A DNA stretch of 64,000 bases, from positions 186,001 through 250,000 of the forward strand of contig NZ_FXTY01000006.1 in NCBI RefSeq assembly GCF_900182745.1, in the 5' to 3' direction. Below, piece by piece: positions 1 to 64,000 of this stretch. Under the pieces are notes generated by a model. It had not been told where the DNA came from. It did no database searches and was given only the letters and a program-made list of their open reading frames with translations. Source of the stretch: Shimia sagamensis. Its GTDB lineage: Bacteria > Pseudomonadota > Alphaproteobacteria > Rhodobacterales > Rhodobacteraceae. Every line of letters begins with the position of its first letter. Position 1 is the stretch's first letter. A program made the translations under genes and the position numbers.

Positions 1-37
1 CCCCCGACCTACACGCTCTTGCAATGCAAAAATCGTG

Positions 38-472
38 TTATTTCACAGTGATGGTAATCACCTCAGACACAACCGGTGGGTTATGTGGCACATGAAATTC
101 GTCCCCCAAAACCAGCTGCAACGTGTGTGTCCCCGCAGGCAGATCCAACGTTACCTCGGTCTGACCACCGCCAAAATGCTTGTGATTGTCATCGGTTGGC
201 ACGCCATTCTCCATCAATTCCGCATCCTCAGCGCCCTCACCAAGCGGCGGGCGGTTGATAAAAATGTGATGGTGTCCAGTATTCTCTTTCTCTGTTCCAG
301 CAGGCGCAACCCCCATGCCAGACAGACCAAAGTTCACCACAAACGGTGCTTCTACGGAATCGCCGTCACTGAGATTTATGAAGTAGACCGTCGCTCCATC
401 AGGCGACGACGTGTCCCCTGCAAAAACCTGAGAACTCAGCATAATTGCCAAAGCAGCTACAAATTTCTTCAT
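38..472 (-). CDS. DUF4399 family secreted protein
   Basis: A 144-residue periplasmic protein of the DUF4399 family; no reaction is established for the family. Residues 1-18 (MKKFVAALAIMLSSQVFA) look like a signal peptide. The mature part is histidine-rich, with GHHHIFI, DNHKHFGGG and FHVPHNPP stretches that would suit metal binding, but this is inference. The ATG used here is preceded by GGAGG at about 6 bases; a longer frame opening at 517 has no ribosome site and would bury the signal peptide. It follows the FAD dehydrogenase on the same strand after a 58-base gap and may be cotranscribed. Confidence 0.85.
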   Translation of the reverse strand: MKKFVAALAIMLSSQVFAGDTSSPDGATVYFINLSDGDSVEAPFVVNFGLSGMGVAPAGTEKENTGHHHIFINRPPLGEGAEDAELMENGVPTDDNHKHFGGGQTEVTLDLPAGTHTLQLVLGDEFHVPHNPPVVSEVITITVK

Positions 473-530
473 CACGTTTCCTCCGAACTCATTAACAATA
501 CTCAGAGGATAACACACATCCCTTAGCTAT

Positions 531-2171
531 CTAAACGCTCCGCCCTGCAGCCCGCCCGGAGAAGATACACCCGCCGAGAAACGTACCTTCCAGGGCGTTG
601 TACCCATGGTACCCGCCACCGCCAAAGCCCGCGACCTCTCCCGCGGCAAACAGCCCCTCAAACGCACTGCCATCCGGCCGCAACACTTGCCCGGTGACAT
701 CTGTGTGCAGCCCACCCAAAGACTTCCGCGTCAGAATGTTCAACCGCACCGCAATCAACGGCCCGTTTTTCGGATCCAGAATGTGGTGTGGCTTCGCCGT
801 ACGGATCAACCGATCTCCACGATAGTTGCGTGCCCCACGAATGGCCGTCACTTGCGCATCCTTGCAATATTCATTGTCAATCTGCGCATCCCGCGCCGTG
901 ATCTGAGATCGAATTTTCTCAATATTCACAGGTACATCTGGTGTGACGTTATTCATTCCGGCAACCAACTCCTCCAACGAGTTGGCCACCACAAAATCCT
1001 CACCGTGCTCTTTGAACGCCTCAACAGGCCCCGGCGCACCTTTGTTCATCACACGTCTCTTTAGCACCTCTGACCACTTGCCAGAGGTCAGGTCGGGGTT
1101 CTGCTCAGAGCCAGATAAGGCAAACTCTTTCTCGATGATCTTCTGGGTCAGGATGAACCAGCTATGCTCATGCCCGGTCGACAAAATTCGCTTCAGAGTG
1201 CCAAGGCTGTCAAACCCCGGTAAATACGGCGCTTCCATGCGCTCCCCTAAAGCATCAAACCACATCGAGCTTGGTCCCGGCAAAATGCGAATGCCATGAT
1301 TGGGCCAAATCGGATCCCAATTCGCCAGCCCTTCGGTGTAGTGCCACATCCGATCGCCATTGATGATTCCAGCCCCGGCCCCTTCGGCCACCCGCTGCAT
1401 CTGACCATCCACATAATCCGGCACACCGGCCACCATGCGCTCAGGTGCTTTGCCCAGCCTGTCTTCCGGCCAATAGCCCCGCACCATGTCATGATCGCCG
1501 CCAATCCCCCCGGAGGTGATCACCACCGCCTCCGCGCGATGTTCGAAGTCGCCAACAACCTCTCTGGACGTGGATTGCCCACGATCCGCAGAGTCATCAG
1601 ACAACACCTGCCCTCGCACACCTTTTACAACGCCGTTTTCCACAATTAAATCAGCGACCTTATGCCGAAACGCCAATTCAACTTTCCCACCGGACACATG
1701 CTCCCGTACCAGCCTTTCAAATGGCGACACAACGCCCGGCCCCGTGCCCCAGGTGATGTGAAACCGCGGCACCGAGTTGCCATGCCCATGCGCCATCTCA
1801 CCACCGCGCTCAGCCCAGCCCACAATCGGGAACCAGCGCATGCCGATACTTTGTAGCCATGCGCGCATCTCACCCGAAGCAAACTCCAGATAAGCTTCCG
1901 CCACCTTGCGTGGATTGGCATCCTCTGGTCGGTCAAACTGTGCAGAGCCCATCCAATCGGCTCGAGCCAACTCCGGGCTGTCTTTGATGCCCATGCGCCG
2001 CTGCTCCGGCGTATCCACCATAAACAACCCGCCCAGCGACCAAAACGCCTGCCCGCCCAGGCTCTGTTCGCCTTCCTGGTCCAGCAGCAACACCTTGCGC
2101 CCCCGGCCTGCCGCTTCGTTGGCCGCCACAAGCCCAGCCAAGCCGCCGCCTACGATGATCACATCGGTCAT
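531..2171 (-). CDS. FAD-binding dehydrogenase (ketosteroid dehydrogenase-like)
   Basis: A 546-residue cytosolic flavoprotein related to the fumarate reductase/3-ketosteroid dehydrogenase FAD superfamily (COG3573-type predicted oxidoreductase). The Rossmann dinucleotide motif VIIVGGGLAGLVAANEA lies at residues 4-20, with the ribose-binding acid in LLLDQE just after. A second FAD motif (GLFAAGEVAGFGGGGYHGYNAL) sits near the C terminus, and a family motif SLGGLHTD precedes it. The substrate cannot be told from sequence. The start is supported by GGGGAGG 6-7 bases upstream. It is separated from the sdh operon by two terminators and a 50-codon gene, so it is probably its own unit. Confidence 0.85.
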   Translation of the reverse strand: MTDVIIVGGGLAGLVAANEAAGRGRKVLLLDQEGEQSLGGQAFWSLGGLFMVDTPEQRRMGIKDSPELARADWMGSAQFDRPEDANPRKVAEAYLEFASGEMRAWLQSIGMRWFPIVGWAERGGEMAHGHGNSVPRFHITWGTGPGVVSPFERLVREHVSGGKVELAFRHKVADLIVENGVVKGVRGQVLSDDSADRGQSTSREVVGDFEHRAEAVVITSGGIGGDHDMVRGYWPEDRLGKAPERMVAGVPDYVDGQMQRVAEGAGAGIINGDRMWHYTEGLANWDPIWPNHGIRILPGPSSMWFDALGERMEAPYLPGFDSLGTLKRILSTGHEHSWFILTQKIIEKEFALSGSEQNPDLTSGKWSEVLKRRVMNKGAPGPVEAFKEHGEDFVVANSLEELVAGMNNVTPDVPVNIEKIRSQITARDAQIDNEYCKDAQVTAIRGARNYRGDRLIRTAKPHHILDPKNGPLIAVRLNILTRKSLGGLHTDVTGQVLRPDGSAFEGLFAAGEVAGFGGGGYHGYNALEGTFLGGCIFSGRAAGRSV

Positions 2172-2257
2172 GGCACATCCTCCCCTGTTTCAGGAAAGGC
2201 TAGCCGCAGGCCTACCAATCCAACAAGCCAGACCTAACGTCAGCACTGTCCAGCAAA

Positions 2258-2287
2258 CAAAAAAGCGCCCCGAAACCTCGGAGCGCT
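2258..2287 (-). terminator. Rho-independent terminator after the 50-codon gene
   Basis: On the minus strand, a 10-bp stem (AGCGCTCCGA with TCGGGGCGCT, one G-T pair) closes a GGTT loop and is followed by TTTTTTG. It ends the transcript of the small gene before the FAD dehydrogenase start. Confidence 0.9.
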
Positions 2288-2309
2288 GATCGTCATTTGT
2301 ATGTGTGGC

Positions 2310-2462
2310 TTACGCGGCTTTCACATACTCATAGTAAGTTTCGCTAGACGGTTTCACCTCTGCGATACGCGGTGGTTGGGTGTAGTAGCCGTAGGCTTGT
2401 TCCAAGACTTCCTGCGCGCGGGTGGCAAAATCTTCAGGGCTCTCGTTTTTAGACGCGGACAT
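2310..2462 (-). CDS. Small hypothetical protein (50 aa)
   Basis: A 50-residue protein, MSASKNESPEDFATRAQE onward, ending in YYEYVKAA. No known domain is recognised; it is mainly charged and helix-prone with no signal peptide or membrane segment. The start is the ATG with GGAG 8 bases upstream; an upstream in-frame extension to 2723 crosses the preceding terminator and is not credible. Standing between two terminators, it is likely monocistronic, with its promoter in the ~140 bases upstream. A reserved place beside sdhB and good codon use argue that it is a real gene, but the role is unknown. Confidence 0.65.
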   Translation of the reverse strand: MSASKNESPEDFATRAQEVLEQAYGYYTQPPRIAEVKPSSETYYEYVKAA

Positions 2463-2601
2463 TGGGGTGCTCCATGTAAATCCGGTGTCCTCCCTCGCCC
2501 GCCAATTTAGGTCAGATAACGCGCGCGTAAACCGACGATCCCGCAACGACGCTATGCAAAAATTGCAAATGTATGCGGTGAGATACATCTTATTCCAAAG
2601 G

Positions 2602-2629
2602 AAAAGCCCGCCTGAAACAGACGGGCTTT
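2602..2629 (-). terminator. Terminator of the sdh operon
   Basis: On the minus strand, AAAGCCCGTCTG and CAGGCGGGCTTT pair (one G-T) around a TTT loop, followed by TTTTCC. It lies about 20 bases past the sdhB stop codon and marks the end of the sdhCDA-X-Y-sdhB transcript. Confidence 0.85.
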
Positions 2630-2650
2630 CCAAGTCTCTGACGCGTCGTC

Positions 2651-3430
2651 TTAAACGTGACGCTCGATCAACATCTTCTTGATCTCGCCAATCGCCTTTG
2701 CCGGGTTCAATCCCTTTGGACAAGTTTTGGCACAGTTCATGATTGTGTGGCAGCGGTACAGCTTGAACGAATCTTCCAGCTCGTCCAGACGCTCACCAGT
2801 CGCCTCATCACGGCTGTCGATGATCCAGCGATAGGCATGCAATAGCGCTGCAGGGCCGAGGTATTTGTCGCCATTCCACCAGTAGCTTGGGCAAGATGTG
2901 GAGCAGGACGCACACATCACACACTCATACAGACCATCAAGCTTCTTGCGGTCTTCAATCGACTGGCGCCACTCTTTGGCCGGACGGTTGGTCTTGGTTT
3001 CCAGCCACGGCATAATCGACGCGTGCTGCGCGTAGAAATGCGTCAGGTCCGGGATCAGGTCTTTCACCACTGACATATGCGGCAGCGGGTAGATCTTCAC
3101 ATCACCTTTGACCTCATCGAGACCATAGATACAGGCAAGCGTGTTGATCCCATCTACGTTCATCGCGCAGGAGCCACAGATGCCTTCGCGGCAAGAACGG
3201 CGAAAGGTCAGCGTTGGATCAATCTCGTTTTTGATCTTGATCAGCGCATCCAGGATCATCGGACCACATTTGTCCATATCGAGGAAATATGTGTCAATCT
3301 GCGGGTTTTTACCGTCGTCCGGGTTCCAGCGGTAAATCTGAAACTTGCGCACGTTGGTCGCACCTTCTGGCTTGGGCCAGGTCTTGCCGGTCACAATCCG
3401 ACTGTTCTTGGGGAGGGCAAATTCGACCAT
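2651..3430 (-). CDS. sdhB: Succinate dehydrogenase iron-sulfur subunit
   Basis: The 259-residue iron-sulfur subunit of complex II, passing electrons from the FAD of SdhA to ubiquinone at the inner membrane. All cluster ligands are present: [2Fe-2S] Cys80, 85, 88 and 100 ([10 protein letters not shown]); [4Fe-4S] Cys170, 173, 176 and 237; [3Fe-4S] Cys180, 227 and 233 ([17 protein letters not shown] and [11 protein letters not shown]). Length and motif spacing are normal. It is the last gene of the operon, about 50 bases after the sulfotransferase-like gene rather than directly after sdhA. A terminator follows. Confidence 0.98.
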
Positions 3431-3482
3431 GGTCTTTCCTTCCTATACGTGGGCGCGCGCGATGCGCTTACCTTCGTTCTGT

Positions 3483-4301
3483 TCAGGCCTTCTGTGATGG
3501 CATCGGACCATCTGCAAAAAGCGTTTGATTGTTCTTAATCAGCTCGGCCACTTGTTTGCGGGCGGGCTGCGCGAGCGCCAATTGGTTCAGCTGGCGCATA
3601 AACTCTAGGGCCCCGGGGTTGAGGCTTTGATTGGACCGCCCAGCGAGCGGTTCCAACGTATCGATCTCGGCATCTGACAGCCCTGCAAATTGCAACAACT
3701 GACGACCTGGACGGTCCAGTGTGGTCTCGTCCTCAAGCGCGAACACACGCACGCGCTTTGGACCAACCAGATCTTCCATTTCGGACTGCACCGCGTCCCA
3801 ATCCCGGCTGCGCGCAGTTTCCTGAAGGAAATCCTCCAGCGTGCCAGCATAGCTGTCTGACTTCACGGCCTGATTATGCACACTGCGCTTCCAGCTCTGC
3901 ATATTGCGCGTGTACAGCACGTAGTCGGGCTCAAACGGGGCCAAATGCTCCTCAAACAAGCGGAGGATCTCAGACAGCCGCGGGAAGGCTTCCCGTACAT
4001 CAGACCGCCCCATCATCGCGCCACAGATGTTCTCGTGGCTGATGATGCAAACACGATCATCACCTTCCAACTCCGCACGCACTTGCTGAAGTAGCGCAAC
4101 CAAATCTGTTTCATGTTTGGCTGGGCGCATGCTGAACAGAGTACAAGTCCGGCCCAACTCCCGCGTCAGCGAGCCTTTGGATGGCACCCGAATATCTAGA
4201 CGGGCTGCCAAAGCGTCAAGATTGCGCGACAAAAAGCGATGCAGCGACGTTGATCCCGTCTTCTGCGCCCCAATATGCACGATCACACGGCGTGACGACA
4301 T
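3483..4301 (-). CDS. Sulfotransferase-like P-loop protein inside the sdh operon
   Basis: A 272-residue protein that looks like a PAPS-dependent sulfotransferase. Residues 9-21 (HIGAQKTGSTSLH) match the 5'-phosphosulfate loop, with Lys14. YTRNMQSWKRSVHNQ at 130-144 matches the 3'-phosphate loop, with Arg132 and Ser140. No signal peptide or membrane segment is seen, so a cytosolic enzyme acting on a small molecule or glycan is likely; the acceptor is unknown. It lies between sdhA and sdhB with a 46-base gap to the secreted orphan upstream, and must share their transcript unless an internal promoter exists. It has no known link to succinate oxidation. Confidence 0.75.
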   Translation of the reverse strand: MSSRRVIVHIGAQKTGSTSLHRFLSRNLDALAARLDIRVPSKGSLTRELGRTCTLFSMRPAKHETDLVALLQQVRAELEGDDRVCIISHENICGAMMGRSDVREAFPRLSEILRLFEEHLAPFEPDYVLYTRNMQSWKRSVHNQAVKSDSYAGTLEDFLQETARSRDWDAVQSEMEDLVGPKRVRVFALEDETTLDRPGRQLLQFAGLSDAEIDTLEPLAGRSNQSLNPGALEFMRQLNQLALAQPARKQVAELIKNNQTLFADGPMPSQKA

Positions 4302-4347
4302 CAGATGCCCCCCCGCAGCACAACGTGCAGATCATATGTCCCGCATG

Positions 4348-4902
4348 TTACCGGCAATAGCGGCTCCCACCATGCATGACGCCCGCACTCTTGGGACATC
4401 CGGTTGCGAGATCGATCTGCTTTTGTGCCTGATACTGAGGATCAGCAAGTTTGTTGCAAGTCATCTTATACTTGATGCCACGCCCAATGGAGGCACCGCC
4501 AACACCAGCGCCCATCAACAGCCAGAACTCAGATGCGGTCCCGTACGAGGCAATTGTTGCGGCCGTGACAAGGGTCCCCACAATCAAATGCGCGTTGCCT
4601 TTGCGATGGCATTGCGCCACCAGCTCTTTGCTCGCCACATTTGTCGCAGATAGCGCAGCACTGAACTGCACGTCGTAGGTGTCGTTCAAACAGTCGTTGA
4701 TTTTCTGGACACCGACTTCCGTCCCGCCAGTGGCGACCAAAACCGTCGGAACCTTCTTGTTCACCGCAACAAGATAACTGCCTGGCGCGTGGGTTCTGGA
4801 CATGCAGGATTGCACCTGTTCAACAACAACCGAGGTCTCAGCCGAAACCTGCGTCGCCAAACCGGCAACAACCATACAAAATCCAAAACCCAACGGTTTC
4901 AT
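4348..4902 (-). CDS. Secreted or membrane hypothetical protein coupled to sdhA
   Basis: A 184-residue protein with a signal peptide (about 1-21, ending in VSA) and one glycine-rich hydrophobic stretch (about 105-140, including FWLLMGAGVGGASIG) that could cross the membrane or form a glycine-zipper helix. Six cysteines lie outside the signal peptide. I recognise no family. Its ATG overlaps the sdhA stop as TGATG (one base shared), so it is probably translated by coupling to SdhA. An assembly or envelope role is a guess from position only. Confidence 0.7.
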   Translation of the reverse strand: MKPLGFGFCMVVAGLATQVSAETSVVVEQVQSCMSRTHAPGSYLVAVNKKVPTVLVATGGTEVGVQKINDCLNDTYDVQFSAALSATNVASKELVAQCHRKGNAHLIVGTLVTAATIASYGTASEFWLLMGAGVGGASIGRGIKYKMTCNKLADPQYQAQKQIDLATGCPKSAGVMHGGSRYCR

Positions 4903-6710
4903 CAGAACGTCCGTGCCTTCGGTGCGATCTTCTTCAGGCTGATACCGCCTTCATCTTCTGTGGTCAGAGGATCTTTGATCACAGGACGATAGGTCAGGTC
5001 CACCTTGTTGCCATCTACACGGCTCACAGTGTGCACACGCCAGTTTTTGTCGTCCCGGTCCGAGTAGTCCTCATGTGCGTGCGCACCACGGCTTTCTTTA
5101 CGGGCTTCCGCGCCGTGGATTGTCGCCAACGCGTTTGGCATCAGGTTGGTCAGTTCCAGCGTTTCCATCAGATCGCTGTTCCATACGAGAGATGTGTCCG
5201 TCACGTGCAGATCATCGATCTTCGCCGCGATGTCAGTCATCTTCTCAACGCCTTCTTTCAGCGTCTTGTCGGTCCGGAACACAGCTGCATCCGCCTGCAT
5301 GGTGCGCTGCATTTCCAGACGCAGTTCCGCTGTTGGCGCGCCACCTTTGGCGTTGCGTACATTGTCAAAACGATCAAACGCGGCGTCAACCGACGCCTGG
5401 TTCAGAACTGGATTTGACGCGTCCGCATCTACAACCTTGCCGGCGCGAATAGCCGACGCGCGGCCAAACACCACAAGGTCGATCAGCGAGTTGGAGCCAA
5501 GACGGTTCGCGCCATGTACAGAGGCACAGCCCGCTTCACCCACAGCCATCAGACCCGGCACAACAGCGGTTGGATCTTCGGCAGATGGGTTCAAAACTTC
5601 CCCCCAATAGTTGGTTGGAATACCACCCATGTTGTAGTGAACTGTTGGCAGAACCGGGATCGGCTCTTTGTTCACATCCACACCCGCAAAAATTTTCGCA
5701 GATTCAGAGATCCCTGGCAGACGCTCCGCCAACGCTTCGGCCGGCAAGTGGTTGAGGTTCAAATGGATATGATCACCGTTCTCCCCCACACCGCGCCCTT
5801 CACGGATCTCCATTGTCATGGAGCGGGACACGTAATCCCGAGGTGCGAGGTCTTTATACTGAGGCGCATAGCGCTCCATAAAGCGTTCGCCTTCGGAGTT
5901 GGTCAGATAGCCACCCTCGCCACGCGCACCCTCGGTGATCAGACAGCCAGAACCGTAGATACCCGTGGGGTGGAACTGCACAAATTCCATATCTTGCATT
6001 GGCAGACCCGCACGGGCCACCATACCACCGCCATCACCGGTACAGGTGTGCGCAGAGGTTGCAGAGAAATAGGCGCGGCCATAGCCACCGGTCGCCAGCA
6101 CAACCATCTTCGCGTTGAAGACATGCATGGTGCCATCATCCAGCTTCCAACAGACCACACCCTGACACTGACCGTCCTCAGACATAATCAGATCAAGCGC
6201 GAAATACTCGATGTAGAATTCGGCGTTGTTCTTGACCGACTGGCCATAGAGCGTGTGCAGGATCGCATGACCGGTCCGGTCCGCTGCCGCACAGGTGCGC
6301 TGCACAGCAGGGCCTTCGCCAAACTCAGTGGTGTGGCCACCAAACGGACGCTGGTAAATCTTGCCTTCTTCGGTCCGGGAGAATGGCACACCGTAGTGCT
6401 CCAGCTCGTACACCGCTTTGGGCGCTTCACGGGCGAGGTATTCCATCGCATCCGTATCGCCCAGCCAGTCAGAGCCTTTCACAGTGTCATACATATGCCA
6501 CTGCCAGTTGTCCGGGCCCATGTTGGACAGGGACGCCGCGATACCGCCCTGCGCCGCAACGGTGTGCGAGCGGGTAGGGAAAACTTTGGTCACACAGGCA
6601 GTGCGCAGGCCTTGTTCAGCCATGCCCAGCGTCGCGCGCAGACCAGCGCCGCCGGCGCCAATAACCACGACATCATATTCGTGGGTTTCATATTCATATG
6701 CTGCAGTCAT
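4902..6710 (-). CDS. sdhA: Succinate dehydrogenase flavoprotein subunit
   Basis: The 602-residue catalytic subunit of complex II, oxidising succinate to fumarate. The FAD-binding motif [15 protein letters not shown] lies at 14-28. [10 protein letters not shown] contains His49, the expected site of covalent FAD attachment. HPTGIYG and [11 protein letters not shown] carry the substrate-side and catalytic arginine motifs, and [11 protein letters not shown] is the second FAD segment. Length is normal for the family. It follows sdhD after 24 bases and is fused by stop/start overlap to the secreted orphan downstream. Confidence 0.98.
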
Positions 6711-6734
6711 CTTTTTAGATCCTTACGCGCGGGG

Positions 6735-7106
6735 TCACAGGGCAAGCTTAACAAGCGCAAATAGGCTTGCCGCGATCAGTGCAAAGCAAAACGCTTTGTT
6801 TGCCACCAGCAGCAGTTTGCCAGCCGTGCCATGCACGTAGTCTTCGATGGCTTCCTGCGCTTCGTTCATCAGGTGGATCAGCCCCACAACCAGGCCAAGA
6901 CCGGTCACGATTGCTGGGAAGGGACGGCTGAAGTAGGAAATCACCTCTTCATAAGAACCACCAAGGCCACACCCTATGGTGAAAATGAAAAGCGGTGCCA
7001 AAACACCCATGATCACCGAGCGCACCATCATCTGCCAATGGGCTGCTGTGCCGTTGCGGCCGGAGCCAAGGCCCACTGCGCGTTTGCGGTCAGTCAGATA
7101 TCGCAT
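6735..7106 (-). CDS. sdhD: Succinate dehydrogenase membrane anchor subunit D
   Basis: A 123-residue hydrophobic anchor of complex II with three predicted membrane helices (about 30-47, 63-82 and 98-122). It contributes to the quinone and haem b site; GLIHLMNEAQEAIEDYVHG includes the histidines usual for this subunit. The start at MRYLTDRKRAVGLGSG fits family N termini (the KRAxGLGSA/G motif); a longer frame from 7259 would overlap sdhC. It starts 11 bases after the sdhC stop. Confidence 0.95.
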   Translation of the reverse strand: MRYLTDRKRAVGLGSGRNGTAAHWQMMVRSVIMGVLAPLFIFTIGCGLGGSYEEVISYFSRPFPAIVTGLGLVVGLIHLMNEAQEAIEDYVHGTAGKLLLVANKAFCFALIAASLFALVKLAL

Positions 7107-7117
7107 CGTGTTTCTCC

Positions 7118-7501
7118 TTATACCGCAATCACAGTGATGATGGTCAGCACAGTTGCGCCGACAAACATGCCTAGCCCCATACGCTCGGACGTTTTTACAT
7201 CCATGCAATAGCCCAGGTCCCAGATCACGTGTCGCAGACGGCCAAGTGTGTGATACCACAGGCCCCAGGTCGCAGCAGTGAGCAGAAGTCCACCAAACCA
7301 GCTGCGCATAAAGCCATCAATGCCAGCGAAAGCACTCTCAGAGGTTGCTGCGGCCACAAGCCACCACACAACAAAGAGGGCCACACCCAGCAAGCCGATG
7401 CCACTGATGCGAACCATGATAGACGACGCTGAGGTCATCTGCGGACGGTAAATACTCAAATGAGGCGAAAGCGGGCGGTTGCCCCGATTGACATCGGCCA
7501 T
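7118..7501 (-). CDS. sdhC: Succinate dehydrogenase cytochrome b556 subunit
   Basis: A 127-residue membrane anchor, first gene of the sdh operon. It has the family opening NRPLSPHLSIYRPQ (residues 8-21), three membrane segments, and LRHVIWDLG with His91, the probable haem b ligand, plus His84. The start at MADVNRGNRP is chosen because GGAG lies 5-8 bases upstream; the frame extends 16 codons further without a good ribosome site. Transcription should start in the region carrying the paired TGTGATCACA sites. Confidence 0.96.
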   Translation of the reverse strand: MADVNRGNRPLSPHLSIYRPQMTSASSIMVRISGIGLLGVALFVVWWLVAAATSESAFAGIDGFMRSWFGGLLLTAATWGLWYHTLGRLRHVIWDLGYCMDVKTSERMGLGMFVGATVLTIITVIAV

Positions 7502-7615
7502 ATTGGCTCCTTTCAGGTTAGCTGAAATCGTTTTACCGCTTTTTTGCACCTTGTCACGGTTTCAATACCCTAAATGTCATGGTTTTTTCGTGCAATGCCA
7601 CGGATTTTTCACTTT

Positions 7616-7645
7616 TGTGATCACACTTTTTTATATGTGATCACA
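7616..7645 (-). promoter_or_regulatory. Tandem TGTGATCACA operator-like palindromes upstream of sdhC
   Basis: Two exact copies of the 10-base palindrome TGTGATCACA lie at 7616-7625 and 7636-7645, centre spacing 20 bp (about two helical turns), 115-144 bases upstream of the sdhC start. The first sits in TTTTGTGATCACACTTTTT, a 19-base block repeated exactly upstream of sucC. This arrangement suggests a dimeric regulator bound on one face of the DNA. The regulator is not identified. The core lacks the 6-base spacer of a CRP or FNR-type half-site pair. Confidence 0.7.
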
Positions 7646-7757
7646 CTTACCCTCGAAAGCCTTTTTGTCGGGAAAAATTGTCTCAAGCATAACAAAATCT
7701 CAACCAGCACACTTCCATAGGATGTTTGCGCTCACAGATTGACGCGCCAGAATACCC

Positions 7758-8423
7758 TTACCGCAGCTCCGAGAGTTGCTGAGACACCTCACGCATCAGT
7801 TTTTGTCGAATCCTTTTGGGGTATTCTTCAAAACCATTTGCGGTCACGACAAACGCACCCGGCCCTGTGATCACATTTTCCCAATAGTAGCCCGTGAGAT
7901 CATTTTCTTCAGTTTCGATGACCAGCCCATTCACCGTCACGCCCATCCACTCAAGACGCTTTCTTCCTATTTCCGGCAGCACGCCTTCATTTGAGGGCCC
8001 ATCGCCTGATACATCCAAAACCATCCGGCGACAGCCTGGCCCTGCCGCCAGTTCCACTGCCGCCCGTGACAATGCATCTCCTATCGCTGTCGAATACCTA
8101 CGCCAGCCGCGCGGCGCGACGTCTACCGCAACGGCCAAAGCCTCTGCTTCCACTCCGTTGCGCACCCGCATCCACGGCACCGACATCACCTGCCGATCCG
8201 CGCCGGTCCACTGCATCACAGCCACCGCAGCCTCAGCCTTGATCAACGCCTCAACAACAACGCCATCCCGCAATCCCGCCGCAAGCCCCCTCATTTGAAT
8301 GTCGTATTCGGTGGCATCCACACTGCCGGACACATCAACCGCCAACAAAAGCGCAAGATCACAGGCACAGGCCATAGGTGCCTGACCACAAAGAAAAAGT
8401 AAGAGAGAAAGACGCAGGATCAT
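7758..8423 (-). CDS. DUF1194 family von Willebrand factor A protein
   Basis: A 221-residue exported protein with a VWA fold. The signal peptide covers about 1-20 (ends MACA). The metal-ion-dependent adhesion site is visible as DVSGS at 30-34, with a later Thr/Asp pair in LDVSGDGPSNEG. The family is common in Rhodobacterales and Rhizobiales; its ligand is not known. It lies upstream of sdhC on the same strand, ending about 110 bases before the operator pair, and itself contains a fifth exact TGTGATCACA. Confidence 0.85.
   Translation of the reverse strand: MILRLSLLLFLCGQAPMACACDLALLLAVDVSGSVDATEYDIQMRGLAAGLRDGVVVEALIKAEAAVAVMQWTGADRQVMSVPWMRVRNGVEAEALAVAVDVAPRGWRRYSTAIGDALSRAAVELAAGPGCRRMVLDVSGDGPSNEGVLPEIGRKRLEWMGVTVNGLVIETEENDLTGYYWENVITGPGAFVVTANGFEEYPKRIRQKLMREVSQQLSELR
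7866..7875. promoter_or_regulatory. Fifth TGTGATCACA palindrome, inside the DUF1194 gene
   Basis: An exact copy of the 10-base palindrome found upstream of sdhC and sucC. Its centre is 230 bp from the nearer sdhC site, close to 22 helical turns. It encodes part of NVITGP, so codon choice alone could explain it. It could be a remote auxiliary site for looping. Confidence 0.3.
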
Positions 8424-8476
8424 ATCGTCACTTTAACGCAGGTGCCGAAAAAAAACCTCTCACGTCCTTGTGTGGC

Positions 8477-9241
8477 TCACATCTCCGGAGCCATCTCAAC
8501 CAGCGCATCCGCAAACTCTGTACACATCACAATCTCGACACGCCGCGGGTCGTAGTAAGCATTGGCCTCTTCACACGGCACAATCGAAATTAGAAGATCT
8601 TCCGGTAGCCGGAACTCCTGATTGAGCGCCTCAACTTCCGCCTGCACGATCTCAGCGGTAAGTGAACCACCATCGTTTTCCACCTCGATGTCCCCAAAGG
8701 TCAGCGTTTGACCACCTGCGTCATGTACAATTTCATCAAGCGCCCCACCCCAGCTCTGTGCCGCTTGATCATACTCGTCCGGACAGTACTCAGCCCGCTC
8801 TTCCGGCAACCCCAAATCCTGCGCAACGTCTTCGCGTTCCTCGGGGTTGGCCCCATAGAACAGGCACACCGTATTGTAATAACGCTGCAAATCAGGCCCG
8901 TGCACGTCCCAGAAAACAATGTCTGAATTCGCCTCTGCCTCTCCAAGGAAGCCAAAGGCCGCGTCATAGGCCAACTGCACAGCGCTTTCTTCTTCATAAA
9001 AGGCATCGATCAAAAAGATCGACAACACATCTGCCGCGTCTTCCTCCTGCCCAAAAATCGGCAAGCCTAGAATGTCGATCAGCGCATGGCCCAGCTCGTG
9101 ATAAAATATCCCAAGCAGGTTGCTTTCAACATAAGCGATGGTGTCATCGCTCGTGGTGTCAAAGGAAAGCTCGGCCTGTGCAGGACAGGCCAAAGCTAGG
9201 GCGGCAGCGGTGCAAAGAGGTCTCAACATGAGACCAATCAC
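8477..9241 (-). CDS. DUF4344 family putative zinc metallopeptidase
   Basis: A 254-residue exported protein. Residues 44-56 contain FYHELGHALID: HExxH with His48, Glu49 and His52, the zincin zinc-binding helix. QEEDAADVLS about 14 residues later could give the third ligand. The signal peptide ends near CPAQA (about 23). The frame opens with GTG at 9241 in a 4-base overlap with the stop of the upstream gene (GTGA); ATG at 9229 (MLRPLCTAAAL) is an alternative giving a more usual signal peptide. Neither has a strong ribosome site, so coupling is likely. The substrate is unknown. Confidence 0.75.
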   Translation of the reverse strand: MIGLMLRPLCTAAALALACPAQAELSFDTTSDDTIAYVESNLLGIFYHELGHALIDILGLPIFGQEEDAADVLSIFLIDAFYEEESAVQLAYDAAFGFLGEAEANSDIVFWDVHGPDLQRYYNTVCLFYGANPEEREDVAQDLGLPEERAEYCPDEYDQAAQSWGGALDEIVHDAGGQTLTFGDIEVENDGGSLTAEIVQAEVEALNQEFRLPEDLLISIVPCEEANAYYDPRRVEIVMCTEFADALVEMAPEM

Positions 9242-10269
9242 ATCGGCATCAACGCCCAGTAGTCAAGGTCAAGCAGCACATCTGGCTGGTATTTCCCGTC
9301 CTCACCTTTCAGCGCAAACGGTTCCCCGCCCTTCGTGGCCACCAAACGCAAGCGGATCGCACCAACGCCAGGTGCCGAAGTTTCCGCCTTGTCCAATACC
9401 TCAGACCACGCCTTCACGGTCAAGCCAGAGAACGCCGGATTGGCATGCGCACCGCCATTGAGGCCGACAATCATCTGCGCGTTGGCTAACCCATTGAAGC
9501 TCAACGCGCGTGCCAGAGAAATAATGTGTCCACCATAGATCAGGCGCTGCCCGTCCGGGCGGAAGGTGGCGTCAAAATGCACCTTGGCGGTGTTCTGCCA
9601 CAGGCGCGTTGCCATCATGTGCTCCGCTTCTTCCAGCGTCACACCGTCCACGTGATCAATGGTCTCCCCCACCTCATAGTCGCCCCAGCGATGGGCTTCG
9701 CCCGCCTGGGCAAAATCATAGCCGGTGAAGTTCAATCCGTCCGGGATCACCAAATCAGCTGGATCGATCACCTTGGACAGCTCCGGCACCACAGTCTCAG
9801 GTGCCGGGGCGTCTACGTCGCGTTTGCGCACCATGACCCAGCGCACATATTCCATGACCACTTCGTCGCGCTGGTTCATGCCCCGCGTACGCACATAGAC
9901 CACACCGGTTTTACCGTTGGAGTTCTGCTTTACGCCAATCACTTCGGAGGACGACCGCAACGTGTCACCCACGTAAACCGGCTTCAGCCAGCGCCCCTCG
10001 GCATAGCCGAGGTTTGCCACCGCGTTGAGCGACACATCCGGAACCGTTTTGCCAAAGACCACATGGAACGCCGCCAGATCATCCAGCGGCGATTGCGGCA
10101 GGCCAGAGGTGCGCGCAAACTCGTCGCTCGAATACAGAGCATGACGCGCAGGATAGAGCGCATGATACAGCGCCCGCTCCCCTGCCCCCACGGTGCGTGG
10201 CACCGCGTGCTCGATCACTTGACCCAGCGTGTAGTCTTCAAAAAACCGGCCCGGATTGGTCTTGGCCAT
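9238..10269 (-). CDS. mch: Mesaconyl-C1-CoA hydratase (beta-methylmalyl-CoA dehydratase)
   Basis: A 343-residue MaoC-like double hot-dog enzyme that interconverts mesaconyl-C1-CoA and beta-methylmalyl-CoA in the ethylmalonyl-CoA pathway for acetyl-CoA assimilation. Length and order of the two hot-dog halves fit the Rhodobacter enzyme; the second half carries the conserved FRPDGQRLIYGGHIISLARAL. The start MAKTNPGRFFEDY overlaps the DUF1737 stop as TGATG, so the longer frame to 10395 is rejected. Neighbours support the call: a CitE-like malyl-CoA enzyme lies two genes upstream. A generic MaoC dehydratase is the alternative. Confidence 0.88.
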   Translation of the reverse strand: MAKTNPGRFFEDYTLGQVIEHAVPRTVGAGERALYHALYPARHALYSSDEFARTSGLPQSPLDDLAAFHVVFGKTVPDVSLNAVANLGYAEGRWLKPVYVGDTLRSSSEVIGVKQNSNGKTGVVYVRTRGMNQRDEVVMEYVRWVMVRKRDVDAPAPETVVPELSKVIDPADLVIPDGLNFTGYDFAQAGEAHRWGDYEVGETIDHVDGVTLEEAEHMMATRLWQNTAKVHFDATFRPDGQRLIYGGHIISLARALSFNGLANAQMIVGLNGGAHANPAFSGLTVKAWSEVLDKAETSAPGVGAIRLRLVATKGGEPFALKGEDGKYQPDVLLDLDYWALMPM

Positions 10270-10472
10270 CAGTGTTCTCCCAGTTTGGTCTCCAGGGTGT
10301 AGGTGCCCTCCACTTCCTTCACCACAGATTGACCGCAACGCATCACGCCGGTCTTGTGGCAAAAGGTCTGTGTCGGGGAGCCATACAGCTCCCACCCCTT
10401 GTTAAGCGCGTCCGTCACTTTGTGACAAAACGCCGATGTGTCCTCTTCGGAGAGAAAACGATAGAGTTTCAT
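10269..10472 (-). CDS. DUF1737 domain small protein
   Basis: A 67-residue protein (MKLYRFLSEEDTSAFC onward) with the compact DUF1737 core, including KGWELYGSPTQTF. No catalytic role is known. The start at 10472 is chosen from family length. It sits between nnrU (4-base gap) and mch (one-base overlap), forming a tight nnrU-DUF1737-mch unit. Cytosolic; no signal peptide. Confidence 0.85.
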   Translation of the reverse strand: MKLYRFLSEEDTSAFCHKVTDALNKGWELYGSPTQTFCHKTGVMRCGQSVVKEVEGTYTLETKLGEH

Positions 10473-10476
10473 GTGT

Positions 10477-11028
10477 TTACCCTCCAAATGGGTTTGGGCC
10501 GACAAGCCCGTGAATATATCCGATCACACCCATCAGAATGATGGAGGCACCAAAGAACATGCCGTCTTTGGCAATGCTGCCGGTCTCTGTTGGCGTCCAA
10601 GGCCCTTCGGCTTTGTTGATCACGACAATCTCGGCAAGCGCCCAAACCAACAGGCCGCCAAACAGGACCAGCGACGGCATATCGCCGTTGACCCAAAGGT
10701 GCGCACCAGCCCACAAAGCAAACCCGATCAGCATCGGGTGACGCATCCCATTGAACAACTTGCCTTTGCGCGGCGCAGGGCTCATCAGGAAAATGGCAAA
10801 CAGGACCGCCAAATTGTTGATGTGTTTGGCAAAACTTGGTGCCACCCACAAAACGTCCTCAACCGGTGCCGCCTGATAGCCAATCACCATGAGCACAATC
10901 GAGGCAACAAGCGCAATCGCCACAAGCCCTTTGCCTTTGTCGCCCATAGGCTCCCGCACACCGGGCAGGACCCGCTTGAAAAAATGGGCCCCGGCCCAAA
11001 GTAGCACCCCAAGAACCAATATAGTCAT
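10477..11028 (-). CDS. NnrU family membrane protein
   Basis: A 183-residue integral membrane protein of the NnrU family with about five hydrophobic segments (about 1-14, 35-51, 69-86, 96-112, 118-136 and a C-terminal one). The conserved GMRHPMLIGFALWAGAHLW (about 93-112) resembles the methyltransferase motif of isoprenylcysteine-methyltransferase-like folds. NnrU was named for association with nitrite/nitric oxide reductase genes, but here it lies with ethylmalonyl-CoA genes, as I recall for other Rhodobacterales, so a role in denitrification should not be assumed. GGGAGCGAG upstream serves as ribosome site. Confidence 0.9.
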   Translation of the reverse strand: MTILVLGVLLWAGAHFFKRVLPGVREPMGDKGKGLVAIALVASIVLMVIGYQAAPVEDVLWVAPSFAKHINNLAVLFAIFLMSPAPRKGKLFNGMRHPMLIGFALWAGAHLWVNGDMPSLVLFGGLLVWALAEIVVINKAEGPWTPTETGSIAKDGMFFGASIILMGVIGYIHGLVGPNPFGG

Positions 11029-11048
11029 CTCGCTCCCTCGCTGGATTA

Positions 11049-11148
11049 AAATGTTGAGGACCTCTTCAACAGTGAATGTTTCGGAAATGTCCCGAGAGCA
11101 CCAAGCGTGCGGCAGGGTATTTTCGAAACATTTGTGTCCTCAACATTT
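11049..11148. repeat. 100-bp long inverted repeat between mcl2 and nnrU
   Basis: Terminal arms AAATGTTGAGGAC (11049-11061) and GTCCTCAACATTT (11136-11148) are a perfect 13-bp dyad. An inner dyad pairs AATGTTTCG with CGAAACATT and continues imperfectly, and a small GCAC/GTGC hairpin caps it. No open reading frame fits inside. It lies in the gap between the mcl2 stop and the nnrU start. It may be a MITE-like palindromic element or a structured intercistronic RNA. Confidence 0.75.
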
Positions 11149-11168
11149 GGTTGGTTATGGGGGTAGAG

Positions 11169-12023
11169 TTAACCTTCCAGCGCGGCGATTGCATCCGCCT
11201 TTGCCAAAATTTCTCGCGCAGTGACAACGTGCAGGTTTTCGACAATCTTGCCATCCACAACGGCGACGCCCTGCCCGCTGGCTTCACATTCCTCAAACGC
11301 CACGATCTGCCGTTTGGCGAGATCAATCTCACCTTCGCTTGGCGCAAAGGCCGCATTGGCCACGTCCACCTGCGCCGGGTGAATCAGCGTTTTGCCATCA
11401 AACCCCATGTCACGGCCCTGATCACATTCTACTTTGAGCCCCTCGGCGTCTTTGAAGGCATTATAAACGCCATCAACAATCACAATACCTTCAGCTTTCG
11501 CAGCCAACAGACACAGACCCAACCCCGCCATCATTGGCAGGCGGTCTGGACGGAAACGAGTTTGCAGCTCTTTTGCGAGGTCATTGGTGCCCATCACAAA
11601 GCCAGTCAACTGTGGATGCGCCGCAATCTCTGCCGCATTCAACATGCCGCGTGGTGTTTCCATCATCGCCCAAATTGGCTTGTCTCCAATCAGCGCTGCT
11701 AAAGCATCCAGCTGCGCAGCGCTTTCCACTTTGGGTAGCAACACCGCGTCACAATTCATGCCTGCTGCAGCCTTGGCATCCGCCGCACCCCATTGCGTGT
11801 CCAAACCGTTGATCCGCACAACACGCATTCGGCTGCCATAGCCACCTTGCGTCAGCGCCTCAGCCAATGTGGCACGGGCGTTTTCCTTTTCGTCCGGCGC
11901 CACCGCATCTTCCAGATCAAAGATGATTGCATCCACCGGCAAACCACGTGCCTTTTCCAAAGCACGGTCCTTGGACCCAGGAATATAAAGAACCGACCGA
12001 AAGGGGCGCGCGCGCTGATCCAT
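11169..12023 (-). CDS. mcl2: CitE-like (3S)-malyl-CoA thioesterase
   Basis: A 284-residue TIM-barrel enzyme of the CitE/HpcH family, predicted to hydrolyse (3S)-malyl-CoA to malate and CoA at the end of the ethylmalonyl-CoA pathway. Visible motifs are RSVLYIPGSK (9-18), IIFDLEDAV, WAMMETPRG with the metal-binding Glu, and GTNDLA. It is shorter than, and opens differently from, the paralogous malyl-CoA lyase Mcl1, which is why I prefer Mcl2. Clustering with mch and the nearby mdh supports this. CitE-type citrate lyase is unlikely without citD or citF. GGAGAG precedes the ATG. Confidence 0.82.
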   Translation of the reverse strand: MDQRARPFRSVLYIPGSKDRALEKARGLPVDAIIFDLEDAVAPDEKENARATLAEALTQGGYGSRMRVVRINGLDTQWGAADAKAAAGMNCDAVLLPKVESAAQLDALAALIGDKPIWAMMETPRGMLNAAEIAAHPQLTGFVMGTNDLAKELQTRFRPDRLPMMAGLGLCLLAAKAEGIVIVDGVYNAFKDAEGLKVECDQGRDMGFDGKTLIHPAQVDVANAAFAPSEGEIDLAKRQIVAFEECEASGQGVAVVDGKIVENLHVVTAREILAKADAIAALEG

Positions 12024-12333
12024 GACTCTCTCCGCAATTATGTTGCGCAGAGAGGTGCATTTTTCTCAGAAAACTTCAAGGAGAATTTTGCCGCAGCGCA
12101 GAAAAGACTCGCACGTTCTCAAGCGGGTGCGCCCAATGTCGCGAATTTGGAAACAATAAAATCGTTACGTTAACCATTTTTTTGCCTCGACCTGCGCACA
12201 CTCACCTTATCGCTTCCTGTGGGAGGAACGCAAAGACGGTTCAAAAGGACCGCGATCATAAGAAGAGGCGAGAGCTTTAACATCCATGGCGTGCAAAAGG
12301 CGCGCACATGCCTTCTTTATGAGAGGAAACCAC
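12024..12333. other. Divergent intergenic region, mcl2 / small secreted protein
   Basis: A 310-base gap that must hold promoters for mcl2 (minus) and the secreted protein (plus). It contains an AT-rich patch around 12155-12185 and AATTATGTTGCGCA at 12036-12049, a 14-mer also found upstream of phaB. No convincing open frame, RNA gene or terminator is seen. Confidence 0.5.
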
Positions 12334-12651
12334 ATGAAACGCACTTTTTTGACCCTGACGGCCGGTCTTGGCCTTTCGATCTGCGCCACCTCAATCGCCC
12401 AGGCACAGAACATGCAACACTGCGCCACCCGCGACCTGGTTGTGGAACGTCTGGCCCAGAAGTACGGGGAATCCCGTCAGGCGCTTGGTCTTGGCACACA
12501 GGGTTCAATGGTGGAGATTTTTGCCTCCGAAGATTCCGGCAGCTGGACCATCACCGTCACCATGCCAAACGGCTCAACCTGTCTCATGGCGACCGGCCAG
12601 TCCTATGAAAAGCTTGCAGAAGCTCTGCCTGCCAAAGGTGACGACGCCTGA
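12334..12651 (+). CDS. Small secreted hypothetical protein (105 aa)
   Basis: A 105-residue exported protein. The signal peptide is MKRTFLTLTAGLGLSICATS, ending near AQA (about 24). The mature part has two cysteines (in HCATRD and STCLMATG), probably a disulfide, and resembles a short Roseobacter family whose role is unknown. The start is set by GAGAGG 6 bases upstream; an in-frame ATG at 12286 lacks this. It converges on the TauE/SafE gene with a 12-base gap. Confidence 0.75.
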   Translation: MKRTFLTLTAGLGLSICATSIAQAQNMQHCATRDLVVERLAQKYGESRQALGLGTQGSMVEIFASEDSGSWTITVTMPNGSTCLMATGQSYEKLAEALPAKGDDA

Positions 12652-12663
12652 TGTCAAACGCCC

Positions 12664-13404
12664 TTATGAAAGCGCGTCAAAAATCAGCTTCACGCCGGTG
12701 ATCGACAAGAGCAAATAGGTCAATGCAAAGAAGACCTGCTCTGAAACGGCGTGATGCAGCTTCACACCTACCCAGGCTCCCAGTAATGCAAATGGTGCCA
12801 AAATGGCGCCCGCGCGTAGGGTTTCGGCGGTAAACACCCCAAGAAACGCATACGGAACAAATTTCGCGGTATTGATGGCCCAGAACACCAGCACCGTGGT
12901 GGCCTGATACGCTGTTTTTCCCAACCCACGTGACAACAGATACACAGCCGCAGGTGGTCCACCTGCATGGCTGACAAAACTGGTGAAACCTGCAAAAGCC
13001 CCTGCCAAAAAGCCGGCCCCAACCGGCATTTGGCGTCGCACCCCGGATCGCGGCCAAAGTTGCCAGATCACGAACCCAAGCGACACAGCGCCAATCAAAA
13101 GACGCAGCGCGTCGTCGCTAGCAATTCCAAACAACGCCGTGCCAGCAACTACTCCCGGCACCCCGCCCAAAATCAAAACCCTTGCGTCCGGCCAGCTCCA
13201 TTTTGCCCAATACGGGCGCAGCGTTGCCAAATCGACCAACATCAAAAGTGGCAACATCAGCCCCAATGCTTGAGTGGGCGGTAGAATCAACGCCAAAACC
13301 ACGGCGCTTGCAAAAGCCGCACCTGATCCAAAACCTGCCTTGGAAACGCCTGCAAACAGGACCGCGACCGGTGCCAAAATCCAAAATGTGAGAGAATCAG
13401 TCAT
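12664..13404 (-). CDS. TauE/SafE family anion permease
   Basis: A 246-residue inner-membrane permease of the TauE/SafE (sulfite exporter) family with about eight hydrophobic segments in two repeats. The N terminus (AVLFAGVSKAGFGSGAAFAS) and the second-half motif (FLAGAFAGFTSFVSHAGGPPAAVYLL) are the paired family motifs. Substrates in the family include sulfite, sulfoacetate and other organic anions; none can be assigned here. It has no obvious operon partner; a terminator lies just upstream. Confidence 0.88.
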   Translation of the reverse strand: MTDSLTFWILAPVAVLFAGVSKAGFGSGAAFASAVVLALILPPTQALGLMLPLLMLVDLATLRPYWAKWSWPDARVLILGGVPGVVAGTALFGIASDDALRLLIGAVSLGFVIWQLWPRSGVRRQMPVGAGFLAGAFAGFTSFVSHAGGPPAAVYLLSRGLGKTAYQATTVLVFWAINTAKFVPYAFLGVFTAETLRAGAILAPFALLGAWVGVKLHHAVSEQVFFALTYLLLSITGVKLIFDALS

Positions 13405-13436
13405 ACAAAAACAGGCGCGGCCAATGCTGCGCCTGC
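13405..13436 (-). terminator. Terminator after the SHOCT lipoprotein
   Basis: On the minus strand CAGGCGC and GCGCCTG pair around a 10-base loop, followed by TTTTTGT. It separates the SHOCT lipoprotein from the TauE/SafE gene. Confidence 0.8.
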
Positions 13437-13479
13437 TGCAATTAAAGGCAACCTATGCTGCAAAGCAGCGTGATCGCGC

Positions 13480-13683
13480 TTATTTGCCGTCAAGAATCTT
13501 TTTGCGCTGATCCTTGTATTCCTTCTCGGACACCAGACCATCCGCATAGGCTTTTTCGAGAGAGGCCAACTGGTCCCCAACGCTCACCGCTTGCACGTTA
13601 GTGGTTGCACTTCCGCCACCGCATGCAGACACGGTCATGGCCACCAAAGTCAGTGCCATCAGGGTTTTCAGAGTCGTTCTCAT
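13480..13683 (-). CDS. SHOCT-domain lipoprotein
   Basis: A 67-residue lipoprotein. A type II signal peptide ends in VSAC (Cys21), followed by a glycine-rich tether and a C-terminal SHOCT motif (LEKAYADGLVSEKEYKDQRKK). SHOCT is a short oligomerisation or docking domain; the partner is unknown. It is transcribed away from mdh and has its own terminator, so it is probably monocistronic. Confidence 0.85.
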   Translation of the reverse strand: MRTTLKTLMALTLVAMTVSACGGGSATTNVQAVSVGDQLASLEKAYADGLVSEKEYKDQRKKILDGK

Positions 13684-13880
13684 TTTTTAGTCCTCAATGA
13701 AGCCTGTGAATTATCTCGGACATCTACTCACATGCGCAGCGTCAAATCAAGCGGCCCAAACCATACAAATTACGTGAGAATTTGCCGTCCTCTCTATCTA
13801 TCTCACATGCGGCAGTATGCCCGGCCATGGCTTCAAACACTTGCGTCAACGCGCAATTCGACTTAAGCCACCGGCGATAA

Positions 13881-14867
<987 letters not shown>

Positions 14868-14887
14868 GCCACGCTGCAACAAAATTG

Positions 14888-14915
14888 AAAAAGGCGCCCA
14901 CTGCGGCGCCTTTTT
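14888..14915 (+). terminator. Terminator after mdh, possibly bidirectional
   Basis: AAAAAGGCGCC and GGCGCCTTTTT pair around CACTGC, with T-tracts on both strands. It ends mdh and could also stop the converging glycosyltransferase gene, whose stop codon is at 14920. Confidence 0.9.
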
Positions 14916-14919
14916 GTCT

Positions 14920-15918
14920 TTAAAGCTGCGTGGGCATTCGCCCCTCTTGAATATCCTTGAGCGCGGCGTCCACCGCCGCGGGCGCCAGATCCACTTTTGC
15001 CTGTGGGAAAACAGCTGTGATCTTGGCTGGCACGTCCAGGTCAAACCTCTTCGTCCGCCCAAGAAGGTTGAGCACCATGGCTTGAAACCCGCTGATCTCT
15101 TTGACGTGCCGGTAAAGATCATCAAGAAACGGTTCGTTGTCGCGGTTGTCCCAAACGTCCTGTGCTTGTCGCATCCGCGCTGGATTGTGGGGCTTTAACA
15201 CTTTTCCGTCCGGCGCCTTCTTACGCATTTTGTCGAGCCAATGCTCTTTTGTCATGCCGTCAAAATGCAATATTGCGCTCTCTGGAAACTCGCTTTGCCC
15301 CTTATGAACAGGTGTCCCCTCAGGCAACCTGGCCCGATGCAAAGCAAGTGGCAGACCGGAAGAAACACGAGTGAACGCCTTTCCGTGCCAATAGCCTGCC
15401 AACCCCTTTTGCAGGTATCGCGCATATTTCCCATACAACAGAGGCAACGCCCGATGAATGCGAGGCGGGAACGGCAATCGAAAATCGCCAGCAAAGACCT
15501 GTGGCTGCTGTTGTCCCCGGCGATGTACCCGCTCCGCGTTTTGCATCACCACAGTCAGCACCTCCTCAGGTTGCTGCTGGAGGAAGGCAAAAAGTACGTC
15601 TGTGTTGGTGACATATTCATCGGCATCAATGTGGGCAATCCAATCCGCCTCACTTTGCGCCATGGCCGCATCCGCATTGATCGTTTGACGAATGCGAAAG
15701 TCCCAAGGCCGTTCCCCTTTGGAACTGCCTTTCCAATACTCGGCATCACAATTGATAATCTCAATTTGTGCATGCTCTCCAACGATGTTTTCCAGCTCGG
15801 GATTGGGTGCGTCCAGATGCAGCCAAATTTTGTTGACCCCCAAATCCACATGATGCGCCAGAAACCCCAATGTCACCGCCGTTGGCTCAAAAGCCGTTGT
15901 CACAATATCCCAACGCAA
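14920..15918 (-). CDS. Glycosyltransferase family 2-like protein
   Basis: A 332-residue cytosolic glycosyltransferase-like protein (PF13704-type, GT2 clan). The opening (WDIVTTAFEPTAVTLGFLAHH) and the DxD motif in WIAHIDADEYV (about 92-102), which would bind the metal and nucleotide sugar, support this. The acceptor is unknown; such genes often decorate surface glycans. It sits opposite in strand between mdh and the suc genes and is not part of their operon. The start has no outstanding ribosome site. Confidence 0.8.
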   Translation of the reverse strand: MRWDIVTTAFEPTAVTLGFLAHHVDLGVNKIWLHLDAPNPELENIVGEHAQIEIINCDAEYWKGSSKGERPWDFRIRQTINADAAMAQSEADWIAHIDADEYVTNTDVLFAFLQQQPEEVLTVVMQNAERVHRRGQQQPQVFAGDFRLPFPPRIHRALPLLYGKYARYLQKGLAGYWHGKAFTRVSSGLPLALHRARLPEGTPVHKGQSEFPESAILHFDGMTKEHWLDKMRKKAPDGKVLKPHNPARMRQAQDVWDNRDNEPFLDDLYRHVKEISGFQAMVLNLLGRTKRFDLDVPAKITAVFPQAKVDLAPAAVDAALKDIQEGRMPTQL

Positions 15919-16119
15919 ATGTCTTCTCCAATGCGATGCCGTATCGGCTCAAAATGCGTCTCCTGAATGATGGAGACAGCGCACCATGTAAAACAACAAA
16001 GCGCGCCCGCCTGTCAATTTTTTCGTTTTGGTTGCGTTGGCCCGTAAACTGCATACACTTTCTGCATGTATGCGCTTTGGCGCCGCCAATTCTTTTAAAC
16101 AATTCGTTTGAGGCCCCCT

Positions 16120-16377
16120 ATGTTCCATCGCCTAGCTCTTCCAGTCGCCCTGATATTTTCCGCAACCTTGACCGCCTGCGGAAGCTCCCAAACAACCACG
16201 GACCGAAGTGTACGTAGCGGCCCTCAGATCGAGCCTCCCGTCTCCCCAGGCCCCAACAACCAGGTCCCGACACCAGGATACGCAGCGACCGCGGCCTCAA
16301 ACGCCGGCCTAACTTGCCCGCAGGGGAGCACCCTTGTGAGCACCCAGTCTGGCGTGACGTCTTGCACTCCGACTTAA
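16120..16377 (+). CDS. Small lipoprotein (85 aa)
   Basis: An 85-residue lipoprotein: MFHRLALPVALIFSATLTAC gives a type II signal peptide with Cys20. The mature part is low-complexity and proline/serine-rich, with two cysteines (TCPQG and TSCTP) near the C terminus. No family is recognised. An in-frame TTG at 16108 exists, but the ATG gives a proper signal peptide and has TTGAGG about 6 bases upstream. The reading frame past the stop stays open for about 70 codons without a start. Confidence 0.65.
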   Translation: MFHRLALPVALIFSATLTACGSSQTTTDRSVRSGPQIEPPVSPGPNNQVPTPGYAATAASNAGLTCPQGSTLVSTQSGVTSCTPT

Positions 16378-16807
16378 CCGTCCAACTGCGCAGTTGGGAA
16401 CCGCACCACACCTGACGCGGCCCGCTCGGACCGCATACCGGCAGAAGTCTCTGCAATAGGTCAGCGGGTCGCCAGTTTGCAGTGCTGCCACACCATCGTT
16501 CCTCCCCAAGGTTCGGCTCAAATTCCGGACAAAGCCTCCAAGACAAGGCTGGCGCAACTCGGTTTATCTGCGTCGAACCGTTTGCGGTAACGCTGCAATG
16601 CAATCCGACTCGGACACGCATCCCCTTATTTCATAGACATTTTGTTAACCCTGTGCGGTTTTTCGCCGAACTGACCCATTTTGTGATCACACTTTTTCTG
16701 ACTGTGATCACAAATAAGAAAAAATCCACCATTCCTGTCGAATTTGCTTATCGGTTCGACAGGACTGTGCCAGAACTGCGCCAATCGTAGCAAGATGGGA
16801 CAGTTCC
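16378..16807. other. Intergenic region upstream of sucC
   Basis: A 430-base gap. It opens with a perfect 16-base palindrome, CCAACTGCGCAGTTGG (16382-16397), directly after the lipoprotein stop. The middle part shows nothing I can call as a gene. The last 180 bases are AT-rich and hold the paired TGTGATCACA sites and presumably the suc promoter. Confidence 0.6.
16682..16712 (+). promoter_or_regulatory. Tandem TGTGATCACA operator-like palindromes upstream of sucC
   Basis: Exact palindromes at 16682-16691 and 16703-16712, centre spacing 21 bp, about 95-126 bases upstream of the sucC ATG. The first lies in TTTTGTGATCACACTTTTT, identical over 19 bases to the block upstream of sdhC. This is consistent with joint control of complex II and the suc operon by one dimeric regulator. 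Confidence 0.7.
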
Positions 16808-18004
16808 ATGAACATCCACGAATATCAGGCGAAAGCCCTGCTTCGCTCCTACGGCGCCCCGGTGTCCGAAGGCCGCGTCGTTCTGAAAGCAGAAGACGCC
16901 AAATCCGCCGCTGGTGAACTGGACGGCCCACTTTGGGTTGTGAAAGCACAAATCCACGCTGGTGGCCGCGGCAAAGGCTCCTTCAAAGAAGCTGACGCAG
17001 GCGAAAAGGGCGGTGTCCGTCTTGCCTTCTCAGTTGAAGAAGCCGCTGAAGAAGCCAAAAAGATGCTGGGCCGCACCCTTGTGACCCACCAGACCGGCCC
17101 AGCGGGCAAACAGGTCAACCGCATCTACATCGAAGATGGCTCTGACATTGAAAACGAACTCTACCTGGCTCTGCTGGTAGATCGCGCCACCTCGCGCGTG
17201 TCGTTTGTCTGTTCCACCGAAGGCGGCATGGACATCGAAGAAGTGGCCGAAGCCACCCCTGAGAAAATCCTGTCCTTCTCTGTCGATCCGGCCACTGGCT
17301 ACCAAGCCTACCACGGCCGCCGCATTGCCTTCTCCCTCGGCCTCAAAGGCGCGCAGGTAAAGCAGTGTGTGAAACTGATGGGTCAGCTCTACCAAGCCTT
17401 CATGGAAAAAGACATGGAGATGCTGGAGATCAACCCGCTGATCGTTCTGGAAGGTTCCGGCGATCTGAAAGTGCTCGACGCCAAAGTCGCGTTTGACGGC
17501 AATGCCATGTACCGCCAGCCTGCGGTTGCGGAGCTGCGTGACGAAACCGAAGAAGACTCCAAAGAGCTTGAGGCGTCCAAGTATGACCTCAACTACATCG
17601 CTCTGGACGGTGAAATCGGCTGCATGGTGAACGGTGCCGGCCTGGCGATGGCCACCATGGACATCATCAAACTCTACGGTGCTGAGCCTGCGAACTTCCT
17701 CGATGTTGGCGGCGGCGCCACCAAAGAGAAAGTGACCGAAGCCTTCAAAATCATCACGTCCGACCCACAGGTCAAAGGCATCCTTGTGAACATCTTCGGC
17801 GGCATCATGCGCTGTGATGTAATCGCAGAGGGCGTTGTGGCCGCGGTGAAAGAAGTTGGCCTGCAGGTGCCACTGGTTGTGCGCCTTGAGGGCACCAACG
17901 TGGAAGCCGGCAAAGAGATCATCAACACCTCCGGTCTTGATGTGATCGCAGCCGACAACCTGTCCGACGGCGCTGAAAAAATCGTGAAAGCGGTTAAGGG
18001 CTAA
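16808..18004 (+). CDS. sucC: Succinyl-CoA synthetase beta subunit
   Basis: The 398-residue ADP-forming beta subunit, coupling succinyl-CoA cleavage to nucleotide triphosphate synthesis. The N-terminal ATP-grasp domain starts [19 protein letters not shown] and carries [11 protein letters not shown]. The C-terminal ligase domain has the [13 protein letters not shown] and [15 protein letters not shown] motifs. Length is normal. It is the first suc gene after the operator pair. An orphan secreted-protein gene begins 3 bases after its stop and separates it from sucD. Confidence 0.98.
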
Positions 18005-18007
18005 GCG

Positions 18008-18490
18008 ATGAAGGTTTTCCTTGTCAGTTCGTTGTTAGCGTTTTCCCTTCCTCAGGCGGCGGTGGCTTCAAGTTCACTGCCAAAAGAGGTCGCTAACCGT
18101 GTCACCCAAGGCAGCGATGCTTGCGCGGCCTTCATGGCTTCGGGAACCAGCACAAAGACTCTCAAGAGCTTGGGCTTCAAGGGGTTTATGGGGAACATGC
18201 GGTTCGCTGTTAAAAGGTCCAATGCCCTTGCCCGAACTGAAATAGTCGTTGGAACCCAAAGCAAGAGAAAATGCTTCGTGTCAGTTAATATTTGGACACG
18301 TTCTGACTACAAGGAAGCCTTTGCAATTGCTGGAAAGTCTCTAATTGACAAAGGGTACACTCGGAAAACCCGGAAAATAAGCAGCAATGTTTCGGAGCAA
18401 TTCTTTCAACTAGGCACCCAAAAGGTGAATTTGCGTTTCGCATCGAGCGGATACGGATCGAGCCAGGTCACTTTCGAAAGACAAAGATAG
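18008..18490 (+). CDS. Secreted hypothetical protein between sucC and sucD
   Basis: A 160-residue exported protein; the signal peptide is about 1-21 (ends AVA). The mature part is basic (pI clearly high: many Lys/Arg, ending FERQR) with two cysteines (SDACAAF and RKCFV). No domain is recognised. Base composition and codon use are visibly more AT-rich than sucC and sucD (for example AATATTTGG, ATAGTCGTT runs), which hints at later insertion. It starts 3 bases after the sucC stop and ends 82 bases before sucD, so it must be on the suc transcript. Confidence 0.7.
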   Translation: MKVFLVSSLLAFSLPQAAVASSSLPKEVANRVTQGSDACAAFMASGTSTKTLKSLGFKGFMGNMRFAVKRSNALARTEIVVGTQSKRKCFVSVNIWTRSDYKEAFAIAGKSLIDKGYTRKTRKISSNVSEQFFQLGTQKVNLRFASSGYGSSQVTFERQR

Positions 18491-18572
18491 AGTCCGAAGG
18501 GCACCAGCTGCCCCTCGCAACAATGGCGAACGAGTCGATTTGCCAAAGTTCTAACCCCAAGGAGACTGCCAA

Positions 18573-19454
18573 ATGGCTATCCTCGTAGACGAAAACACCA
18601 AGGTTATCTGTCAGGGCTTCACCGGCTCTCAGGGCACCTTCCACTCTGAACAAGCCATCGCTTATGGCACCAAAATGGTCGGCGGCGTAACGCCAGGCAA
18701 AGGTGGCATGGACCACCTCGGCCTGCCGGTCTTCAACTCCGTGCACGAAGCCAAGGCAACCACCGAAGCCAACGCCTCTGTGATCTATGTTCCTCCGCCC
18801 TTCGCAGCGGACTCGATCCTCGAAGCGATCGACGCTGAGATGGAACTGATCATCTGCATCACCGAAGGCATTCCTGTGCTGGACATGATGAAGGTTGAGC
18901 GCGCGCTGCAAGGCTCCGCGTCCCGCCTGATCGGCCCAAACTGCCCCGGCGTGATCACACCTGACGCCTGCAAAATCGGCATCATGCCAGGCCACATCCA
19001 CAAGCGTGGCTCCGTGGGTGTTGTGTCCCGCTCCGGTACACTGACGTATGAAGCCGTGAAGCAAACTGCTGACATCGGTCTGGGCCAATCCACAGCTGTG
19101 GGCATCGGCGGCGACCCGATCAAAGGCACCGAGCACATCGACATCCTCGACATGTTCCTGTCTGACGATGAGACCCAGTCGATCATCATGATTGGTGAAA
19201 TTGGCGGTTCAGCAGAAGAAGAAGCTGCTGAGTTCCTGGCTAACGAGCGCAAGAAAGGCCGTTGGAAACCAACTGCTGGCTTTATCGCTGGTCGCACGGC
19301 CCCTCCCGGCCGCCGCATGGGCCACGCTGGCGCAATCGTTGCCGGTGGCAAAGGTGGTGCAGACGACAAAATCGCCGCGATGAAAGAAGCTGGCATTGTT
19401 GTTGCTGACAGCCCAGCCGGTCTCGGCGAAGCTGTGCTCAAAGCGATCGGCTAA
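18573..19454 (+). CDS. sucD: Succinyl-CoA synthetase alpha subunit
   Basis: The 293-residue alpha subunit. The CoA-binding Rossmann motif [14 protein letters not shown] is near the N terminus (about 15-28), [10 protein letters not shown] is the family signature, and MGHAGAI holds His251, the phosphohistidine of the catalytic cycle. Length is normal. AAGGAG lies upstream of the ATG. A structured 64-base element begins 28 bases after its stop. Confidence 0.98.
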
Positions 19455-19481
19455 ATGCCTGCCGCTCGGCATATCAATAAA

Positions 19482-19545
19482 GGGCAGCGCCTGACCCAGG
19501 GTGGGTGCGAAAGCGCCCTCCCATGGGGAGGGTCAGGCGCTGCCC
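19482..19545 (+). repeat. Three-way-junction palindromic element, copy 1 (after sucD)
   Basis: Outer arms GGGCAGCGCCTGACCC (19482-19497) and GGGTCAGGCGCTGCCC (19530-19545) pair perfectly over 16 bp. Inside lie a 6-bp hairpin with a GAAA tetraloop (GGGTGC/GCGCCC) and a small TCCC/GGGA hairpin with an ATG loop. The same layout recurs after sucB with compensatory changes. It could be a repeated extragenic palindrome or a structured 3' UTR RNA. It is also in the leader of sucA. Confidence 0.8.
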
Positions 19546-19705
19546 GGCGTTGCCGTCGGGCCCATAACTGAAAGGTGAACGCGAAAAATTATGTTTCCGC
19601 GCAACCTGCGCTAAGTCTTTTGAAACATTCCCGCGTTCATCTACCCCAAGCCAGCCCTATGTGGGGCCAACATAAATCCGGTCCCATCCTTCACGAGGTG
19701 CCATC

Positions 19706-22666
19706 ATGACCGAACAGTCGCCAAACGACATCTTCCACGCCTCCTCCTTTATGCAGGGGCACAATGCGGAATACCTCGAACAGATGTATGCCCGCTACGC
19801 CGCCGACCCCGCTGCGGTTGACGAAGTCTGGCAGGAGTTTTTCCGCCAGCTTGGTGATGCAGAACTGGACGTCAAGGCAGAGGCCGCAGGCCCGTCATGG
19901 GCACGTAATGACTGGCCGCCACAGCCAAACGACGACCTAACCTCTTCCCTGACCGGCGAATGGCCGGAACAGGTTGAAGCCAAGGCCGCTGGCAAAAAGA
20001 TCAAAGAGAAAGCCGCCGCATCCGGCGTTGAGGTCTCTGACGAAGCGATCAAACGTGCGGTGCTGGACAGCATTCGCGCCCTGATGATCATCCGCGCCTA
20101 CCGAATTCGCGGCCACCTGATTGCCGACATCGACCCGCTGGGCATGCGCGATAACACTCCACATCCAGAGCTTGATCCAAAATCCTACGGCTTCTCCGAC
20201 GCCGACATGGATCGCCCGATCTTCATCGACAAAGTGCTCGGCTTGGACATCGCCACGATGCGCCAGATCATGGACATCGTGAAGCGCACTTACTGTGGTA
20301 CATTTGCGCTGCAATACATGCACATCTCCAACCCAGAAGAAGCGAGCTGGCTCAAAGAGCGCATCGAAGGGTACGACAAAGAGATCACCTTCACCCGTGA
20401 GGGCCGCAAAGCCATCCTGAACAAGCTGGTTGAGGCCGAAGGTTTCGAGAAGTTCCTGCATGTGAAATACATGGGCACCAAGCGCTTTGGTCTGGACGGC
20501 GGCGAAAGCCTGATCCCTGCCATGGAGCAGGTGATCAAACGCGGTGGCAGCCTGGGTGTCGAAGAGATTGTCATCGGTATGCCCCACCGTGGCCGCCTGT
20601 CGGTGCTGGCCAATGTGATGGCCAAGCCCTACCGCGCGATCTTCAACGAATTCCAGGGCGGCAGCTTTAAGCCAGAAGATGTCGACGGCTCCGGTGACGT
20701 GAAATACCATCTCGGCGCCTCTTCCGACCGTGAGTTTAACGGCAACACTGTCCACCTCAGCCTGACCGCCAACCCCTCCCACCTTGAGGCGGTGAACCCG
20801 GTTGTGCTGGGCAAAGTTCGCGCCAAACAAGATCAACGCAACGACGATGCCCGCACCTCTGTAATGCCGATCCTGTTGCACGGCGACGCGGCTTTTGCGG
20901 GCCAAGGTGTTGTGGCGGAGTGCTTTGCCCTGTCTGGCCTAAAGGGCCACAAAACCGGCGGCACCATGCATATCGTGGTGAACAACCAGATCGGTTTCAC
21001 CACCGCGCCGCATTTCTCCCGCTCCTCCCCATACCCAACGGACAACGCACTGGTTGTGGAAGCACCAATCTTCCACGTGAACGGCGACGATCCCGAAGCA
21101 GTTGTGCACGCGGCCAAAGTTGCCACCGAGTTCCGACAGAAATTTGGCAAAGACGTCGTCCTCGACATCTTCTGCTACCGTCGCTTTGGGCACAACGAGG
21201 GCGACGAGCCCATGTTCACCAACCCGATGATGTACAAGCGCATCAAGAAGCACAAAACCACATTGACGCTGTATACCGAACGTCTGGTGAAAGACGGCCT
21301 CATTCCAGAGGGTGAGATCGAGGACATGAAAGCCTCTTTCCAAGCCCATCTGAACGAAGAGTTCGAAGTGGGCAAAGACTTCAAACCCAACAAAGCTGAC
21401 TGGCTTGATGGACGCTGGTCGCACTTGGACAAACGCGGCGAAGACTATGAACGCGGCCAAACCTCGATCAAGCCGGAAACCTTGGCAGAAATCGGCAACG
21501 CCCTAGCGTCCGTGCCCGAAGGCTTCCCGCTGCACAAAACCGTGGGCCGTCTGCTGGACACCCGTGGCAAGATGTTCTCTTCCGGCAAAGGTTTTGACTG
21601 GGCCACCGCCGAAGCCATGGCCTTTGGCTCACTGATGACCGAAGGCTACCCCGTGCGCCTATCCGGTCAGGATGCCACCCGCGGCACGTTCTCGCAGCGC
21701 CACTCCGGCATCATCAACCAGGACACGGAAGAGCGCTACTACCCGCTCAACAACATCCGCGCCGGTCAGAGCCAATACGAAGTCATCGACTCTGCGTTGT
21801 CTGAATACGCGGTGCTTGGCTTTGAATATGGCTTCTCGTTGGCAGAACCAAATGCGCTGACCCTTTGGGAGGCCCAGTTTGGCGATTTTGCCAACGGTGC
21901 GCAGATCATGTTTGACCAGTTCATCAGCTCAGGCGAAAGCAAATGGCTGCGCATGTCCGGTCTGACCGTTCTGTTGCCACATGGCTTTGAAGGCCAAGGC
22001 CCGGAGCACTCCTCCGCACGTCTTGAGCGTTTCTTGCAGATGTGTGGTGGCGATAACTGGATTGTGGCCAACTGCACCACGCCGGCCAACTACTTCCACA
22101 TCCTGCGCCGTCAGCTGCACCGCACCTTCCGCAAGCCGCTGATCCTGATGACACCCAAATCCCTGCTGCGCCACAAACTGGCGACATCTGAAGCGGAGGA
22201 TTTTGTCGACGGGTCTTCCTTCCACCGCGTGCTGTGGGATGACGCCCAGAAAGGCCAGTCCGACACCGAGTTGAAGAAAGACAAAGACGTCAAACGTGTC
22301 GTCATGTGTTCCGGCAAAGTCTACTACGACCTGCTCGAAGAGCGCGACGCCCGTGGCATCGACGATGTCTACCTGATGCGGATTGAGCAATATTATCCGT
22401 TCCCAGCCCACTCGCTGATCAAGGAGCTTGAGCGCTTCAAAGATGCAGAAATGGTCTGGTGTCAGGAAGAACCCAAGAACCAAGGTGCCTGGTCCTTCAT
22501 CGAACCCAACATTGAATGGGCGCTCACACGCATCAAAGCCAAACACTCCCGTCCGGTATACGCAGGCCGCCCGGCCTCCGCCTCGCCTGCCACCGGACTG
22601 GCAAGCCAACACAAAGCCCAACAAGCAGCGCTGGTGGATGCCGCGCTCTCCATGGAAGGAAATTGA
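19706..22666 (+). CDS. sucA: 2-oxoglutarate dehydrogenase E1 component
   Basis: The 986-residue thiamine-diphosphate-dependent E1 of the 2-oxoglutarate dehydrogenase complex. The N-terminal E1 motif (HASSFMQGHNAEYLEQMYARY) is present. The TPP core includes GMPHRGRLSVLANV, HGDAAFAGQGVVAE and NNQIGFTTAP, and the transketolase-like pyrimidine domain has QDATRGTFSQRHS. Length is normal. It is followed by sucB after 3 bases (TGATCC, then ATG), so the two are coupled. A 251-base leader with the structured repeat separates it from sucD. Confidence 0.98.
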   Translation: MTEQSPNDIFHASSFMQGHNAEYLEQMYARYAADPAAVDEVWQEFFRQLGDAELDVKAEAAGPSWARNDWPPQPNDDLTSSLTGEWPEQVEAKAAGKKIKEKAAASGVEVSDEAIKRAVLDSIRALMIIRAYRIRGHLIADIDPLGMRDNTPHPELDPKSYGFSDADMDRPIFIDKVLGLDIATMRQIMDIVKRTYCGTFALQYMHISNPEEASWLKERIEGYDKEITFTREGRKAILNKLVEAEGFEKFLHVKYMGTKRFGLDGGESLIPAMEQVIKRGGSLGVEEIVIGMPHRGRLSVLANVMAKPYRAIFNEFQGGSFKPEDVDGSGDVKYHLGASSDREFNGNTVHLSLTANPSHLEAVNPVVLGKVRAKQDQRNDDARTSVMPILLHGDAAFAGQGVVAECFALSGLKGHKTGGTMHIVVNNQIGFTTAPHFSRSSPYPTDNALVVEAPIFHVNGDDPEAVVHAAKVATEFRQKFGKDVVLDIFCYRRFGHNEGDEPMFTNPMMYKRIKKHKTTLTLYTERLVKDGLIPEGEIEDMKASFQAHLNEEFEVGKDFKPNKADWLDGRWSHLDKRGEDYERGQTSIKPETLAEIGNALASVPEGFPLHKTVGRLLDTRGKMFSSGKGFDWATAEAMAFGSLMTEGYPVRLSGQDATRGTFSQRHSGIINQDTEERYYPLNNIRAGQSQYEVIDSALSEYAVLGFEYGFSLAEPNALTLWEAQFGDFANGAQIMFDQFISSGESKWLRMSGLTVLLPHGFEGQGPEHSSARLERFLQMCGGDNWIVANCTTPANYFHILRRQLHRTFRKPLILMTPKSLLRHKLATSEAEDFVDGSSFHRVLWDDAQKGQSDTELKKDKDVKRVVMCSGKVYYDLLEERDARGIDDVYLMRIEQYYPFPAHSLIKELERFKDAEMVWCQEEPKNQGAWSFIEPNIEWALTRIKAKHSRPVYAGRPASASPATGLASQHKAQQAALVDAALSMEGN

Positions 22667-22669
22667 TCC

Positions 22670-24160
22670 ATGACCGAAGTTCGAGTCCCTACCCTTGGCG
22701 AATCCGTCACCGAAGCCACCGTTGCCACCTGGTTCAAGAAACCGGGTGATGCGGTTGCTGTCGACGAAATGCTCTGCGAGCTGGAAACCGACAAAGTGAC
22801 CGTCGAAGTCCCGGCCCCAGCCGCCGGTGTTCTGGGAGAGATTGTCGCTGCCGAAGGCGACACCGTGGGTGTTGATGCTCTGCTGGCCAACATCACCGCG
22901 GGCGAAGGTGCCGCACCTGCGCCAGCCGCTACCGCAGCACCCGCCGCCGCAGCCCCTGCATCCGGTGGTGGTGATGCGGTTGACGTGATGGTCCCAACTC
23001 TGGGTGAATCCGTAACCGAGGCCACCGTCTCCACATGGTTCAAAGCTGTGGGTGACACCGTTGCGCAAGACGAGATGCTCTGTGAGCTGGAAACCGACAA
23101 GGTTTCCGTCGAAGTGCCTGCGCCTGCCGCTGGTGTGTTGACTGAGATCGTCGCAGCTGAAGGTGCCACTGTGGACGCCTCCGCAAAACTGGCCGTAATT
23201 GGTGGCGCGTCTGCCTCCGCACCAACAGCGCCTGCCGCAGCCCCAGCTGCCGCACCTGCTGGTTCCGCTGATGTCGAAAACGCCCCATCTGCCAACAAAC
23301 TGATGGCGGAAAAAGGCATTGCTGCATCTGCTGTCACCGGCACAGGCCGCGATGGTCGCATCATGAAAGAAGACGTGATGAAAGCCGCCTTGGCCCCAGC
23401 ACCTGCCGCTGCCCCAGCCCCGGCTGCAGCCCCACGTGCACCGGTATCCGCTGACGACGCCTCCCGCGAAGAGCGCGTGAAAATGACCCGTCTGCGTCAG
23501 ACCATCGCCAAGCGTCTGAAAGAAAGCCAGAACACCGCCGCCATGCTCACGACCTACAACGAGGTCGACATGGGCGAGGTCATGGCACTGCGCAGCCAAT
23601 ACAAAGACCAGTTCGAGAAAAAGCACGGCGTGCGTTTGGGCTTCATGTCTTTCTTCACCAAAGCTTGTGTGCACGCGCTGAAAGAAGTGCCAGAGGTGAA
23701 CGCAGAGATCGACGGCACCGACATCGTGTACAAGAACTTCGTACACATGGGTGTGGCCGCTGGCACGCCAACCGGTCTGGTTGTGCCTGTGATCCGCGAT
23801 GCCGACAGCATGTCTTTTGCGGAGATCGAAAAAGCCATCTCTGAAAAAGGCAAACGTGCCCGTGACGGCAAACTGTCCATGGCGGAAATGCAGAGCGGCA
23901 CCTTCACGCTGTCCAACGGCGGTGTCTACGGCTCTCTGATGTCCTCGCCAATCCTGAACCCACCGCAGTCCGGTATCCTCGGTATGCACAAAATTCAGGA
24001 CCGTCCAATGGCAATCAACGGTCAGGTTGTGATCCGTCCGATGATGTATCTGGCCCTGTCCTACGATCACCGCATCGTGGACGGCAAAGGCGCCGTGACC
24101 TTCCTCGTGCGCGTGAAAGAAGCGCTGGAAGACCCACGCCGCCTGCTGATGGATCTCTGA
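22670..24160 (+). CDS. sucB: Dihydrolipoyllysine succinyltransferase E2 with two lipoyl domains
   Basis: The 496-residue E2 core of the 2-oxoglutarate dehydrogenase complex. Two lipoyl domains stand in tandem: residues 1-78 with Lys42 and about 103-180 with Lys144, both in ELETDKV(T/S)VEVPAPA. An Ala/Pro linker, the subunit-binding domain (about 206-240), a second linker and the catalytic domain (from about 265) follow. The active-site [11 protein letters not shown] has His467. Most E2o proteins have one lipoyl domain, which explains the extra ~90 residues; I recall longer SucB proteins in other Rhodobacterales. Confidence 0.97.
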
Positions 24161-24185
24161 TCTGATGGCCGACCTTCCTCACAGA

Positions 24186-24248
24186 GGGCAGCGCACGACC
24201 CTGGGTGGGCGTGAAGCGCCCTCCCGTGGGGAGGGTCGTGCGCTGCCC
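24186..24248 (+). repeat. Three-way-junction palindromic element, copy 2 (after sucB)
   Basis: Outer arms GGGCAGCGCACGACCC and GGGTCGTGCGCTGCCC pair perfectly over 16 bp, enclosing GGGCGT/GCGCCC with a GAA loop and TCCC/GGGA with a GTG loop. Relative to copy 1, two base pairs in the outer stem changed on both sides (C:G to A:U and U:A to C:G). It begins 26 bases after the sucB stop, matching the placement of copy 1 after sucD. Confidence 0.8.
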
Positions 24249-24322
24249 GTGCCACACGTGGCCCGTGTAAAGACTTGCACCACATTTTCCAGCCATGGAT
24301 GCTCTTGAACGGAAGGCGTGTC

Positions 24323-24706
24323 GTGACCGAACCACATCCGAAGTTTCAAACCCTGACCAGTTTCCTTAGCGCCATACCAGGCATCAAAATTTTTTCCTCA
24401 GGTGATTTGCCTAGCGGCGGCTGGTGGGTCAAATTGGACATTGATATCCGGCAGGGGCACGCTTGGCATTTGGTGCAAGAGCTTGGATACGTTCTCAATA
24501 ACTTGTCTGTTCAAGAACGACTTCCGACGGTTTTTAAGCCAGTTTCGCCTCCTCCCTACCTAAACGGTGGGCCCTCCGACTACCTTTCTTGGGTGATTGA
24601 ATGTCCGGAAAAAAGCTTTGCTCCGGGAACAGCCCAAAAGTGGCTAGAAGGGCGCTTACCTAATCCCGCACATAAGCTGAGTGAATGGCAGGGGTTAGAC
24701 GAATGA
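24323..24706 (+). CDS. Hypothetical protein between sucB and lpd (127 aa)
   Basis: A 127-residue cytosolic protein without recognised family, signal peptide or membrane segment. It is aromatic- and proline-rich (GGWWVKLDIDI, SPPPYLNGGPSDY). The GTG start (VTEPHPKFQTL) has GGAAGG at 6-8 bases; ATG at 24299 is an alternative adding 8 residues. Codon use is looser and more AT-rich than in sucB or lpd. Size and composition recall small immunity-type or antitoxin-like orphans, but no partner gene is visible, so I do not claim that. Confidence 0.6.
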   Translation: MTEPHPKFQTLTSFLSAIPGIKIFSSGDLPSGGWWVKLDIDIRQGHAWHLVQELGYVLNNLSVQERLPTVFKPVSPPPYLNGGPSDYLSWVIECPEKSFAPGTAQKWLEGRLPNPAHKLSEWQGLDE

Positions 24707-24894
24707 TTGCGCCCATTGCCTCGATACTTCGCCTAAAGGGCGCCTCGTTTTGCACCTCCGCGATACAGACGCAATACCGACGCTATGCAGACGTGCAAAA
24801 ATCGCCCAAACTGGCCCTATTGGAGAGACGCGCATTTCCCCTGCCCGCCGCTGGCTCCGCGCCGCACGAGATGCAGGACATAGGAGGATAGACC

Positions 24895-25164
24895 ATGCCC
24901 ACCCATGTGCTCTGGCAAGCTGATGTTGCCGATTTTGACGCCTGGCTCACCGTCTTCCGACAGGACGCCGCCAACCGCAAAGCCGCCGGGATTGTCGACC
25001 TCAACGTCTGGTCTGATCCTGACCGTGACAACCACGCCATTGCGCTGTTTGCCATCATTGACAAAGACCAGGCCCGCGCCTTTTTTGAGAGCGAGGAGCT
25101 GGCCATGCACCTAGAGCGCGACGGCATCACCAACGTCACCGTCAAACTGTTGAAACCCGAATAA
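24895..25164 (+). CDS. Small ferredoxin-fold (ABM-like) protein
   Basis: An 89-residue cytosolic protein whose pattern (VLWQADVADFDAWLTVF, then IDKDQARAFFESEELAMHLERDG) looks like a dimeric alpha-beta barrel of the antibiotic-monooxygenase/DUF3764 type. No catalytic residue can be assigned. AGGAGG 7-8 bases upstream supports the ATG. It lies 86 bases before lpd on the same strand and may be cotranscribed with it. Confidence 0.7.
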   Translation: MPTHVLWQADVADFDAWLTVFRQDAANRKAAGIVDLNVWSDPDRDNHAIALFAIIDKDQARAFFESEELAMHLERDGITNVTVKLLKPE

Positions 25165-25250
25165 AGACCAACCATATCAATCTCTTGTAGTGAGAGTTCT
25201 TCCACAACTCGGGGCATCACGCCCCAGCAATAGACCAAGGAAACACACCC

Positions 25251-26645
25251 ATGGCTCAATACGACGTCATCATCATCGGCGCAGGCCCTGGCGGCTACGT
25301 CTCTGCAATTCGTTGCGCACAGCTCGGCCTGAAAACCGCCATCGTGGAAGGCCGCGAAACCTTGGGCGGCACCTGCCTGAACGTGGGCTGTATCCCGTCC
25401 AAGGCGCTGCTGCACGCAACCCACATGCTGCACGAAGCCGAGCATAACTTTGCCGACATGGGCCTGAAGGGCAAAAGCCCGTCTGTGGATTGGACACAGA
25501 TGAAGTCCTACAAGACTGATGTTGTTGGACAAAACACCGGCGGCATCGAGTTCTTGATGAAGAAGAACAAGATCGATTGGCTCAAGGGTTGGGCATCTAT
25601 TCCTGCCGCTGGTCAGGTCAAAGTGGGTGACGACACGCACGAAACCAAGAACATCGTGATCGCGTCTGGCTCCGTGCCATCCTCCCTGCCAGGTGTTGAG
25701 GTCGACAACGACAAAGGCATCGTGGTCGACAGCACCGGCGCGCTGGACCTGCCTAAGGTTCCAAAGAAGATGACCGTGATCGGCGCTGGTGTGATCGGCC
25801 TCGAGCTCGGCTCCGTCTACGCCCGCCTTGGCGCAGAAGTGACCGTGGTGGAATACATGGACGCCATCTGCCCTGGCATGGACGCGGATGTGCAGCGCAC
25901 GTTCAAACGTATCCTTGAAAAACAAGGCCTTAAGTTCATCATGGGCGCGGCTGTGCAAGGTGTGGATGCCACAAAAACCAAAGCCAAAGTGCGCTACCTG
26001 CCTAAGAAAGGCGGCGACGAAGAGGTTGTGGACGCAGACGTGGTCCTGGTTGCCACCGGCCGTAAACCCTTTGCCGAAGGCCTTGGCCTCGACGCGCTTG
26101 GCGTAAAACTGACCGAACGCGGCCAGATCGCTGTGGACGGCAAATGGGCCACCAACGTGCCGGGCATCTACGCCATCGGCGACGTGATCGAAGGCCCTAT
26201 GTTGGCCCACAAAGCCGAAGACGAAGGCATGGCGGTTGCCGACGTGCTGGCTGGCAACCATGGCCACGTGAACTACGGCGTGATCCCGGGCGTGGTCTAC
26301 ACCACCCCAGAAGTGGCCACCGTGGGCGCAACTGAGGCCGCACTGAAAGCTGAAGGTCGCAAGATCAAAACCGGTAAGTTCATGTTCATGGGCAACGCCC
26401 GCGCCAAGGCGGTTCATCAAGGCGACGGCTTTGTGAAAATCATCGTAGACAAAGAAACCGACCGCGTGCTCGGCGCCGCGATCATTGGCCCGGCAGCGGG
26501 CGACATGATCCACGAGCTCTGCGTGGCCATGGAGTTCGGCGCCTCGGCACAGGACATCGCCCTGACCTGCCACGCGCACCCAACCTACTCCGAAGCGGTC
26601 CGCGAAGCCGCGCTCGCTTGCGGCGACGGCGCAATCCACAGCTAA
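25251..26645 (+). CDS. lpd: Dihydrolipoyl dehydrogenase (E3)
   Basis: The 464-residue E3 flavoprotein that reoxidises the lipoyl groups of SucB. FAD motif [15 protein letters not shown] (6-20); redox disulfide Cys42-Cys47 in [16 protein letters not shown] motif [19 protein letters not shown]; second FAD motif GIYAIGDV; and the His443-Glu448 pair in HPTYSEA. Length is normal. Separated from sucB by two small genes, which suggests it may also serve other 2-oxoacid dehydrogenase or glycine cleavage complexes. A terminator follows. Confidence 0.98.
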
Positions 26646-26661
26646 GCTGTTTATCTAGAAC

Positions 26662-26692
26662 AACAAAGGGCGCCTCTAGGGGCACCCTTTTC
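26662..26692 (+). terminator. Terminator after lpd
   Basis: AAAGGGCGCC and GGGCACCCTTTT pair (one mismatch) around TCTA, followed by TTTTCG. It closes the suc-lpd gene series. Confidence 0.75.
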
Positions 26693-26715
26693 GTTTGGAA
26701 ACATGGCCCAGGCCA

Positions 26716-27321
26716 TTACCACATCGTCTTCGCTGCCCGCGCGGCCCAGCCCTCGTCATAGGGTGTACCGCCTTCGGCCCCATCCGTCTGTTCGGCCAGG
26801 ATCTGCCCTACGGTGGGCAGGTCAGCGCTCTCATCCTCCGAGGTCCACAACCCGGCCCGCATCACCGCCCGCGCACATTGCGTGTAGATTTCGCCAATCT
26901 TGATCACAATCACCGCGCGCGGATGTTTGCCTTTGACCTCAAAACTCTCACACAGCGCTACGTCCGTAGTCACCTTGGCAAGGCCATTCACCCGCACAAC
27001 AATGTTGGACCCGGGCACCATGAACATCAGCGAGATACGTCCGTCCGCCACAATGTTGCGCAGCGTATCTATACGGTTGTTGCCGCGCCAATCCGGCATC
27101 GCCAATGTGTGGTCATCCAGCTCACGCACCACAGGGCCATCGTCTCCCCGCGGGCTGCCGTCGGTGCCTTCCGGCCCGACAGTCGACAGCACACAGAACC
27201 GCGACGCCATGATCCATTTGCGATAGAGCGGCGTCATCTTCTGTGCCACTTTGTTGACCGATGCCGAAGCCGGCTGTCCGTAAAGCGCCTCTAACTCCGC
27301 AAGATCACTGACGTACTGCAT
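26716..27321 (-). CDS. Pyridoxamine 5'-phosphate oxidase-like flavoprotein
   Basis: A protein of about 200 residues with the split-barrel FMN-binding fold of the PPOX superfamily, of the MSMEG_1061/DR2398 subfamily. Typical stretches are RFCVLSTVGPEGTDGSPRGD, MPDWRGNNRIDTLRNI and MFMVPGSN. The substrate is unknown; true PdxH activity is unlikely for this subfamily. The ATG at 27321 is used here; a TTG three codons upstream is possible. It overlaps the end of plsC by 17 bases, so it is translated from the same message. Confidence 0.82.
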   Translation of the reverse strand: MQYVSDLAELEALYGQPASASVNKVAQKMTPLYRKWIMASRFCVLSTVGPEGTDGSPRGDDGPVVRELDDHTLAMPDWRGNNRIDTLRNIVADGRISLMFMVPGSNIVVRVNGLAKVTTDVALCESFEVKGKHPRAVIVIKIGEIYTQCARAVMRAGLWTSEDESADLPTVGQILAEQTDGAEGGTPYDEGWAARAAKTMW

Positions 27322-28048
27322 CCGGATCAAACCCCGCTTCCACCATCAAAGCGTTGGACTTGGTTTCAATCACCTCTTCCAACCGCACCATAAACTCTTT
27401 CTGATCCGCACCCTGCTCAATTGGCTCCAGGAACTCGACCACAGCCAGGCCCGGCGTACGCAACATCGTGCCTTTGGGCCAGAACATACCCGCATTTGTC
27501 GCAACAGGAACAGCCGTCTGGCCGGTCTCCTTGTAAAGCACGTACGGCCCAACCTTATAAGGCATGTGCTCCCCCACCGGCACACGTGTGCCCTGCGGAT
27601 AAATCACCAATTGACCGGGAGGCACCCGGCCGCTGTCCACATCCGCCAGCATGGCTTTGATCGCTGCGCCACGCTTGCCACGGCGTACCGGCACACACCC
27701 CAGTCGCCACGCATAGACGCCAATGATCGGCGTGAACAGCAACTCGTATTTCATGATGAACCGTGGCTGCGGCACCGCCTTGAAAATCATCATAATGTCG
27801 AGGAAAGACTGGTGTTTCGCAGGCACGAGCACCGCACCACTTGGCACATTGCCCCGTACCTCAGATCGAATACCCACCAGCCAGCGCGCAGACCAAATCG
27901 CCCATGTGGCGTAGGTTTTACAGGCTGTCATTGCGCCTTTGGGCGATAGCAAGGCCCAAGGAAAAAATACAATCCCCATCACCAGCATCACAACCGCATT
28001 CTGAACCACATAGATGATCGACATCACCCATCGAAATGCCAAGCGCAT
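27305..28048 (-). CDS. plsC: 1-acyl-sn-glycerol-3-phosphate acyltransferase
   Basis: A 247-residue membrane-associated acyltransferase converting lysophosphatidic to phosphatidic acid. An N-terminal hydrophobic anchor (about 10-35) is followed by the HX4D catalytic motif AKHQSFLDIM (His79, Asp84) and the substrate motif IYPQGTR (the usual EGTR has Gln here). The start at MRLAFRW overlaps the ftsX stop as TAATG; the longer frame to 28468 is ftsX in another frame. It is coupled to ftsEX, linking membrane synthesis with division genes. Confidence 0.9.
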   Translation of the reverse strand: MRLAFRWVMSIIYVVQNAVVMLVMGIVFFPWALLSPKGAMTACKTYATWAIWSARWLVGIRSEVRGNVPSGAVLVPAKHQSFLDIMMIFKAVPQPRFIMKYELLFTPIIGVYAWRLGCVPVRRGKRGAAIKAMLADVDSGRVPPGQLVIYPQGTRVPVGEHMPYKVGPYVLYKETGQTAVPVATNAGMFWPKGTMLRTPGLAVVEFLEPIEQGADQKEFMVRLEEVIETKSNALMVEAGFDPDAVRQ

Positions 28049-28950
28049 TAGGTCAACTCCCCAAGAGTACGTCGTGCTGCGGCTCCAGTGGCCACATAAG
28101 CCACCACAGCGGCAAGCACTGGGATCAATGTCAACAACGCCCAGCCAAGACCGTGGAAGCCCAGCCCCGTCAAAAAGCCTCCGCTTTCTTGCGTCGCCGG
28201 CAGCAAGAACACAGAAAGTGCTCCAAGCGCAGTGCCAACAGCCGCCCCCAACAAGGCACGTAATGTGAAGCGGCGCACAAAGGCGCGCGCAATGTAGCTG
28301 TCCCGCGCACCAATCAAGCGCAGCACAGAGATCACCTGCGAGTTCGCCGCCAACGCCGCGTTCGCCGCCAAAGTGATCATTGCCGCCGTCGCAGCCCCAA
28401 TCAAACCAATCGACACCCAACCCAGCAAACGCAATCGACCGGCTGCGCGTTCCAACGGACGCCGCCAACGGGTGTGATCATCCAACACAGCGCCAGGCAC
28501 TTCAGCTTGTAAGCGCAGGCGCAATCCCGCGCCGTCATAGCCGCCTTCAGTTTCCACAATCTCGATGAGCTGCGGAACCGGCAGGCTATCAAGCGGCAAG
28601 TCTGGTCCAAACCACGGCACCAAAAGGCGCCGCTGTTCGTCCACACTCAACGCCCGCGCCGTGGCGATCCCCGGTGTGCTTTCCAACACCGTGAGCGCCG
28701 CGGCCGTTTGCGCCGCCATTTGCTCGGCCGGCGCAGAAATGCGCAACGTAGAGCTTTGTGCCAGCTCCTCCCCCCAGCGCGTCGCCAAACGACCCGATGC
28801 CAGCGACAAGGCCAAAGCAAACACTGTCAAAAACGCCATCGCACCTGCAGCAAACAAAGTCAGCCGAGCGGTAAATCCAGTTGGTGGCACAACACGGTCT
28901 GCCTGTGCATCCCCCACGATCAAAGTCGATAGTTTCAGACCTTTGCTCAT
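28048..28950 (-). CDS. ftsX: Cell division protein FtsX-like permease
   Basis: A 300-residue membrane protein, partner of FtsE in the ABC complex that controls septal peptidoglycan hydrolases. One N-terminal membrane helix (about 25-50), a periplasmic loop (about 50-170) and three C-terminal helices fit FtsX. The sequence diverges from the enterobacterial form, as is usual in alphaproteobacteria. Its ATG overlaps the ftsE stop by four bases (ATGA) and its stop overlaps plsC by one. Confidence 0.87.
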   Translation of the reverse strand: MSKGLKLSTLIVGDAQADRVVPPTGFTARLTLFAAGAMAFLTVFALALSLASGRLATRWGEELAQSSTLRISAPAEQMAAQTAAALTVLESTPGIATARALSVDEQRRLLVPWFGPDLPLDSLPVPQLIEIVETEGGYDGAGLRLRLQAEVPGAVLDDHTRWRRPLERAAGRLRLLGWVSIGLIGAATAAMITLAANAALAANSQVISVLRLIGARDSYIARAFVRRFTLRALLGAAVGTALGALSVFLLPATQESGGFLTGLGFHGLGWALLTLIPVLAAVVAYVATGAAARRTLGELT

Positions 28951-29636
28951 AGGTCCGCCCCCGCCAATTGGAGTTTGCGCCCCGAAATCCGCAACACGCG
29001 AGCTTGTACATGATGTTTCGCCGAGCGGATCAAGTTCAAATCATGGGTGGCAATCAGGATCGTTTTGCCCATTTTGTTGAGCTCCACCAACAGTTGCAAC
29101 AAGCGCTGCGACATTTCCCAATCCACGTTTCCGGTTGGTTCATCCGCCAGAACCACGTCTGGCGACATAATCACAGCCCGCGCCAGCGCAGCACGTTGGC
29201 GCTCCCCGCCAGACAATTCTGGCGGCAGCGCGCTCGCCCGGTGCCCCAAGCCAACCCACGTCAAAAGTTCTTTAAGGTTGGAATGCTGCTCAAGCGAATC
29301 CCGCGCGGACACGGTCAACGGGAGAGCCACATTCTCTCGCACCGAGAGGTGATCCAAAAACTGACAGTCCTGATGCACCACGCCAATTTGGCGCCGGGTC
29401 ATCGCATGGTCCTCCCGATCCATCTCACGCACATCTTTGCCAAACAGCTGCACCTGCCCTGCTGTAGGGCTTAACGCGCCATAACACAGTTTTAAAAATG
29501 TGGTCTTTCCTGACCCCGACGGGCCGGTCAAAAAATGGAAAGATCCGGGTGCCAGCTTCAAGGACACCTCGCTCAGCAGCTCACCACCGCCATAGCTATA
29601 CGCAATATTGTCTAGTTCGATCACCGGAGACCTCAT
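28947..29636 (-). CDS. ftsE: Cell division ATP-binding protein FtsE
   Basis: A 229-residue ABC ATPase. Walker A GPSGSGKTT (38-46), Q-loop HQDCQF, signature LSGGERQRAALARA, Walker B VVLADEPTGNVD and the H-loop ATHDLN are all present. The start MRSPVIELDNIAY fits family length; the frame continues upstream to 29744 without support. It is first in the ftsE-ftsX-plsC-PPOX unit, transcribed divergently from the zinc-ribbon gene across 132 bases. Confidence 0.93.
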   Translation of the reverse strand: MRSPVIELDNIAYSYGGGELLSEVSLKLAPGSFHFLTGPSGSGKTTFLKLCYGALSPTAGQVQLFGKDVREMDREDHAMTRRQIGVVHQDCQFLDHLSVRENVALPLTVSARDSLEQHSNLKELLTWVGLGHRASALPPELSGGERQRAALARAVIMSPDVVLADEPTGNVDWEMSQRLLQLLVELNKMGKTILIATHDLNLIRSAKHHVQARVLRISGRKLQLAGADL

Positions 29637-29768
29637 TTGTCCCGATTGTTGTGCACGAGCATCGCCTTGGTTGCAATCTGTTCCACGTCGCCTTTGCACT
29701 TTCGCCAAGTGATGTTTCAGAATATGGTTCCTTAACAAAAGCAAGAACTTCGACAGCAGGGGACGAGT

Positions 29769-30917
<1,149 letters not shown>

Positions 30918-30941
30918 GCTTGGCGGCTCCGGCCAAGATGG

Positions 30942-33506
30942 TCAGAACCGCTCCAGCAACCGTTCAAGATAGCTTCGCTCGGCTTCTGAACGCTCTGCAT
31001 CCCCGGCCCGGCGGCGAATTTCGTCCAGCAAACGCCGCGCTTGGCGATACACATCTTCGCCCTGCAACAAGCCTTCATCTGTGCCAGACGCCCCGCGGTT
31101 GCCTTGGCTACGCCCCAACGGGTCCTGGGCATTGCCCTGCGCTTCAGCTGTACCTTGTTGGCCTTGCTGTTGCTGTTGTGCCATTGCTTCGCCAAGGTTG
31201 CGCAGCCCATCACGCAGCGCGTCCATCGCTTCTGCTTGCCGATCAATCGCCGTGGCCAGATCGTCTTCGCGCAACGCCTCCTCAGCACCTTCCATCGCAC
31301 CTTCGGCCTGACCAAGCGCTTCGCGCGCCGCATCCCCTTCGGGGGTGCCCTGCCCTGGTAGATTTTGCATTTGACGGTTCAATTCTTGACGCAGGGCCTG
31401 CTGGCGATCTTCAAGCGCACCTTGATCATCGCCATTGGATTGTCCGGTTTCACCGTCGCCTTCGCCCTCACCGTCTCCTTCACCACCGGTGCCGTCATGT
31501 GCCTGACCACGCCCTTCGCCACCGCTGTAGCCTTGGTTCTCTTGCGACTGACCACTCTGGGCGCCGGGATTAAACTGCTCCTGCAGCTCACGGAACGCCT
31601 CATCCGACAGCCCCTGCTGCTCCCGCAACGTGTCCGCCAGACCTTCCATGGCCTGCTCACCTTGATTTTGCTCACCTTGGCCTTGTGTAACCCGCATGTT
31701 CTCCATGAGCTGTTGCAACTCTTCCAGCGCTTGCTGCGCTTCCGCCATACGGCCTTCTTCCATCAGCTCTTGGATGCGATCCATCATGCGCTGCAAGTCG
31801 TCCTGGCTCATCTGCATGGAGTTCTCAGCGCTCTGCTGGTCTTCGCCCTGCTCACCGTTCTCTTGTTGACGCCGCGCCAACTCGCGCATGTAGTCTTCCG
31901 TTGCCTCGCGTAGTTCCTGCATCAAACGCGCAATTTCTGCATCGCTGGCACCGTTCTTCATGGCTTCTGACAACCGCTCCTGCGCCTGTCGCAACCGCTC
32001 CGCCGCGCCACCAAGATCGCCATCTTCCAGGTTGAGCGCCAACTGCCAAAGTGCGCCAGCCAATTCATCCCGCTTCTCTTCTGACAGCCCATGAGAGACA
32101 TTCACCTCCAAGCGGCGCAGGATTGTCCGGAACCGCAAGTAATCCGTCTCCCGCCGGAATACACTGTCTTCGGGACGGTGTGAGACCGCCCGCATCAGCT
32201 GCGCCACTCGCTTGCCGTTTTCGCGCGACCACAGCAAATCCCGGCGCATCTCAATCACCGCTGCAGCCAGCGGGTCAAAAAACCGTCGCGCCGGCAATTC
32301 AAACTGCAACGCCCCAGATTGCCCTTCAAGCCCTGCGTCGTCCTCAACGGTCAACGTGACTTGCACCGGCAAATGCGCCCAGGGATGCTCCGAGAAATCC
32401 TCAATCAACGTCTCTTCAAACGACGCCCGGTCGCCAGAAATTGGCAACGGCAGCTCGACAACCAGAGCGTCCCGTGGCTCTGGTTCCACCCGCAGTCCAT
32501 ACCGCCGCACCACGCCCTCTAAGTCCAATGCAACCGTTGCAGTCCCCGCCACCACACCATAATCATCCGTCGCTTGAAACGGCAGGATCATCTCCCCCCG
32601 CCCCGACGCTTCGACCTGCCCGCTCAGGATCACCGTTGGCGCCCGGTCATCCTGCATGACGATGTTCCACGCGGCCCCACCGGGTCCAGCAATCTCCAGC
32701 TCCCCGGTCTGACGGACATCAAAGCTCTGCTCCGGCTCCGCCGCACTCTCAATTGCCCCCAAACGGCCGGAGACTGTTTCCGCGACAGTCAAGGCTCCAA
32801 CTTCGCCGTAGAGGCGCAGCAAAACCCGGCTGCCCTCCGGCAACACAATCTTTCCGCCAGGTTGATCATTCAAGTAAAGCGCAGGTTTGCCTGTGTAACT
32901 GGGCGGCTCAATCCAGCCCTCCCAGGTTGGGCCACTGGCCAGGGCCGCACTCCCACCTGGTCCCAACTCCCGCACGGAAGCGAGGTTGGAGAACGAACCA
33001 ACAAAAAATGCCATCATCAGCAACAGCACAGCAGTATAACGCACACCAAACGGGTCCAGCCGCGAAACCCGCAAATCCGGTTGAACCGCCCTTGCATCTT
33101 TGGACAGCACCGCCATGCGCGTTTGGTGTGCCGCCCAAAGCGCTTGAGACGCCGCGTCCTCTTTGCCCACCGCAGGCACATCACGCAACGCGGCGATCGG
33201 GCGTCCGGGCAAAGTCGCGTCTAGGCGTGCAATCGCCATGTCACGGGACGGCAAAACAAGCTTTCGTGCCCCGCGCACCACAAACACACCGGTTCCGGCA
33301 ATCGCAAGAAACCCACAAATCCAAATCATTTCCAGCGGCAAATGATCCTGCACGCCCACCATAAGTGCGGCCAACACCACAAAGGCGATTGTCCACACCG
33401 GCCAAAATGCTCGGGTGAATGATTCTGCAAACAGACCCAACCGGGTCAGGCCAATGACCCACCGAAGGTGCAACAAGGCTGCATCTGAAGGGGTTGGACG
33501 GGTCAC
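30942..33506 (-). CDS. TIGR02302 family large membrane protein (DUF4175)
   Basis: An 854-residue alphaproteobacterial protein of the TIGR02302/DUF4175 family. Two hydrophobic segments near 30-75 and one near 145-165 anchor it; a large beta-rich periplasmic part follows. A Gln/Glu/Met-rich helical C-terminal half (from about 450) has low-complexity runs (EQNQGEQ, GQSQENQGYSGG). Function is unknown; an envelope role is inferred. The start is GTG with AGGAG 4 bases upstream. It follows lysA by 21 bases on the same strand and is likely cotranscribed. Confidence 0.9.
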   Translation of the reverse strand: MTRPTPSDAALLHLRWVIGLTRLGLFAESFTRAFWPVWTIAFVVLAALMVGVQDHLPLEMIWICGFLAIAGTGVFVVRGARKLVLPSRDMAIARLDATLPGRPIAALRDVPAVGKEDAASQALWAAHQTRMAVLSKDARAVQPDLRVSRLDPFGVRYTAVLLLMMAFFVGSFSNLASVRELGPGGSAALASGPTWEGWIEPPSYTGKPALYLNDQPGGKIVLPEGSRVLLRLYGEVGALTVAETVSGRLGAIESAAEPEQSFDVRQTGELEIAGPGGAAWNIVMQDDRAPTVILSGQVEASGRGEMILPFQATDDYGVVAGTATVALDLEGVVRRYGLRVEPEPRDALVVELPLPISGDRASFEETLIEDFSEHPWAHLPVQVTLTVEDDAGLEGQSGALQFELPARRFFDPLAAAVIEMRRDLLWSRENGKRVAQLMRAVSHRPEDSVFRRETDYLRFRTILRRLEVNVSHGLSEEKRDELAGALWQLALNLEDGDLGGAAERLRQAQERLSEAMKNGASDAEIARLMQELREATEDYMRELARRQQENGEQGEDQQSAENSMQMSQDDLQRMMDRIQELMEEGRMAEAQQALEELQQLMENMRVTQGQGEQNQGEQAMEGLADTLREQQGLSDEAFRELQEQFNPGAQSGQSQENQGYSGGEGRGQAHDGTGGEGDGEGEGDGETGQSNGDDQGALEDRQQALRQELNRQMQNLPGQGTPEGDAAREALGQAEGAMEGAEEALREDDLATAIDRQAEAMDALRDGLRNLGEAMAQQQQQGQQGTAEAQGNAQDPLGRSQGNRGASGTDEGLLQGEDVYRQARRLLDEIRRRAGDAERSEAERSYLERLLERF

Positions 33507-33527
33507 GGCGCTCCTATCGGCTGGCTC

Positions 33528-34808
33528 TTAGTCGCTGGTCTGATCCAGCCACTCTGGGATGCTATCGCGGTTTATCATCTCTTCATAGCTTGGACGTCGG
33601 CGGATAACCGCAAATTGATCATCTTTCACCAGGACCTCAGGGATCAGCGGCCGCGTGTTGTACTCGCTGGCCATCACCGCGCCATAGGCCCCCGCGCTGC
33701 GGAAAGCGATCAAATCACCGTCTTCAAGCTCTGCCATATTGCGCCCCTTGGCAAAGGTGTCGCCAGATTCACAAACCGGCCCAACGATGTCATATTGTGC
33801 AGGCTCCTGCCCCGGCGCGGCCTCGATGACCGGTACGATATCATGGTGCGCCTCATACATCGCAGGACGGATCAGGTCGTTCATCGCCCCGTCGACAATC
33901 AGAAACTCGCGGTCCTCGCCGGATTTCACGTAGATCACCTTGCAGACCATGATGCCCGCGTTGCCCGCAATCAAACGGCCCGGCTCAATCTCAATCTCAC
34001 AATTCAAATGGCCCAGCACCCGTTTCACCATCGCGCCATATTCCATCGGCAGCGGCGGCGCAGAGTTGGAGCGTTCATAGGGAATGCCCAAGCCACCGCC
34101 CAGATCCAACCGTTTGATGTCGTGCCCTTCGGCCCGCAACTGCTCGGTCAGCTCGGCCACTTTCTTGTATGCAGCTTCAAACGGCTCCAATTGAGTCAGC
34201 TGGCTGCCGATGTGCACATCAATGCCAATGACTTTGAGGCCAGGCAATGTCGCCGCAAGCGCGTACACTTCTTTGGCGCGGCTAATAGGGATACCAAATT
34301 TGTTCTCGGATTTACCGGTTGCGATTTTGGCGTGGGTCTTGGCATCCACATCCGGGTTCACGCGGATGGTGATCGGCGCCTCAACACCCAAACGGCTCGC
34401 AACCGCGCTGATTGCGGCCATTTCCGGCTCGCTCTCCACGTTGAACTGGCGAATACCGCCGGTCAGCGCAAGCGCGATCTCGTCTTCAGTTTTGCCCACA
34501 CCGGAGAACACAATCTTGTCGCCCGGCACACCGGCGGCTTTGGCGCGTGCATACTCGCCGCCAGACACTACGTCCATTCCCGCGCCCAGTGCAGCCAGGG
34601 TTTTCAGGATCGCCTGATTGGAGGCCGCTTTCATGGCGTAGCACACCAAGTGATCGGTGCCTTCCAGCGCCTCATCAAACAGGCGGAAGTGACGTTCAAA
34701 CGTCGCGGTAGAATAGCAATAAAACGGCGTGCCAACCTGTGCGGCAATTTCCTTCACCGGCACATCTTCGGCAAACAACTCCCCGTTGCGATAAAGAAAA
34801 TGATCCAT
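33528..34808 (-). CDS. lysA: Diaminopimelate decarboxylase
   Basis: A 426-residue PLP enzyme converting meso-diaminopimelate to lysine. The PLP lysine is Lys60 in CYAMKAASNQ. HIGSQL and LDLGGGLGIPY are phosphate-binding motifs, EPGRLIAGNAG binds PLP, and GPVCESGDTF supplies the active-site Cys. Length is normal. AGGAGA precedes MDHFLYRNG; a longer frame to 35057 is not credible. It lies downstream of DUF2834 and argH, making a small amino-acid synthesis block. Confidence 0.97.
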   Translation of the reverse strand: MDHFLYRNGELFAEDVPVKEIAAQVGTPFYCYSTATFERHFRLFDEALEGTDHLVCYAMKAASNQAILKTLAALGAGMDVVSGGEYARAKAAGVPGDKIVFSGVGKTEDEIALALTGGIRQFNVESEPEMAAISAVASRLGVEAPITIRVNPDVDAKTHAKIATGKSENKFGIPISRAKEVYALAATLPGLKVIGIDVHIGSQLTQLEPFEAAYKKVAELTEQLRAEGHDIKRLDLGGGLGIPYERSNSAPPLPMEYGAMVKRVLGHLNCEIEIEPGRLIAGNAGIMVCKVIYVKSGEDREFLIVDGAMNDLIRPAMYEAHHDIVPVIEAAPGQEPAQYDIVGPVCESGDTFAKGRNMAELEDGDLIAFRSAGAYGAVMASEYNTRPLIPEVLVKDDQFAVIRRRPSYEEMINRDSIPEWLDQTSD

Positions 34809-34891
34809 GGTGCCGTCTCCTGCTTGCGCTAGCGTAGTTCGGCCTCTCTCATACGCCGCGGCGCAGCGCCAATCAATCCTCGTACGAAGAG

Positions 34892-35209
34892 TTACTTCAC
34901 CGGTTTTGCCCGCAAGAACAGATAAAGCGGCAAGCCACAGCTCACACCAATCATCCAGGTCGCCGGAATCGCCAAGAGCGAAATCCAATTGCGCCGCACC
35001 CAGACCTCGACCAGTATCCACAAATTCAGCGTGATGGCGGCAATCACCAGATCCCAATAAAGGCCCGTCACCGCTTCATTCGCTTTCCAAAGCGCCATCA
35101 AAGCCTGCAGGTCAAACCCGTTTGTGGCGATCCATGGCCCTAGATACATCATGGGCTGAACCGCGCCCCAAATGGCCAATCCCAGAAATACCCAACGCAA
35201 AGGTGACAT
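34892..35209 (-). CDS. DUF2834 family membrane protein
   Basis: A 105-residue inner-membrane protein with three hydrophobic segments (about 4-20, 46-68 and 76-98), matching DUF2834. Conserved features include the N-terminal LGLAIWGAVQPMMY and the middle DLVIAAITLNLWI. No function is known. The start MSPLRW has GGGGAAG at 5 bases. It lies 83 bases upstream of lysA on the same strand. Confidence 0.8.
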   Translation of the reverse strand: MSPLRWVFLGLAIWGAVQPMMYLGPWIATNGFDLQALMALWKANEAVTGLYWDLVIAAITLNLWILVEVWVRRNWISLLAIPATWMIGVSCGLPLYLFLRAKPVK

Positions 35210-35313
35210 GTCTTCCCCAATCCAAAAATATGAGCGGCACCACAGATACGGCATCGCCTTAGATTCGGATCAGAATGTCCCGATTAGGGATATGCTTTCA
35301 AGGGTCTATGCCC

Positions 35314-35511
35314 TTAGCAGCCGTACCACCGGCATCCACCACCCACGGAAATGCTCACTGTACCGTTTGTCACGCCAACGCTGCCCGAAGTATGTACCCC
35401 GTCGGACCCAATTCCGATATTGGCATTGGCCCGGGGTGTCCATGGTTCTCCATCCACGCCACAGGCGGTCACGACCGCCAAACTCAGACAGGCAAAAACA
35501 ACGCGGAACAT
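35314..35511 (-). CDS. Small lipoprotein next to argH
   Basis: A 65-residue lipoprotein: MFRVVFACLSLAVVTAC gives a lipobox with Cys17. The mature part is Gly/Ser/Val-rich with alternating hydrophobics (SGSVGVTNGTVSISVGGG) and ends in a C-terminal pair of cysteines. No domain is recognised. Similar tiny lipoproteins are found beside argH in related genomes, as far as I recall. An upstream in-frame start at 35565 would destroy the signal peptide. Confidence 0.65.
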   Translation of the reverse strand: MFRVVFACLSLAVVTACGVDGEPWTPRANANIGIGSDGVHTSGSVGVTNGTVSISVGGGCRWYGC

Positions 35512-35608
35512 AAGGGGTCTCCCGTGGCAGCAGCGCCGAACTGAGCACTTGCACCCCCAGTGCAAAGCTCATCGACACGACCACCATACGGAAAAACCGT
35601 AATAAATG

Positions 35609-35644
35609 AAAAGGGGAAACAGCGCCCTCTGGCGTCACTTCCCC
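35609..35644 (-). terminator. Terminator after argH
   Basis: On the minus strand GGGGAA and TTCCCC form an outer stem and GCC/GGC an inner stem, followed by TTTTC. It lies 7 bases past the argH stop and isolates the lipoprotein gene downstream. Confidence 0.75.
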
Positions 35645-35650
35645 TGTGTC

Positions 35651-37045
35651 TTAGCCGTCCAGCTTGGCTTTCCAAGCGGCAACTTGCTCGCGCACACGTG
35701 TAGGTGCGGTGCCACCGTAAGACATGCGCGAGGACACAGAATTGTGCACGCCCAGCACACCAAACACATCTTCGGTGATAGCGGCGTGTACGGACTGCAT
35801 GTCTTCCAGCGTCAGATCTGGCAGGTCGCACTCTTTACTTTCGGCCATCGCCACCAGAGACCCGGTCACGTGGTGCGCATCGCGGAACGGCATGTTCAAC
35901 GCCCGCACCAGCCAATCGGCCAAATCGGTTGCTGTAGAGAAGCCACTGCCTGCCGCCGCTTCAAGGCTGTCTTGGTTGGCGGTCATGTCTTTGACCATGC
36001 CTTCCATCGCAGCCAACGCCAGCATCAGGTTGTCGGCTGCATCAAAGACCTGCTCTTTGTCTTCCTGCATGTCTTTGGAATACGTCAGGGGAAGGCCCTT
36101 CATGACCATCAGAAGCGCAGTGTTGGCCCCAAAAATCCGGCCAATTTTTGCGCGGATCAGCTCCGCAGCATCCGGGTTCTTCTTCTGTGGCATGATCGAG
36201 CTGCCGGTGGAGAAGCGATCCGACAGCGTCACAAAACGGAACTGCGCCGAGGACCAAATCACCAGCTCTTCTGCAAAGCGGCTCAGGTGCATGGCGCAGA
36301 TGCTGGATGCCGAGAGGAACTCCAGCGCAAAGTCACGGTCTGCCACGGCATCCAAAGAGTTCGCAGATGGGCGATCAAAGCCCAGTGCATTGGCTGTCAT
36401 CTCGCGATCAATTGGGAAGGATGTTCCTGCCAGCGCAGCCGCGCCCAAAGGCGATTCATTCATCCGAACACGTGCATCTTTGAAGCGAGAAAGATCGCGA
36501 CCAAACATTTCCACATACGCCATCATATGGTGACCCCAGGTCACCGGCTGCGCGGTCTGCAAATGTGTGAAGCCCGGCATCACCCAATCCGCGCCGGCTT
36601 CCGCTTGCGCGACAAACGACCGGATCAGCGCCTCAAGCCCCGCAATCGCGGCATCAATCTGATCGCGCACCCAGAGTTTGAAGTCGGTCGCAACTTGGTC
36701 ATTCCGGCTCCGGCCGGTGTGCAAACGCCCGGCCGGTTCCCCAATCAAAACCTTCAAACGTGCTTCCACATTCATGTGAATGTCTTCCAGCGCAGTCGAA
36801 AATTCAAAATTGCCGCTTTCAATCTCTGACAAGACCGTGAGAAGCCCTTCCCGAATGGCTTCCGCATCGCTATCAGTCAGGATGCCCGTCTTGGCAAGCA
36901 TTGCCGCATGGGCCCGAGAGCCAGCAATGTCCTGTGCCGCCATACGTTGATCGTAGCCAATAGATGCGTTGATCGCTTCCATAATGGCGTCCGGTCCGGC
37001 GGCAAAACGGCCACCCCACATCTGGTTTGAGGTATCTTTGGTCAT
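35651..37045 (-). CDS. argH: Argininosuccinate lyase
   Basis: A 464-residue enzyme of the fumarase/aspartase superfamily, splitting argininosuccinate into arginine and fumarate. The signature [11 protein letters not shown] at 281-291, the His161 region [10 protein letters not shown] and the N-terminal [11 protein letters not shown] are clear. Length is normal. The start is [12 protein letters not shown]; the frame continues upstream into the divergent thioredoxin gene. Only 22 bases separate the two starts, so the promoters must overlap the genes or each other. Confidence 0.97.
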
Positions 37046-37067
37046 GAGAAGCCCTTTTGGAGGGAAG

Positions 37068-37670
37068 ATGAAATTAAATGGGTCCGCGCTGGTGTATACA
37101 GGCTTGGCAGCAATCGCAATTGCCGCCCTCTCCTTTGTTGCCTTGAAACCGACGGCAACCGCCGAAACCCGCGATTTTTCCGCCGTTGTCGACATGCGCG
37201 ACGGCGATATGCGCAAACTGAACTTCCATTCAGCCCCCAAAAAGGTATCGCAAAACAGCTTCATCACCGAGGACGGAGGCGAAGCCACATTGGCGGACTA
37301 CAAAGGCAAAGTGGTGCTGCTAAATTTCTGGGCCACATGGTGTGCCCCCTGCCGCCACGAAATGCCTATGCTGTCTGAGCTGCAGTCCGAACTTAACGGC
37401 GACGACTTTGAGGTTGTGACCCTCGCAACCGGCCGTAACATGGTCCCAGCGATGCAGAAATTCTTTGATGAGATTGGCGTGGACAACCTCCCGCTTCACC
37501 GCGACCCGAAACAGGTCGTTGCACGCGAAATGGCGGTCTTTGGGCTGCCGGCAACCATCATTATGGATCGTGACGGTCGAGAAATTGCGCGTTTACAAGG
37601 AGATGCGGACTGGTCCAGCGAAAACGCCCGTGCTATCCTTGCCGCCGTGATCGCCATGGGAAATCCCTGA
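37068..37670 (+). CDS. TlpA-like thiol:disulfide oxidoreductase
   Basis: A 200-residue membrane-anchored thioredoxin-fold protein. The N-terminal helix (about 8-27) is an uncleaved anchor or signal. WATWCAPC at 89-95 carries the redox pair Cys92-Cys95; [12 protein letters not shown] is the cis-Pro region. It probably reduces apocytochrome c or other periplasmic dithiols. GGAGGG lies just upstream of the ATG. It is divergent from argH; TlpA/argH adjacency is common in this order. Confidence 0.9.
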
Positions 37671-37711
37671 GGCCTGAAGCCCTGTCGTTTGGCACATAAG
37701 AAGAGACACAC

Positions 37712-38329
37712 ATGATCCGCCACGCCTTGGTTTCTTTTTTCCTGTTGGGTGTCCCCGTCCAACTTGCTGCGCAAGATATCCAGCAGCACGGCAGGCACAC
37801 CAAGATCGAGATGGTGAAAAAATTCGACCTACGCGGCGATGCCCGTGCCGCCTTCCGCCAATTCAAGCGCAAATCGGACTACTTCGGCACCATCTATATA
37901 AACCGCCCAGAGCGCCACGCCGGCGTGCACTCCAACGCAAACTCGCCTTGGCTGTCTGATGCCTACGCCCAAGCCTTGTGCCACAAAAAATCTCGTAATC
38001 CGGATTACTGCGTACTTTATGCCCGCAGTCTGCCCAAGAACTACGACGCGACCCATTTTGGCGTCACCTTGTCATACGCAGGCAACAAGGAGTTTCGCGA
38101 ATACAGAAAGCTACAAAACAAAAAACGCTCCGGCGCTTTCGCAATCGCAGACAACGGCGCTACGGGATATTCTTGGGCGGAAGCCTCACCGCAGATAGCC
38201 CAACACGAAGCGCTTCGTCGCTGCGCGAAAGCCTCAAGTGAGGTGCTACGGGAAGCTCCTGAAAACCTTCACAGCCTGCTCTCCAGCCCAGCCCGACAAG
38301 CCTGCCGCGTGGTCCATCGCTCCAACTAA
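37712..38329 (+). CDS. Secreted hypothetical protein (205 aa)
   Basis: A 205-residue exported protein; the signal peptide is about 1-20 (ends LAA). The mature part is very basic, with many Arg, Lys and His and four cysteines (ALCHKKS, DYCVLY, RRCAKA, QACRVV), so one or two disulfides are likely. I recognise no domain. It lies 41 bases after the TlpA-like gene on the same strand, which would be a fitting partner for a cysteine-bearing periplasmic protein, but this is inference. Confidence 0.7.
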   Translation: MIRHALVSFFLLGVPVQLAAQDIQQHGRHTKIEMVKKFDLRGDARAAFRQFKRKSDYFGTIYINRPERHAGVHSNANSPWLSDAYAQALCHKKSRNPDYCVLYARSLPKNYDATHFGVTLSYAGNKEFREYRKLQNKKRSGAFAIADNGATGYSWAEASPQIAQHEALRRCAKASSEVLREAPENLHSLLSSPARQACRVVHRSN

Positions 38330-38475
38330 GTGCAATCAGACCCACACCAACCGTTCCTTAAACTCTGAGACACAAACTGGCCCTACAGCCTCCAAGTCGC
38401 CTCAAGTTAGTTAAAAACAGGGCTAAAACACCCCTGTTCAGCCCCCTGCCAGATAGGCATTTTAAGACATGGTTC

Positions 38476-39369
38476 ATGTCTGTGTCCTTAAATGGGCACG
38501 CTGCTAAATGGGATGATGGGAAGCCTGCTATGGATCGCCCAAAGAAAAAGAAACGCAAAGCTGGCGCGGCGCGAGAGCATCGCAGCCCACTGGCCTACGC
38601 CCTCGATACAAGGGATTCCTCCACGCTGGACATGGTCCGCGAGGCCATTGCACACAAGCAAGTGATGCTTGCCTACCAGCCAGTAGTGCAATCCTCCAAC
38701 ACCAAACGGCCCGCCTTTTATGAAGGATTGGTGCGTGTCTTGGATGAAACCGGCCGTATCATTCCCGCCAAAGATTTTATGGGCGCCGTAGAGGACAATG
38801 AGCTGGGACGTCAGTTGGACGTTTTGGCCCTGGAACTTGGCCTTCAAGCGCTGGCGGAACAGCCAGGCCTGCGCCTGTCCATCAACATGTCCGCGCGATC
38901 CATCGGATATGCCCCTTGGATGGATTGCCTGCAGCGTGGCCTGGCCCGTGCCGCCACAATCCCTGAACGGCTGATCTTCGAAATTTCCGAAAAATCTGTC
39001 GTGCAAGTTCCTGAGATCGTCAAAGGTTTCATGGACGAGCTGCACATCAAAGGCATGTCCTTTGCGCTTGACGACTATGGCGCTGGCTTGACCACGCTAA
39101 CGGTGTTCCGCGACTTCGATTTTGATATCATCAAGTTGCATGGCAGCTTTAGCCGCAACATTTCCCAGGATGGCAGCAATCAGGTCTTGGCCTCAGCTGT
39201 AGCCGCGATCTGCGAACGTTTTGACATGCATTCTGTGGCCAGCCGCATCGAGAGCCCGGCCGACGCACAGATGATGACAGACCTTGGCTTTGACTGTCTG
39301 CAAGGCTTTGCTTTCGGCGCTCCCACGATCTCGCCGCCATGGAAGCAACGCAAAAGCGACGCCGCCTAA
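38476..39369 (+). CDS. EAL-domain protein with altered catalytic motifs
   Basis: A 297-residue protein made of a basic N-terminal tail (PKKKKRK at about 22-28) and an EAL domain (about 45-290); no GGDEF, sensor or membrane segment. The domain normally hydrolyses cyclic di-GMP. Conserved are SINMSARS (Asn), the Glu in FEISEKS, LDDYGAG, the Lys in IKLHG and LQGF. The signature EAL reads EGL (FYEGLVRV), and the usual AEGVE stretch reads ASRIE, losing its first Glu, so activity may be weak or absent and the protein a c-di-GMP receptor. The start is uncertain: ATG at 38530 is possible. Confidence 0.82.
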   Translation: MSVSLNGHAAKWDDGKPAMDRPKKKKRKAGAAREHRSPLAYALDTRDSSTLDMVREAIAHKQVMLAYQPVVQSSNTKRPAFYEGLVRVLDETGRIIPAKDFMGAVEDNELGRQLDVLALELGLQALAEQPGLRLSINMSARSIGYAPWMDCLQRGLARAATIPERLIFEISEKSVVQVPEIVKGFMDELHIKGMSFALDDYGAGLTTLTVFRDFDFDIIKLHGSFSRNISQDGSNQVLASAVAAICERFDMHSVASRIESPADAQMMTDLGFDCLQGFAFGAPTISPPWKQRKSDAA

Positions 39370-39463
39370 CTCCTCCTCTGCCCCCTCAATCAATCACAAT
39401 GCTCACCGTTATGGCGCAATCTCGCCGTGCGACTTTAGGCCTGTGACAGCCTGACCGTTGCCG

Positions 39464-39480
39464 CAGTGCGGCAAATACGC
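39464..39480. promoter_or_regulatory. PhaR-like perfect dyad upstream of phaA
   Basis: TTGCCGCAGTGCGGCAA is a 17-base perfect palindrome about a central G, roughly 90 bases before the phaA ATG. GCAGTGCGGCAA recurs upstream of phaB. PhaR repressors of Paracoccus and Rhodobacter bind TGC/GCA dyads near pha genes, so this is a good candidate site; no phaR gene is in the window. Confidence 0.55.
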
Positions 39481-39571
39481 TATTGACGTTACGGAAACGA
39501 AGTTCTGCGGGTTGCCTGAGGGGGGCGGTCCCGCCCATGCTTCGTCCAGCATTTTGGTAGAGGATTTGCAT

Positions 39572-40750
39572 ATGACCAACGTAGTGATTGCTTCCGCGGC
39601 GCGGACCGCTGTGGGTAGCTTCAGCGGCGCGTTCGCCAACACCCCCGCACATGATCTCGGCGCCACCGTGCTTCAGGCACTGGTTGAGCGTGCCGGCATC
39701 GACAAGGCGGACGTCTCTGAAACCATTCTCGGTCAAGTGCTGACCGGTGGCCAAGGTCAAAACCCGGCGCGTCAAGCGCACGTCAACGCTGGCCTGCCGA
39801 TCGAAAGCGCCGCCTGGGGCATCAACCAGGTGTGTGGCTCCGGCTTGCGTGCCGTGGCTCTGGCCGCGCAGCACATCCAGTTGGGTGATGCCTCCATTGT
39901 GGCCGCTGGTGGTCAAGAAAACATGTCTCTCTCGCCCCACGTCGCACACCTGCGTGCCGGCACCAAAATGGGCGACGTGAAATACATCGACTCCATGATC
40001 CGCGACGGCCTGTGGGACGCGTTCAACGGCTACCACATGGGCCAAACCGCTGAAAACGTGGCCGAGAAGTGGCAGATCAGCCGCGAGGCACAAGATGCCT
40101 TTGCCGTGGCCTCCCAGAACAAGGCCGAAGCCGCTCAAAAGGCAGGCAAATTTTCCGACGAAATTGTGCCTTTCACTGTGAAAACCCGCAAAGGTGACAT
40201 CGTTGTGGATGCCGACGAATACATCCGCTACGGCGCCACCATGGAAGCCATGCAAAAATTGCGCCCGGCCTTCGTACGTGACGGCGGCACAGTGACGGCG
40301 GCCAACGCCTCCGGCCTCAACGACGGCGCTGCAGGTGCCCTTTTGATGACCGCAGAAGAAGCCGATAAACGCGGCATCGAGCCTCTGGCCCGAATCGCCT
40401 CTTACGCCACTGCCGGATTGGACCCATCCATCATGGGCGTTGGCCCGATCTACGCCTCCCGCAAGGCGCTGGACAAAGCTGGCTGGTCTGCTGAAGAGCT
40501 GGATTTGGTGGAGGCCAACGAAGCTTTCGCCGCACAGGCCTGCGCAGTGAACAAAGATATGGGCTGGAACCCAGAGATTGTGAATGTGAACGGCGGCGCC
40601 ATCGCCATTGGCCACCCAATTGGGGCCTCCGGTGCACGCATCCTGAACACACTGCTGTTTGAAATGAAGCGCCGCGACGCCAAGAAAGGTCTCGCGACCC
40701 TTTGCATCGGCGGCGGCATGGGTGTGGCCATGTGCCTTGAGCGTCCTTGA
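39572..40750 (+). CDS. phaA: Acetyl-CoA acetyltransferase (beta-ketothiolase)
   Basis: A 392-residue thiolase condensing two acetyl-CoA to acetoacetyl-CoA. Nucleophilic Cys88 ([10 protein letters not shown]), His in [14 protein letters not shown] and the second Cys in LCIGGGMG complete the active site. Length is typical of biosynthetic thiolases. The start [12 protein letters not shown] has AGAGGA about 8 bases upstream. With phaB downstream it starts poly-hydroxybutyrate synthesis and the ethylmalonyl-CoA pathway. A terminator separates it from phaB, so the two may be regulated separately. Confidence 0.96.
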
Positions 40751-40775
40751 CGCCACGCCCCTATGCGTTTGAGAA

Positions 40776-40807
40776 TAAAAGGGGCGTCAAAACGACGCCC
40801 CTTTTTT
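40776..40807 (+). terminator. Terminator after phaA
   Basis: AAAAGGGGCGTC and GACGCCCC pair around AAAAC, followed by TTTTTT. It implies that phaB needs its own promoter or read-through. Confidence 0.9.
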
Positions 40808-40849
40808 GGTACTAAGAGGTCATTTTTCGCACAAGCAGCAAAAAATATC

Positions 40850-40890
40850 TGCAGTGCGGCAATTCATCGCGTAATTATGTTGCGCAACAT
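40850..40890 (+). promoter_or_regulatory. PhaR-like half dyad and ATGTTGCGCAACAT palindrome upstream of phaB
   Basis: CTGCAGTGCGGCAA (about 40851-40864) repeats the core of the phaA dyad. ATGTTGCGCAACAT at 40877-40890 is a perfect 14-base palindrome 53 bases before the phaB ATG. Both are TGC/GCA-rich and could bind PhaR or a second repressor. Confidence 0.5.
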
Positions 40891-40943
40891 GATTTAAAAA
40901 CGTAACAGAGTTACCAGCACATTTACTCACTTGGAGGAATATC

Positions 40944-41666
40944 ATGGCAAGAGTAGCACTCGTCACCGGCGGCAGCCGCGGTATCGGTGAAGCCATCTCA
41001 AAAGCACTGAAGGCCGAAGGCTATGACGTCGCAGCAACTTACGCTGGCAACGACGAAAAGGCCGCCGCCTTCACCGAAGCCACTGGCATCAAGACCTACA
41101 AATGGAATGTGGCTGACTATGAAGCCTCCAAAGCCGGATTGGCACAGGTCGAGGCCGATCTTGGCCCTATTGACGTGATTGTCGCCAACGCCGGCATCAC
41201 CCGCGACGCACCTTTCCATAAGATGACACCGGAGCAGTGGCACGAGGTGGTCGACACCAACCTGACCGGCGTGTTCAACACTGTGCACCCTGTCTGGACG
41301 GGCATGCGCGAGCGTAAATTTGGCCGCATCATCGTGATCTCCTCGATCAACGGTCAGAAAGGTCAGTTTGCTCAGGTTAACTATGCCGCCACAAAAGCCG
41401 GCGATCTTGGCATTGTGAAGTCCCTGGCCCAGGAAGGCGCCCGTGCGGGCATCACCGCCAACGCAATCTGCCCCGGCTACATCGCCACTGAGATGGTCAT
41501 GGCCGTGCCTGAGAAAGTCCGCGACTCCATCATTGGCCAAATCCCAACCGGCCGCCTGGGGGAACCAGAAGAGATCGCGCGTTGTGTGACCTTCCTCGCC
41601 TCTGACGACGCGGGCTTCATCAACGGCTCCACCATCTCAGCCAACGGTGGCCAATTCTTCGTCTGA
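40944..41666 (+). CDS. phaB: Acetoacetyl-CoA reductase
   Basis: A 240-residue short-chain dehydrogenase reducing acetoacetyl-CoA to (R)-3-hydroxybutyryl-CoA with NADPH. The cofactor motif is VTGGSRGIG (7-15), NAG at 82-84, catalytic Ser133/134 in VISSINGQ, and Tyr147/Lys151 in NYAATK. Features favouring PhaB over FabG are NGQKGQFAQVNY and the phaA neighbour. GGAGG lies about 8 bases upstream of the ATG. A terminator follows. Confidence 0.95.
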   Translation: MARVALVTGGSRGIGEAISKALKAEGYDVAATYAGNDEKAAAFTEATGIKTYKWNVADYEASKAGLAQVEADLGPIDVIVANAGITRDAPFHKMTPEQWHEVVDTNLTGVFNTVHPVWTGMRERKFGRIIVISSINGQKGQFAQVNYAATKAGDLGIVKSLAQEGARAGITANAICPGYIATEMVMAVPEKVRDSIIGQIPTGRLGEPEEIARCVTFLASDDAGFINGSTISANGGQFFV

Positions 41667-41687
41667 TCCACGACACCTCAGAACACC

Positions 41688-41722
41688 AAAAGGGCCGGTC
41701 GTCTGACCGGCCCTTCTCTTTT
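41688..41722 (+). terminator. Terminator after phaB
   Basis: AAGGGCCGGTC and GACCGGCCCTT pair perfectly around GTCT, followed by CTCTTTTG. Confidence 0.85.
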
Positions 41723-41740
41723 GCCCCGTAAGTGCCTGTA

Positions 41741-41899
41741 TCAGGCGCAGCGGGACGGTTCCGTAAGAACACCTTGGTTCAGCGGAACGGATTTGCCACC
41801 AAACAGCGCTTTGAAAAGGCCAACAAAGGCGGCGCTACGGGCAGCGTGCGCATCGCTGTAGGCTTGCTGAGTGCGGGCGTTGGGTGCGGTCTCGATCAT
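41741..41899 (-). CDS. Small protein (52 aa) divergent from the LysR gene
   Basis: A 52-residue protein, MIETAPNARTQQAYSDAHAA at the N terminus, then RSAAFVGLFKALFGGKS. It has an amphipathic helix, a short hydrophobic patch and a single Cys near the C terminus. GAGAGG stands 5 bases upstream of the ATG. Short proteins with an A-Y-x-x-A-H-x-A-R-S-x-A-F pattern recur in Rhodobacterales and resemble the DUF1127-like small regulators, but the match is loose. It is transcribed away from the LysR regulator over a 116-base gap and may be its target. Confidence 0.65.
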   Translation of the reverse strand: MIETAPNARTQQAYSDAHAARSAAFVGLFKALFGGKSVPLNQGVLTEPSRCA

Positions 41900-42015
41900 G
41901 GTTGCCTCTCTTCTGTTTGACGATGGAAAACTTAACTGAGACCAATATGGCGCTAACGTACCTTCACGACAAACGAGACTTCCCCCACCTTCACTTAAGC
42001 TGTACTTAACTGAAT

Positions 42016-42966
42016 ATGTCTGATCGCCTGCCCCCCCTCACCGCGCTGCGTGCCTTTGATGCCGCGCAACGCCATATGTCTTTCGCCAAAGCCGCCGACG
42101 AGTTGCACGTCACGCCTGCAGCACTCAGCTATCAGATCAAATCTCTTGAAGAGCACCTCGGCGCGCAGCTGTTTCACCGCCTCAACCGTGCGGTGGCCCT
42201 CACCGAAATTGGCGAGACCCTTGCCCCCGGCATTCAGGAAGGTTTCCAAACCCTGTCCGCATCCTGGCGCGCCGCCCAGCGCCAGATGGATGACGCCACG
42301 CTTATGGTCACCGCCGGCCCCGCCTTCACCGCCAAATGGTTTGCGCCACGGTTTTACGAATTTGCCCGCGCCCATCCGGACATCGACCTGCGTTTCTCCG
42401 CCACCCTGCGCAATCTGGATTTCAACCGAGACGAAGTGGACGTGGCCATCCGCTTTGGCACCCACAAAGAAGAACCCGGACTCTGGGCCGCCCCCATGGC
42501 ACGCGAATGGGTCAGTCCTGTGATGACCCCTGAAATGGCGGAGCGCTTCCCAACGCCGGAAAGCCTGAAAGACGCCACGCTGATCCACGACGAATCCATC
42601 GACTTCTTACGCCCCCGCGCGGATTGGGCGGCCTGGTGCCGCCTGATGAAACTGGACATCGACACCACCCACGGCCCCCGCTTCACCGGTGCTGACCACA
42701 GCATCGATGCCGCATTGGCTGGCGCAGGCATCGCCCTTGGTCGCCGCGCCTTGGTGGTGAAGGACATCCACGAAGGCCGCCTTATTGCGCCGTACAAACA
42801 CGCCATCTGGCTGCAGGCACGCTTCCGCTTTGTGTGTCGGGACGGCACTCAAGACCGCCCGCACATCGCCGCCCTGCGCGACTGGATGATGGCAGAGATA
42901 GACAAAACCGCCGAAGTGACCAAAAGCTTGATCATCACGCCGATCGAGGAGATTCCTACCAAATGA
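42016..42966 (+). CDS. LysR family transcriptional regulator (GcvA type)
   Basis: A 316-residue DNA-binding protein. The N-terminal winged helix-turn-helix (about 8-66) includes MSFAKAADELHVTPAALSYQI and FHRLNRAVALTE; the ligand-binding domain follows. The pattern (ALRAFDAAQRHMSF and the effector-domain start VTAGPAFTAKW) matches GcvA-like LysR proteins. The effector is unknown. It overlaps the downstream DMT transporter by four bases (ATGA), so it probably controls that exporter and perhaps the divergent 52-residue gene. Confidence 0.93.
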   Translation: MSDRLPPLTALRAFDAAQRHMSFAKAADELHVTPAALSYQIKSLEEHLGAQLFHRLNRAVALTEIGETLAPGIQEGFQTLSASWRAAQRQMDDATLMVTAGPAFTAKWFAPRFYEFARAHPDIDLRFSATLRNLDFNRDEVDVAIRFGTHKEEPGLWAAPMAREWVSPVMTPEMAERFPTPESLKDATLIHDESIDFLRPRADWAAWCRLMKLDIDTTHGPRFTGADHSIDAALAGAGIALGRRALVVKDIHEGRLIAPYKHAIWLQARFRFVCRDGTQDRPHIAALRDWMMAEIDKTAEVTKSLIITPIEEIPTK

Positions 42967-43829
42967 CCCGCACCAAAGCGACCGCAGTGGGCTTTATTGC
43001 TGTGCTGCTCTGGGCTTTGCTTGCCTTGTTCACGGTTGGCAGCGCCCCCACCCCGCCGCTTATGCTCAATGCGCTGTGCTTCACCATCGGCGGCACATTG
43101 GGTGTTATCTGGGCCATTGCCACCGGCGAATGGCGCGCCCTGCGCAAGATCCCTTTCAGGGTCTACATTTTTGGCAGCCTCAGTCTGTTTGGCTATCACG
43201 CATTGTATTTCTCAGCCCTGCGCCTTGCTCCTGCTGCCGAGGCTGGCCTGATCGCCTACCTTTGGCCCCTTCTGATTGTACTGATGTCTGGTTTGCTGCC
43301 CGGTGAAGACCTACGCAAAGGCCACCTCTTGGGCGCTGGCCTCGGTTTTTTTGGCGCAGCGCTGATCATCGGTGGCGGCGGCCTGGGCTTCAATCCAGCT
43401 CACCTGCCCGGCTACGGCCTAGCGCTGGCCTGCGCGTTCACCTGGTCAACCTACTCAATCCTGTCACGCCGCCTTGGCGACATTCCGACCGTCTCTGTTG
43501 TGGTCTTCTGCCTTGCCACAGCAGTGCTCTCCGCACTCCTACATGTCGCACTTGAAGACACCGTCTGGCCCACCGACACACTCACATGGGTGTCAGTCTT
43601 GGCCTTGGGTCTCGGCCCGGTTGGATTGGCATTTTATGTCTGGGATGTGGGGGTCAAACACGGCGACATCCAACTTTTGGGTACCGCCTCTTATGCAGCG
43701 CCATTGTTGTCGACTATTGTGTTGGTGTTGGCTGGGTTTGCAGAGCCCACCTTGCATCTGGGGGCGGCCGCCTTACTGATCACTGGCGGCGCGGTGCTTG
43801 CCGCGCGCGCCAGCTTGAAATCTAGCTAG
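42963..43829 (+). CDS. DMT superfamily (EamA) transporter
   Basis: A 288-residue inner-membrane protein with ten predicted helices in two EamA repeats. The N-terminal VGFIAVLLWALLALFTVGSA resembles the YddG-type aromatic amino acid exporter branch, but substrate cannot be proven. The start MTRTKATAVGF overlaps the LysR stop as ATGA, so expression is coupled to its likely regulator. Confidence 0.88.
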   Translation: MTRTKATAVGFIAVLLWALLALFTVGSAPTPPLMLNALCFTIGGTLGVIWAIATGEWRALRKIPFRVYIFGSLSLFGYHALYFSALRLAPAAEAGLIAYLWPLLIVLMSGLLPGEDLRKGHLLGAGLGFFGAALIIGGGGLGFNPAHLPGYGLALACAFTWSTYSILSRRLGDIPTVSVVVFCLATAVLSALLHVALEDTVWPTDTLTWVSVLALGLGPVGLAFYVWDVGVKHGDIQLLGTASYAAPLLSTIVLVLAGFAEPTLHLGAAALLITGGAVLAARASLKSS

Positions 43830-43832
43830 GCG

Positions 43833-44000
43833 TTATGCGGATAATCGCGTGATTTCTTCTTTGAGGCGGAGTTTTTGCTTTTTAAGTTCCGCGACATCAA
43901 GATCACTGCTGCCAGGGGCGCGTTGTTCTTGTTCGACTTGGTCAGAGAGGGTTTCGTGCTTGCGTTTCAGCTCTTCGAGGTGTGCGCTTACGCTCATCAT
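43833..44000 (-). CDS. DUF465 (YdcH family) protein
   Basis: A 55-residue helical hairpin protein, MMSVSAHLEELKRKHETLSD at the N terminus and ELKKQKLRLKEEITRLSA at the end, the pattern of DUF465/YdcH. Function is not established. AGGAGA lies just upstream; either of two adjacent ATG codons (44000 or 43997) may be used. It ends 3 bases from the converging transporter stop codon. Confidence 0.88.
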   Translation of the reverse strand: MMSVSAHLEELKRKHETLSDQVEQEQRAPGSSDLDVAELKKQKLRLKEEITRLSA

Positions 44001-44105
44001 GTTCTCCTATGCAAACAATATGTAACAAACTCAGTCCAGCACAGATTTCACGGCCTGTCACGCGTGACTTGTGACGCATTCGAAACACAAGAGAATTTCC
44101 GCCGA

Positions 44106-44154
44106 CACAGTCGCAAAACAGTCGTATTACTGACGCGATACCGACGTGGTTTTT
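44106..44154 (-). repeat. 49-bp intergenic repeat, copy A (3' of trmN6)
   Basis: Read on the minus strand it matches copy B at 56814-56862 in 44 of 49 positions. Two exact blocks are AAAAACCACGTCGGTAT and ACGACTGTTTTGCGACTGTG. It lies 46 bases downstream of the trmN6 stop, in the same orientation relative to the gene as copy B to azlD. Confidence 0.85.
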
Positions 44155-44199
44155 TGCCGAATCGGTCAGCTTTAATGACCCGGCCGTTGCGGTAACGAT

Positions 44200-44952
44200 C
44201 TAGGGGAACGACAGCGCCGCCCCGTCGCGCAAAACCGCGCGGATCTGATCGGTGTAACTTTCCCCATCACGGGTGTGCACATCGCCTTCATGCATCCGAA
44301 CCGGCGCATGTAATCGAAACGCAGCCCGCCCACCTTTGACACCACGCACCAACACCAAATTGGCGTCCCGACCAACGCGCGGTTGCAATGGCATCACTTG
44401 CACTGAGCCAAGCACACCCTGCATCGCCGACAGCAAGTCCAACAGGCGTTCTGCACGATGCACAAAGGTGGCCGTGCCTTTGGCCGCAAGCCGCTTTGCC
44501 GCCACTTCAACCCAGGTGTCCAGAGGCGTGTCCTCCCCCATCGCCACATCCCGTCCCGCATCCTGCGCTGCTGTGCTAGCCGCGCGATCAAAATAGGGAG
44601 GGTTGGCAAAGACATGGTCAAACTGCATCTGGCGCAGCTCAATTGGCAACGCGGCCAAATCGGCTTCCCAGATTGTCGCGTCCACACCGTTCTCTTTGGC
44701 GTTCCGATGCGCCAGCGCGGCATAGTCCGGCTGCAACTCCACGGCATGAACCACCAGGTTTGGCACACGCTTTGCCAGACACAGGAACGCGGCCCCGGCC
44801 CCGCTGCCCAGCTCCAACACACGCGCTCCAGCCTTGGCCGGGATTGTTGCGGCCAACAGAACAGGATCAACCCCCGCGCGATAGCCGTCTTTGGGCTGCC
44901 ACAAGGTCACCAGGCCATTCAAAAAATCGTTTTGTGTCAACTCCGCGTTCAC
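44200..44952 (-). CDS. trmN6: tRNA1(Val) (adenine(37)-N6)-methyltransferase-like enzyme
   Basis: A 250-residue SAM-dependent methyltransferase of the TrmN6/YfiC group. The SAM motif VLELGSGAGAAFLCLAKR (about 40-57) and the adenine-binding NPPY in HVFANPPYFDR (about 114-124) are clear. The predicted role is modifying A37 of tRNA-Val; related N6-adenine or glutamine methyltransferases are the alternative. Its ATG overlaps the DUF2007 stop by four bases. Confidence 0.88.
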   Translation of the reverse strand: MNAELTQNDFLNGLVTLWQPKDGYRAGVDPVLLAATIPAKAGARVLELGSGAGAAFLCLAKRVPNLVVHAVELQPDYAALAHRNAKENGVDATIWEADLAALPIELRQMQFDHVFANPPYFDRAASTAAQDAGRDVAMGEDTPLDTWVEVAAKRLAAKGTATFVHRAERLLDLLSAMQGVLGSVQVMPLQPRVGRDANLVLVRGVKGGRAAFRLHAPVRMHEGDVHTRDGESYTDQIRAVLRDGAALSFP

Positions 44953-45170
44953 AACACCCGCCCCAACGCGATGTCGTTATCAAGCATAACCCGTTCTGCC
45001 TGCTGCAATTCTTCGGTCCGCACCATCAATCGGCGCGGCAATATGCCAATGCTTCCTTCCAGGACGCTCATGTTTACGTCCATTTCAAAGCAGGCTATAC
45101 CCTCCCCCTGAAGCAGGGCTGTGGCAAAGGCGATGGTGGTTGGATCTGTGCTACGCAAAAGCTCTTTCAT
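44949..45170 (-). CDS. DUF2007 family protein
   Basis: A 73-residue cytosolic protein of the DUF2007 (putative signal-transducing, PII-like fold) family: MKELLRSTDPTTIAFATALL, then a hydrophobic strand and RRLMVRTEELQQAERVM. No ligand is known. It is transcribed divergently from the polyprenyl synthase gene over 59 bases and coupled to trmN6. Confidence 0.88.
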   Translation of the reverse strand: MKELLRSTDPTTIAFATALLQGEGIACFEMDVNMSVLEGSIGILPRRLMVRTEELQQAERVMLDNDIALGRVL

Positions 45171-45229
45171 AATAACGATGTAAGGTTAGGGGGCGACCAA
45201 TGTCGACCCCTCACGACAGGAAGTCCAAT

Positions 45230-46231
45230 ATGAGTCTCGATCACGCCGCAAGCAAGCCGCACGAAGCCCTCGCAGTTCTGCTGCGCGATGATATGGATGC
45301 GGTCAATACCCTGATCGAAGCGCGCATGGCCTCCAAACATGCACCACGCATTCCTGAAGTGACCGCACACCTCGTTGGCGCCGGTGGCAAACGTTTGCGC
45401 CCTATGCTGACTTTGGCCGCTGCCAAACTCTGTGGCTATGACGGCCCCTACCATGTTCACCTCGCGGCCACAGTGGAGTTCATCCACACTGCAACGCTTT
45501 TGCATGATGACGTGGTCGATGAGAGTGAGCAGCGCCGCGGCCGCCCGACCGCCAACTTGCTTTGGGACAACAAAAGCTCGGTTTTGGTTGGAGACTACCT
45601 GTTCTCCCGCAGCTTCCAGCTGATGACAGAAACCAACAACATAGACGTGTTGCGCATCCTATCCAACGCCTCCGCAACCATTGCGGAAGGTGAGGTGTTG
45701 CAGCTCACTGCCGCCACCGATCTCTCGACCAACGAGGATATTTACCTGCAGGTGGTACGAGGAAAGACAGCGGCTTTGTTTTCGGCAGCAACCGAAGTCG
45801 GCGGCGTTATCGCGGATGCGAACGCAGATCACGTGAAGGCGCTGTTTGACTACGGTGACGCGCTTGGCATCGCATTTCAAATCGCAGATGACCTGCTCGA
45901 CTACCAGGGCGACTCAGCCCAAACCGGCAAAAACGTGGGCGACGATTTCCGCGAAAGAAAGTTAACGCTGCCGGTGATCAAGGCTGTTGCACAGGCCACC
46001 GACGAGGAGCGCAGCTTCTGGGAGCGCACAATAGAAAAAGGCCGCCAACAAGACGGCGACCTAGATCATGCGTTGTCGCTGATGGACAAATACAACACCT
46101 TGAGTGCGACCCGGGACGACGCAATGCAGTGGGCAGAAAAAGCCAAGTCAGCGGTAAAAAAACTTCCAGAGCACGAAATCCGTGGCCTGCTGTCCGGCAT
46201 TGCTGACTACGTCGTAGCCCGACTGAACTAA
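45230..46231 (+). CDS. Long-chain polyprenyl diphosphate synthase
   Basis: A 333-residue all-trans prenyltransferase making the side chain of ubiquinone (probably C50 in this group). The first aspartate motif DDVVDE (Asp93-Asp97) follows LLH and the second is ADDLLDYQGD; GGKRLRPML is the diphosphate-binding motif. Small residues before the first motif (FIHTATLLHDD) fit a long-chain product. AGGAAG precedes MSLDHAAS; a frame start at 45200 is less likely. Its 3' end overlaps the converging ispE by four bases. Confidence 0.93.
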   Translation: MSLDHAASKPHEALAVLLRDDMDAVNTLIEARMASKHAPRIPEVTAHLVGAGGKRLRPMLTLAAAKLCGYDGPYHVHLAATVEFIHTATLLHDDVVDESEQRRGRPTANLLWDNKSSVLVGDYLFSRSFQLMTETNNIDVLRILSNASATIAEGEVLQLTAATDLSTNEDIYLQVVRGKTAALFSAATEVGGVIADANADHVKALFDYGDALGIAFQIADDLLDYQGDSAQTGKNVGDDFRERKLTLPVIKAVAQATDEERSFWERTIEKGRQQDGDLDHALSLMDKYNTLSATRDDAMQWAEKAKSAVKKLPEHEIRGLLSGIADYVVARLN

Positions 46232-47073
46232 CGAAAGCGCGCCCCAACACGCCGCGTCGCCACACACCACCAGTCAGGATGGAGGCGGCGCATCATCTCT
46301 AACGCTTCATCGCGTTCTGAAGCGTTTTTATAGATCGCAAAACACGTCGCCCCCGACCCGGACATCCGTGCCAATGCGCACCCATTGGTCTGTGACAGCT
46401 CAGATAAAACCAGCCCGATCACAGGCTGCAAACCAACCGCCGCCTTCTGCATGTCATTCCGCTGGTCTGCGAGCCATTTGATCACTCCATCAAAGGCCTG
46501 CCAATTTGGGAAAGGGCAGCCCATCAATGGGTTATCCCTCTCGCCCATCTCGTCAAACACCCGAGGTGTCGAAACAGACACCCGCGGGTTCACAAGCAGC
46601 ATCGACCAGTCCGGCGGCGTATCCAATCGGTCAATTTCTTCCCCAATACCTCGCATACGGACAAGCTCCGGCTCCATGCACACCGGCACATCCGCCCCCA
46701 AGGAAGAAAGTGTTTCTCGGTCAGGCAACGGAAGATCGTACAAGGCACAAAGCGCTCGAATTGCTGCTGCCCCGTCAGACGATCCTCCGCCAATGCCTGC
46801 CATTGCTGGCAGTGACTTTGTCAGCGTGATCTTTGCGGAAACGCCGAGCAGTTCCGCTGCGCGGATCACCAAGTTGCTGCGGTCAGCGGGGACACCAGCT
46901 GCCATGGCCCCAACCACGATCAAGCTGGTTTCCCGCGCCCTCTCCACTGTCAAGCGATCCCCAACGTCGGTCAGCATCACCAACGAATCCAATTGGTGGT
47001 AGCCGTCAGCCCGTCGCCCAGTCACATGTAATGTCAGGTTGATCTTGGCGGGCGCGAAAGCCTCAATTGCCAT
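46228..47073 (-). CDS. ispE: 4-diphosphocytidyl-2-C-methyl-D-erythritol kinase
   Basis: A 281-residue GHMP kinase of the MEP isoprenoid pathway. The ATP loop PAMAGIGGGSSDGAAAIRAL, the N-terminal FAPAKINLTLHVTGRRADGY and the C-terminal MSGSGATCFAIY motif are clear. It supplies precursors for the prenyl synthase encoded opposite. The start overlaps the end of the TPR gene by 11 bases, so it is translated from the same transcript. Confidence 0.96.
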   Translation of the reverse strand: MAIEAFAPAKINLTLHVTGRRADGYHQLDSLVMLTDVGDRLTVERARETSLIVVGAMAAGVPADRSNLVIRAAELLGVSAKITLTKSLPAMAGIGGGSSDGAAAIRALCALYDLPLPDRETLSSLGADVPVCMEPELVRMRGIGEEIDRLDTPPDWSMLLVNPRVSVSTPRVFDEMGERDNPLMGCPFPNWQAFDGVIKWLADQRNDMQKAAVGLQPVIGLVLSELSQTNGCALARMSGSGATCFAIYKNASERDEALEMMRRLHPDWWCVATRRVGARFR

Positions 47074-48769
47074 CCGTCGCCGTCAAAGGCTCTGCGCCTT
47101 CTTCCTCAAGAACCGCGTCCAAGCCCACTTCAAGCTTGCGCCGAATGCGATCGGGCTTAGCCTCTTCTGCGGTTTCTTCATCCACAAAGCTCAACGCACG
47201 CCGCCATTGAAACTGCGCTTCTAACTCACGCCCAACTGCCCAATACACATCACCAAGATGGTCTGTCACAACTGGATCAACAGGCATAAGTTCACTGGCA
47301 CGCTCCATTGGCCCAACCGCTTCCTCGTACCGGCCCATGCGGAACAGCACCCAAGCGAGGCTGTCGACAATATAGCCACTGTCAGGACGTGCCGCGACGG
47401 CACGCTCAATCATGCTCAACGCCTCATCCAGCTTGATCTGTTTCTCGACCAACGAATAACCAAGGTAGTTCAGCACTTGGGGTTGCTCAGGGTTTAGCTC
47501 CAATGCCTTGCGGAAATCGGCTTCTGCGGCTTCCCAGTTTCCCAAGCGCTCATGGCTGATTGCGCGCGCATAGAACAAGAACCACTGGCGCATCTCTAAA
47601 ACATCATAGAGCCCAATGGCCGTGTCATACGAAGTGATCGCACCCTCAAAGTTCTTCTCCTGGCGTCGTAAATCTCCCAAGGCCGTATGTGCGTATGGCA
47701 AGTCTGATTGACTTCGGGTCAGAGATTCCAAAACCTCCATTGCCGCCTCGATCTTCCCAGCCTCCCTTAAAGCCTCCGCACGCCCCAACTCGGCCGCGTG
47801 AAACGACGGATCGTCTGCGGGCACTTTCTGGTATGTTTGAGAGGCCAGTTCGTAGCGCCCCAACGTTTCCAACAACTCCGCGGTCAACAACAGGGCTTCT
47901 GTATGATCTGGTCTCAAGTACTCTGCCAACCTTGCGTAGAGCAATGTGTAGTCCGCATTGGCCTCATTTCTCAGTGCATTTGCTATGGAAAAATATACCT
48001 CCGCAATCCCGTCAGCAGCTGAACCAACATGTGTAAACGGCACTGCGTCGCCAGCAACAAGACGTTCACGCAGCATTCGCAACTCAGGATCAAGATCAGC
48101 ACCAAACGCATCATCCAAGCGCTTAATCGCATCTTCGTTGCGCTCTAACTGCGAGAGAATTTCCACCTCGCTCACAACACCACGCCTGGTGGATTGCATA
48201 CCGTTCATGGCACCTTCAACGAATATCTCAAGTGCACCCTCAAAGTCCCCGACTGACGCTAACGCCAGTGCTTTGTGGTAGGCGGCAAACCCGCCGAGGC
48301 CTTGTTCCTTGGACACATCATCAAAGGCGGCCAACGCTTCTGACATGGCACCACGGCCAATCTGCGCCCATGCTTTCATCAACCCGTCAACCAGCGGCCC
48401 AACGCCCGCCCCATCAAGGCGCTCGATCAATTCACCGTAGTTTTCGTCTTCAACCAAACCTGCGGTAATCGCCATCTCAGCAATTTGGCTTTGGTGACCG
48501 TCTGCATCCATCTTACGGGCAATAGGCATAGCGCGATCGATTTGCCCTAACGACAAAAACGCCAACACGGCGTTTTCCTGAAGCACAGGGTTACTAGGGT
48601 CTTTGGTCAAAGCGTCACTATAGTACCATGCTGCCGCCGCGTAGTCAGAGCCGTAACTTGCCTGGCGTGCAGCCAAGTAGGCTCCTGCCATCCCATCGGC
48701 ATGCACGGGCAACGCCGCTGCTGCCAAGAGCGCAGAAATCGCAACTGTTTTAAGAAATTGACCGGCCAC
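47063..48769 (-). CDS. Tetratricopeptide repeat protein
   Basis: A 568-residue exported protein. The signal peptide covers about 1-24 (ends PVHA). At least ten TPR-like helix pairs fill the rest, for example AYLAARQASYGSDYAAAAWYY and the run QVLNYLGYSLVEKQ to SLAWVLFRMGRYEEAV. It is likely a periplasmic or membrane-associated scaffold; the partner is unknown. It lies between ETF-QO and ispE on the same strand, overlapping ispE. Confidence 0.9.
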   Translation of the reverse strand: MAGQFLKTVAISALLAAAALPVHADGMAGAYLAARQASYGSDYAAAAWYYSDALTKDPSNPVLQENAVLAFLSLGQIDRAMPIARKMDADGHQSQIAEMAITAGLVEDENYGELIERLDGAGVGPLVDGLMKAWAQIGRGAMSEALAAFDDVSKEQGLGGFAAYHKALALASVGDFEGALEIFVEGAMNGMQSTRRGVVSEVEILSQLERNEDAIKRLDDAFGADLDPELRMLRERLVAGDAVPFTHVGSAADGIAEVYFSIANALRNEANADYTLLYARLAEYLRPDHTEALLLTAELLETLGRYELASQTYQKVPADDPSFHAAELGRAEALREAGKIEAAMEVLESLTRSQSDLPYAHTALGDLRRQEKNFEGAITSYDTAIGLYDVLEMRQWFLFYARAISHERLGNWEAAEADFRKALELNPEQPQVLNYLGYSLVEKQIKLDEALSMIERAVAARPDSGYIVDSLAWVLFRMGRYEEAVGPMERASELMPVDPVVTDHLGDVYWAVGRELEAQFQWRRALSFVDEETAEEAKPDRIRRKLEVGLDAVLEEEGAEPLTATDGN

Positions 48770-48827
48770 GTGAGACTCCCATGCACTGACTTCGGATCAA
48801 AGGTAGTCGGGGGGCTGCCAACACGCA

Positions 48828-48853
48828 ATGGGGCGACCCACTGGCCGCCCCAT
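48828..48853. other. Hairpin between ETF-QO and the TPR gene
   Basis: ATGGGGCG and CGCCCCAT pair over 8 bp, extended inside by CC/GG. On the minus strand no T-tract follows, so it is not a classic terminator; it could be an intercistronic processing or stabilising hairpin. Confidence 0.45.
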
Positions 48854-48881
48854 GTTTTGGTAAAATTTCCGGGTGTTACGA

Positions 48882-50531
48882 TCACATATTCGGGTAGTTT
48901 GGCCCGTCCCCGCCCTGTGGCGTCACCCATGTGATGTTCTGGCTCGGGTCCTTAATATCACATGTCTTGCAGTGTACGCAGTTCTGAAAGTTCATAACAA
49001 ACCGCGTGTCTTTGCCTTCTTCCTCGACAACTTCGTAAACACCCGCTGGGCAGTACCGCTGTGCAGGCTCTGCAAACTTCGGCAGGTTCACCGCAAGAGG
49101 CACATTCTCATCCGCTAGCCGCAAATGACATGGTTGGCTCTCTTCGTGGTTGGTCATCGAAAAGCTGACATTAGTCAAACGATCAAAGGACAGCTTTCCA
49201 TCGGGCTTCGGATAGTCGATTGGCTTGTGTTTGCTTGCTTCTTCGGTGGCCTCAGCATCATTCTTGCCGTGCTTCACCGTGCCAAACAGAGAAAAGCCCA
49301 GCGTGTTGGTCCACATATCCAAACCGCCCAGCATCAAAGACGCCGTCAAGCCCCACTTGGACCAGATCGGTTTTACATTGCGCACCTTTTTGAGATCTTT
49401 GCCAATTTCACCACTACGCACGTCGATTTCATAGTCGCTTAGCTCATCACCAGAACGGTCTGCCTTGATCGCGCCAAAGGCCGCCTCAGCTGCCGCCTTG
49501 CCAGAAAGCATCGCGTTGTGGTTGCCCTTGATACGCGGCACGTTGACCATACCCACCGAACATCCCAACAGTGCAACGCCCGGCGCCACCATCTTCGGCA
49601 TCGACTGGTATCCGCCCTCTGAGATCGCCCGCGCGCCATAGGCTACACGCTTGCCGCCTTCTAACAGATCGGCAATCTTCGGGTGATGCTTAAAGCGTTG
49701 GAACTCCATGTAAGGGAAAAGGTGCGGATTTTTGTAGTTCAGGTGCACAACAAAACCAACGAACACTTGGTTGTTCTCCAGGTGGTAAATAAAAGAGCCA
49801 CCGCCCGCGTTACTGCCAAGCGGCCACCCCATGGTGTGGGTCACTTCACCCTCGTTGTGCTTGGCCGGATCGACTTCCCAGATCTCTTTCATGCCAAGGC
49901 CAAATTTCTGCGGCTCTTTGCCGTCCTGAAGATTGTACTTGGCAATCACCTCTTTGGCGAGCGAGCCACGCACGCCTTCTGACAGGAACACATATTTACC
50001 ATGCAATTCCATACCTGGCTCGGTGTTCGGGCCGAAGGAGCCATCTTCTTCCAAACCAAATACACCCGCAACAACACCTTTAACCTCGCCATTGTCGCCA
50101 TAAACCAGCTCGGAACATGCCATGCCCGGAAAAATTTCCACGCCTAGCTCTTCGGCTTGCTCTGCCATCCAGCGACAGACATTACCCATGGAAACAATGT
50201 AGTTGCCATGGTTGTTCATCAAAGGCGGCATAGGGAAATTTGGCACACGGATTTCGCCTGCTTCGCCCAGCATATAGAAATTATCTTGCTTAACCGGAGT
50301 GTTAAGCGGTGCGCCTTTTTCCTTCCAGTCGGGCATCAAAGCATCTAAGCCGCATGGGTCAAGTACGGCGCCGGACAGGATATGTGCGCCAACCTCAGAG
50401 CCTTTTTCTAGAACCACGACATTCAGCTCCGAGTCCAATTGCTTCAGGCGGATCGCTGCTGATAGGCCTGCAGGACCTGCACCAACGATGACAACGTCAT
50501 ACTCCATGGCTTCGCGTTCGATTTCCGACAT
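48882..50531 (-). CDS. Electron transfer flavoprotein-ubiquinone oxidoreductase
   Basis: A 549-residue inner-membrane enzyme passing electrons from ETF (fed by acyl-CoA dehydrogenases) to ubiquinone. FAD motif VVIVGAGPAGLSAAI; [4Fe-4S] ligands in the C-terminal NCVHCKTCDIKDP with an earlier Cys in RYCPAGVYEV; FVGFVVHLNYKNP is the quinone-side motif. Length matches Rhodobacter ETF-QO. GGGAAG precedes the ATG; the much longer frame to 51110 runs through greA on the other strand and is rejected. It pairs functionally with the acyl-CoA dehydrogenase near 60 kb. Confidence 0.96.
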   Translation of the reverse strand: MSEIEREAMEYDVVIVGAGPAGLSAAIRLKQLDSELNVVVLEKGSEVGAHILSGAVLDPCGLDALMPDWKEKGAPLNTPVKQDNFYMLGEAGEIRVPNFPMPPLMNNHGNYIVSMGNVCRWMAEQAEELGVEIFPGMACSELVYGDNGEVKGVVAGVFGLEEDGSFGPNTEPGMELHGKYVFLSEGVRGSLAKEVIAKYNLQDGKEPQKFGLGMKEIWEVDPAKHNEGEVTHTMGWPLGSNAGGGSFIYHLENNQVFVGFVVHLNYKNPHLFPYMEFQRFKHHPKIADLLEGGKRVAYGARAISEGGYQSMPKMVAPGVALLGCSVGMVNVPRIKGNHNAMLSGKAAAEAAFGAIKADRSGDELSDYEIDVRSGEIGKDLKKVRNVKPIWSKWGLTASLMLGGLDMWTNTLGFSLFGTVKHGKNDAEATEEASKHKPIDYPKPDGKLSFDRLTNVSFSMTNHEESQPCHLRLADENVPLAVNLPKFAEPAQRYCPAGVYEVVEEEGKDTRFVMNFQNCVHCKTCDIKDPSQNITWVTPQGGDGPNYPNM

Positions 50532-50783
50532 TGGCTTCCCTTCCCGGATCGCTGGGTAATTATCTTTCGCATCTGCTAGCGCGACTATTATCATTCCGTC
50601 AATCGGAACCCCACGACATTTCGCCCCATTTGAGTATTTTTGCAGCAGTGCAGCATAATTCTTCTTGCATTGGCTTCCACTCTTGCATTTGAAAGCGGTC
50701 TCAGGGCACTCTGCCGAGCTAATACGTAATACAGACTGCCGCCCGACCCTTTTCGGCGGCCAATGACCAACGAGACCGCACCC

Positions 50784-51254
50784 ATGGAAAAAATACCAAT
50801 GACCCGCGCCGGCCACACGGCGCTTGAAGCGGAATTGAAGCAGTTGAAAACGGTGGAGCGTCCCGCGATCATCGAGGCGATTGCCTCTGCTCGCGAGCTT
50901 GGCGACCTTAAAGAAAACGCCGAATACCATTCCGCTCGCGAAAAGCAGGGCTTCATCGAAGGCCGTGTCAAAGAGCTTGAAGCGGTGATTGGTCTGGCGG
51001 AAGTGATCGATCCTGCAACTCTGTCTGGCACGATCAAATTTGGCGCAACGGTAACTCTGGTCGATGAAGATACCGACGAAGAAAAAACATGGCAGATTGT
51101 TGGTGAACACGAAGCCAACGTTGAAAAAGGCTTGCTCAACATCAAGTCACCTATCGCCCGCGCCTTGATTGGCAAAGAGGAAGGCGACAGCGTTGAAGTT
51201 CGCACCCCAGGCGGCCAAAAAGGTTACGAAGTTCTAAGTATTTCTTTTCAGTGA
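50784..51254 (+). CDS. greA: Transcription elongation factor GreA
   Basis: A 156-residue factor that rescues backtracked RNA polymerase. The N-terminal coiled coil (about 8-75, with [17 protein letters not shown] holding the acidic tip) and the C-terminal FKBP-like domain ([18 protein letters not shown]) are complete. [11 protein letters not shown] is the usual family start; an in-frame ATG at 50763 would add seven residues. The stop overlaps the GTG of the next gene by four bases. Confidence 0.96.
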
Positions 51255-52303
51255 ATCAGATAGTTAAGATGCGGCCTCGCATGAAAGATGACACAGACTC
51301 CCAGCCAACCCCGCTGGGAATTTATGACAAACCAAACGGGCCCAAAGTCACCTCGATTGAAGTGATTGCGGTTGGCCTAAGCTTTGTTTGGCTTGTCGGC
51401 TCTGTCGTGTTTTTCTTAGTGCTGGAACATAACCCCGTTGACGGCGCAAGCGGCCTTCAGTTCCTCATGACCCTTTTGGCTGTCTTCATGCCGGTAGCAA
51501 TGATCTGGGTGGCGGCCACTGCGGCACGGTCGTCTCGGGTGATGCGCGAAGAAAGTGCGCGCCTTCAGGCCGCGATCGACGCGATGCGTCGGACCTACGT
51601 AAACCAAGCGCAAGGTGTTCAGGCACAGCAAGGCGTCGAACCATCTGTTGCCAAGAAGCTGGACGAGATTGCTGCTGCAACGCGCAAGACGGAAACCGCT
51701 CTGGCCACATTCTCTTCCAACCGCGAGCGAGATGACAGCATCCGGAAACCCGCAGAACTCGAAACTCCGGCAGATGACCTGGCGGATCAAGGCACATTGG
51801 CTTTGGGGACTCCAGCCGAAGAGCTATCGCCACCCCTGCCTCGGACGGATTTCATCCAAGCGTTGAACTTCCCGGAAAATGCAGACGACGCAGAGGGCTT
51901 TACGGCTCTGCGTAAAGCGTTGCGAGATCGGCAATCAGCACAACTTATTCAAGCAAGCCAGGACGTTCTCACACTGTTGAGTCAAGATGGCATCTATATG
52001 GATGACCTACGCCCTGACCTGGCACGCCCGGAAATCTGGCGTCGTTTTGCGGCAGGCGAACGTGGCAAGCCAATTGCTGCGCTTGGGGGCGTGCGAGACC
52101 GCAGTTCTCTGGCCTTGGCCGCTGGTCGCATGAAACAAGATCCGATCTTTAGAGACGCCGCGCATCACTTCCTACGCCGGTTCGACAAGTGCTTTGTCGA
52201 ATTTGAGGAAACCGCATCAGATGCGGATATTGCCGCACTCTCGGAAACCCGAACGGCCCGCGCCTTTATGTTGCTTGGACGGGTTGCTGGTATCTTTGAT
52301 TAA
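51251..52303 (+). CDS. Membrane protein with two N-terminal helices, coupled to greA
   Basis: A 350-residue protein seen in Roseobacter genomes. Two hydrophobic helices (about 40-61 and 69-90) are followed by a coiled-coil-like segment (about 95-160), an acidic linker and a helical C-terminal domain (about 205-350) with [29 protein letters not shown]. No function is known. GTG in the GTGA overlap with greA is the coupled start; ATG at 51269 or 51281 is possible, since no ribosome site stands out. Confidence 0.75.
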
Positions 52304-52339
52304 ACAAAAAGAGCGCTCGAGGGAGCGCCCTTTTTGTTT
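52302..52339. terminator. Bidirectional terminator between the greA operon and moeA
   Basis: AAACAAAAAG/CTTTTTGTTT (10 bp) and GCGCTC/GAGCGC (6 bp) pair around a GAGG loop, with T-tracts on both strands. It overlaps the moeA stop codon by two bases and serves both converging units. Confidence 0.9.
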
Positions 52340-53609
52340 ACAGACCGAAGGCCGAATAGGGGTAATAGAGCACCGTCGTACCTTCTTGGACATCAATCGC
52401 CTCATCTGGCAGTTCCACCAACCCCTCGGCCCAGCTCAACCCACTGATCCGGCCAGATCCTTCTGACCTAAACACCTCAGCGCATCCATCGCGTAGCCTT
52501 GCGCGCAAATACTCACGGCGCCCCGCCTTTTTGGATTTGGCAAACGCCGCAGGAACCTCAAGCCCAACCGGATCACGCCAACCAGCCCCACCGAGCGCGT
52601 CCATTGCAGGCTTGGCGAAGATTAGTGTACACACTTTTGCCGCCACAGGATTGCCAGGCAATCCAAAGACCGGCGTATTGGCCCACATCCCCAAGGCCAG
52701 AGGGCGACCGGGTTTCACAGCCAACCGCCACAGGGTCATTGAGCCGGTCTCGTTGAGCAATGCCGACATATGGTCCTCGTCACCCGCGGATGCGCCGCCA
52801 GACGTCAAAACTAAATCAGAGCGATTTGCAGCCTCGTCCAGGAAGCCCTTTAACGCGTCTCGATCATCGGGAGCACGCCCCATGTCCACAGGGTCAAATC
52901 CAAACTGAGCGATCATCGCCAATAACATTGGCCGATTTGCATCAAAAATTTGATCCGGGCGGGCTTCAGCCCCGGGTTCCGCCAACTCGTCTCCCGTTGA
53001 AACGACGGCAACACGCAAGCGCCTAAATACGCTGAGGTGTGAAGCACCCGTGGCGGCCGCCAGCGCAAGGTCCGCAGGAATAACCCGCCGCCCCCTTGCA
53101 AAGATGACCTCGCCGGCCGCCACGTCCTCCCCAGAACACCGGGTGTTACTTCCTTTTTTGAGCGGTCCGTGGAAAGCAATCGCACTGCCATCAGTGGCCA
53201 CATCTTCCTGAAGAATAACGGTATCAACCCCCTCGGGGATTGTCGCACCAGTGAGGATCCGCACGGCGTGACCCGCAGGCACTGCCCCCTGAAAAGGTGC
53301 TCCAGCAGCAGAACGTCCCTCAACCAACGGGACGTTTTGGGGTCCTTCCACAATGTCGTCATGCCGCAGCCCGTATCCGTCCACTGCGGAATTTGGCAAT
53401 GGTGGATTGGAACGCTGAGCAGATACATCCTCAGAAAGAATGCGCCCACATGCCTGCGCGAGAGGCAACCGTTCTGTACCTACGCACACGTGCAAACGCT
53501 TCTTAAGGAGCGCCAACGCCTCAGCTACGGGGGTCCAATGTGTGTCCGCAGGCAACGAAAAACAATTGTTCTTCAGTGGTGGCGGCACCAATTCTGTTTG
53601 CTTAGACAC
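52338..53609 (-). CDS. moeA: Molybdopterin molybdenumtransferase
   Basis: A 423-residue enzyme inserting molybdate into adenylated molybdopterin. Motifs: ANPPLPNSAVDGYG-like NPPLPNSAVDGYGLR (about 69-83), ILTGATIPEGVD, VVSTGDELAEPG, LTSGGASAGDEDHM and GLPGNPVAAKV. The four-domain layout and length are normal. It is followed by mobB, mobA and fdhD upstream in the same strand order fdhD-mobA-mobB-moeA, a molybdenum cofactor operon probably serving formate dehydrogenase. Confidence 0.96.
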   Translation of the reverse strand: MSKQTELVPPPLKNNCFSLPADTHWTPVAEALALLKKRLHVCVGTERLPLAQACGRILSEDVSAQRSNPPLPNSAVDGYGLRHDDIVEGPQNVPLVEGRSAAGAPFQGAVPAGHAVRILTGATIPEGVDTVILQEDVATDGSAIAFHGPLKKGSNTRCSGEDVAAGEVIFARGRRVIPADLALAAATGASHLSVFRRLRVAVVSTGDELAEPGAEARPDQIFDANRPMLLAMIAQFGFDPVDMGRAPDDRDALKGFLDEAANRSDLVLTSGGASAGDEDHMSALLNETGSMTLWRLAVKPGRPLALGMWANTPVFGLPGNPVAAKVCTLIFAKPAMDALGGAGWRDPVGLEVPAAFAKSKKAGRREYLRARLRDGCAEVFRSEGSGRISGLSWAEGLVELPDEAIDVQEGTTVLYYPYSAFGL

Positions 53610-53629
53610 ATTGCCCTCCCTCTGTCATG

Positions 53630-54127
53630 TTATGCGGACATATCCAGATCGGACAGAATGAAATCGGCAATCGCCTTTGTGTCATTCAAATCAAAGACCG
53701 GCTTTTCACAGCACAATGAAACATCGCTGGCGATGGCGCGAATGGAAGGGTCTCCCGGAGAAATCAAAGCATTACCCGTTTCCAGCCGGTGCGCCTCGAC
53801 TTTTGGGTGCGCATCACGCTTGTAACCTTCGACCAAGACCAAATCGACATTGGAAAGCTTGCCAAGCAAATCTTCCAACGTGGGCTCATCTTCGTCACGA
53901 AGTTCATGCATCAGTGCCCAACGGCTTTTGCTCGCAAGTAGTACCTCACGTGCGCCAGCAACACGATGCCGGTGACTGTCCTTTCCGGGATGATCCACGT
54001 CGAAACTGTGGTGTGCGTGTTTGACGGTGGACACGCTGATGCCGCGTGCTGTGATTTCGGTCACCAAGCGCTCCATCAATCCTGTCTTACCCGAGTTCTT
54101 CCACCCGACAACGCCATAAACTTGCAT
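53630..54127 (-). CDS. mobB: Molybdopterin-guanine dinucleotide biosynthesis protein B
   Basis: A 165-residue GTP-binding adaptor for MobA. The Walker A loop GWKNSGKTGLMERL (8-21), KHAHHSFDVDHPGKDSHRH, and the Walker B-like VDLVLVEGYKRDAHPK are family signatures. It starts 2 bases after the mobA stop and precedes moeA by 20 bases. Confidence 0.95.
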   Translation of the reverse strand: MQVYGVVGWKNSGKTGLMERLVTEITARGISVSTVKHAHHSFDVDHPGKDSHRHRVAGAREVLLASKSRWALMHELRDEDEPTLEDLLGKLSNVDLVLVEGYKRDAHPKVEAHRLETGNALISPGDPSIRAIASDVSLCCEKPVFDLNDTKAIADFILSDLDMSA

Positions 54128-54129
54128 TG

Positions 54130-54750
54130 TTATTCTATCTCTCCAGCAATCCGGCGAGCCTCAGTGAGGTCTTCCGGCGTGTTCACATTAAAGAAGGGGT
54201 CTATCCCGCTTTGGACAAAGCTGGCTTGACCTGCATCATGTTTGTCGGTCCAGATCACAACTTTGCGCAGGCCGTTCTCCAGCGCGGCTCGCAGGTCGCT
54301 CCGCAATGCCACAGGCCAGAGGCCAAAAGTCGGTTGGCGCCACAGTTTGCCGCCCGGTTCCCCGGACGCTGCAAGCGCCAAAGGATGTGGCCCGCCTTCT
54401 GCCGCCAACAGCAGTTGCGGAACCAAATCACAGGGGAAAAACGGTGTGTCTGCCGCGGCTGTGACAATGGCATCTGCCCCCTGCTCCGCCGCCCAGTCCA
54501 AGCCTGCCAACACGCCTGCCAACGGCCCTGGAAACCCTGTCAAGGAATCCGGAATGACTGGCATATCGATATCTTCAAAACGCGCGGGGTCGCCATTGGC
54601 ATTAATCGCCAAACCAGCCACCTGCGGCTCCAAGCGCCCAATGACGTGCTGCAAAATTGTCTTACCACCTAAAGACAAACGCCCCTTGTCCCCCCCCCCC
54701 ATGCGGGTTGCTTTCCCGCCAGCCAATATTACGCCAAGAGGCTGTTTCAT
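54130..54750 (-). CDS. mobA: Molybdenum cofactor guanylyltransferase
   Basis: A 206-residue nucleotidyltransferase attaching GMP to molybdopterin. The loop LAGGKATRMGGGDKGRL (9-25) binds GTP; the Mg-binding DTPFFP motif (about 95-100) follows. The glycines of RMGGGDK are encoded by an uninterrupted run of eleven G (54690-54700), so polymerase slippage would shift the frame at codon ~18. In this sequence the frame is intact. The ATG overlaps the fdhD stop by four bases. Confidence 0.95.
   Translation of the reverse strand: MKQPLGVILAGGKATRMGGGDKGRLSLGGKTILQHVIGRLEPQVAGLAINANGDPARFEDIDMPVIPDSLTGFPGPLAGVLAGLDWAAEQGADAIVTAAADTPFFPCDLVPQLLLAAEGGPHPLALAASGEPGGKLWRQPTFGLWPVALRSDLRAALENGLRKVVIWTDKHDAGQASFVQSGIDPFFNVNTPEDLTEARRIAGEIE
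54690..54700 (-). repeat. G11 homopolymer in mobA
   Basis: Eleven consecutive C on the plus strand (G in the gene) within the codons for Met-Gly-Gly-Gly-Asp of the GTP-binding loop. It is a possible contingency tract. Confidence 0.95.
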
Positions 54751-55634
54751 TTACGAAATCCCCCTTTGCGGGCGTGTTTATTTGTCTCCACAGGCACGCT
54801 GGCTGGGTCAACATCGCGCACCAGGCGTTCTTCACCGCTGAGACAAACAAAGCGCTGGCCGCGCATGCGACCAATTACGGTCAAACCAACTTGCCGCGCG
54901 ATCTCCACGCCCCATGCTGTGAACCCAGATCTAGACGCCAAAACCGGTATGCCCATCAACGCACATTTGATCACCATCTCGGATGTCAAACGACCTGTGG
55001 TGTACATCAACTTGTCCGCCGCAGATACGCCGTGCTGAAACATCCAGCCGGAGATTTTATCCACCGCATTGTGACGCCCAACATCTTCCATGTAGACCAA
55101 CGGTCGCGCGCCTTGGCAAAGAACTGTTCCGTGGATGGCACCCGCTTCGAGGTATAAAGATGGGGTTCGATTTATTGTGTTGGCAAGCGTATACAGGTCG
55201 CTGGTTTTCACCTGTGTTTCTGGAAGTGTGACGCCGTCTAGACCTTCCATCATATCGCCAAAAACAGTCCCCACGGCACAACCCGACGTGCGGGTCTTTT
55301 TCTTCAGTTTTTCTTCGTGGTTGGTCTCAGTTTCGGTTCGTACAACAACCACTTCCAACTCTTCATCGTAGTCCACGCGGGTGACCATATCCCCATCCCG
55401 CAACATACCCTGATTTCGTAAGAAACCCACCGCAAGATACTCAGGATAGTCGCCAATTGTCATAGCCGTTACGATTTCCTGGCTGTTGAGGTAAATCGTC
55501 AGAGGCCGTTCTTCTACAACGGAAATTTCTGTTTCCTGCCCTAGATGATCGATACCGACAACCGCCCTAGTGAGCCGTGGGGCCTTGGGGTTAGGAGCGA
55601 TCAGATATTGTGCCAAATCCGGCGTGTCGGCCAT
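54747..55634 (-). CDS. fdhD: Formate dehydrogenase sulfurtransferase FdhD
   Basis: A 295-residue protein that sulfurates the molybdenum cofactor for formate dehydrogenase. Family motifs include DYPEYLAVGFL, YMEDVGRHNAVDKISGW, YTTGRLTSEMVIKCA and SRSGFTAWGVEIA. The sulfur-carrying loop reads RTSGCAVGT: Cys119 is present, but the second Cys of the E. coli-type CxxC is Gly. MADTPDLAQ is chosen for GGAG at 7 bases. First gene of the moco operon. Confidence 0.94.
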   Translation of the reverse strand: MADTPDLAQYLIAPNPKAPRLTRAVVGIDHLGQETEISVVEERPLTIYLNSQEIVTAMTIGDYPEYLAVGFLRNQGMLRDGDMVTRVDYDEELEVVVVRTETETNHEEKLKKKTRTSGCAVGTVFGDMMEGLDGVTLPETQVKTSDLYTLANTINRTPSLYLEAGAIHGTVLCQGARPLVYMEDVGRHNAVDKISGWMFQHGVSAADKLMYTTGRLTSEMVIKCALMGIPVLASRSGFTAWGVEIARQVGLTVIGRMRGQRFVCLSGEERLVRDVDPASVPVETNKHARKGGFRK

Positions 55635-55781
55635 GGAATGTCTCCGATAGTTTGCAGGCAACCTAGTGATGATTATTTGGCATTGCCACCATCAAAAACT
55701 TTGCTGCGACTTCGCGTCCAAAAACTTGCGCAGCTGCGCACAGTTCGTTACCCAAAAAAGGTGCATTTCAGCGAGGCTTTT

Positions 55782-56495
55782 ATGGCGTCTTTTTGGGACA
55801 GATCCTCTTTCTGGCGCGGCTTTCGTGACGGACTACCGTTTGTGTTGGTTGTCGGGCCGTTTGGGATGTTGTTTGGCGTGGTGGCAACAGAGGCTGGCTT
55901 GCCTTTGGTGCAAGTGATGAGCTTCTCGATTGTGGTGATTGCAGGTGCGGCGCAGTTTACAGCGTTGCAACTCATGGCGGACAACGCTCCAACCCTTGTG
56001 GTGATCGCGTCAGCGCTGGCGGTGAACCTGCGGATGGCGATGTATTCGGCCTCGATGACGCCGCATCTTGGGGCCCTGCCTGCGTGGCGGCGGGCGTTGG
56101 TGGCCTATAGCTTGGTAGACCAGAGTTATGCGCTCTCCGTTATGGAATACGAGAGGCAGCCAGAGATGACACTGGCGCAAAAAACCTCCTATTTTGCCGG
56201 GGTTATCGCGCCGGTTCTGCCCAATTGGTATCTCGCCACACTGGTGGGCGCGCTGGTGGGACAGTCCATTCCCGACAGCTTTGCGCTTGATTTTGCTGTG
56301 CCAATCACCTTCCTGGCAATGATTGGCCCAATGCTGCGCACCAAGGCCCATGTCGCGGCGGCTGTGGTGTCTGTCGTCTGTGCGCTGCTCTTTGCCTTCT
56401 TGCCATGGAACCTTGGCCTGATTGTTGCGGGGATTGCGGGCATGATAACCGGTGCATTTGTTGAATTGCGCTCAGAAAACAAGGGCATGGCATGA
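55782..56495 (+). CDS. azlC: AzlC family branched-chain amino acid exporter, large subunit
   Basis: A 237-residue inner-membrane protein with about seven helices. GFRDGLPFVLVVGPFGMLFG is the conserved N terminus, and YSASMTPHLG plus SLVDQSYAL are AzlC motifs. With AzlD it forms a two-part exporter of branched-chain amino acids. GAGG lies 6 bases before the ATG; longer frames enter the fdhD promoter. Overlaps azlD by four bases (ATGA). Confidence 0.92.
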   Translation: MASFWDRSSFWRGFRDGLPFVLVVGPFGMLFGVVATEAGLPLVQVMSFSIVVIAGAAQFTALQLMADNAPTLVVIASALAVNLRMAMYSASMTPHLGALPAWRRALVAYSLVDQSYALSVMEYERQPEMTLAQKTSYFAGVIAPVLPNWYLATLVGALVGQSIPDSFALDFAVPITFLAMIGPMLRTKAHVAAAVVSVVCALLFAFLPWNLGLIVAGIAGMITGAFVELRSENKGMA

Positions 56496-56815
56496 GTGAG
56501 AGCACAACCATCTGGGTGATCATTGTCGCCATGGGGCTGGGCAGCTTTGGGCTGCGCTACCTATTTCTGGGCGTGATTGGCGATCGGGAAATGCCAGAAT
56601 GGGTGTTGCGGCATCTGCGTTACACGGCAGTGGCTGTGTTGCCAGGATTGGTGGCGCCACTTGTGTTGTGGCCTGCGGCCACAGAGGGTCAGCCAGACCC
56701 TGCGCGACTGGTTGCAGCGGCGGTGACGTTGGGCTTGGGCTATGTCACCAAGAACGTTTTGGCGGCGATTTTTGGCGGCGCGGCAACGCTGTTTTTAGGG
56801 CTGTATTTCCTCTAA
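56492..56815 (+). CDS. azlD: AzlD family branched-chain amino acid exporter, small subunit
   Basis: A 107-residue membrane protein with four helices, the partner of AzlC. RYLFLGVIGDREMPEWVLRHLRYTAVAVLPGLVAPLV-type sequence (about 20-56) is diagnostic. The overlap with azlC implies coupled translation. The stop codon is the first part of repeat copy B. Confidence 0.92.
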   Translation: MSESTTIWVIIVAMGLGSFGLRYLFLGVIGDREMPEWVLRHLRYTAVAVLPGLVAPLVLWPAATEGQPDPARLVAAAVTLGLGYVTKNVLAAIFGGAATLFLGLYFL

Positions 56816-56862
56816 AAACCACGTCGGTATAGCGTCTGTTTCACGACTGTTTTGCGACTGTG
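56814..56862 (+). repeat. 49-bp intergenic repeat, copy B (3' of azlD)
   Basis: Matches copy A in 44 of 49 positions (exact blocks of 17 and 20 bases). It begins within the azlD stop codon and runs sense to the gene, as copy A does for trmN6. A shorter, weaker copy may lie at about 24761-24795. Confidence 0.85.
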
Positions 56863-56874
56863 GCGATGCGCGCA

Positions 56875-56900
56875 CAAAAAAGCGCCCCGTAGGGCGCTTC
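56875..56900 (-). terminator. Terminator after the lipoprotein gene
   Basis: On the minus strand AGCGCCC and GGGCGCT pair around TACG, followed by TTTTTTG, 20 bases past the stop codon. Confidence 0.9.
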
Positions 56901-56920
56901 TGTGCATCATCTGCGAGGTG

Positions 56921-57550
56921 TCACTGGCGTTCGTACTCTGGCACAAAAGCCGCGAGCACCTTGGACTTGTCATCATCATCATACTCAAACAGACGATCAT
57001 AAGTCGCACCTTTGGCGGCAAAGTAATCCATCAGCTTGCGTGGATAATATGACTGCGGCGCGTCCTCAAATCCCGGCAATGTCTTGAGCAGTGCAGCGGT
57101 GGATTTTGCACATTGGGCTTCGGTCACCGGCCCTAGTGTTTCCGCTTTGCGCAGCGCCATTTCCGCCACCTGTGGGCTCACATCAATGGATTGCACGACA
57201 ACGTGGTAGGTCTCCCGCGCATGGAAGCGGGTGTATTGATCCACCATGTAAGGCGTCATGCCGTAGACAACATCATTTTTGGCAACAATGGCGCCGTCTT
57301 TGCGGAAGGAGCCAGCCGGATCAAACGCGATCCGTTGGCTGCCGTTGATCATCAACGAAGTGTGGGCTCCAGAGCCGCTTTCGTTAGAGATCATTGTGTA
57401 GAGCGTCAACTGCTTGGGGCCGTCATGCACATATCGTGCAGCCGCCACAGCAGGGTCCGGTGAATTCTCGGACGCTGGATTACGCACAGAACAGGCGGAC
57501 ACAGAGGCGACAAGCGCCAGTAGCGCCAAACCACGAACCAATACATTCAT
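56921..57550 (-). CDS. Lipoprotein of unknown function (209 aa)
   Basis: A 209-residue lipoprotein: MNVLVRGLALLALVASVSAC has a lipobox with Cys20. The mature part contains MISNESGSGAHTSLMINGSQRIAFDPAGSF and HARETYHVV, a pattern with His residues seen in Roseobacter conserved lipoproteins that may have a papain/NlpC-like fold, but a catalytic triad is not clear. The start is chosen for the signal peptide; the frame runs to 57757 through the aa3 subunit IV gene in another frame and is not credible there. Confidence 0.75.
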   Translation of the reverse strand: MNVLVRGLALLALVASVSACSVRNPASENSPDPAVAAARYVHDGPKQLTLYTMISNESGSGAHTSLMINGSQRIAFDPAGSFRKDGAIVAKNDVVYGMTPYMVDQYTRFHARETYHVVVQSIDVSPQVAEMALRKAETLGPVTEAQCAKSTAALLKTLPGFEDAPQSYYPRKLMDYFAAKGATYDRLFEYDDDDKSKVLAAFVPEYERQ

Positions 57551-57576
57551 AAAAGGGCACCCCCGCCCGAAAGCGA

Positions 57577-57711
57577 TCAGCTGTTGAAGATCGCCAGGAA
57601 AATCAGAACGGCAATTGCAGCATAAGCCACGTAAGAAGAGGCTTTGATGAAACCTGTAAAAGTTTTTTCCTGAACTTCGATGTTCATGGTGCCGTGCTTG
57701 TGATCCGCCAT
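57577..57711 (-). CDS. aa3-type cytochrome c oxidase subunit IV
   Basis: A 44-residue single-helix protein. MADHKHGTMNIEVQEKTFTG is followed by FIKASSYVAYAAIAVLIFLAI, one membrane span. This matches the small fourth subunit of bacterial aa3 cytochrome c oxidases (Paracoccus/Rhodobacter). AGGA lies 7 bases upstream. The core oxidase genes are not in the window, so it is an orphan copy, as is usual for this subunit. Confidence 0.92.
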   Translation of the reverse strand: MADHKHGTMNIEVQEKTFTGFIKASSYVAYAAIAVLIFLAIFNS

Positions 57712-57802
57712 GGGGGTAATCCTTCCTGTTGCTTAAAGCGCTGGATAGCTGATTCATTTGGCCCTGTCACCCATTCAGGTGTCGCAGAGCCCATTCGCCG
57801 TG

Positions 57803-58261
57803 TTAAGCGCTGTCTTTCTTGAGACCCTCGGCCAATCGGAAGCCAATCCGGGAGGGCGCTTCGCCTGCATCCTTTTGTTTGGGCAAGGCCCGTAACATGA
57901 CGTTGAGCTGGCTCACATGTTGCACCAGCTGAGTTTTGATGCCGCTGCTGTCGGAGCCATAGAAAGTGACGATGTCAGGGTCAAAAAAGCCCATACCTTC
58001 GATGCGCAGCACGCCCGCTTGGCCGCCAACAAAGCCCATGGCAACCTCATGCTCGTTGTCGAGCTGTTTCTCAAAGTTCTGAATGTAGAGGATCAGGCGC
58101 TCATAGGCCCATTCCGCCGCGCTTTTCTGCTTCACCGATTGCTTGGCTATCTCTTCGGGCACATTCACCGCTTTGGCATCCGGGTCAGAATGCACTTCGT
58201 ACAAACGAGGCAGCGCCGCCGCTTCGATAGCTTCTGCGGTGGTTTTGATATCGTCAGTCAT
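57803..58261 (-). CDS. DUF6173-like protein
   Basis: A 152-residue cytosolic protein. The core (AAEWAYERLILYIQNFEKQL, then VAMGFVGGQAGVLRIEGMGFFDPDIVTFYG) matches what I recall of DUF6173; no function is known. It lies between the MBL hydrolase gene (15-base gap) and aa3 subunit IV on the same strand, so it likely shares the transcript of the acyl-CoA dehydrogenase-hydrolase unit. Confidence 0.75.
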   Translation of the reverse strand: MTDDIKTTAEAIEAAALPRLYEVHSDPDAKAVNVPEEIAKQSVKQKSAAEWAYERLILYIQNFEKQLDNEHEVAMGFVGGQAGVLRIEGMGFFDPDIVTFYGSDSSGIKTQLVQHVSQLNVMLRALPKQKDAGEAPSRIGFRLAEGLKKDSA

Positions 58262-58276
58262 GGGTGTTCGCGCCTG

Positions 58277-59320
58277 TTAGTTGATCCGTTGCCACAGATA
58301 CGCGCCATCCTCGCGCGTGGTGCGGCTTACGTCGCCAACTTGATAAAGATGGTTGAGATGTGCAAGGGCTTCGACAAGCGCAAGCCCATATGCCCCACCA
58401 TCAATTTGACGTTTGAACAGCGGCAAGAAGCATTCAGCGGCAGTTTGCGGCGTGTCGAGGTGCGCCAGCAGACGTTTTAACGCGCCGTGGTGGTTGTCGA
58501 TCAGTTGGCGCATGCGCAGGGGTGCGCCGGTAAAGGGCAACTTATGACCGCCAAGGATCAACTGATCGTCTCGGGCATATTTGGCAAGCCGTTCACAGGC
58601 CTCCAGCCAATCCGCAACCGGATCGGCCTCTGGCTCCGTGGCATAAACGCCGATATTGGAGCTGATCGAGGGCAGGATTTGATCGCCTGACAGAACAAGG
58701 TTGTCGTCCTGGCTCCAAAAAGTTGCGTGTTCGGGCGCATGGCCATTGCCAATGTGGACAGACCACTTGCGCCCGCCCATCTCGATCTCATCATCCTGCT
58801 TGATGCGCCTAAAACCCAGTGGCATTGGGGCGACGACATCGGCGAAGTTGAACGGGCGTTCGCTGGATCGTTGGTTGTAGATCTCTTCATCCATGCCGCA
58901 GGCGCGATAGAAGTCGAGGGTTTCCTGGCGTGGCACTGCTTGTTCGTCGAGTTGCAGCATACGCGCAAACAGCCAGGCGGTGCGTGTGGTCCAAAGGCTG
59001 GCGCCAAACTCCGACTGGAACCACCCAGCGAGGCCGACGTGATCGGGGTGGTGATGGGTGACAACAACGCGCGAAATCGGTTTTCCACCCAGCGGACCGG
59101 CCATCAGGGTCTCCCAAATGGCACGGCTGCGTTTGCTGTCAAATCCGGTATCGATGATGGTCCAGCTGTTGCCTTCATCCAGCGCGTAAACATTGACGTG
59201 GTCGAGCTTCATTGGCAGCGGCAGGCGCATCCAAAGGACACCTTTGGCCACTTCGATGGCCTCCCCCTCTGTCGGGGGAGTGTCCCATGGATAGCGGATG
59301 CCTGTCGCGCCGTCTTTCAT
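58277..59320 (-). CDS. MBL-fold metallo-hydrolase
   Basis: A 347-residue metallo-beta-lactamase-fold enzyme. The metal motif THHHPDHVG gives His89, His91, Asp93 and His94; further ligands lie in NGHAPEHA, LSGDQILP and LILGGHKLPF. A C-terminal winged-helix segment (about 275-345) is present as in lactamase-like protein 2 relatives. It probably hydrolyses a thioester or lactone-type bond; being coupled to an acyl-CoA dehydrogenase (TAATG, one base) suggests an acyl-CoA substrate. Confidence 0.88.
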   Translation of the reverse strand: MKDGATGIRYPWDTPPTEGEAIEVAKGVLWMRLPLPMKLDHVNVYALDEGNSWTIIDTGFDSKRSRAIWETLMAGPLGGKPISRVVVTHHHPDHVGLAGWFQSEFGASLWTTRTAWLFARMLQLDEQAVPRQETLDFYRACGMDEEIYNQRSSERPFNFADVVAPMPLGFRRIKQDDEIEMGGRKWSVHIGNGHAPEHATFWSQDDNLVLSGDQILPSISSNIGVYATEPEADPVADWLEACERLAKYARDDQLILGGHKLPFTGAPLRMRQLIDNHHGALKRLLAHLDTPQTAAECFLPLFKRQIDGGAYGLALVEALAHLNHLYQVGDVSRTTREDGAYLWQRIN

Positions 59321-61038
59321 TACGCCGCACCCAGATCTTCTGGTGTGATCGCGTAGAGATCCTCTGCCCCTTGCATCGCGTGCACCAACACACCGGCGTG
59401 TTCCGGCAACAGGCGTTGGATGTAAAACTTTGCCAACTTGCTTCGTGGGCCTTCGCCACCTTCAGCCATGGCGGCCCGCAGGTGGTAATAGCCGCCAAGT
59501 ACGCGGGCAAAACCGCGCAGGAACGGCACGGAGCCGGCAAAGCGATCGTTCATATTGCCTTGGGCCACCATCCATTCGGTGGCTTCACGCAGGGTCTCTG
59601 TGGCCTGCCACAGGGGTTCGGCCAGATCAGCCATACTTTCGCGGACCTTTTCAGCACAGTCTTCGATTTCATCGAGCAGCGCATAGGCGGCGTCGCCGCC
59701 GTCCATCAACTTGCGGGCCACAAGGTCCATCGACTGGATGCCATTGGTGCCTTCATAGATTGCGGTCACACGCACATCGCGGGAGAATTGCGCGGCACCG
59801 GTTTCCTCGATGAAGCCCATGCCGCCGTGTACCTGAACGCCGTCTTCGGCAACTTTGATGCCCACATCTGTGCCAAACGCTTTGGCAATTGGGGTCAGGA
59901 AGGCGGCGCGGGATTTCCACTCTTTTTCACCGGTGGCAGTGCCCATGTCGATCGCCACAGCGCAGGCCATTTCGATGGCGCGGGCGGCAAAGATGTCAGC
60001 CTTCATACCCGCCAACATGCGACGCACGTCGGCGTGGTCAATGATGGTCCCGCCGCCCTCAACCGGCGTGCGGCCTTGCTTACGCTCCAGTGCATATTCC
60101 AGAGCCATTTGGTAGGCACCTTCGGCGGCACCTACGCCTTGCCCACCCACGCCAAGCCGGGCGTTGTTCATCATGGTGAACATGCATTTCATACCGTCGT
60201 GTGCGTTGCCCACGAGCCAGCCCTTGGCATTGTCAAACTGCATGACTGCGGTTGGCGAGCCATGAAGCCCCATTTTATGCTCAAGGCTCACAACACCCAA
60301 TGTGTTGGCCACACCAGGATTGCCGGCCTCATCCGGAATGTACTTGGGCACGATGAACAGGCTGATGCCTTTGGTGCCGGGTACGCCGTCGGGCAGACGG
60401 GCCAGCACCAGATGGCAAACGTTGCCGGTGAAGTCATTGTCGCCCCAGCTGATGAAGATCTTCTGGCCGGAGACCGCATAAGAACCGTCATCGTTTGGCA
60501 CGGCCTTGGAACTCAACGCGCCTACGTCAGAGCCTGCGGCAGGCTCGGTCAGGTTCATGGTGCCCGCCCATTCGCCGGTGATCAGCTTTTCCAGATAGGT
60601 GGCTTTGATCTGCTCGGAGGCGTGATGTTCCAGCGCTTCGATCTGGCCCTGGGTCATCAGCGGGTTGAGCTGCAGCGACAAGCAGCCAGCGGCCATCATC
60701 TCATTCACAGCGGTGGTGATTGTGTGTGGCAGCCCCATGCCGCCGTACTCTGGCGACGCGCCGGTGGAAATCCAGCCACCTTCGGCAATGGCCTTATAAG
60801 CGTCAGCAAACCCCGGAGAGGTGCGCACAACGCCGTTTTCCAGCACAGCCGGTTCCAGATCACCGTTGCGGTTCACCGGGGCCATGACTTCGTCAACCAT
60901 TTTGCCTGCTTCGAGCAGGATCGCCTCGGTGGTGTCACGGTCCGCATCGGCAAAGCGCTCGGTTGCGGAGACATTTGCAAAATCCACCACGTGATCAAAA
61001 AGGAACTGGAAATCGGTTACTGGGGCGCGAAAGGGCAT
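59320..61038 (-). CDS. Acyl-CoA dehydrogenase (DmdC-like length)
   Basis: A 572-residue FAD acyl-CoA dehydrogenase with N-terminal, middle, C-terminal and extra C-terminal domains, the architecture of the ~590-residue group that includes 3-methylmercaptopropionyl-CoA dehydrogenase (DmdC). Motifs: MNLTEPAAGSDVGAL, QKIFISWGDND, AIYEGTNGIQSMDLVARKL. Whether it handles DMSP-derived or fatty acyl-CoA cannot be decided. GGAGAG sits 6 bases before MPFRAPVTDF. Electrons would go by ETF to the ETF-QO encoded near 50 kb. Confidence 0.9.
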   Translation of the reverse strand: MPFRAPVTDFQFLFDHVVDFANVSATERFADADRDTTEAILLEAGKMVDEVMAPVNRNGDLEPAVLENGVVRTSPGFADAYKAIAEGGWISTGASPEYGGMGLPHTITTAVNEMMAAGCLSLQLNPLMTQGQIEALEHHASEQIKATYLEKLITGEWAGTMNLTEPAAGSDVGALSSKAVPNDDGSYAVSGQKIFISWGDNDFTGNVCHLVLARLPDGVPGTKGISLFIVPKYIPDEAGNPGVANTLGVVSLEHKMGLHGSPTAVMQFDNAKGWLVGNAHDGMKCMFTMMNNARLGVGGQGVGAAEGAYQMALEYALERKQGRTPVEGGGTIIDHADVRRMLAGMKADIFAARAIEMACAVAIDMGTATGEKEWKSRAAFLTPIAKAFGTDVGIKVAEDGVQVHGGMGFIEETGAAQFSRDVRVTAIYEGTNGIQSMDLVARKLMDGGDAAYALLDEIEDCAEKVRESMADLAEPLWQATETLREATEWMVAQGNMNDRFAGSVPFLRGFARVLGGYYHLRAAMAEGGEGPRSKLAKFYIQRLLPEHAGVLVHAMQGAEDLYAITPEDLGAA

Positions 61039-61153
61039 CTGTCTCTCCGGCAGGCTTGGCAATAAGTGCTGCTGCTTGTATGCAGCTTTGGGCCATACGG
61101 TAAGGGTCTTGTTGAGCCTATCACAGAAGAACGCAGCGTCACAGGAGTGCCCC

Positions 61154-62101
61154 TTGGATACAGAAATCCTCTCGCCAGATGCCTCTGGATATGTCCGCGC
61201 CGCCTCACTGTTGAATGATGGCGGATTGGTCTCATTCCCAACCGAGACAGTATACGGGCTTGGCGCGGATGCTCGTCAGAACATAGCCGTGGCGCGGATT
61301 TTTGAGGCAAAAAACCGCCCCACGTTTAATCCGTTGATCGTGCATGTTGCGGATGTGGCTGCTGCAAAACGCTACGTCCATTGGACCGATATGGCGGACC
61401 GATTGGCGTCGGCGTTTTGGCCGGGGCCGCTGACACTTGTGTTGCCATTGCGCGATGATTCTGGGCTGTCAGCGCTTGTGACCGCCAATTTGCCAACGCT
61501 TGCAATCCGGGTGCCGGAGCATCCCGTGGCGAAGGCTTTGCTCAGCGAATTTGATGGGCCTGTGGCCGCGCCGTCTGCCAACCCTTCAGGTAAGATCAGC
61601 CCCACCCACGCACAGCATGTGATCAACGGCCTGTCCGGTCGGATCGAAGCTGTGGTGAACGGCGGGCAGTGCGGCGTGGGGGTCGAGAGTACAATTCTTG
61701 GGCTGTTTGACGCGCCAACCTTGTTACGCCCCGGTGGCTTGCCGCAGGAAGCCATTGAAGCCGCGTTGGGGTGTCCCGTTGTCACCCGATCAGAGGCTGA
61801 TCCGCTGACCGCACCGGGGCAGATGCTGTCGCATTATGCGCCCGGGGCTTCGGTGCGGCTGAACGCGGTGGAGACTGCCGAGGGCGAGCGGCTTTTGGGC
61901 TTTGGCAAAGTTGAAGGGGCAACGCTAAACCTAAGTGTCGCAGGCGATTTGACCGAAGCAGCAGCCAATCTGTTTCATCATCTGCATGCGCTGGATGCCG
62001 ACGGAGAAGCCCCAATTGCCGTGTCGCCTATTCCGGACCATGGACTGGGGCGTGCCATCAATGATCGTCTGCGCCGCGCCGCTGCGCCCAGAGGGATTTA
62101 A
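61154..62101 (+). CDS. tsaC: L-threonylcarbamoyladenylate synthase
   Basis: A 315-residue Sua5-type enzyme making threonylcarbamoyl-AMP for the universal t6A37 tRNA modification. The YrdC domain (about 10-200) carries SFPTETVYGLGADA, KNRPTFNPLIVH and APSANPSGKISPTHA; the C-terminal Sua5 domain (about 235-315) has SHYAPGA. I place the start at TTG (61154) because AGGAG lies 5-6 bases before it and the protein then has family length; an ATG at 61076 adds 26 unlike residues. Confidence 0.9.
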   Translation: MDTEILSPDASGYVRAASLLNDGGLVSFPTETVYGLGADARQNIAVARIFEAKNRPTFNPLIVHVADVAAAKRYVHWTDMADRLASAFWPGPLTLVLPLRDDSGLSALVTANLPTLAIRVPEHPVAKALLSEFDGPVAAPSANPSGKISPTHAQHVINGLSGRIEAVVNGGQCGVGVESTILGLFDAPTLLRPGGLPQEAIEAALGCPVVTRSEADPLTAPGQMLSHYAPGASVRLNAVETAEGERLLGFGKVEGATLNLSVAGDLTEAAANLFHHLHALDADGEAPIAVSPIPDHGLGRAINDRLRRAAAPRGI

Positions 62102-62188
62102 AATCCCAAAGCTGGTGCCCTGCGCTTGACGTATCAACGCCAGTCTTGAAGGCTGAGAGTTCCAGTTCAGGATTCGAGGGGGCTAGCC

Positions 62189-62569
62189 ATGGCAGAAACC
62201 GTTGCGTGCGTCAGACTATACTCTGACGACGCGGGAGAGAGCCACTTTGAGGACATCGAATTCGAGATGTCCTCAATCCAATATGCCCCACCAGCCCCCG
62301 CTTTGGGTATTTCTGATCCCATTGCGACATCGCAGTGCTTTTGGTTTCGGTTTCCGCAGGATTGGAGTGACACCGCCCACCCTTCTCCGCGCCGACAACT
62401 GTTTATCCTCCTAGAAGGCCAAGTCGAAGGCTGGACAAGCCAAGGCGAGACTCGTGTTTTTGGGCCGGGAGACCGGCTTCTGATGGAAGACACTACTGGC
62501 AAAGGCCATGGCGCTCGGCCACTCGACGGCGAGGCCGTGGCTATTGTCGTTGCGCTTTCAGAAGATTAG
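62189..62569 (+). CDS. Cupin-fold protein
   Basis: A 126-residue single-domain cupin-like protein. The second half (RRQLFILLEGQVEGWTSQGETRVFGPGDRLLMEDTTGKGH) shows the beta-barrel pattern with the G-x-x-x-x-x-x-x-G turn; the usual metal histidines are only partly present, with a late HG. Role unknown. GAGGGG precedes the ATG. Its 3' end overlaps the converging yqgE gene by four bases. Confidence 0.8.
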   Translation: MAETVACVRLYSDDAGESHFEDIEFEMSSIQYAPPAPALGISDPIATSQCFWFRFPQDWSDTAHPSPRRQLFILLEGQVEGWTSQGETRVFGPGDRLLMEDTTGKGHGARPLDGEAVAIVVALSED

Positions 62570-63150
62570 GCGTGGCCAGCTGCTGAGCTGAGTGTCAGGG
62601 GGTCCACCCCGATGCTTTTCAAAGCTTCAGCCCACTTAGCAGAGTTGCTTGTGTCAAACACAATCTGGTCAGTGGCATCAGCAATCAGCCAGCCATTGTC
62701 ACCGATCTCGTTTTCCAACTGCCCCGGCCCCCAACCGCTATAGCCCAACAAAGTCAGCGCCTTATGCGGCCCCAAATCTTGCGCGATGTCATCGAGGATG
62801 TCTTGTGTTGTGGTCAGCGCAAATGTCGCCCCAACCTGCAGGTTGGACAGATCAGATTTGTATTCGGGAGAATGCAACACAAAGCCGCGCCCGGTTTCCA
62901 CAGGGCCGCCAAAGTGTAGCGTAGACGTGGCCTCGGGGGATTTGGGTTCGATGGAAAGCTGATCAAACAAGTCTGACAAGTTTACGCCATCAATCGCCTT
63001 GTTCACAATCAGGCCCATGGCCCCGTCTGACGAATGCGCACAGAGGAACACCACTGAATGCGCAAAGCGCGGGTCACTCATGCCGGGCATGGCAATAAGC
63101 AGCTGCCCGGTTAAATCCATTTGCGTGTCAGTGTCTTGTGTCGTGTCCAA
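62566..63150 (-). CDS. YqgE/AlgH family protein
   Basis: A 194-residue protein of the widespread UPF0301 family. LTGQLLIAMPGMSDPRFAHSVVFLC (about 13-37), GAMGLIVNK, HFGGPVETGRGFVLH and YSGWGPGQLENEI are the family motifs. Function remains unsettled (linked to alginate regulation in Pseudomonas). TTG at 63150 with GAGG 5 bases upstream is used; ATG at 63120 is the alternative and lacks a ribosome site. Confidence 0.92.
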   Translation of the reverse strand: MDTTQDTDTQMDLTGQLLIAMPGMSDPRFAHSVVFLCAHSSDGAMGLIVNKAIDGVNLSDLFDQLSIEPKSPEATSTLHFGGPVETGRGFVLHSPEYKSDLSNLQVGATFALTTTQDILDDIAQDLGPHKALTLLGYSGWGPGQLENEIGDNGWLIADATDQIVFDTSNSAKWAEALKSIGVDPLTLSSAAGHA

Positions 63151-63301
63151 GGGGACCTCATACGTTGAATGTCGACGCCTGCTTTCAACATGTGTCCCGC
63201 AGAGGTTAGACGCAAGAGGTAAGCAAACTGTTTCAATCGCTCGCGATTATCTGATCGGATTGTGAGTTGGTTTTTGGGTCCCAATGGCTCATGTGTTGCT
63301 T

Positions 63302-64000
63302 ATGACAACACGCTCCCTCCTCCCTTCGCTCGCGTTTGCGGCGCTGATGGCTCCAGCCTTTGTGCCAGCTGTGGCCTTTGCCCAATCTTTTGATCAGGTG
63401 GTACAGGCCGAAGTCTTACCCGGTTGGCGCACTGCAGATGGCACCCATATGGCGGCGGTGAAAGTCACGATGAACCCTGGGTGGAAGACATATTGGCGCG
63501 CGCCGGGGGATGCCGGCATACCACCACAGATCACTTGGAATGGATCGCGCAATATGGAAAGCGTGGCGCTGGAGTGGCCCACGCCAGAGGTGTTTAATCA
63601 GAACGGCATGCGCTCTATCGGCTATACGGACGCACTGGTGTTGCCAATTAAGATTTCCCCAAAAGACGCAAGTAAACCTGTGCGCCTAAAGGCCACGCTC
63701 GACATCGGCGTGTGTCGTGACATCTGTGTGCCACAGCGTTTGAAAGTTAAAGCGGAGCTGCCTGCAAGCGGGGCGCGGGATGCAGAAATTGCAGCGGCCT
63801 TGGTGGATCAACCGTTGACTGCCCGAGAGGCAGGCGTGGGCAAAGTGACATGTAAGCTGTCCCCAACATCAGACGGGGTTGCGTTGGAGGCAACCATACA
63901 TATGCCCAGCGCCGGCGGCACGGAAGTGGCTGTCGTGGAAACCGCCGACTCGTACATCTGGGTGGCCGAAGGTAAAACCAAGCGGTCTGGCAACACTTTG
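63302..64000 (+). CDS. DsbD N-terminal domain protein, partial (cut by window end)
   Basis: An open frame of 233 codons running off the window. A signal peptide (about 1-27, ending AFA) is followed by a thiol:disulfide interchange DsbD-like N-terminal domain: NPGWKTYWRAPGDAG, LEWPTPEVFNQNG, SIGYTDALVLP and a redox pair in VCRDICVP. Full-length relatives may carry membrane and thioredoxin domains beyond the edge, or be stand-alone periplasmic proteins. An in-frame ATG at 63284 is a possible longer start. No strong ribosome site is seen for either. Confidence 0.85.
   Translation, partial: MTTRSLLPSLAFAALMAPAFVPAVAFAQSFDQVVQAEVLPGWRTADGTHMAAVKVTMNPGWKTYWRAPGDAGIPPQITWNGSRNMESVALEWPTPEVFNQNGMRSIGYTDALVLPIKISPKDASKPVRLKATLDIGVCRDICVPQRLKVKAELPASGARDAEIAAALVDQPLTAREAGVGKVTCKLSPTSDGVALEATIHMPSAGGTEVAVVETADSYIWVAEGKTKRSGNTL

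Follow-up and report, generated by a model that had tools for sequence, protein, structure and literature searches.

Two operons in the window (by which we mean the whole 64-kb stretch of Shimia sagamensis DNA under analysis), sdh and suc, are each preceded by a pair of palindromes, and the regulator of these pairs is very probably AkgR. In our main reading, to which we give a probability of about 0.93, each pair would serve as the operator of two AkgR dimers, AkgR being a GntR-family regulator of the FadR/FCD type, and the dimers would bind cooperatively and jointly activate sdhCDAB and sucCD-sucAB, with a further, self-limiting site at akgR. An earlier note on this DNA had left the regulator unnamed; its motif, its target list and a 78–80% identical orthologue all match AkgR of Rhodobacter (Cereibacter) sphaeroides. 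This names the likely regulator and connects the Shimia locus with a TCA-cycle activator that has already been described. It also suggests that complex II and succinyl-CoA synthetase, together with 2-oxoglutarate dehydrogenase to judge from gene order, are under joint control widely in the family.

Paired palindromes upstream of sdhC and sucC

The decamer TGTGATCACA has five exact copies in the 64 kb against 0.07 expected, a count that was reached in 0 of 100 shuffles, and this excess of the shared palindrome in the window lies far beyond chance. All five copies, given here without strand, are exact matches. Two of them precede sdhC, with the promoter-proximal member at 7616..7625, centred 119.5 bp 5' of the ATG at 7501 and kept in register in relatives, and the distal member at 7636..7645, centred 139.5 bp 5' of the same ATG and 20 bp from the proximal one. 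Two more precede sucC, with the distal member at 16682..16691, centred 121.5 bp 5' of the ATG at 16808, and the promoter-proximal member at 16703..16712, centred 100.5 bp 5' of the ATG, 21 bp from the distal one and carrying an outer AAA flank. These positions, together with the shuffles, bear out the pairing with centres 20 and 21 bp apart that the earlier note had described. The fifth copy (7866..7875), absent from that note, falls within a DUF1194 coding sequence (7758-8423, minus strand) and is probably incidental.

The genes downstream of the pairs belong to successive steps of the TCA cycle. On the minus strand, sdhC (7118..7501; TIGR02970, 2.7e-31; PF01127) encodes the cytochrome b556 subunit and is the first gene of the sdh operon, which also contains sdhD for the membrane anchor (6735..7106, minus strand; TIGR02968, 5.9e-11; the start ATG at 7106 was placed by reading, and the scan used 6735-7259), sdhA for the flavoprotein subunit (4902..6710, minus strand; TIGR01816, 1.8e-279) and a probable sdhB (2651..3430, minus strand), whose product is 85% identical to the protein encoded past sdhA in R. 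sphaeroides. On the plus strand, sucC and sucD, for the beta (16808..18004; NF001913, 4.4e-175) and alpha (18573..19454; NF004230, 1e-136) subunits of succinyl-CoA synthetase, are followed by sucA for 2-oxoglutarate dehydrogenase E1 (19706..22666; PF16870, PF00676, PF02779) and by a gene for a sucB-type E2 acyltransferase (22670..24160; PF00198, 5.3e-84); sucA, being co-directional, probably shares the sucC/sucD transcript. Between sucC and sucD there is also an ORF of 160 aa (18008-18490, plus strand) that has no NCBIfam match and whose N-terminus, judged by eye, resembles a signal peptide.

In the 4.50-Mb genome, the octamer GTGATCAC taken alone occurs in at least 196 copies and is therefore uninformative, for which reason pairs and decamers were used as search units. 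Exactly two GTGATCAC pairs were found, upstream of sdhC and of sucC, in both the N9-16 and the N2-32 scans, and the backward control pattern gave 0 pairs in the same genome under either of them. Exact decamers TGTGATCACA number 11 genome-wide: four make up the sdhC and sucC pairs, one stands 8 bp 5' of the gntR start codon, and six lie within ORFs, which are gene-like by reading and, for the copy at 7866, by a domain match. Further pairs at gltA, acnA, icd or fumC, in which the earlier note had hoped to find support, did not appear, the exact pairs of the genome being those of sdh and suc alone. A broader regulon, in which other TCA genes such as gltA, icd or acnA would have pairs, was rejected, given two exact pairs per genome in 25 genomes of the genus (N9-16).

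The pairs are kept across the family. In a sample of 394 family genomes, approximately one per genus, they occur in 361 (2–32 bases between members) and the backward control pattern in 2. In a 60-genome set that includes the Shimia genome, searched with 17–24 bp allowed, all 25 genomes of the genus have two pairs each. Outside the genus, at least one pair is present in 9 of 11 family members (two pairs in 7 and one in 2) and in 2 of the 24 genomes of other families. A sample of the class, searched at 20–21 bp spacing only, gave two pairs in 5/5 family members and one pair in 2 of 380 others. The spacing was 20 or 21 bp in all 33 sdhC and all 35 sucC pairs read in detail in 37 genomes, these pairs having mostly been fetched with the 17–24 bp pattern and their placement before sdhC and/or sucC having been read in 35 genomes; the two remaining pairs of that reading, at 22 and 18 bp, belong to other families and lie away from sdhC and sucC. 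With 10–40 bp allowed, 69 of the 75 pairs among those listed from 36 genomes fall at 20–21 bp. The distance to the start codon is also kept within the genus, at about 120–124/140–144 bp for the sdhC pair in 22/25 genomes (about 131/152 in 3) and 100–103/121–124 bp for the sucC pair in 23/25 (112.5/133.5 in 2). Scattering over the genome, or loss in relatives, is what the earlier note had named against itself; the genome holds two pairs, conserved over the family at the two-turn spacing which that note had stressed, and their presence before both operons supports its idea of one dimeric regulator over sdh and suc together.

An identical 19-base block had carried weight in the earlier note as well. 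The 19-mer TTTTGTGATCACACTTTTT does have two copies, at 7613 and 16679, but among 33 genomes compared it is unique to the Shimia genome: the longest block common to both promoters of a genome measures 9–15 bases in the 32 others (9–13 bases in 28 of the 33), with 15 being the next longest after 19. A functional 19-base block was therefore rejected, there being no conservation in the 33 genomes. The block was said to embed the first member of each pair, and the identical 19-mer is indeed found at both, but not in the same role, since it covers the promoter-proximal member at sdhC and the distal one at sucC. With sdhC on the minus strand, the block is inverted relative to transcription, which is explained by its lying over the outer edge of the pair at either promoter.

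Some genomes depart from the usual arrangement. Six of those listed have 4–11 pairs, with the surplus mostly at other spacings, and further family genomes have four; in G312, a family genome, there are eleven GTGATCAC pairs, 2/11 at 21 bp and the rest at 16–39 bp, several on the same contigs, possibly through another use of the motif. Three consecutive palindromes at 21 bp steps form a triple operator in G183 (G183:C8:374318-374367). A genome of another alphaproteobacterial family, G049, has a GTGATCAC pair at 22 bp (L088:8809-8838), 84 bp 5' of an ORF that resembles a TonB-dependent receptor by eye. A GntR gene some 2.5 kb away, with 31% identity to AkgR, is probably an AkgR paralogue with the same core.

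AkgR, its orthologue in Shimia and its co-occurrence with the pairs

One study predicts that RSP_0981, a GntR regulator of R. sphaeroides, controls sucCD, sdh and the alpha-ketoglutarate dehydrogenase genes (PMC4344238), and another reports GTGATCAC among the AkgR binding sites and uses the term 'transcriptional activator AkgR' (PMC6365646). An orthologue of RSP_0981 is present in the Shimia genome, as judged by identity and by map position in the genome G099. This GntR protein of 217 aa, P0001, is encoded on the plus strand at G000:C3:105652-106302, on a different contig from sdh and suc; it has a GntR domain (PF00392, 2.3e-14) and an FCD domain (PF07729, 3.9e-18), both over the gathering score, and McbR (4p9f, 8.4e-22) is the solved structure that it matches best. 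The best match to P0001 in G099 is 78–80% identical and the next best 33%. G099 is assigned to R. sphaeroides because its cytochrome c2 is identical to PDB 1cxa, the species of which we take to be R. sphaeroides, and its map reads sucA-sucD-sucC ... sdhC-sdhD-sdhA ... gntR, in an order agreeing with the RSP numbers. AkgR itself we take to be RSP_0981, and in a 2015 mBio study it reportedly 'directly activates' TCA genes.

Four residues of the protein, Asn138, His142, His185 and Asp207, do not vary over 115 orthologue rows, made up of P0001 and 114 fetched orthologues with some genomes present twice. Since they sit at what we presume to be the metal- or ligand-binding positions of FCD domains, it is plausible that the effector of AkgR is an organic acid of these TCA steps, which would fit the FCD domain. 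Genes for AkgR 80–81% identical to the query were also met in JAFKDC010000035.1, titled Enemella evansiae, and in JAHEGF010000227.1, titled Phyllobacteriaceae, two labels that look wrong.

The regulator and the pairs go together in most of the family. With the border for a strong orthologue set at the gap in best P0001 E-values, from 2e-59 to 5e-76, in tables read by eye, the status of the orthologue and that of the pair agree in 379 of the 394 family genomes: 351 have both and 28 neither, 5 have the orthologue with no exact pair, and 10 have a pair without a strong orthologue. The Fisher p of 1.7e-29 for this association is indicative, since the genomes are related and those lacking both may be one clade, so that independence is overstated. 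When only genomes with a completeness of 90% or more and a contamination of 5% or less are counted, 347 in all, the corresponding numbers are 319 with both, 3 with the orthologue only, 3 with the pair only and 22 with neither.

The region before sucC was then a means of looking at individual cases, with sucC requested in 12 chosen genomes and found in 11. In 7/7 genomes chosen for lacking both the pair and a strong orthologue, there was no degenerate pair upstream of sucC, the best having 8–10 mismatches of 20. In G088 and G338, two of the five genomes with the orthologue and no exact pair, sucC is preceded by a degenerate pair at 21 bp with 2–3 mismatches of 20; of the remaining three, G195, G391 and G203, sucC was sought in G203 and not found. 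A pair is present before sucC in G303 and G162, chosen for having a pair without a strong orthologue, and these two count against a strict coupling of gene and operator, unless their fragmented assemblies miss the gene. Three of the ten genomes of this kind are at least 90% complete (G067, G162 and G303), in 210–320 contigs each. Two genomes with neither pair nor strong orthologue, G328 and G385, contain a moderately similar GntR protein (E about 1e-59).

The akgR gene is marked by the same palindrome. At the gntR start, GTGATCAC was found in 29 of 30 loci, Shimia included, that were fetched from 34 strong orthologues, and upstream of akgR it was found in 80/80 named records (the best 80 of 229, at 79–98% identity, overlapping the 30-locus set). 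Among those best 80 of 229, the centre of the site lies 12.5 or 13.5 bp before the match start in 31. Binding so close to the start would be expected to block expression, which suggests that AkgR may repress its own gene; the exact start-codon site is absent in R. sphaeroides and in G035, and autoregulation would thus not be universal. In G235 (G235:C1:3357949-3357969), two palindromes 13 bp apart stand 37 bp 5' of the AkgR match and form a more compact double site at the autoregulatory position.

A proposed mechanism and the internal architecture of the pairs

One AkgR dimer would sit on each palindrome, and the two dimers, separated by two turns, would face the same side of the DNA. They would lie about 100–140 bp 5' of the start codons, further upstream than the promoters, and from this position would activate sdhCDAB and sucCD-sucAB together. 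The joint target would be three consecutive TCA steps, from 2-oxoglutarate to succinyl-CoA, to succinate and to fumarate, and at the single palindrome beside the akgR start codon AkgR would curb its own synthesis. A sigma-70 consensus scan gave no promoter at the sdh or the suc operon, so the position of the sites relative to the promoter rests on a reading of conserved bases; a weak -35/-10 candidate for sdhC on the minus strand, read by eye as TTGCAC, 17 bp and TAGGGT, would place the proximal site near -61. Since the sites would be upstream of the presumed promoters, their position, like the literature on AkgR, may be said to fit activation.

The flanks of the palindromes differ between the outside and the inside of a pair. 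In 60 pairs from 31 genera, taken from the 69 listed at 20–21 bp and selected by spacing, not by sdh or suc position, the outer edges read TTT, with 0.78, 0.70 and 1.55 bits at -3, -2 and -1, whereas the inner edges have 0.04, 0.33 and 0.95 bits at the same positions and G or C at -2 in 95/120. TT stands at both outer edges in 30/60 pairs and at both inner edges in 0/60. The contrast is clear in the sucC set; at sdhC it is the proximal member whose outer edge is strong, that of the distal member being weaker, and the Shimia sdhC distal site has no outer TTT, so the flank rule is statistical. At the single akgR sites (the best 80 of 229), TT flanks occur upstream in 54/80, downstream in 25/80 and on both sides in 15/80; TT on both sides as a rule for lone sites mostly fails by this last count.

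As the core is itself palindromic, the flanks alone distinguish the inside from the outside and give the pair its two-fold symmetry, and the asymmetry of the TTT/AAA edges suggests a composite operator for two dimers. We would give even odds to the fuller form of this idea, in which the pair would be one two-fold-symmetric operator, TTTGTGATCAC-N12/13-GTGATCACAAA, with an AT-rich middle, for a dimer of dimers that would keep the outer TTT/AAA contacts and have the inner ones replaced by the neighbouring dimer; pairs would activate distant operons and the lone start-codon site would shut the regulator's own gene, with a geometry that varies by no more than 1 bp over most of the family and with operators and regulator mostly absent together. 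If true, it would offer a simple testable case of a GntR/FCD protein that activates at paired and represses at single sites.

Other readings and known systems

CRP recognises the consensus TGTGA-N6-TCACA, and the half-sites TGTGA and TCACA of our palindrome do resemble those of CRP; the half-sites abut, however, without the 6-bp spacer of that consensus, so we see next to no chance of a CRP/FNR-type site, in agreement with the earlier note, which had said that the site is neither CRP nor FNR. Equally small is the chance of a protein-free element, be it a hairpin RNA, a mobile repeat or a methylation site: the palindrome is self-complementary and contains GATC, but a perfect 10-bp palindrome leaves no loop, the spacer sequences vary (32 distinct among 33 sdhC pairs and 34 among 35 sucC pairs) while the spacing stays at 20–21 bp, Rfam gave no match at gathering score in 1-26000, and the absence of pairs follows that of the GntR gene. 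Somewhat more room, although still very little, is left for a different, still unnamed regulator that binds the pairs, with AkgR merely sharing its motif or targets. The same core is found with other GntR proteins, namely a Pseudomonas regulator 32% identical to AkgR (PMC6365646) and the 31%-identical one near the 22-bp pair of G049, and ten family genomes have pairs without a strong orthologue; against this, orthologue and pairs agree in nearly all of the family sample, akgR itself bears the palindrome, and the published AkgR motif and target list coincide with the sites found.

The regulator, its motif and its targets are already in print. A literature search that left out the primary 2015 AkgR paper found no title or opening of an abstract that describes the paired spacing and, with that paper likewise outside its scope, none of the paired composite operator and akgR start-codon site. 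The closest known system is the AkgR (RSP_0981) regulon of R. sphaeroides, which shares with Shimia the closely similar GntR/FCD regulator, the GTGATCAC motif and the sdh, sucCD and akgDH gene targets. R. sphaeroides itself has the same two pairs, both at 21 bp, whereas the sdhC pair is at 20 bp in 22/25 genomes of the Shimia genus; in R. sphaeroides akgR follows sdhA at a distance of about 2 kb, while in Shimia it is on a separate contig from sdh and suc, and of the two only Shimia has the exact site at the akgR start codon. The regulator of the deoxyribonate cluster in Pseudomonas, of the PS417_07240 type, is also a GntR-family protein with the core GTGATCAC, but it differs in that the palindrome conserved at its own gene lies from -47 to -40 relative to the start, and in its catabolic target (PMC6365646). 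Lastly, CceR (RSP_1663) is likewise predicted to regulate sdh in R. sphaeroides, along with further genes of central carbon metabolism, but it belongs to the LacI family and has the motif GTT-N6-8-AAC (PMC4344238).
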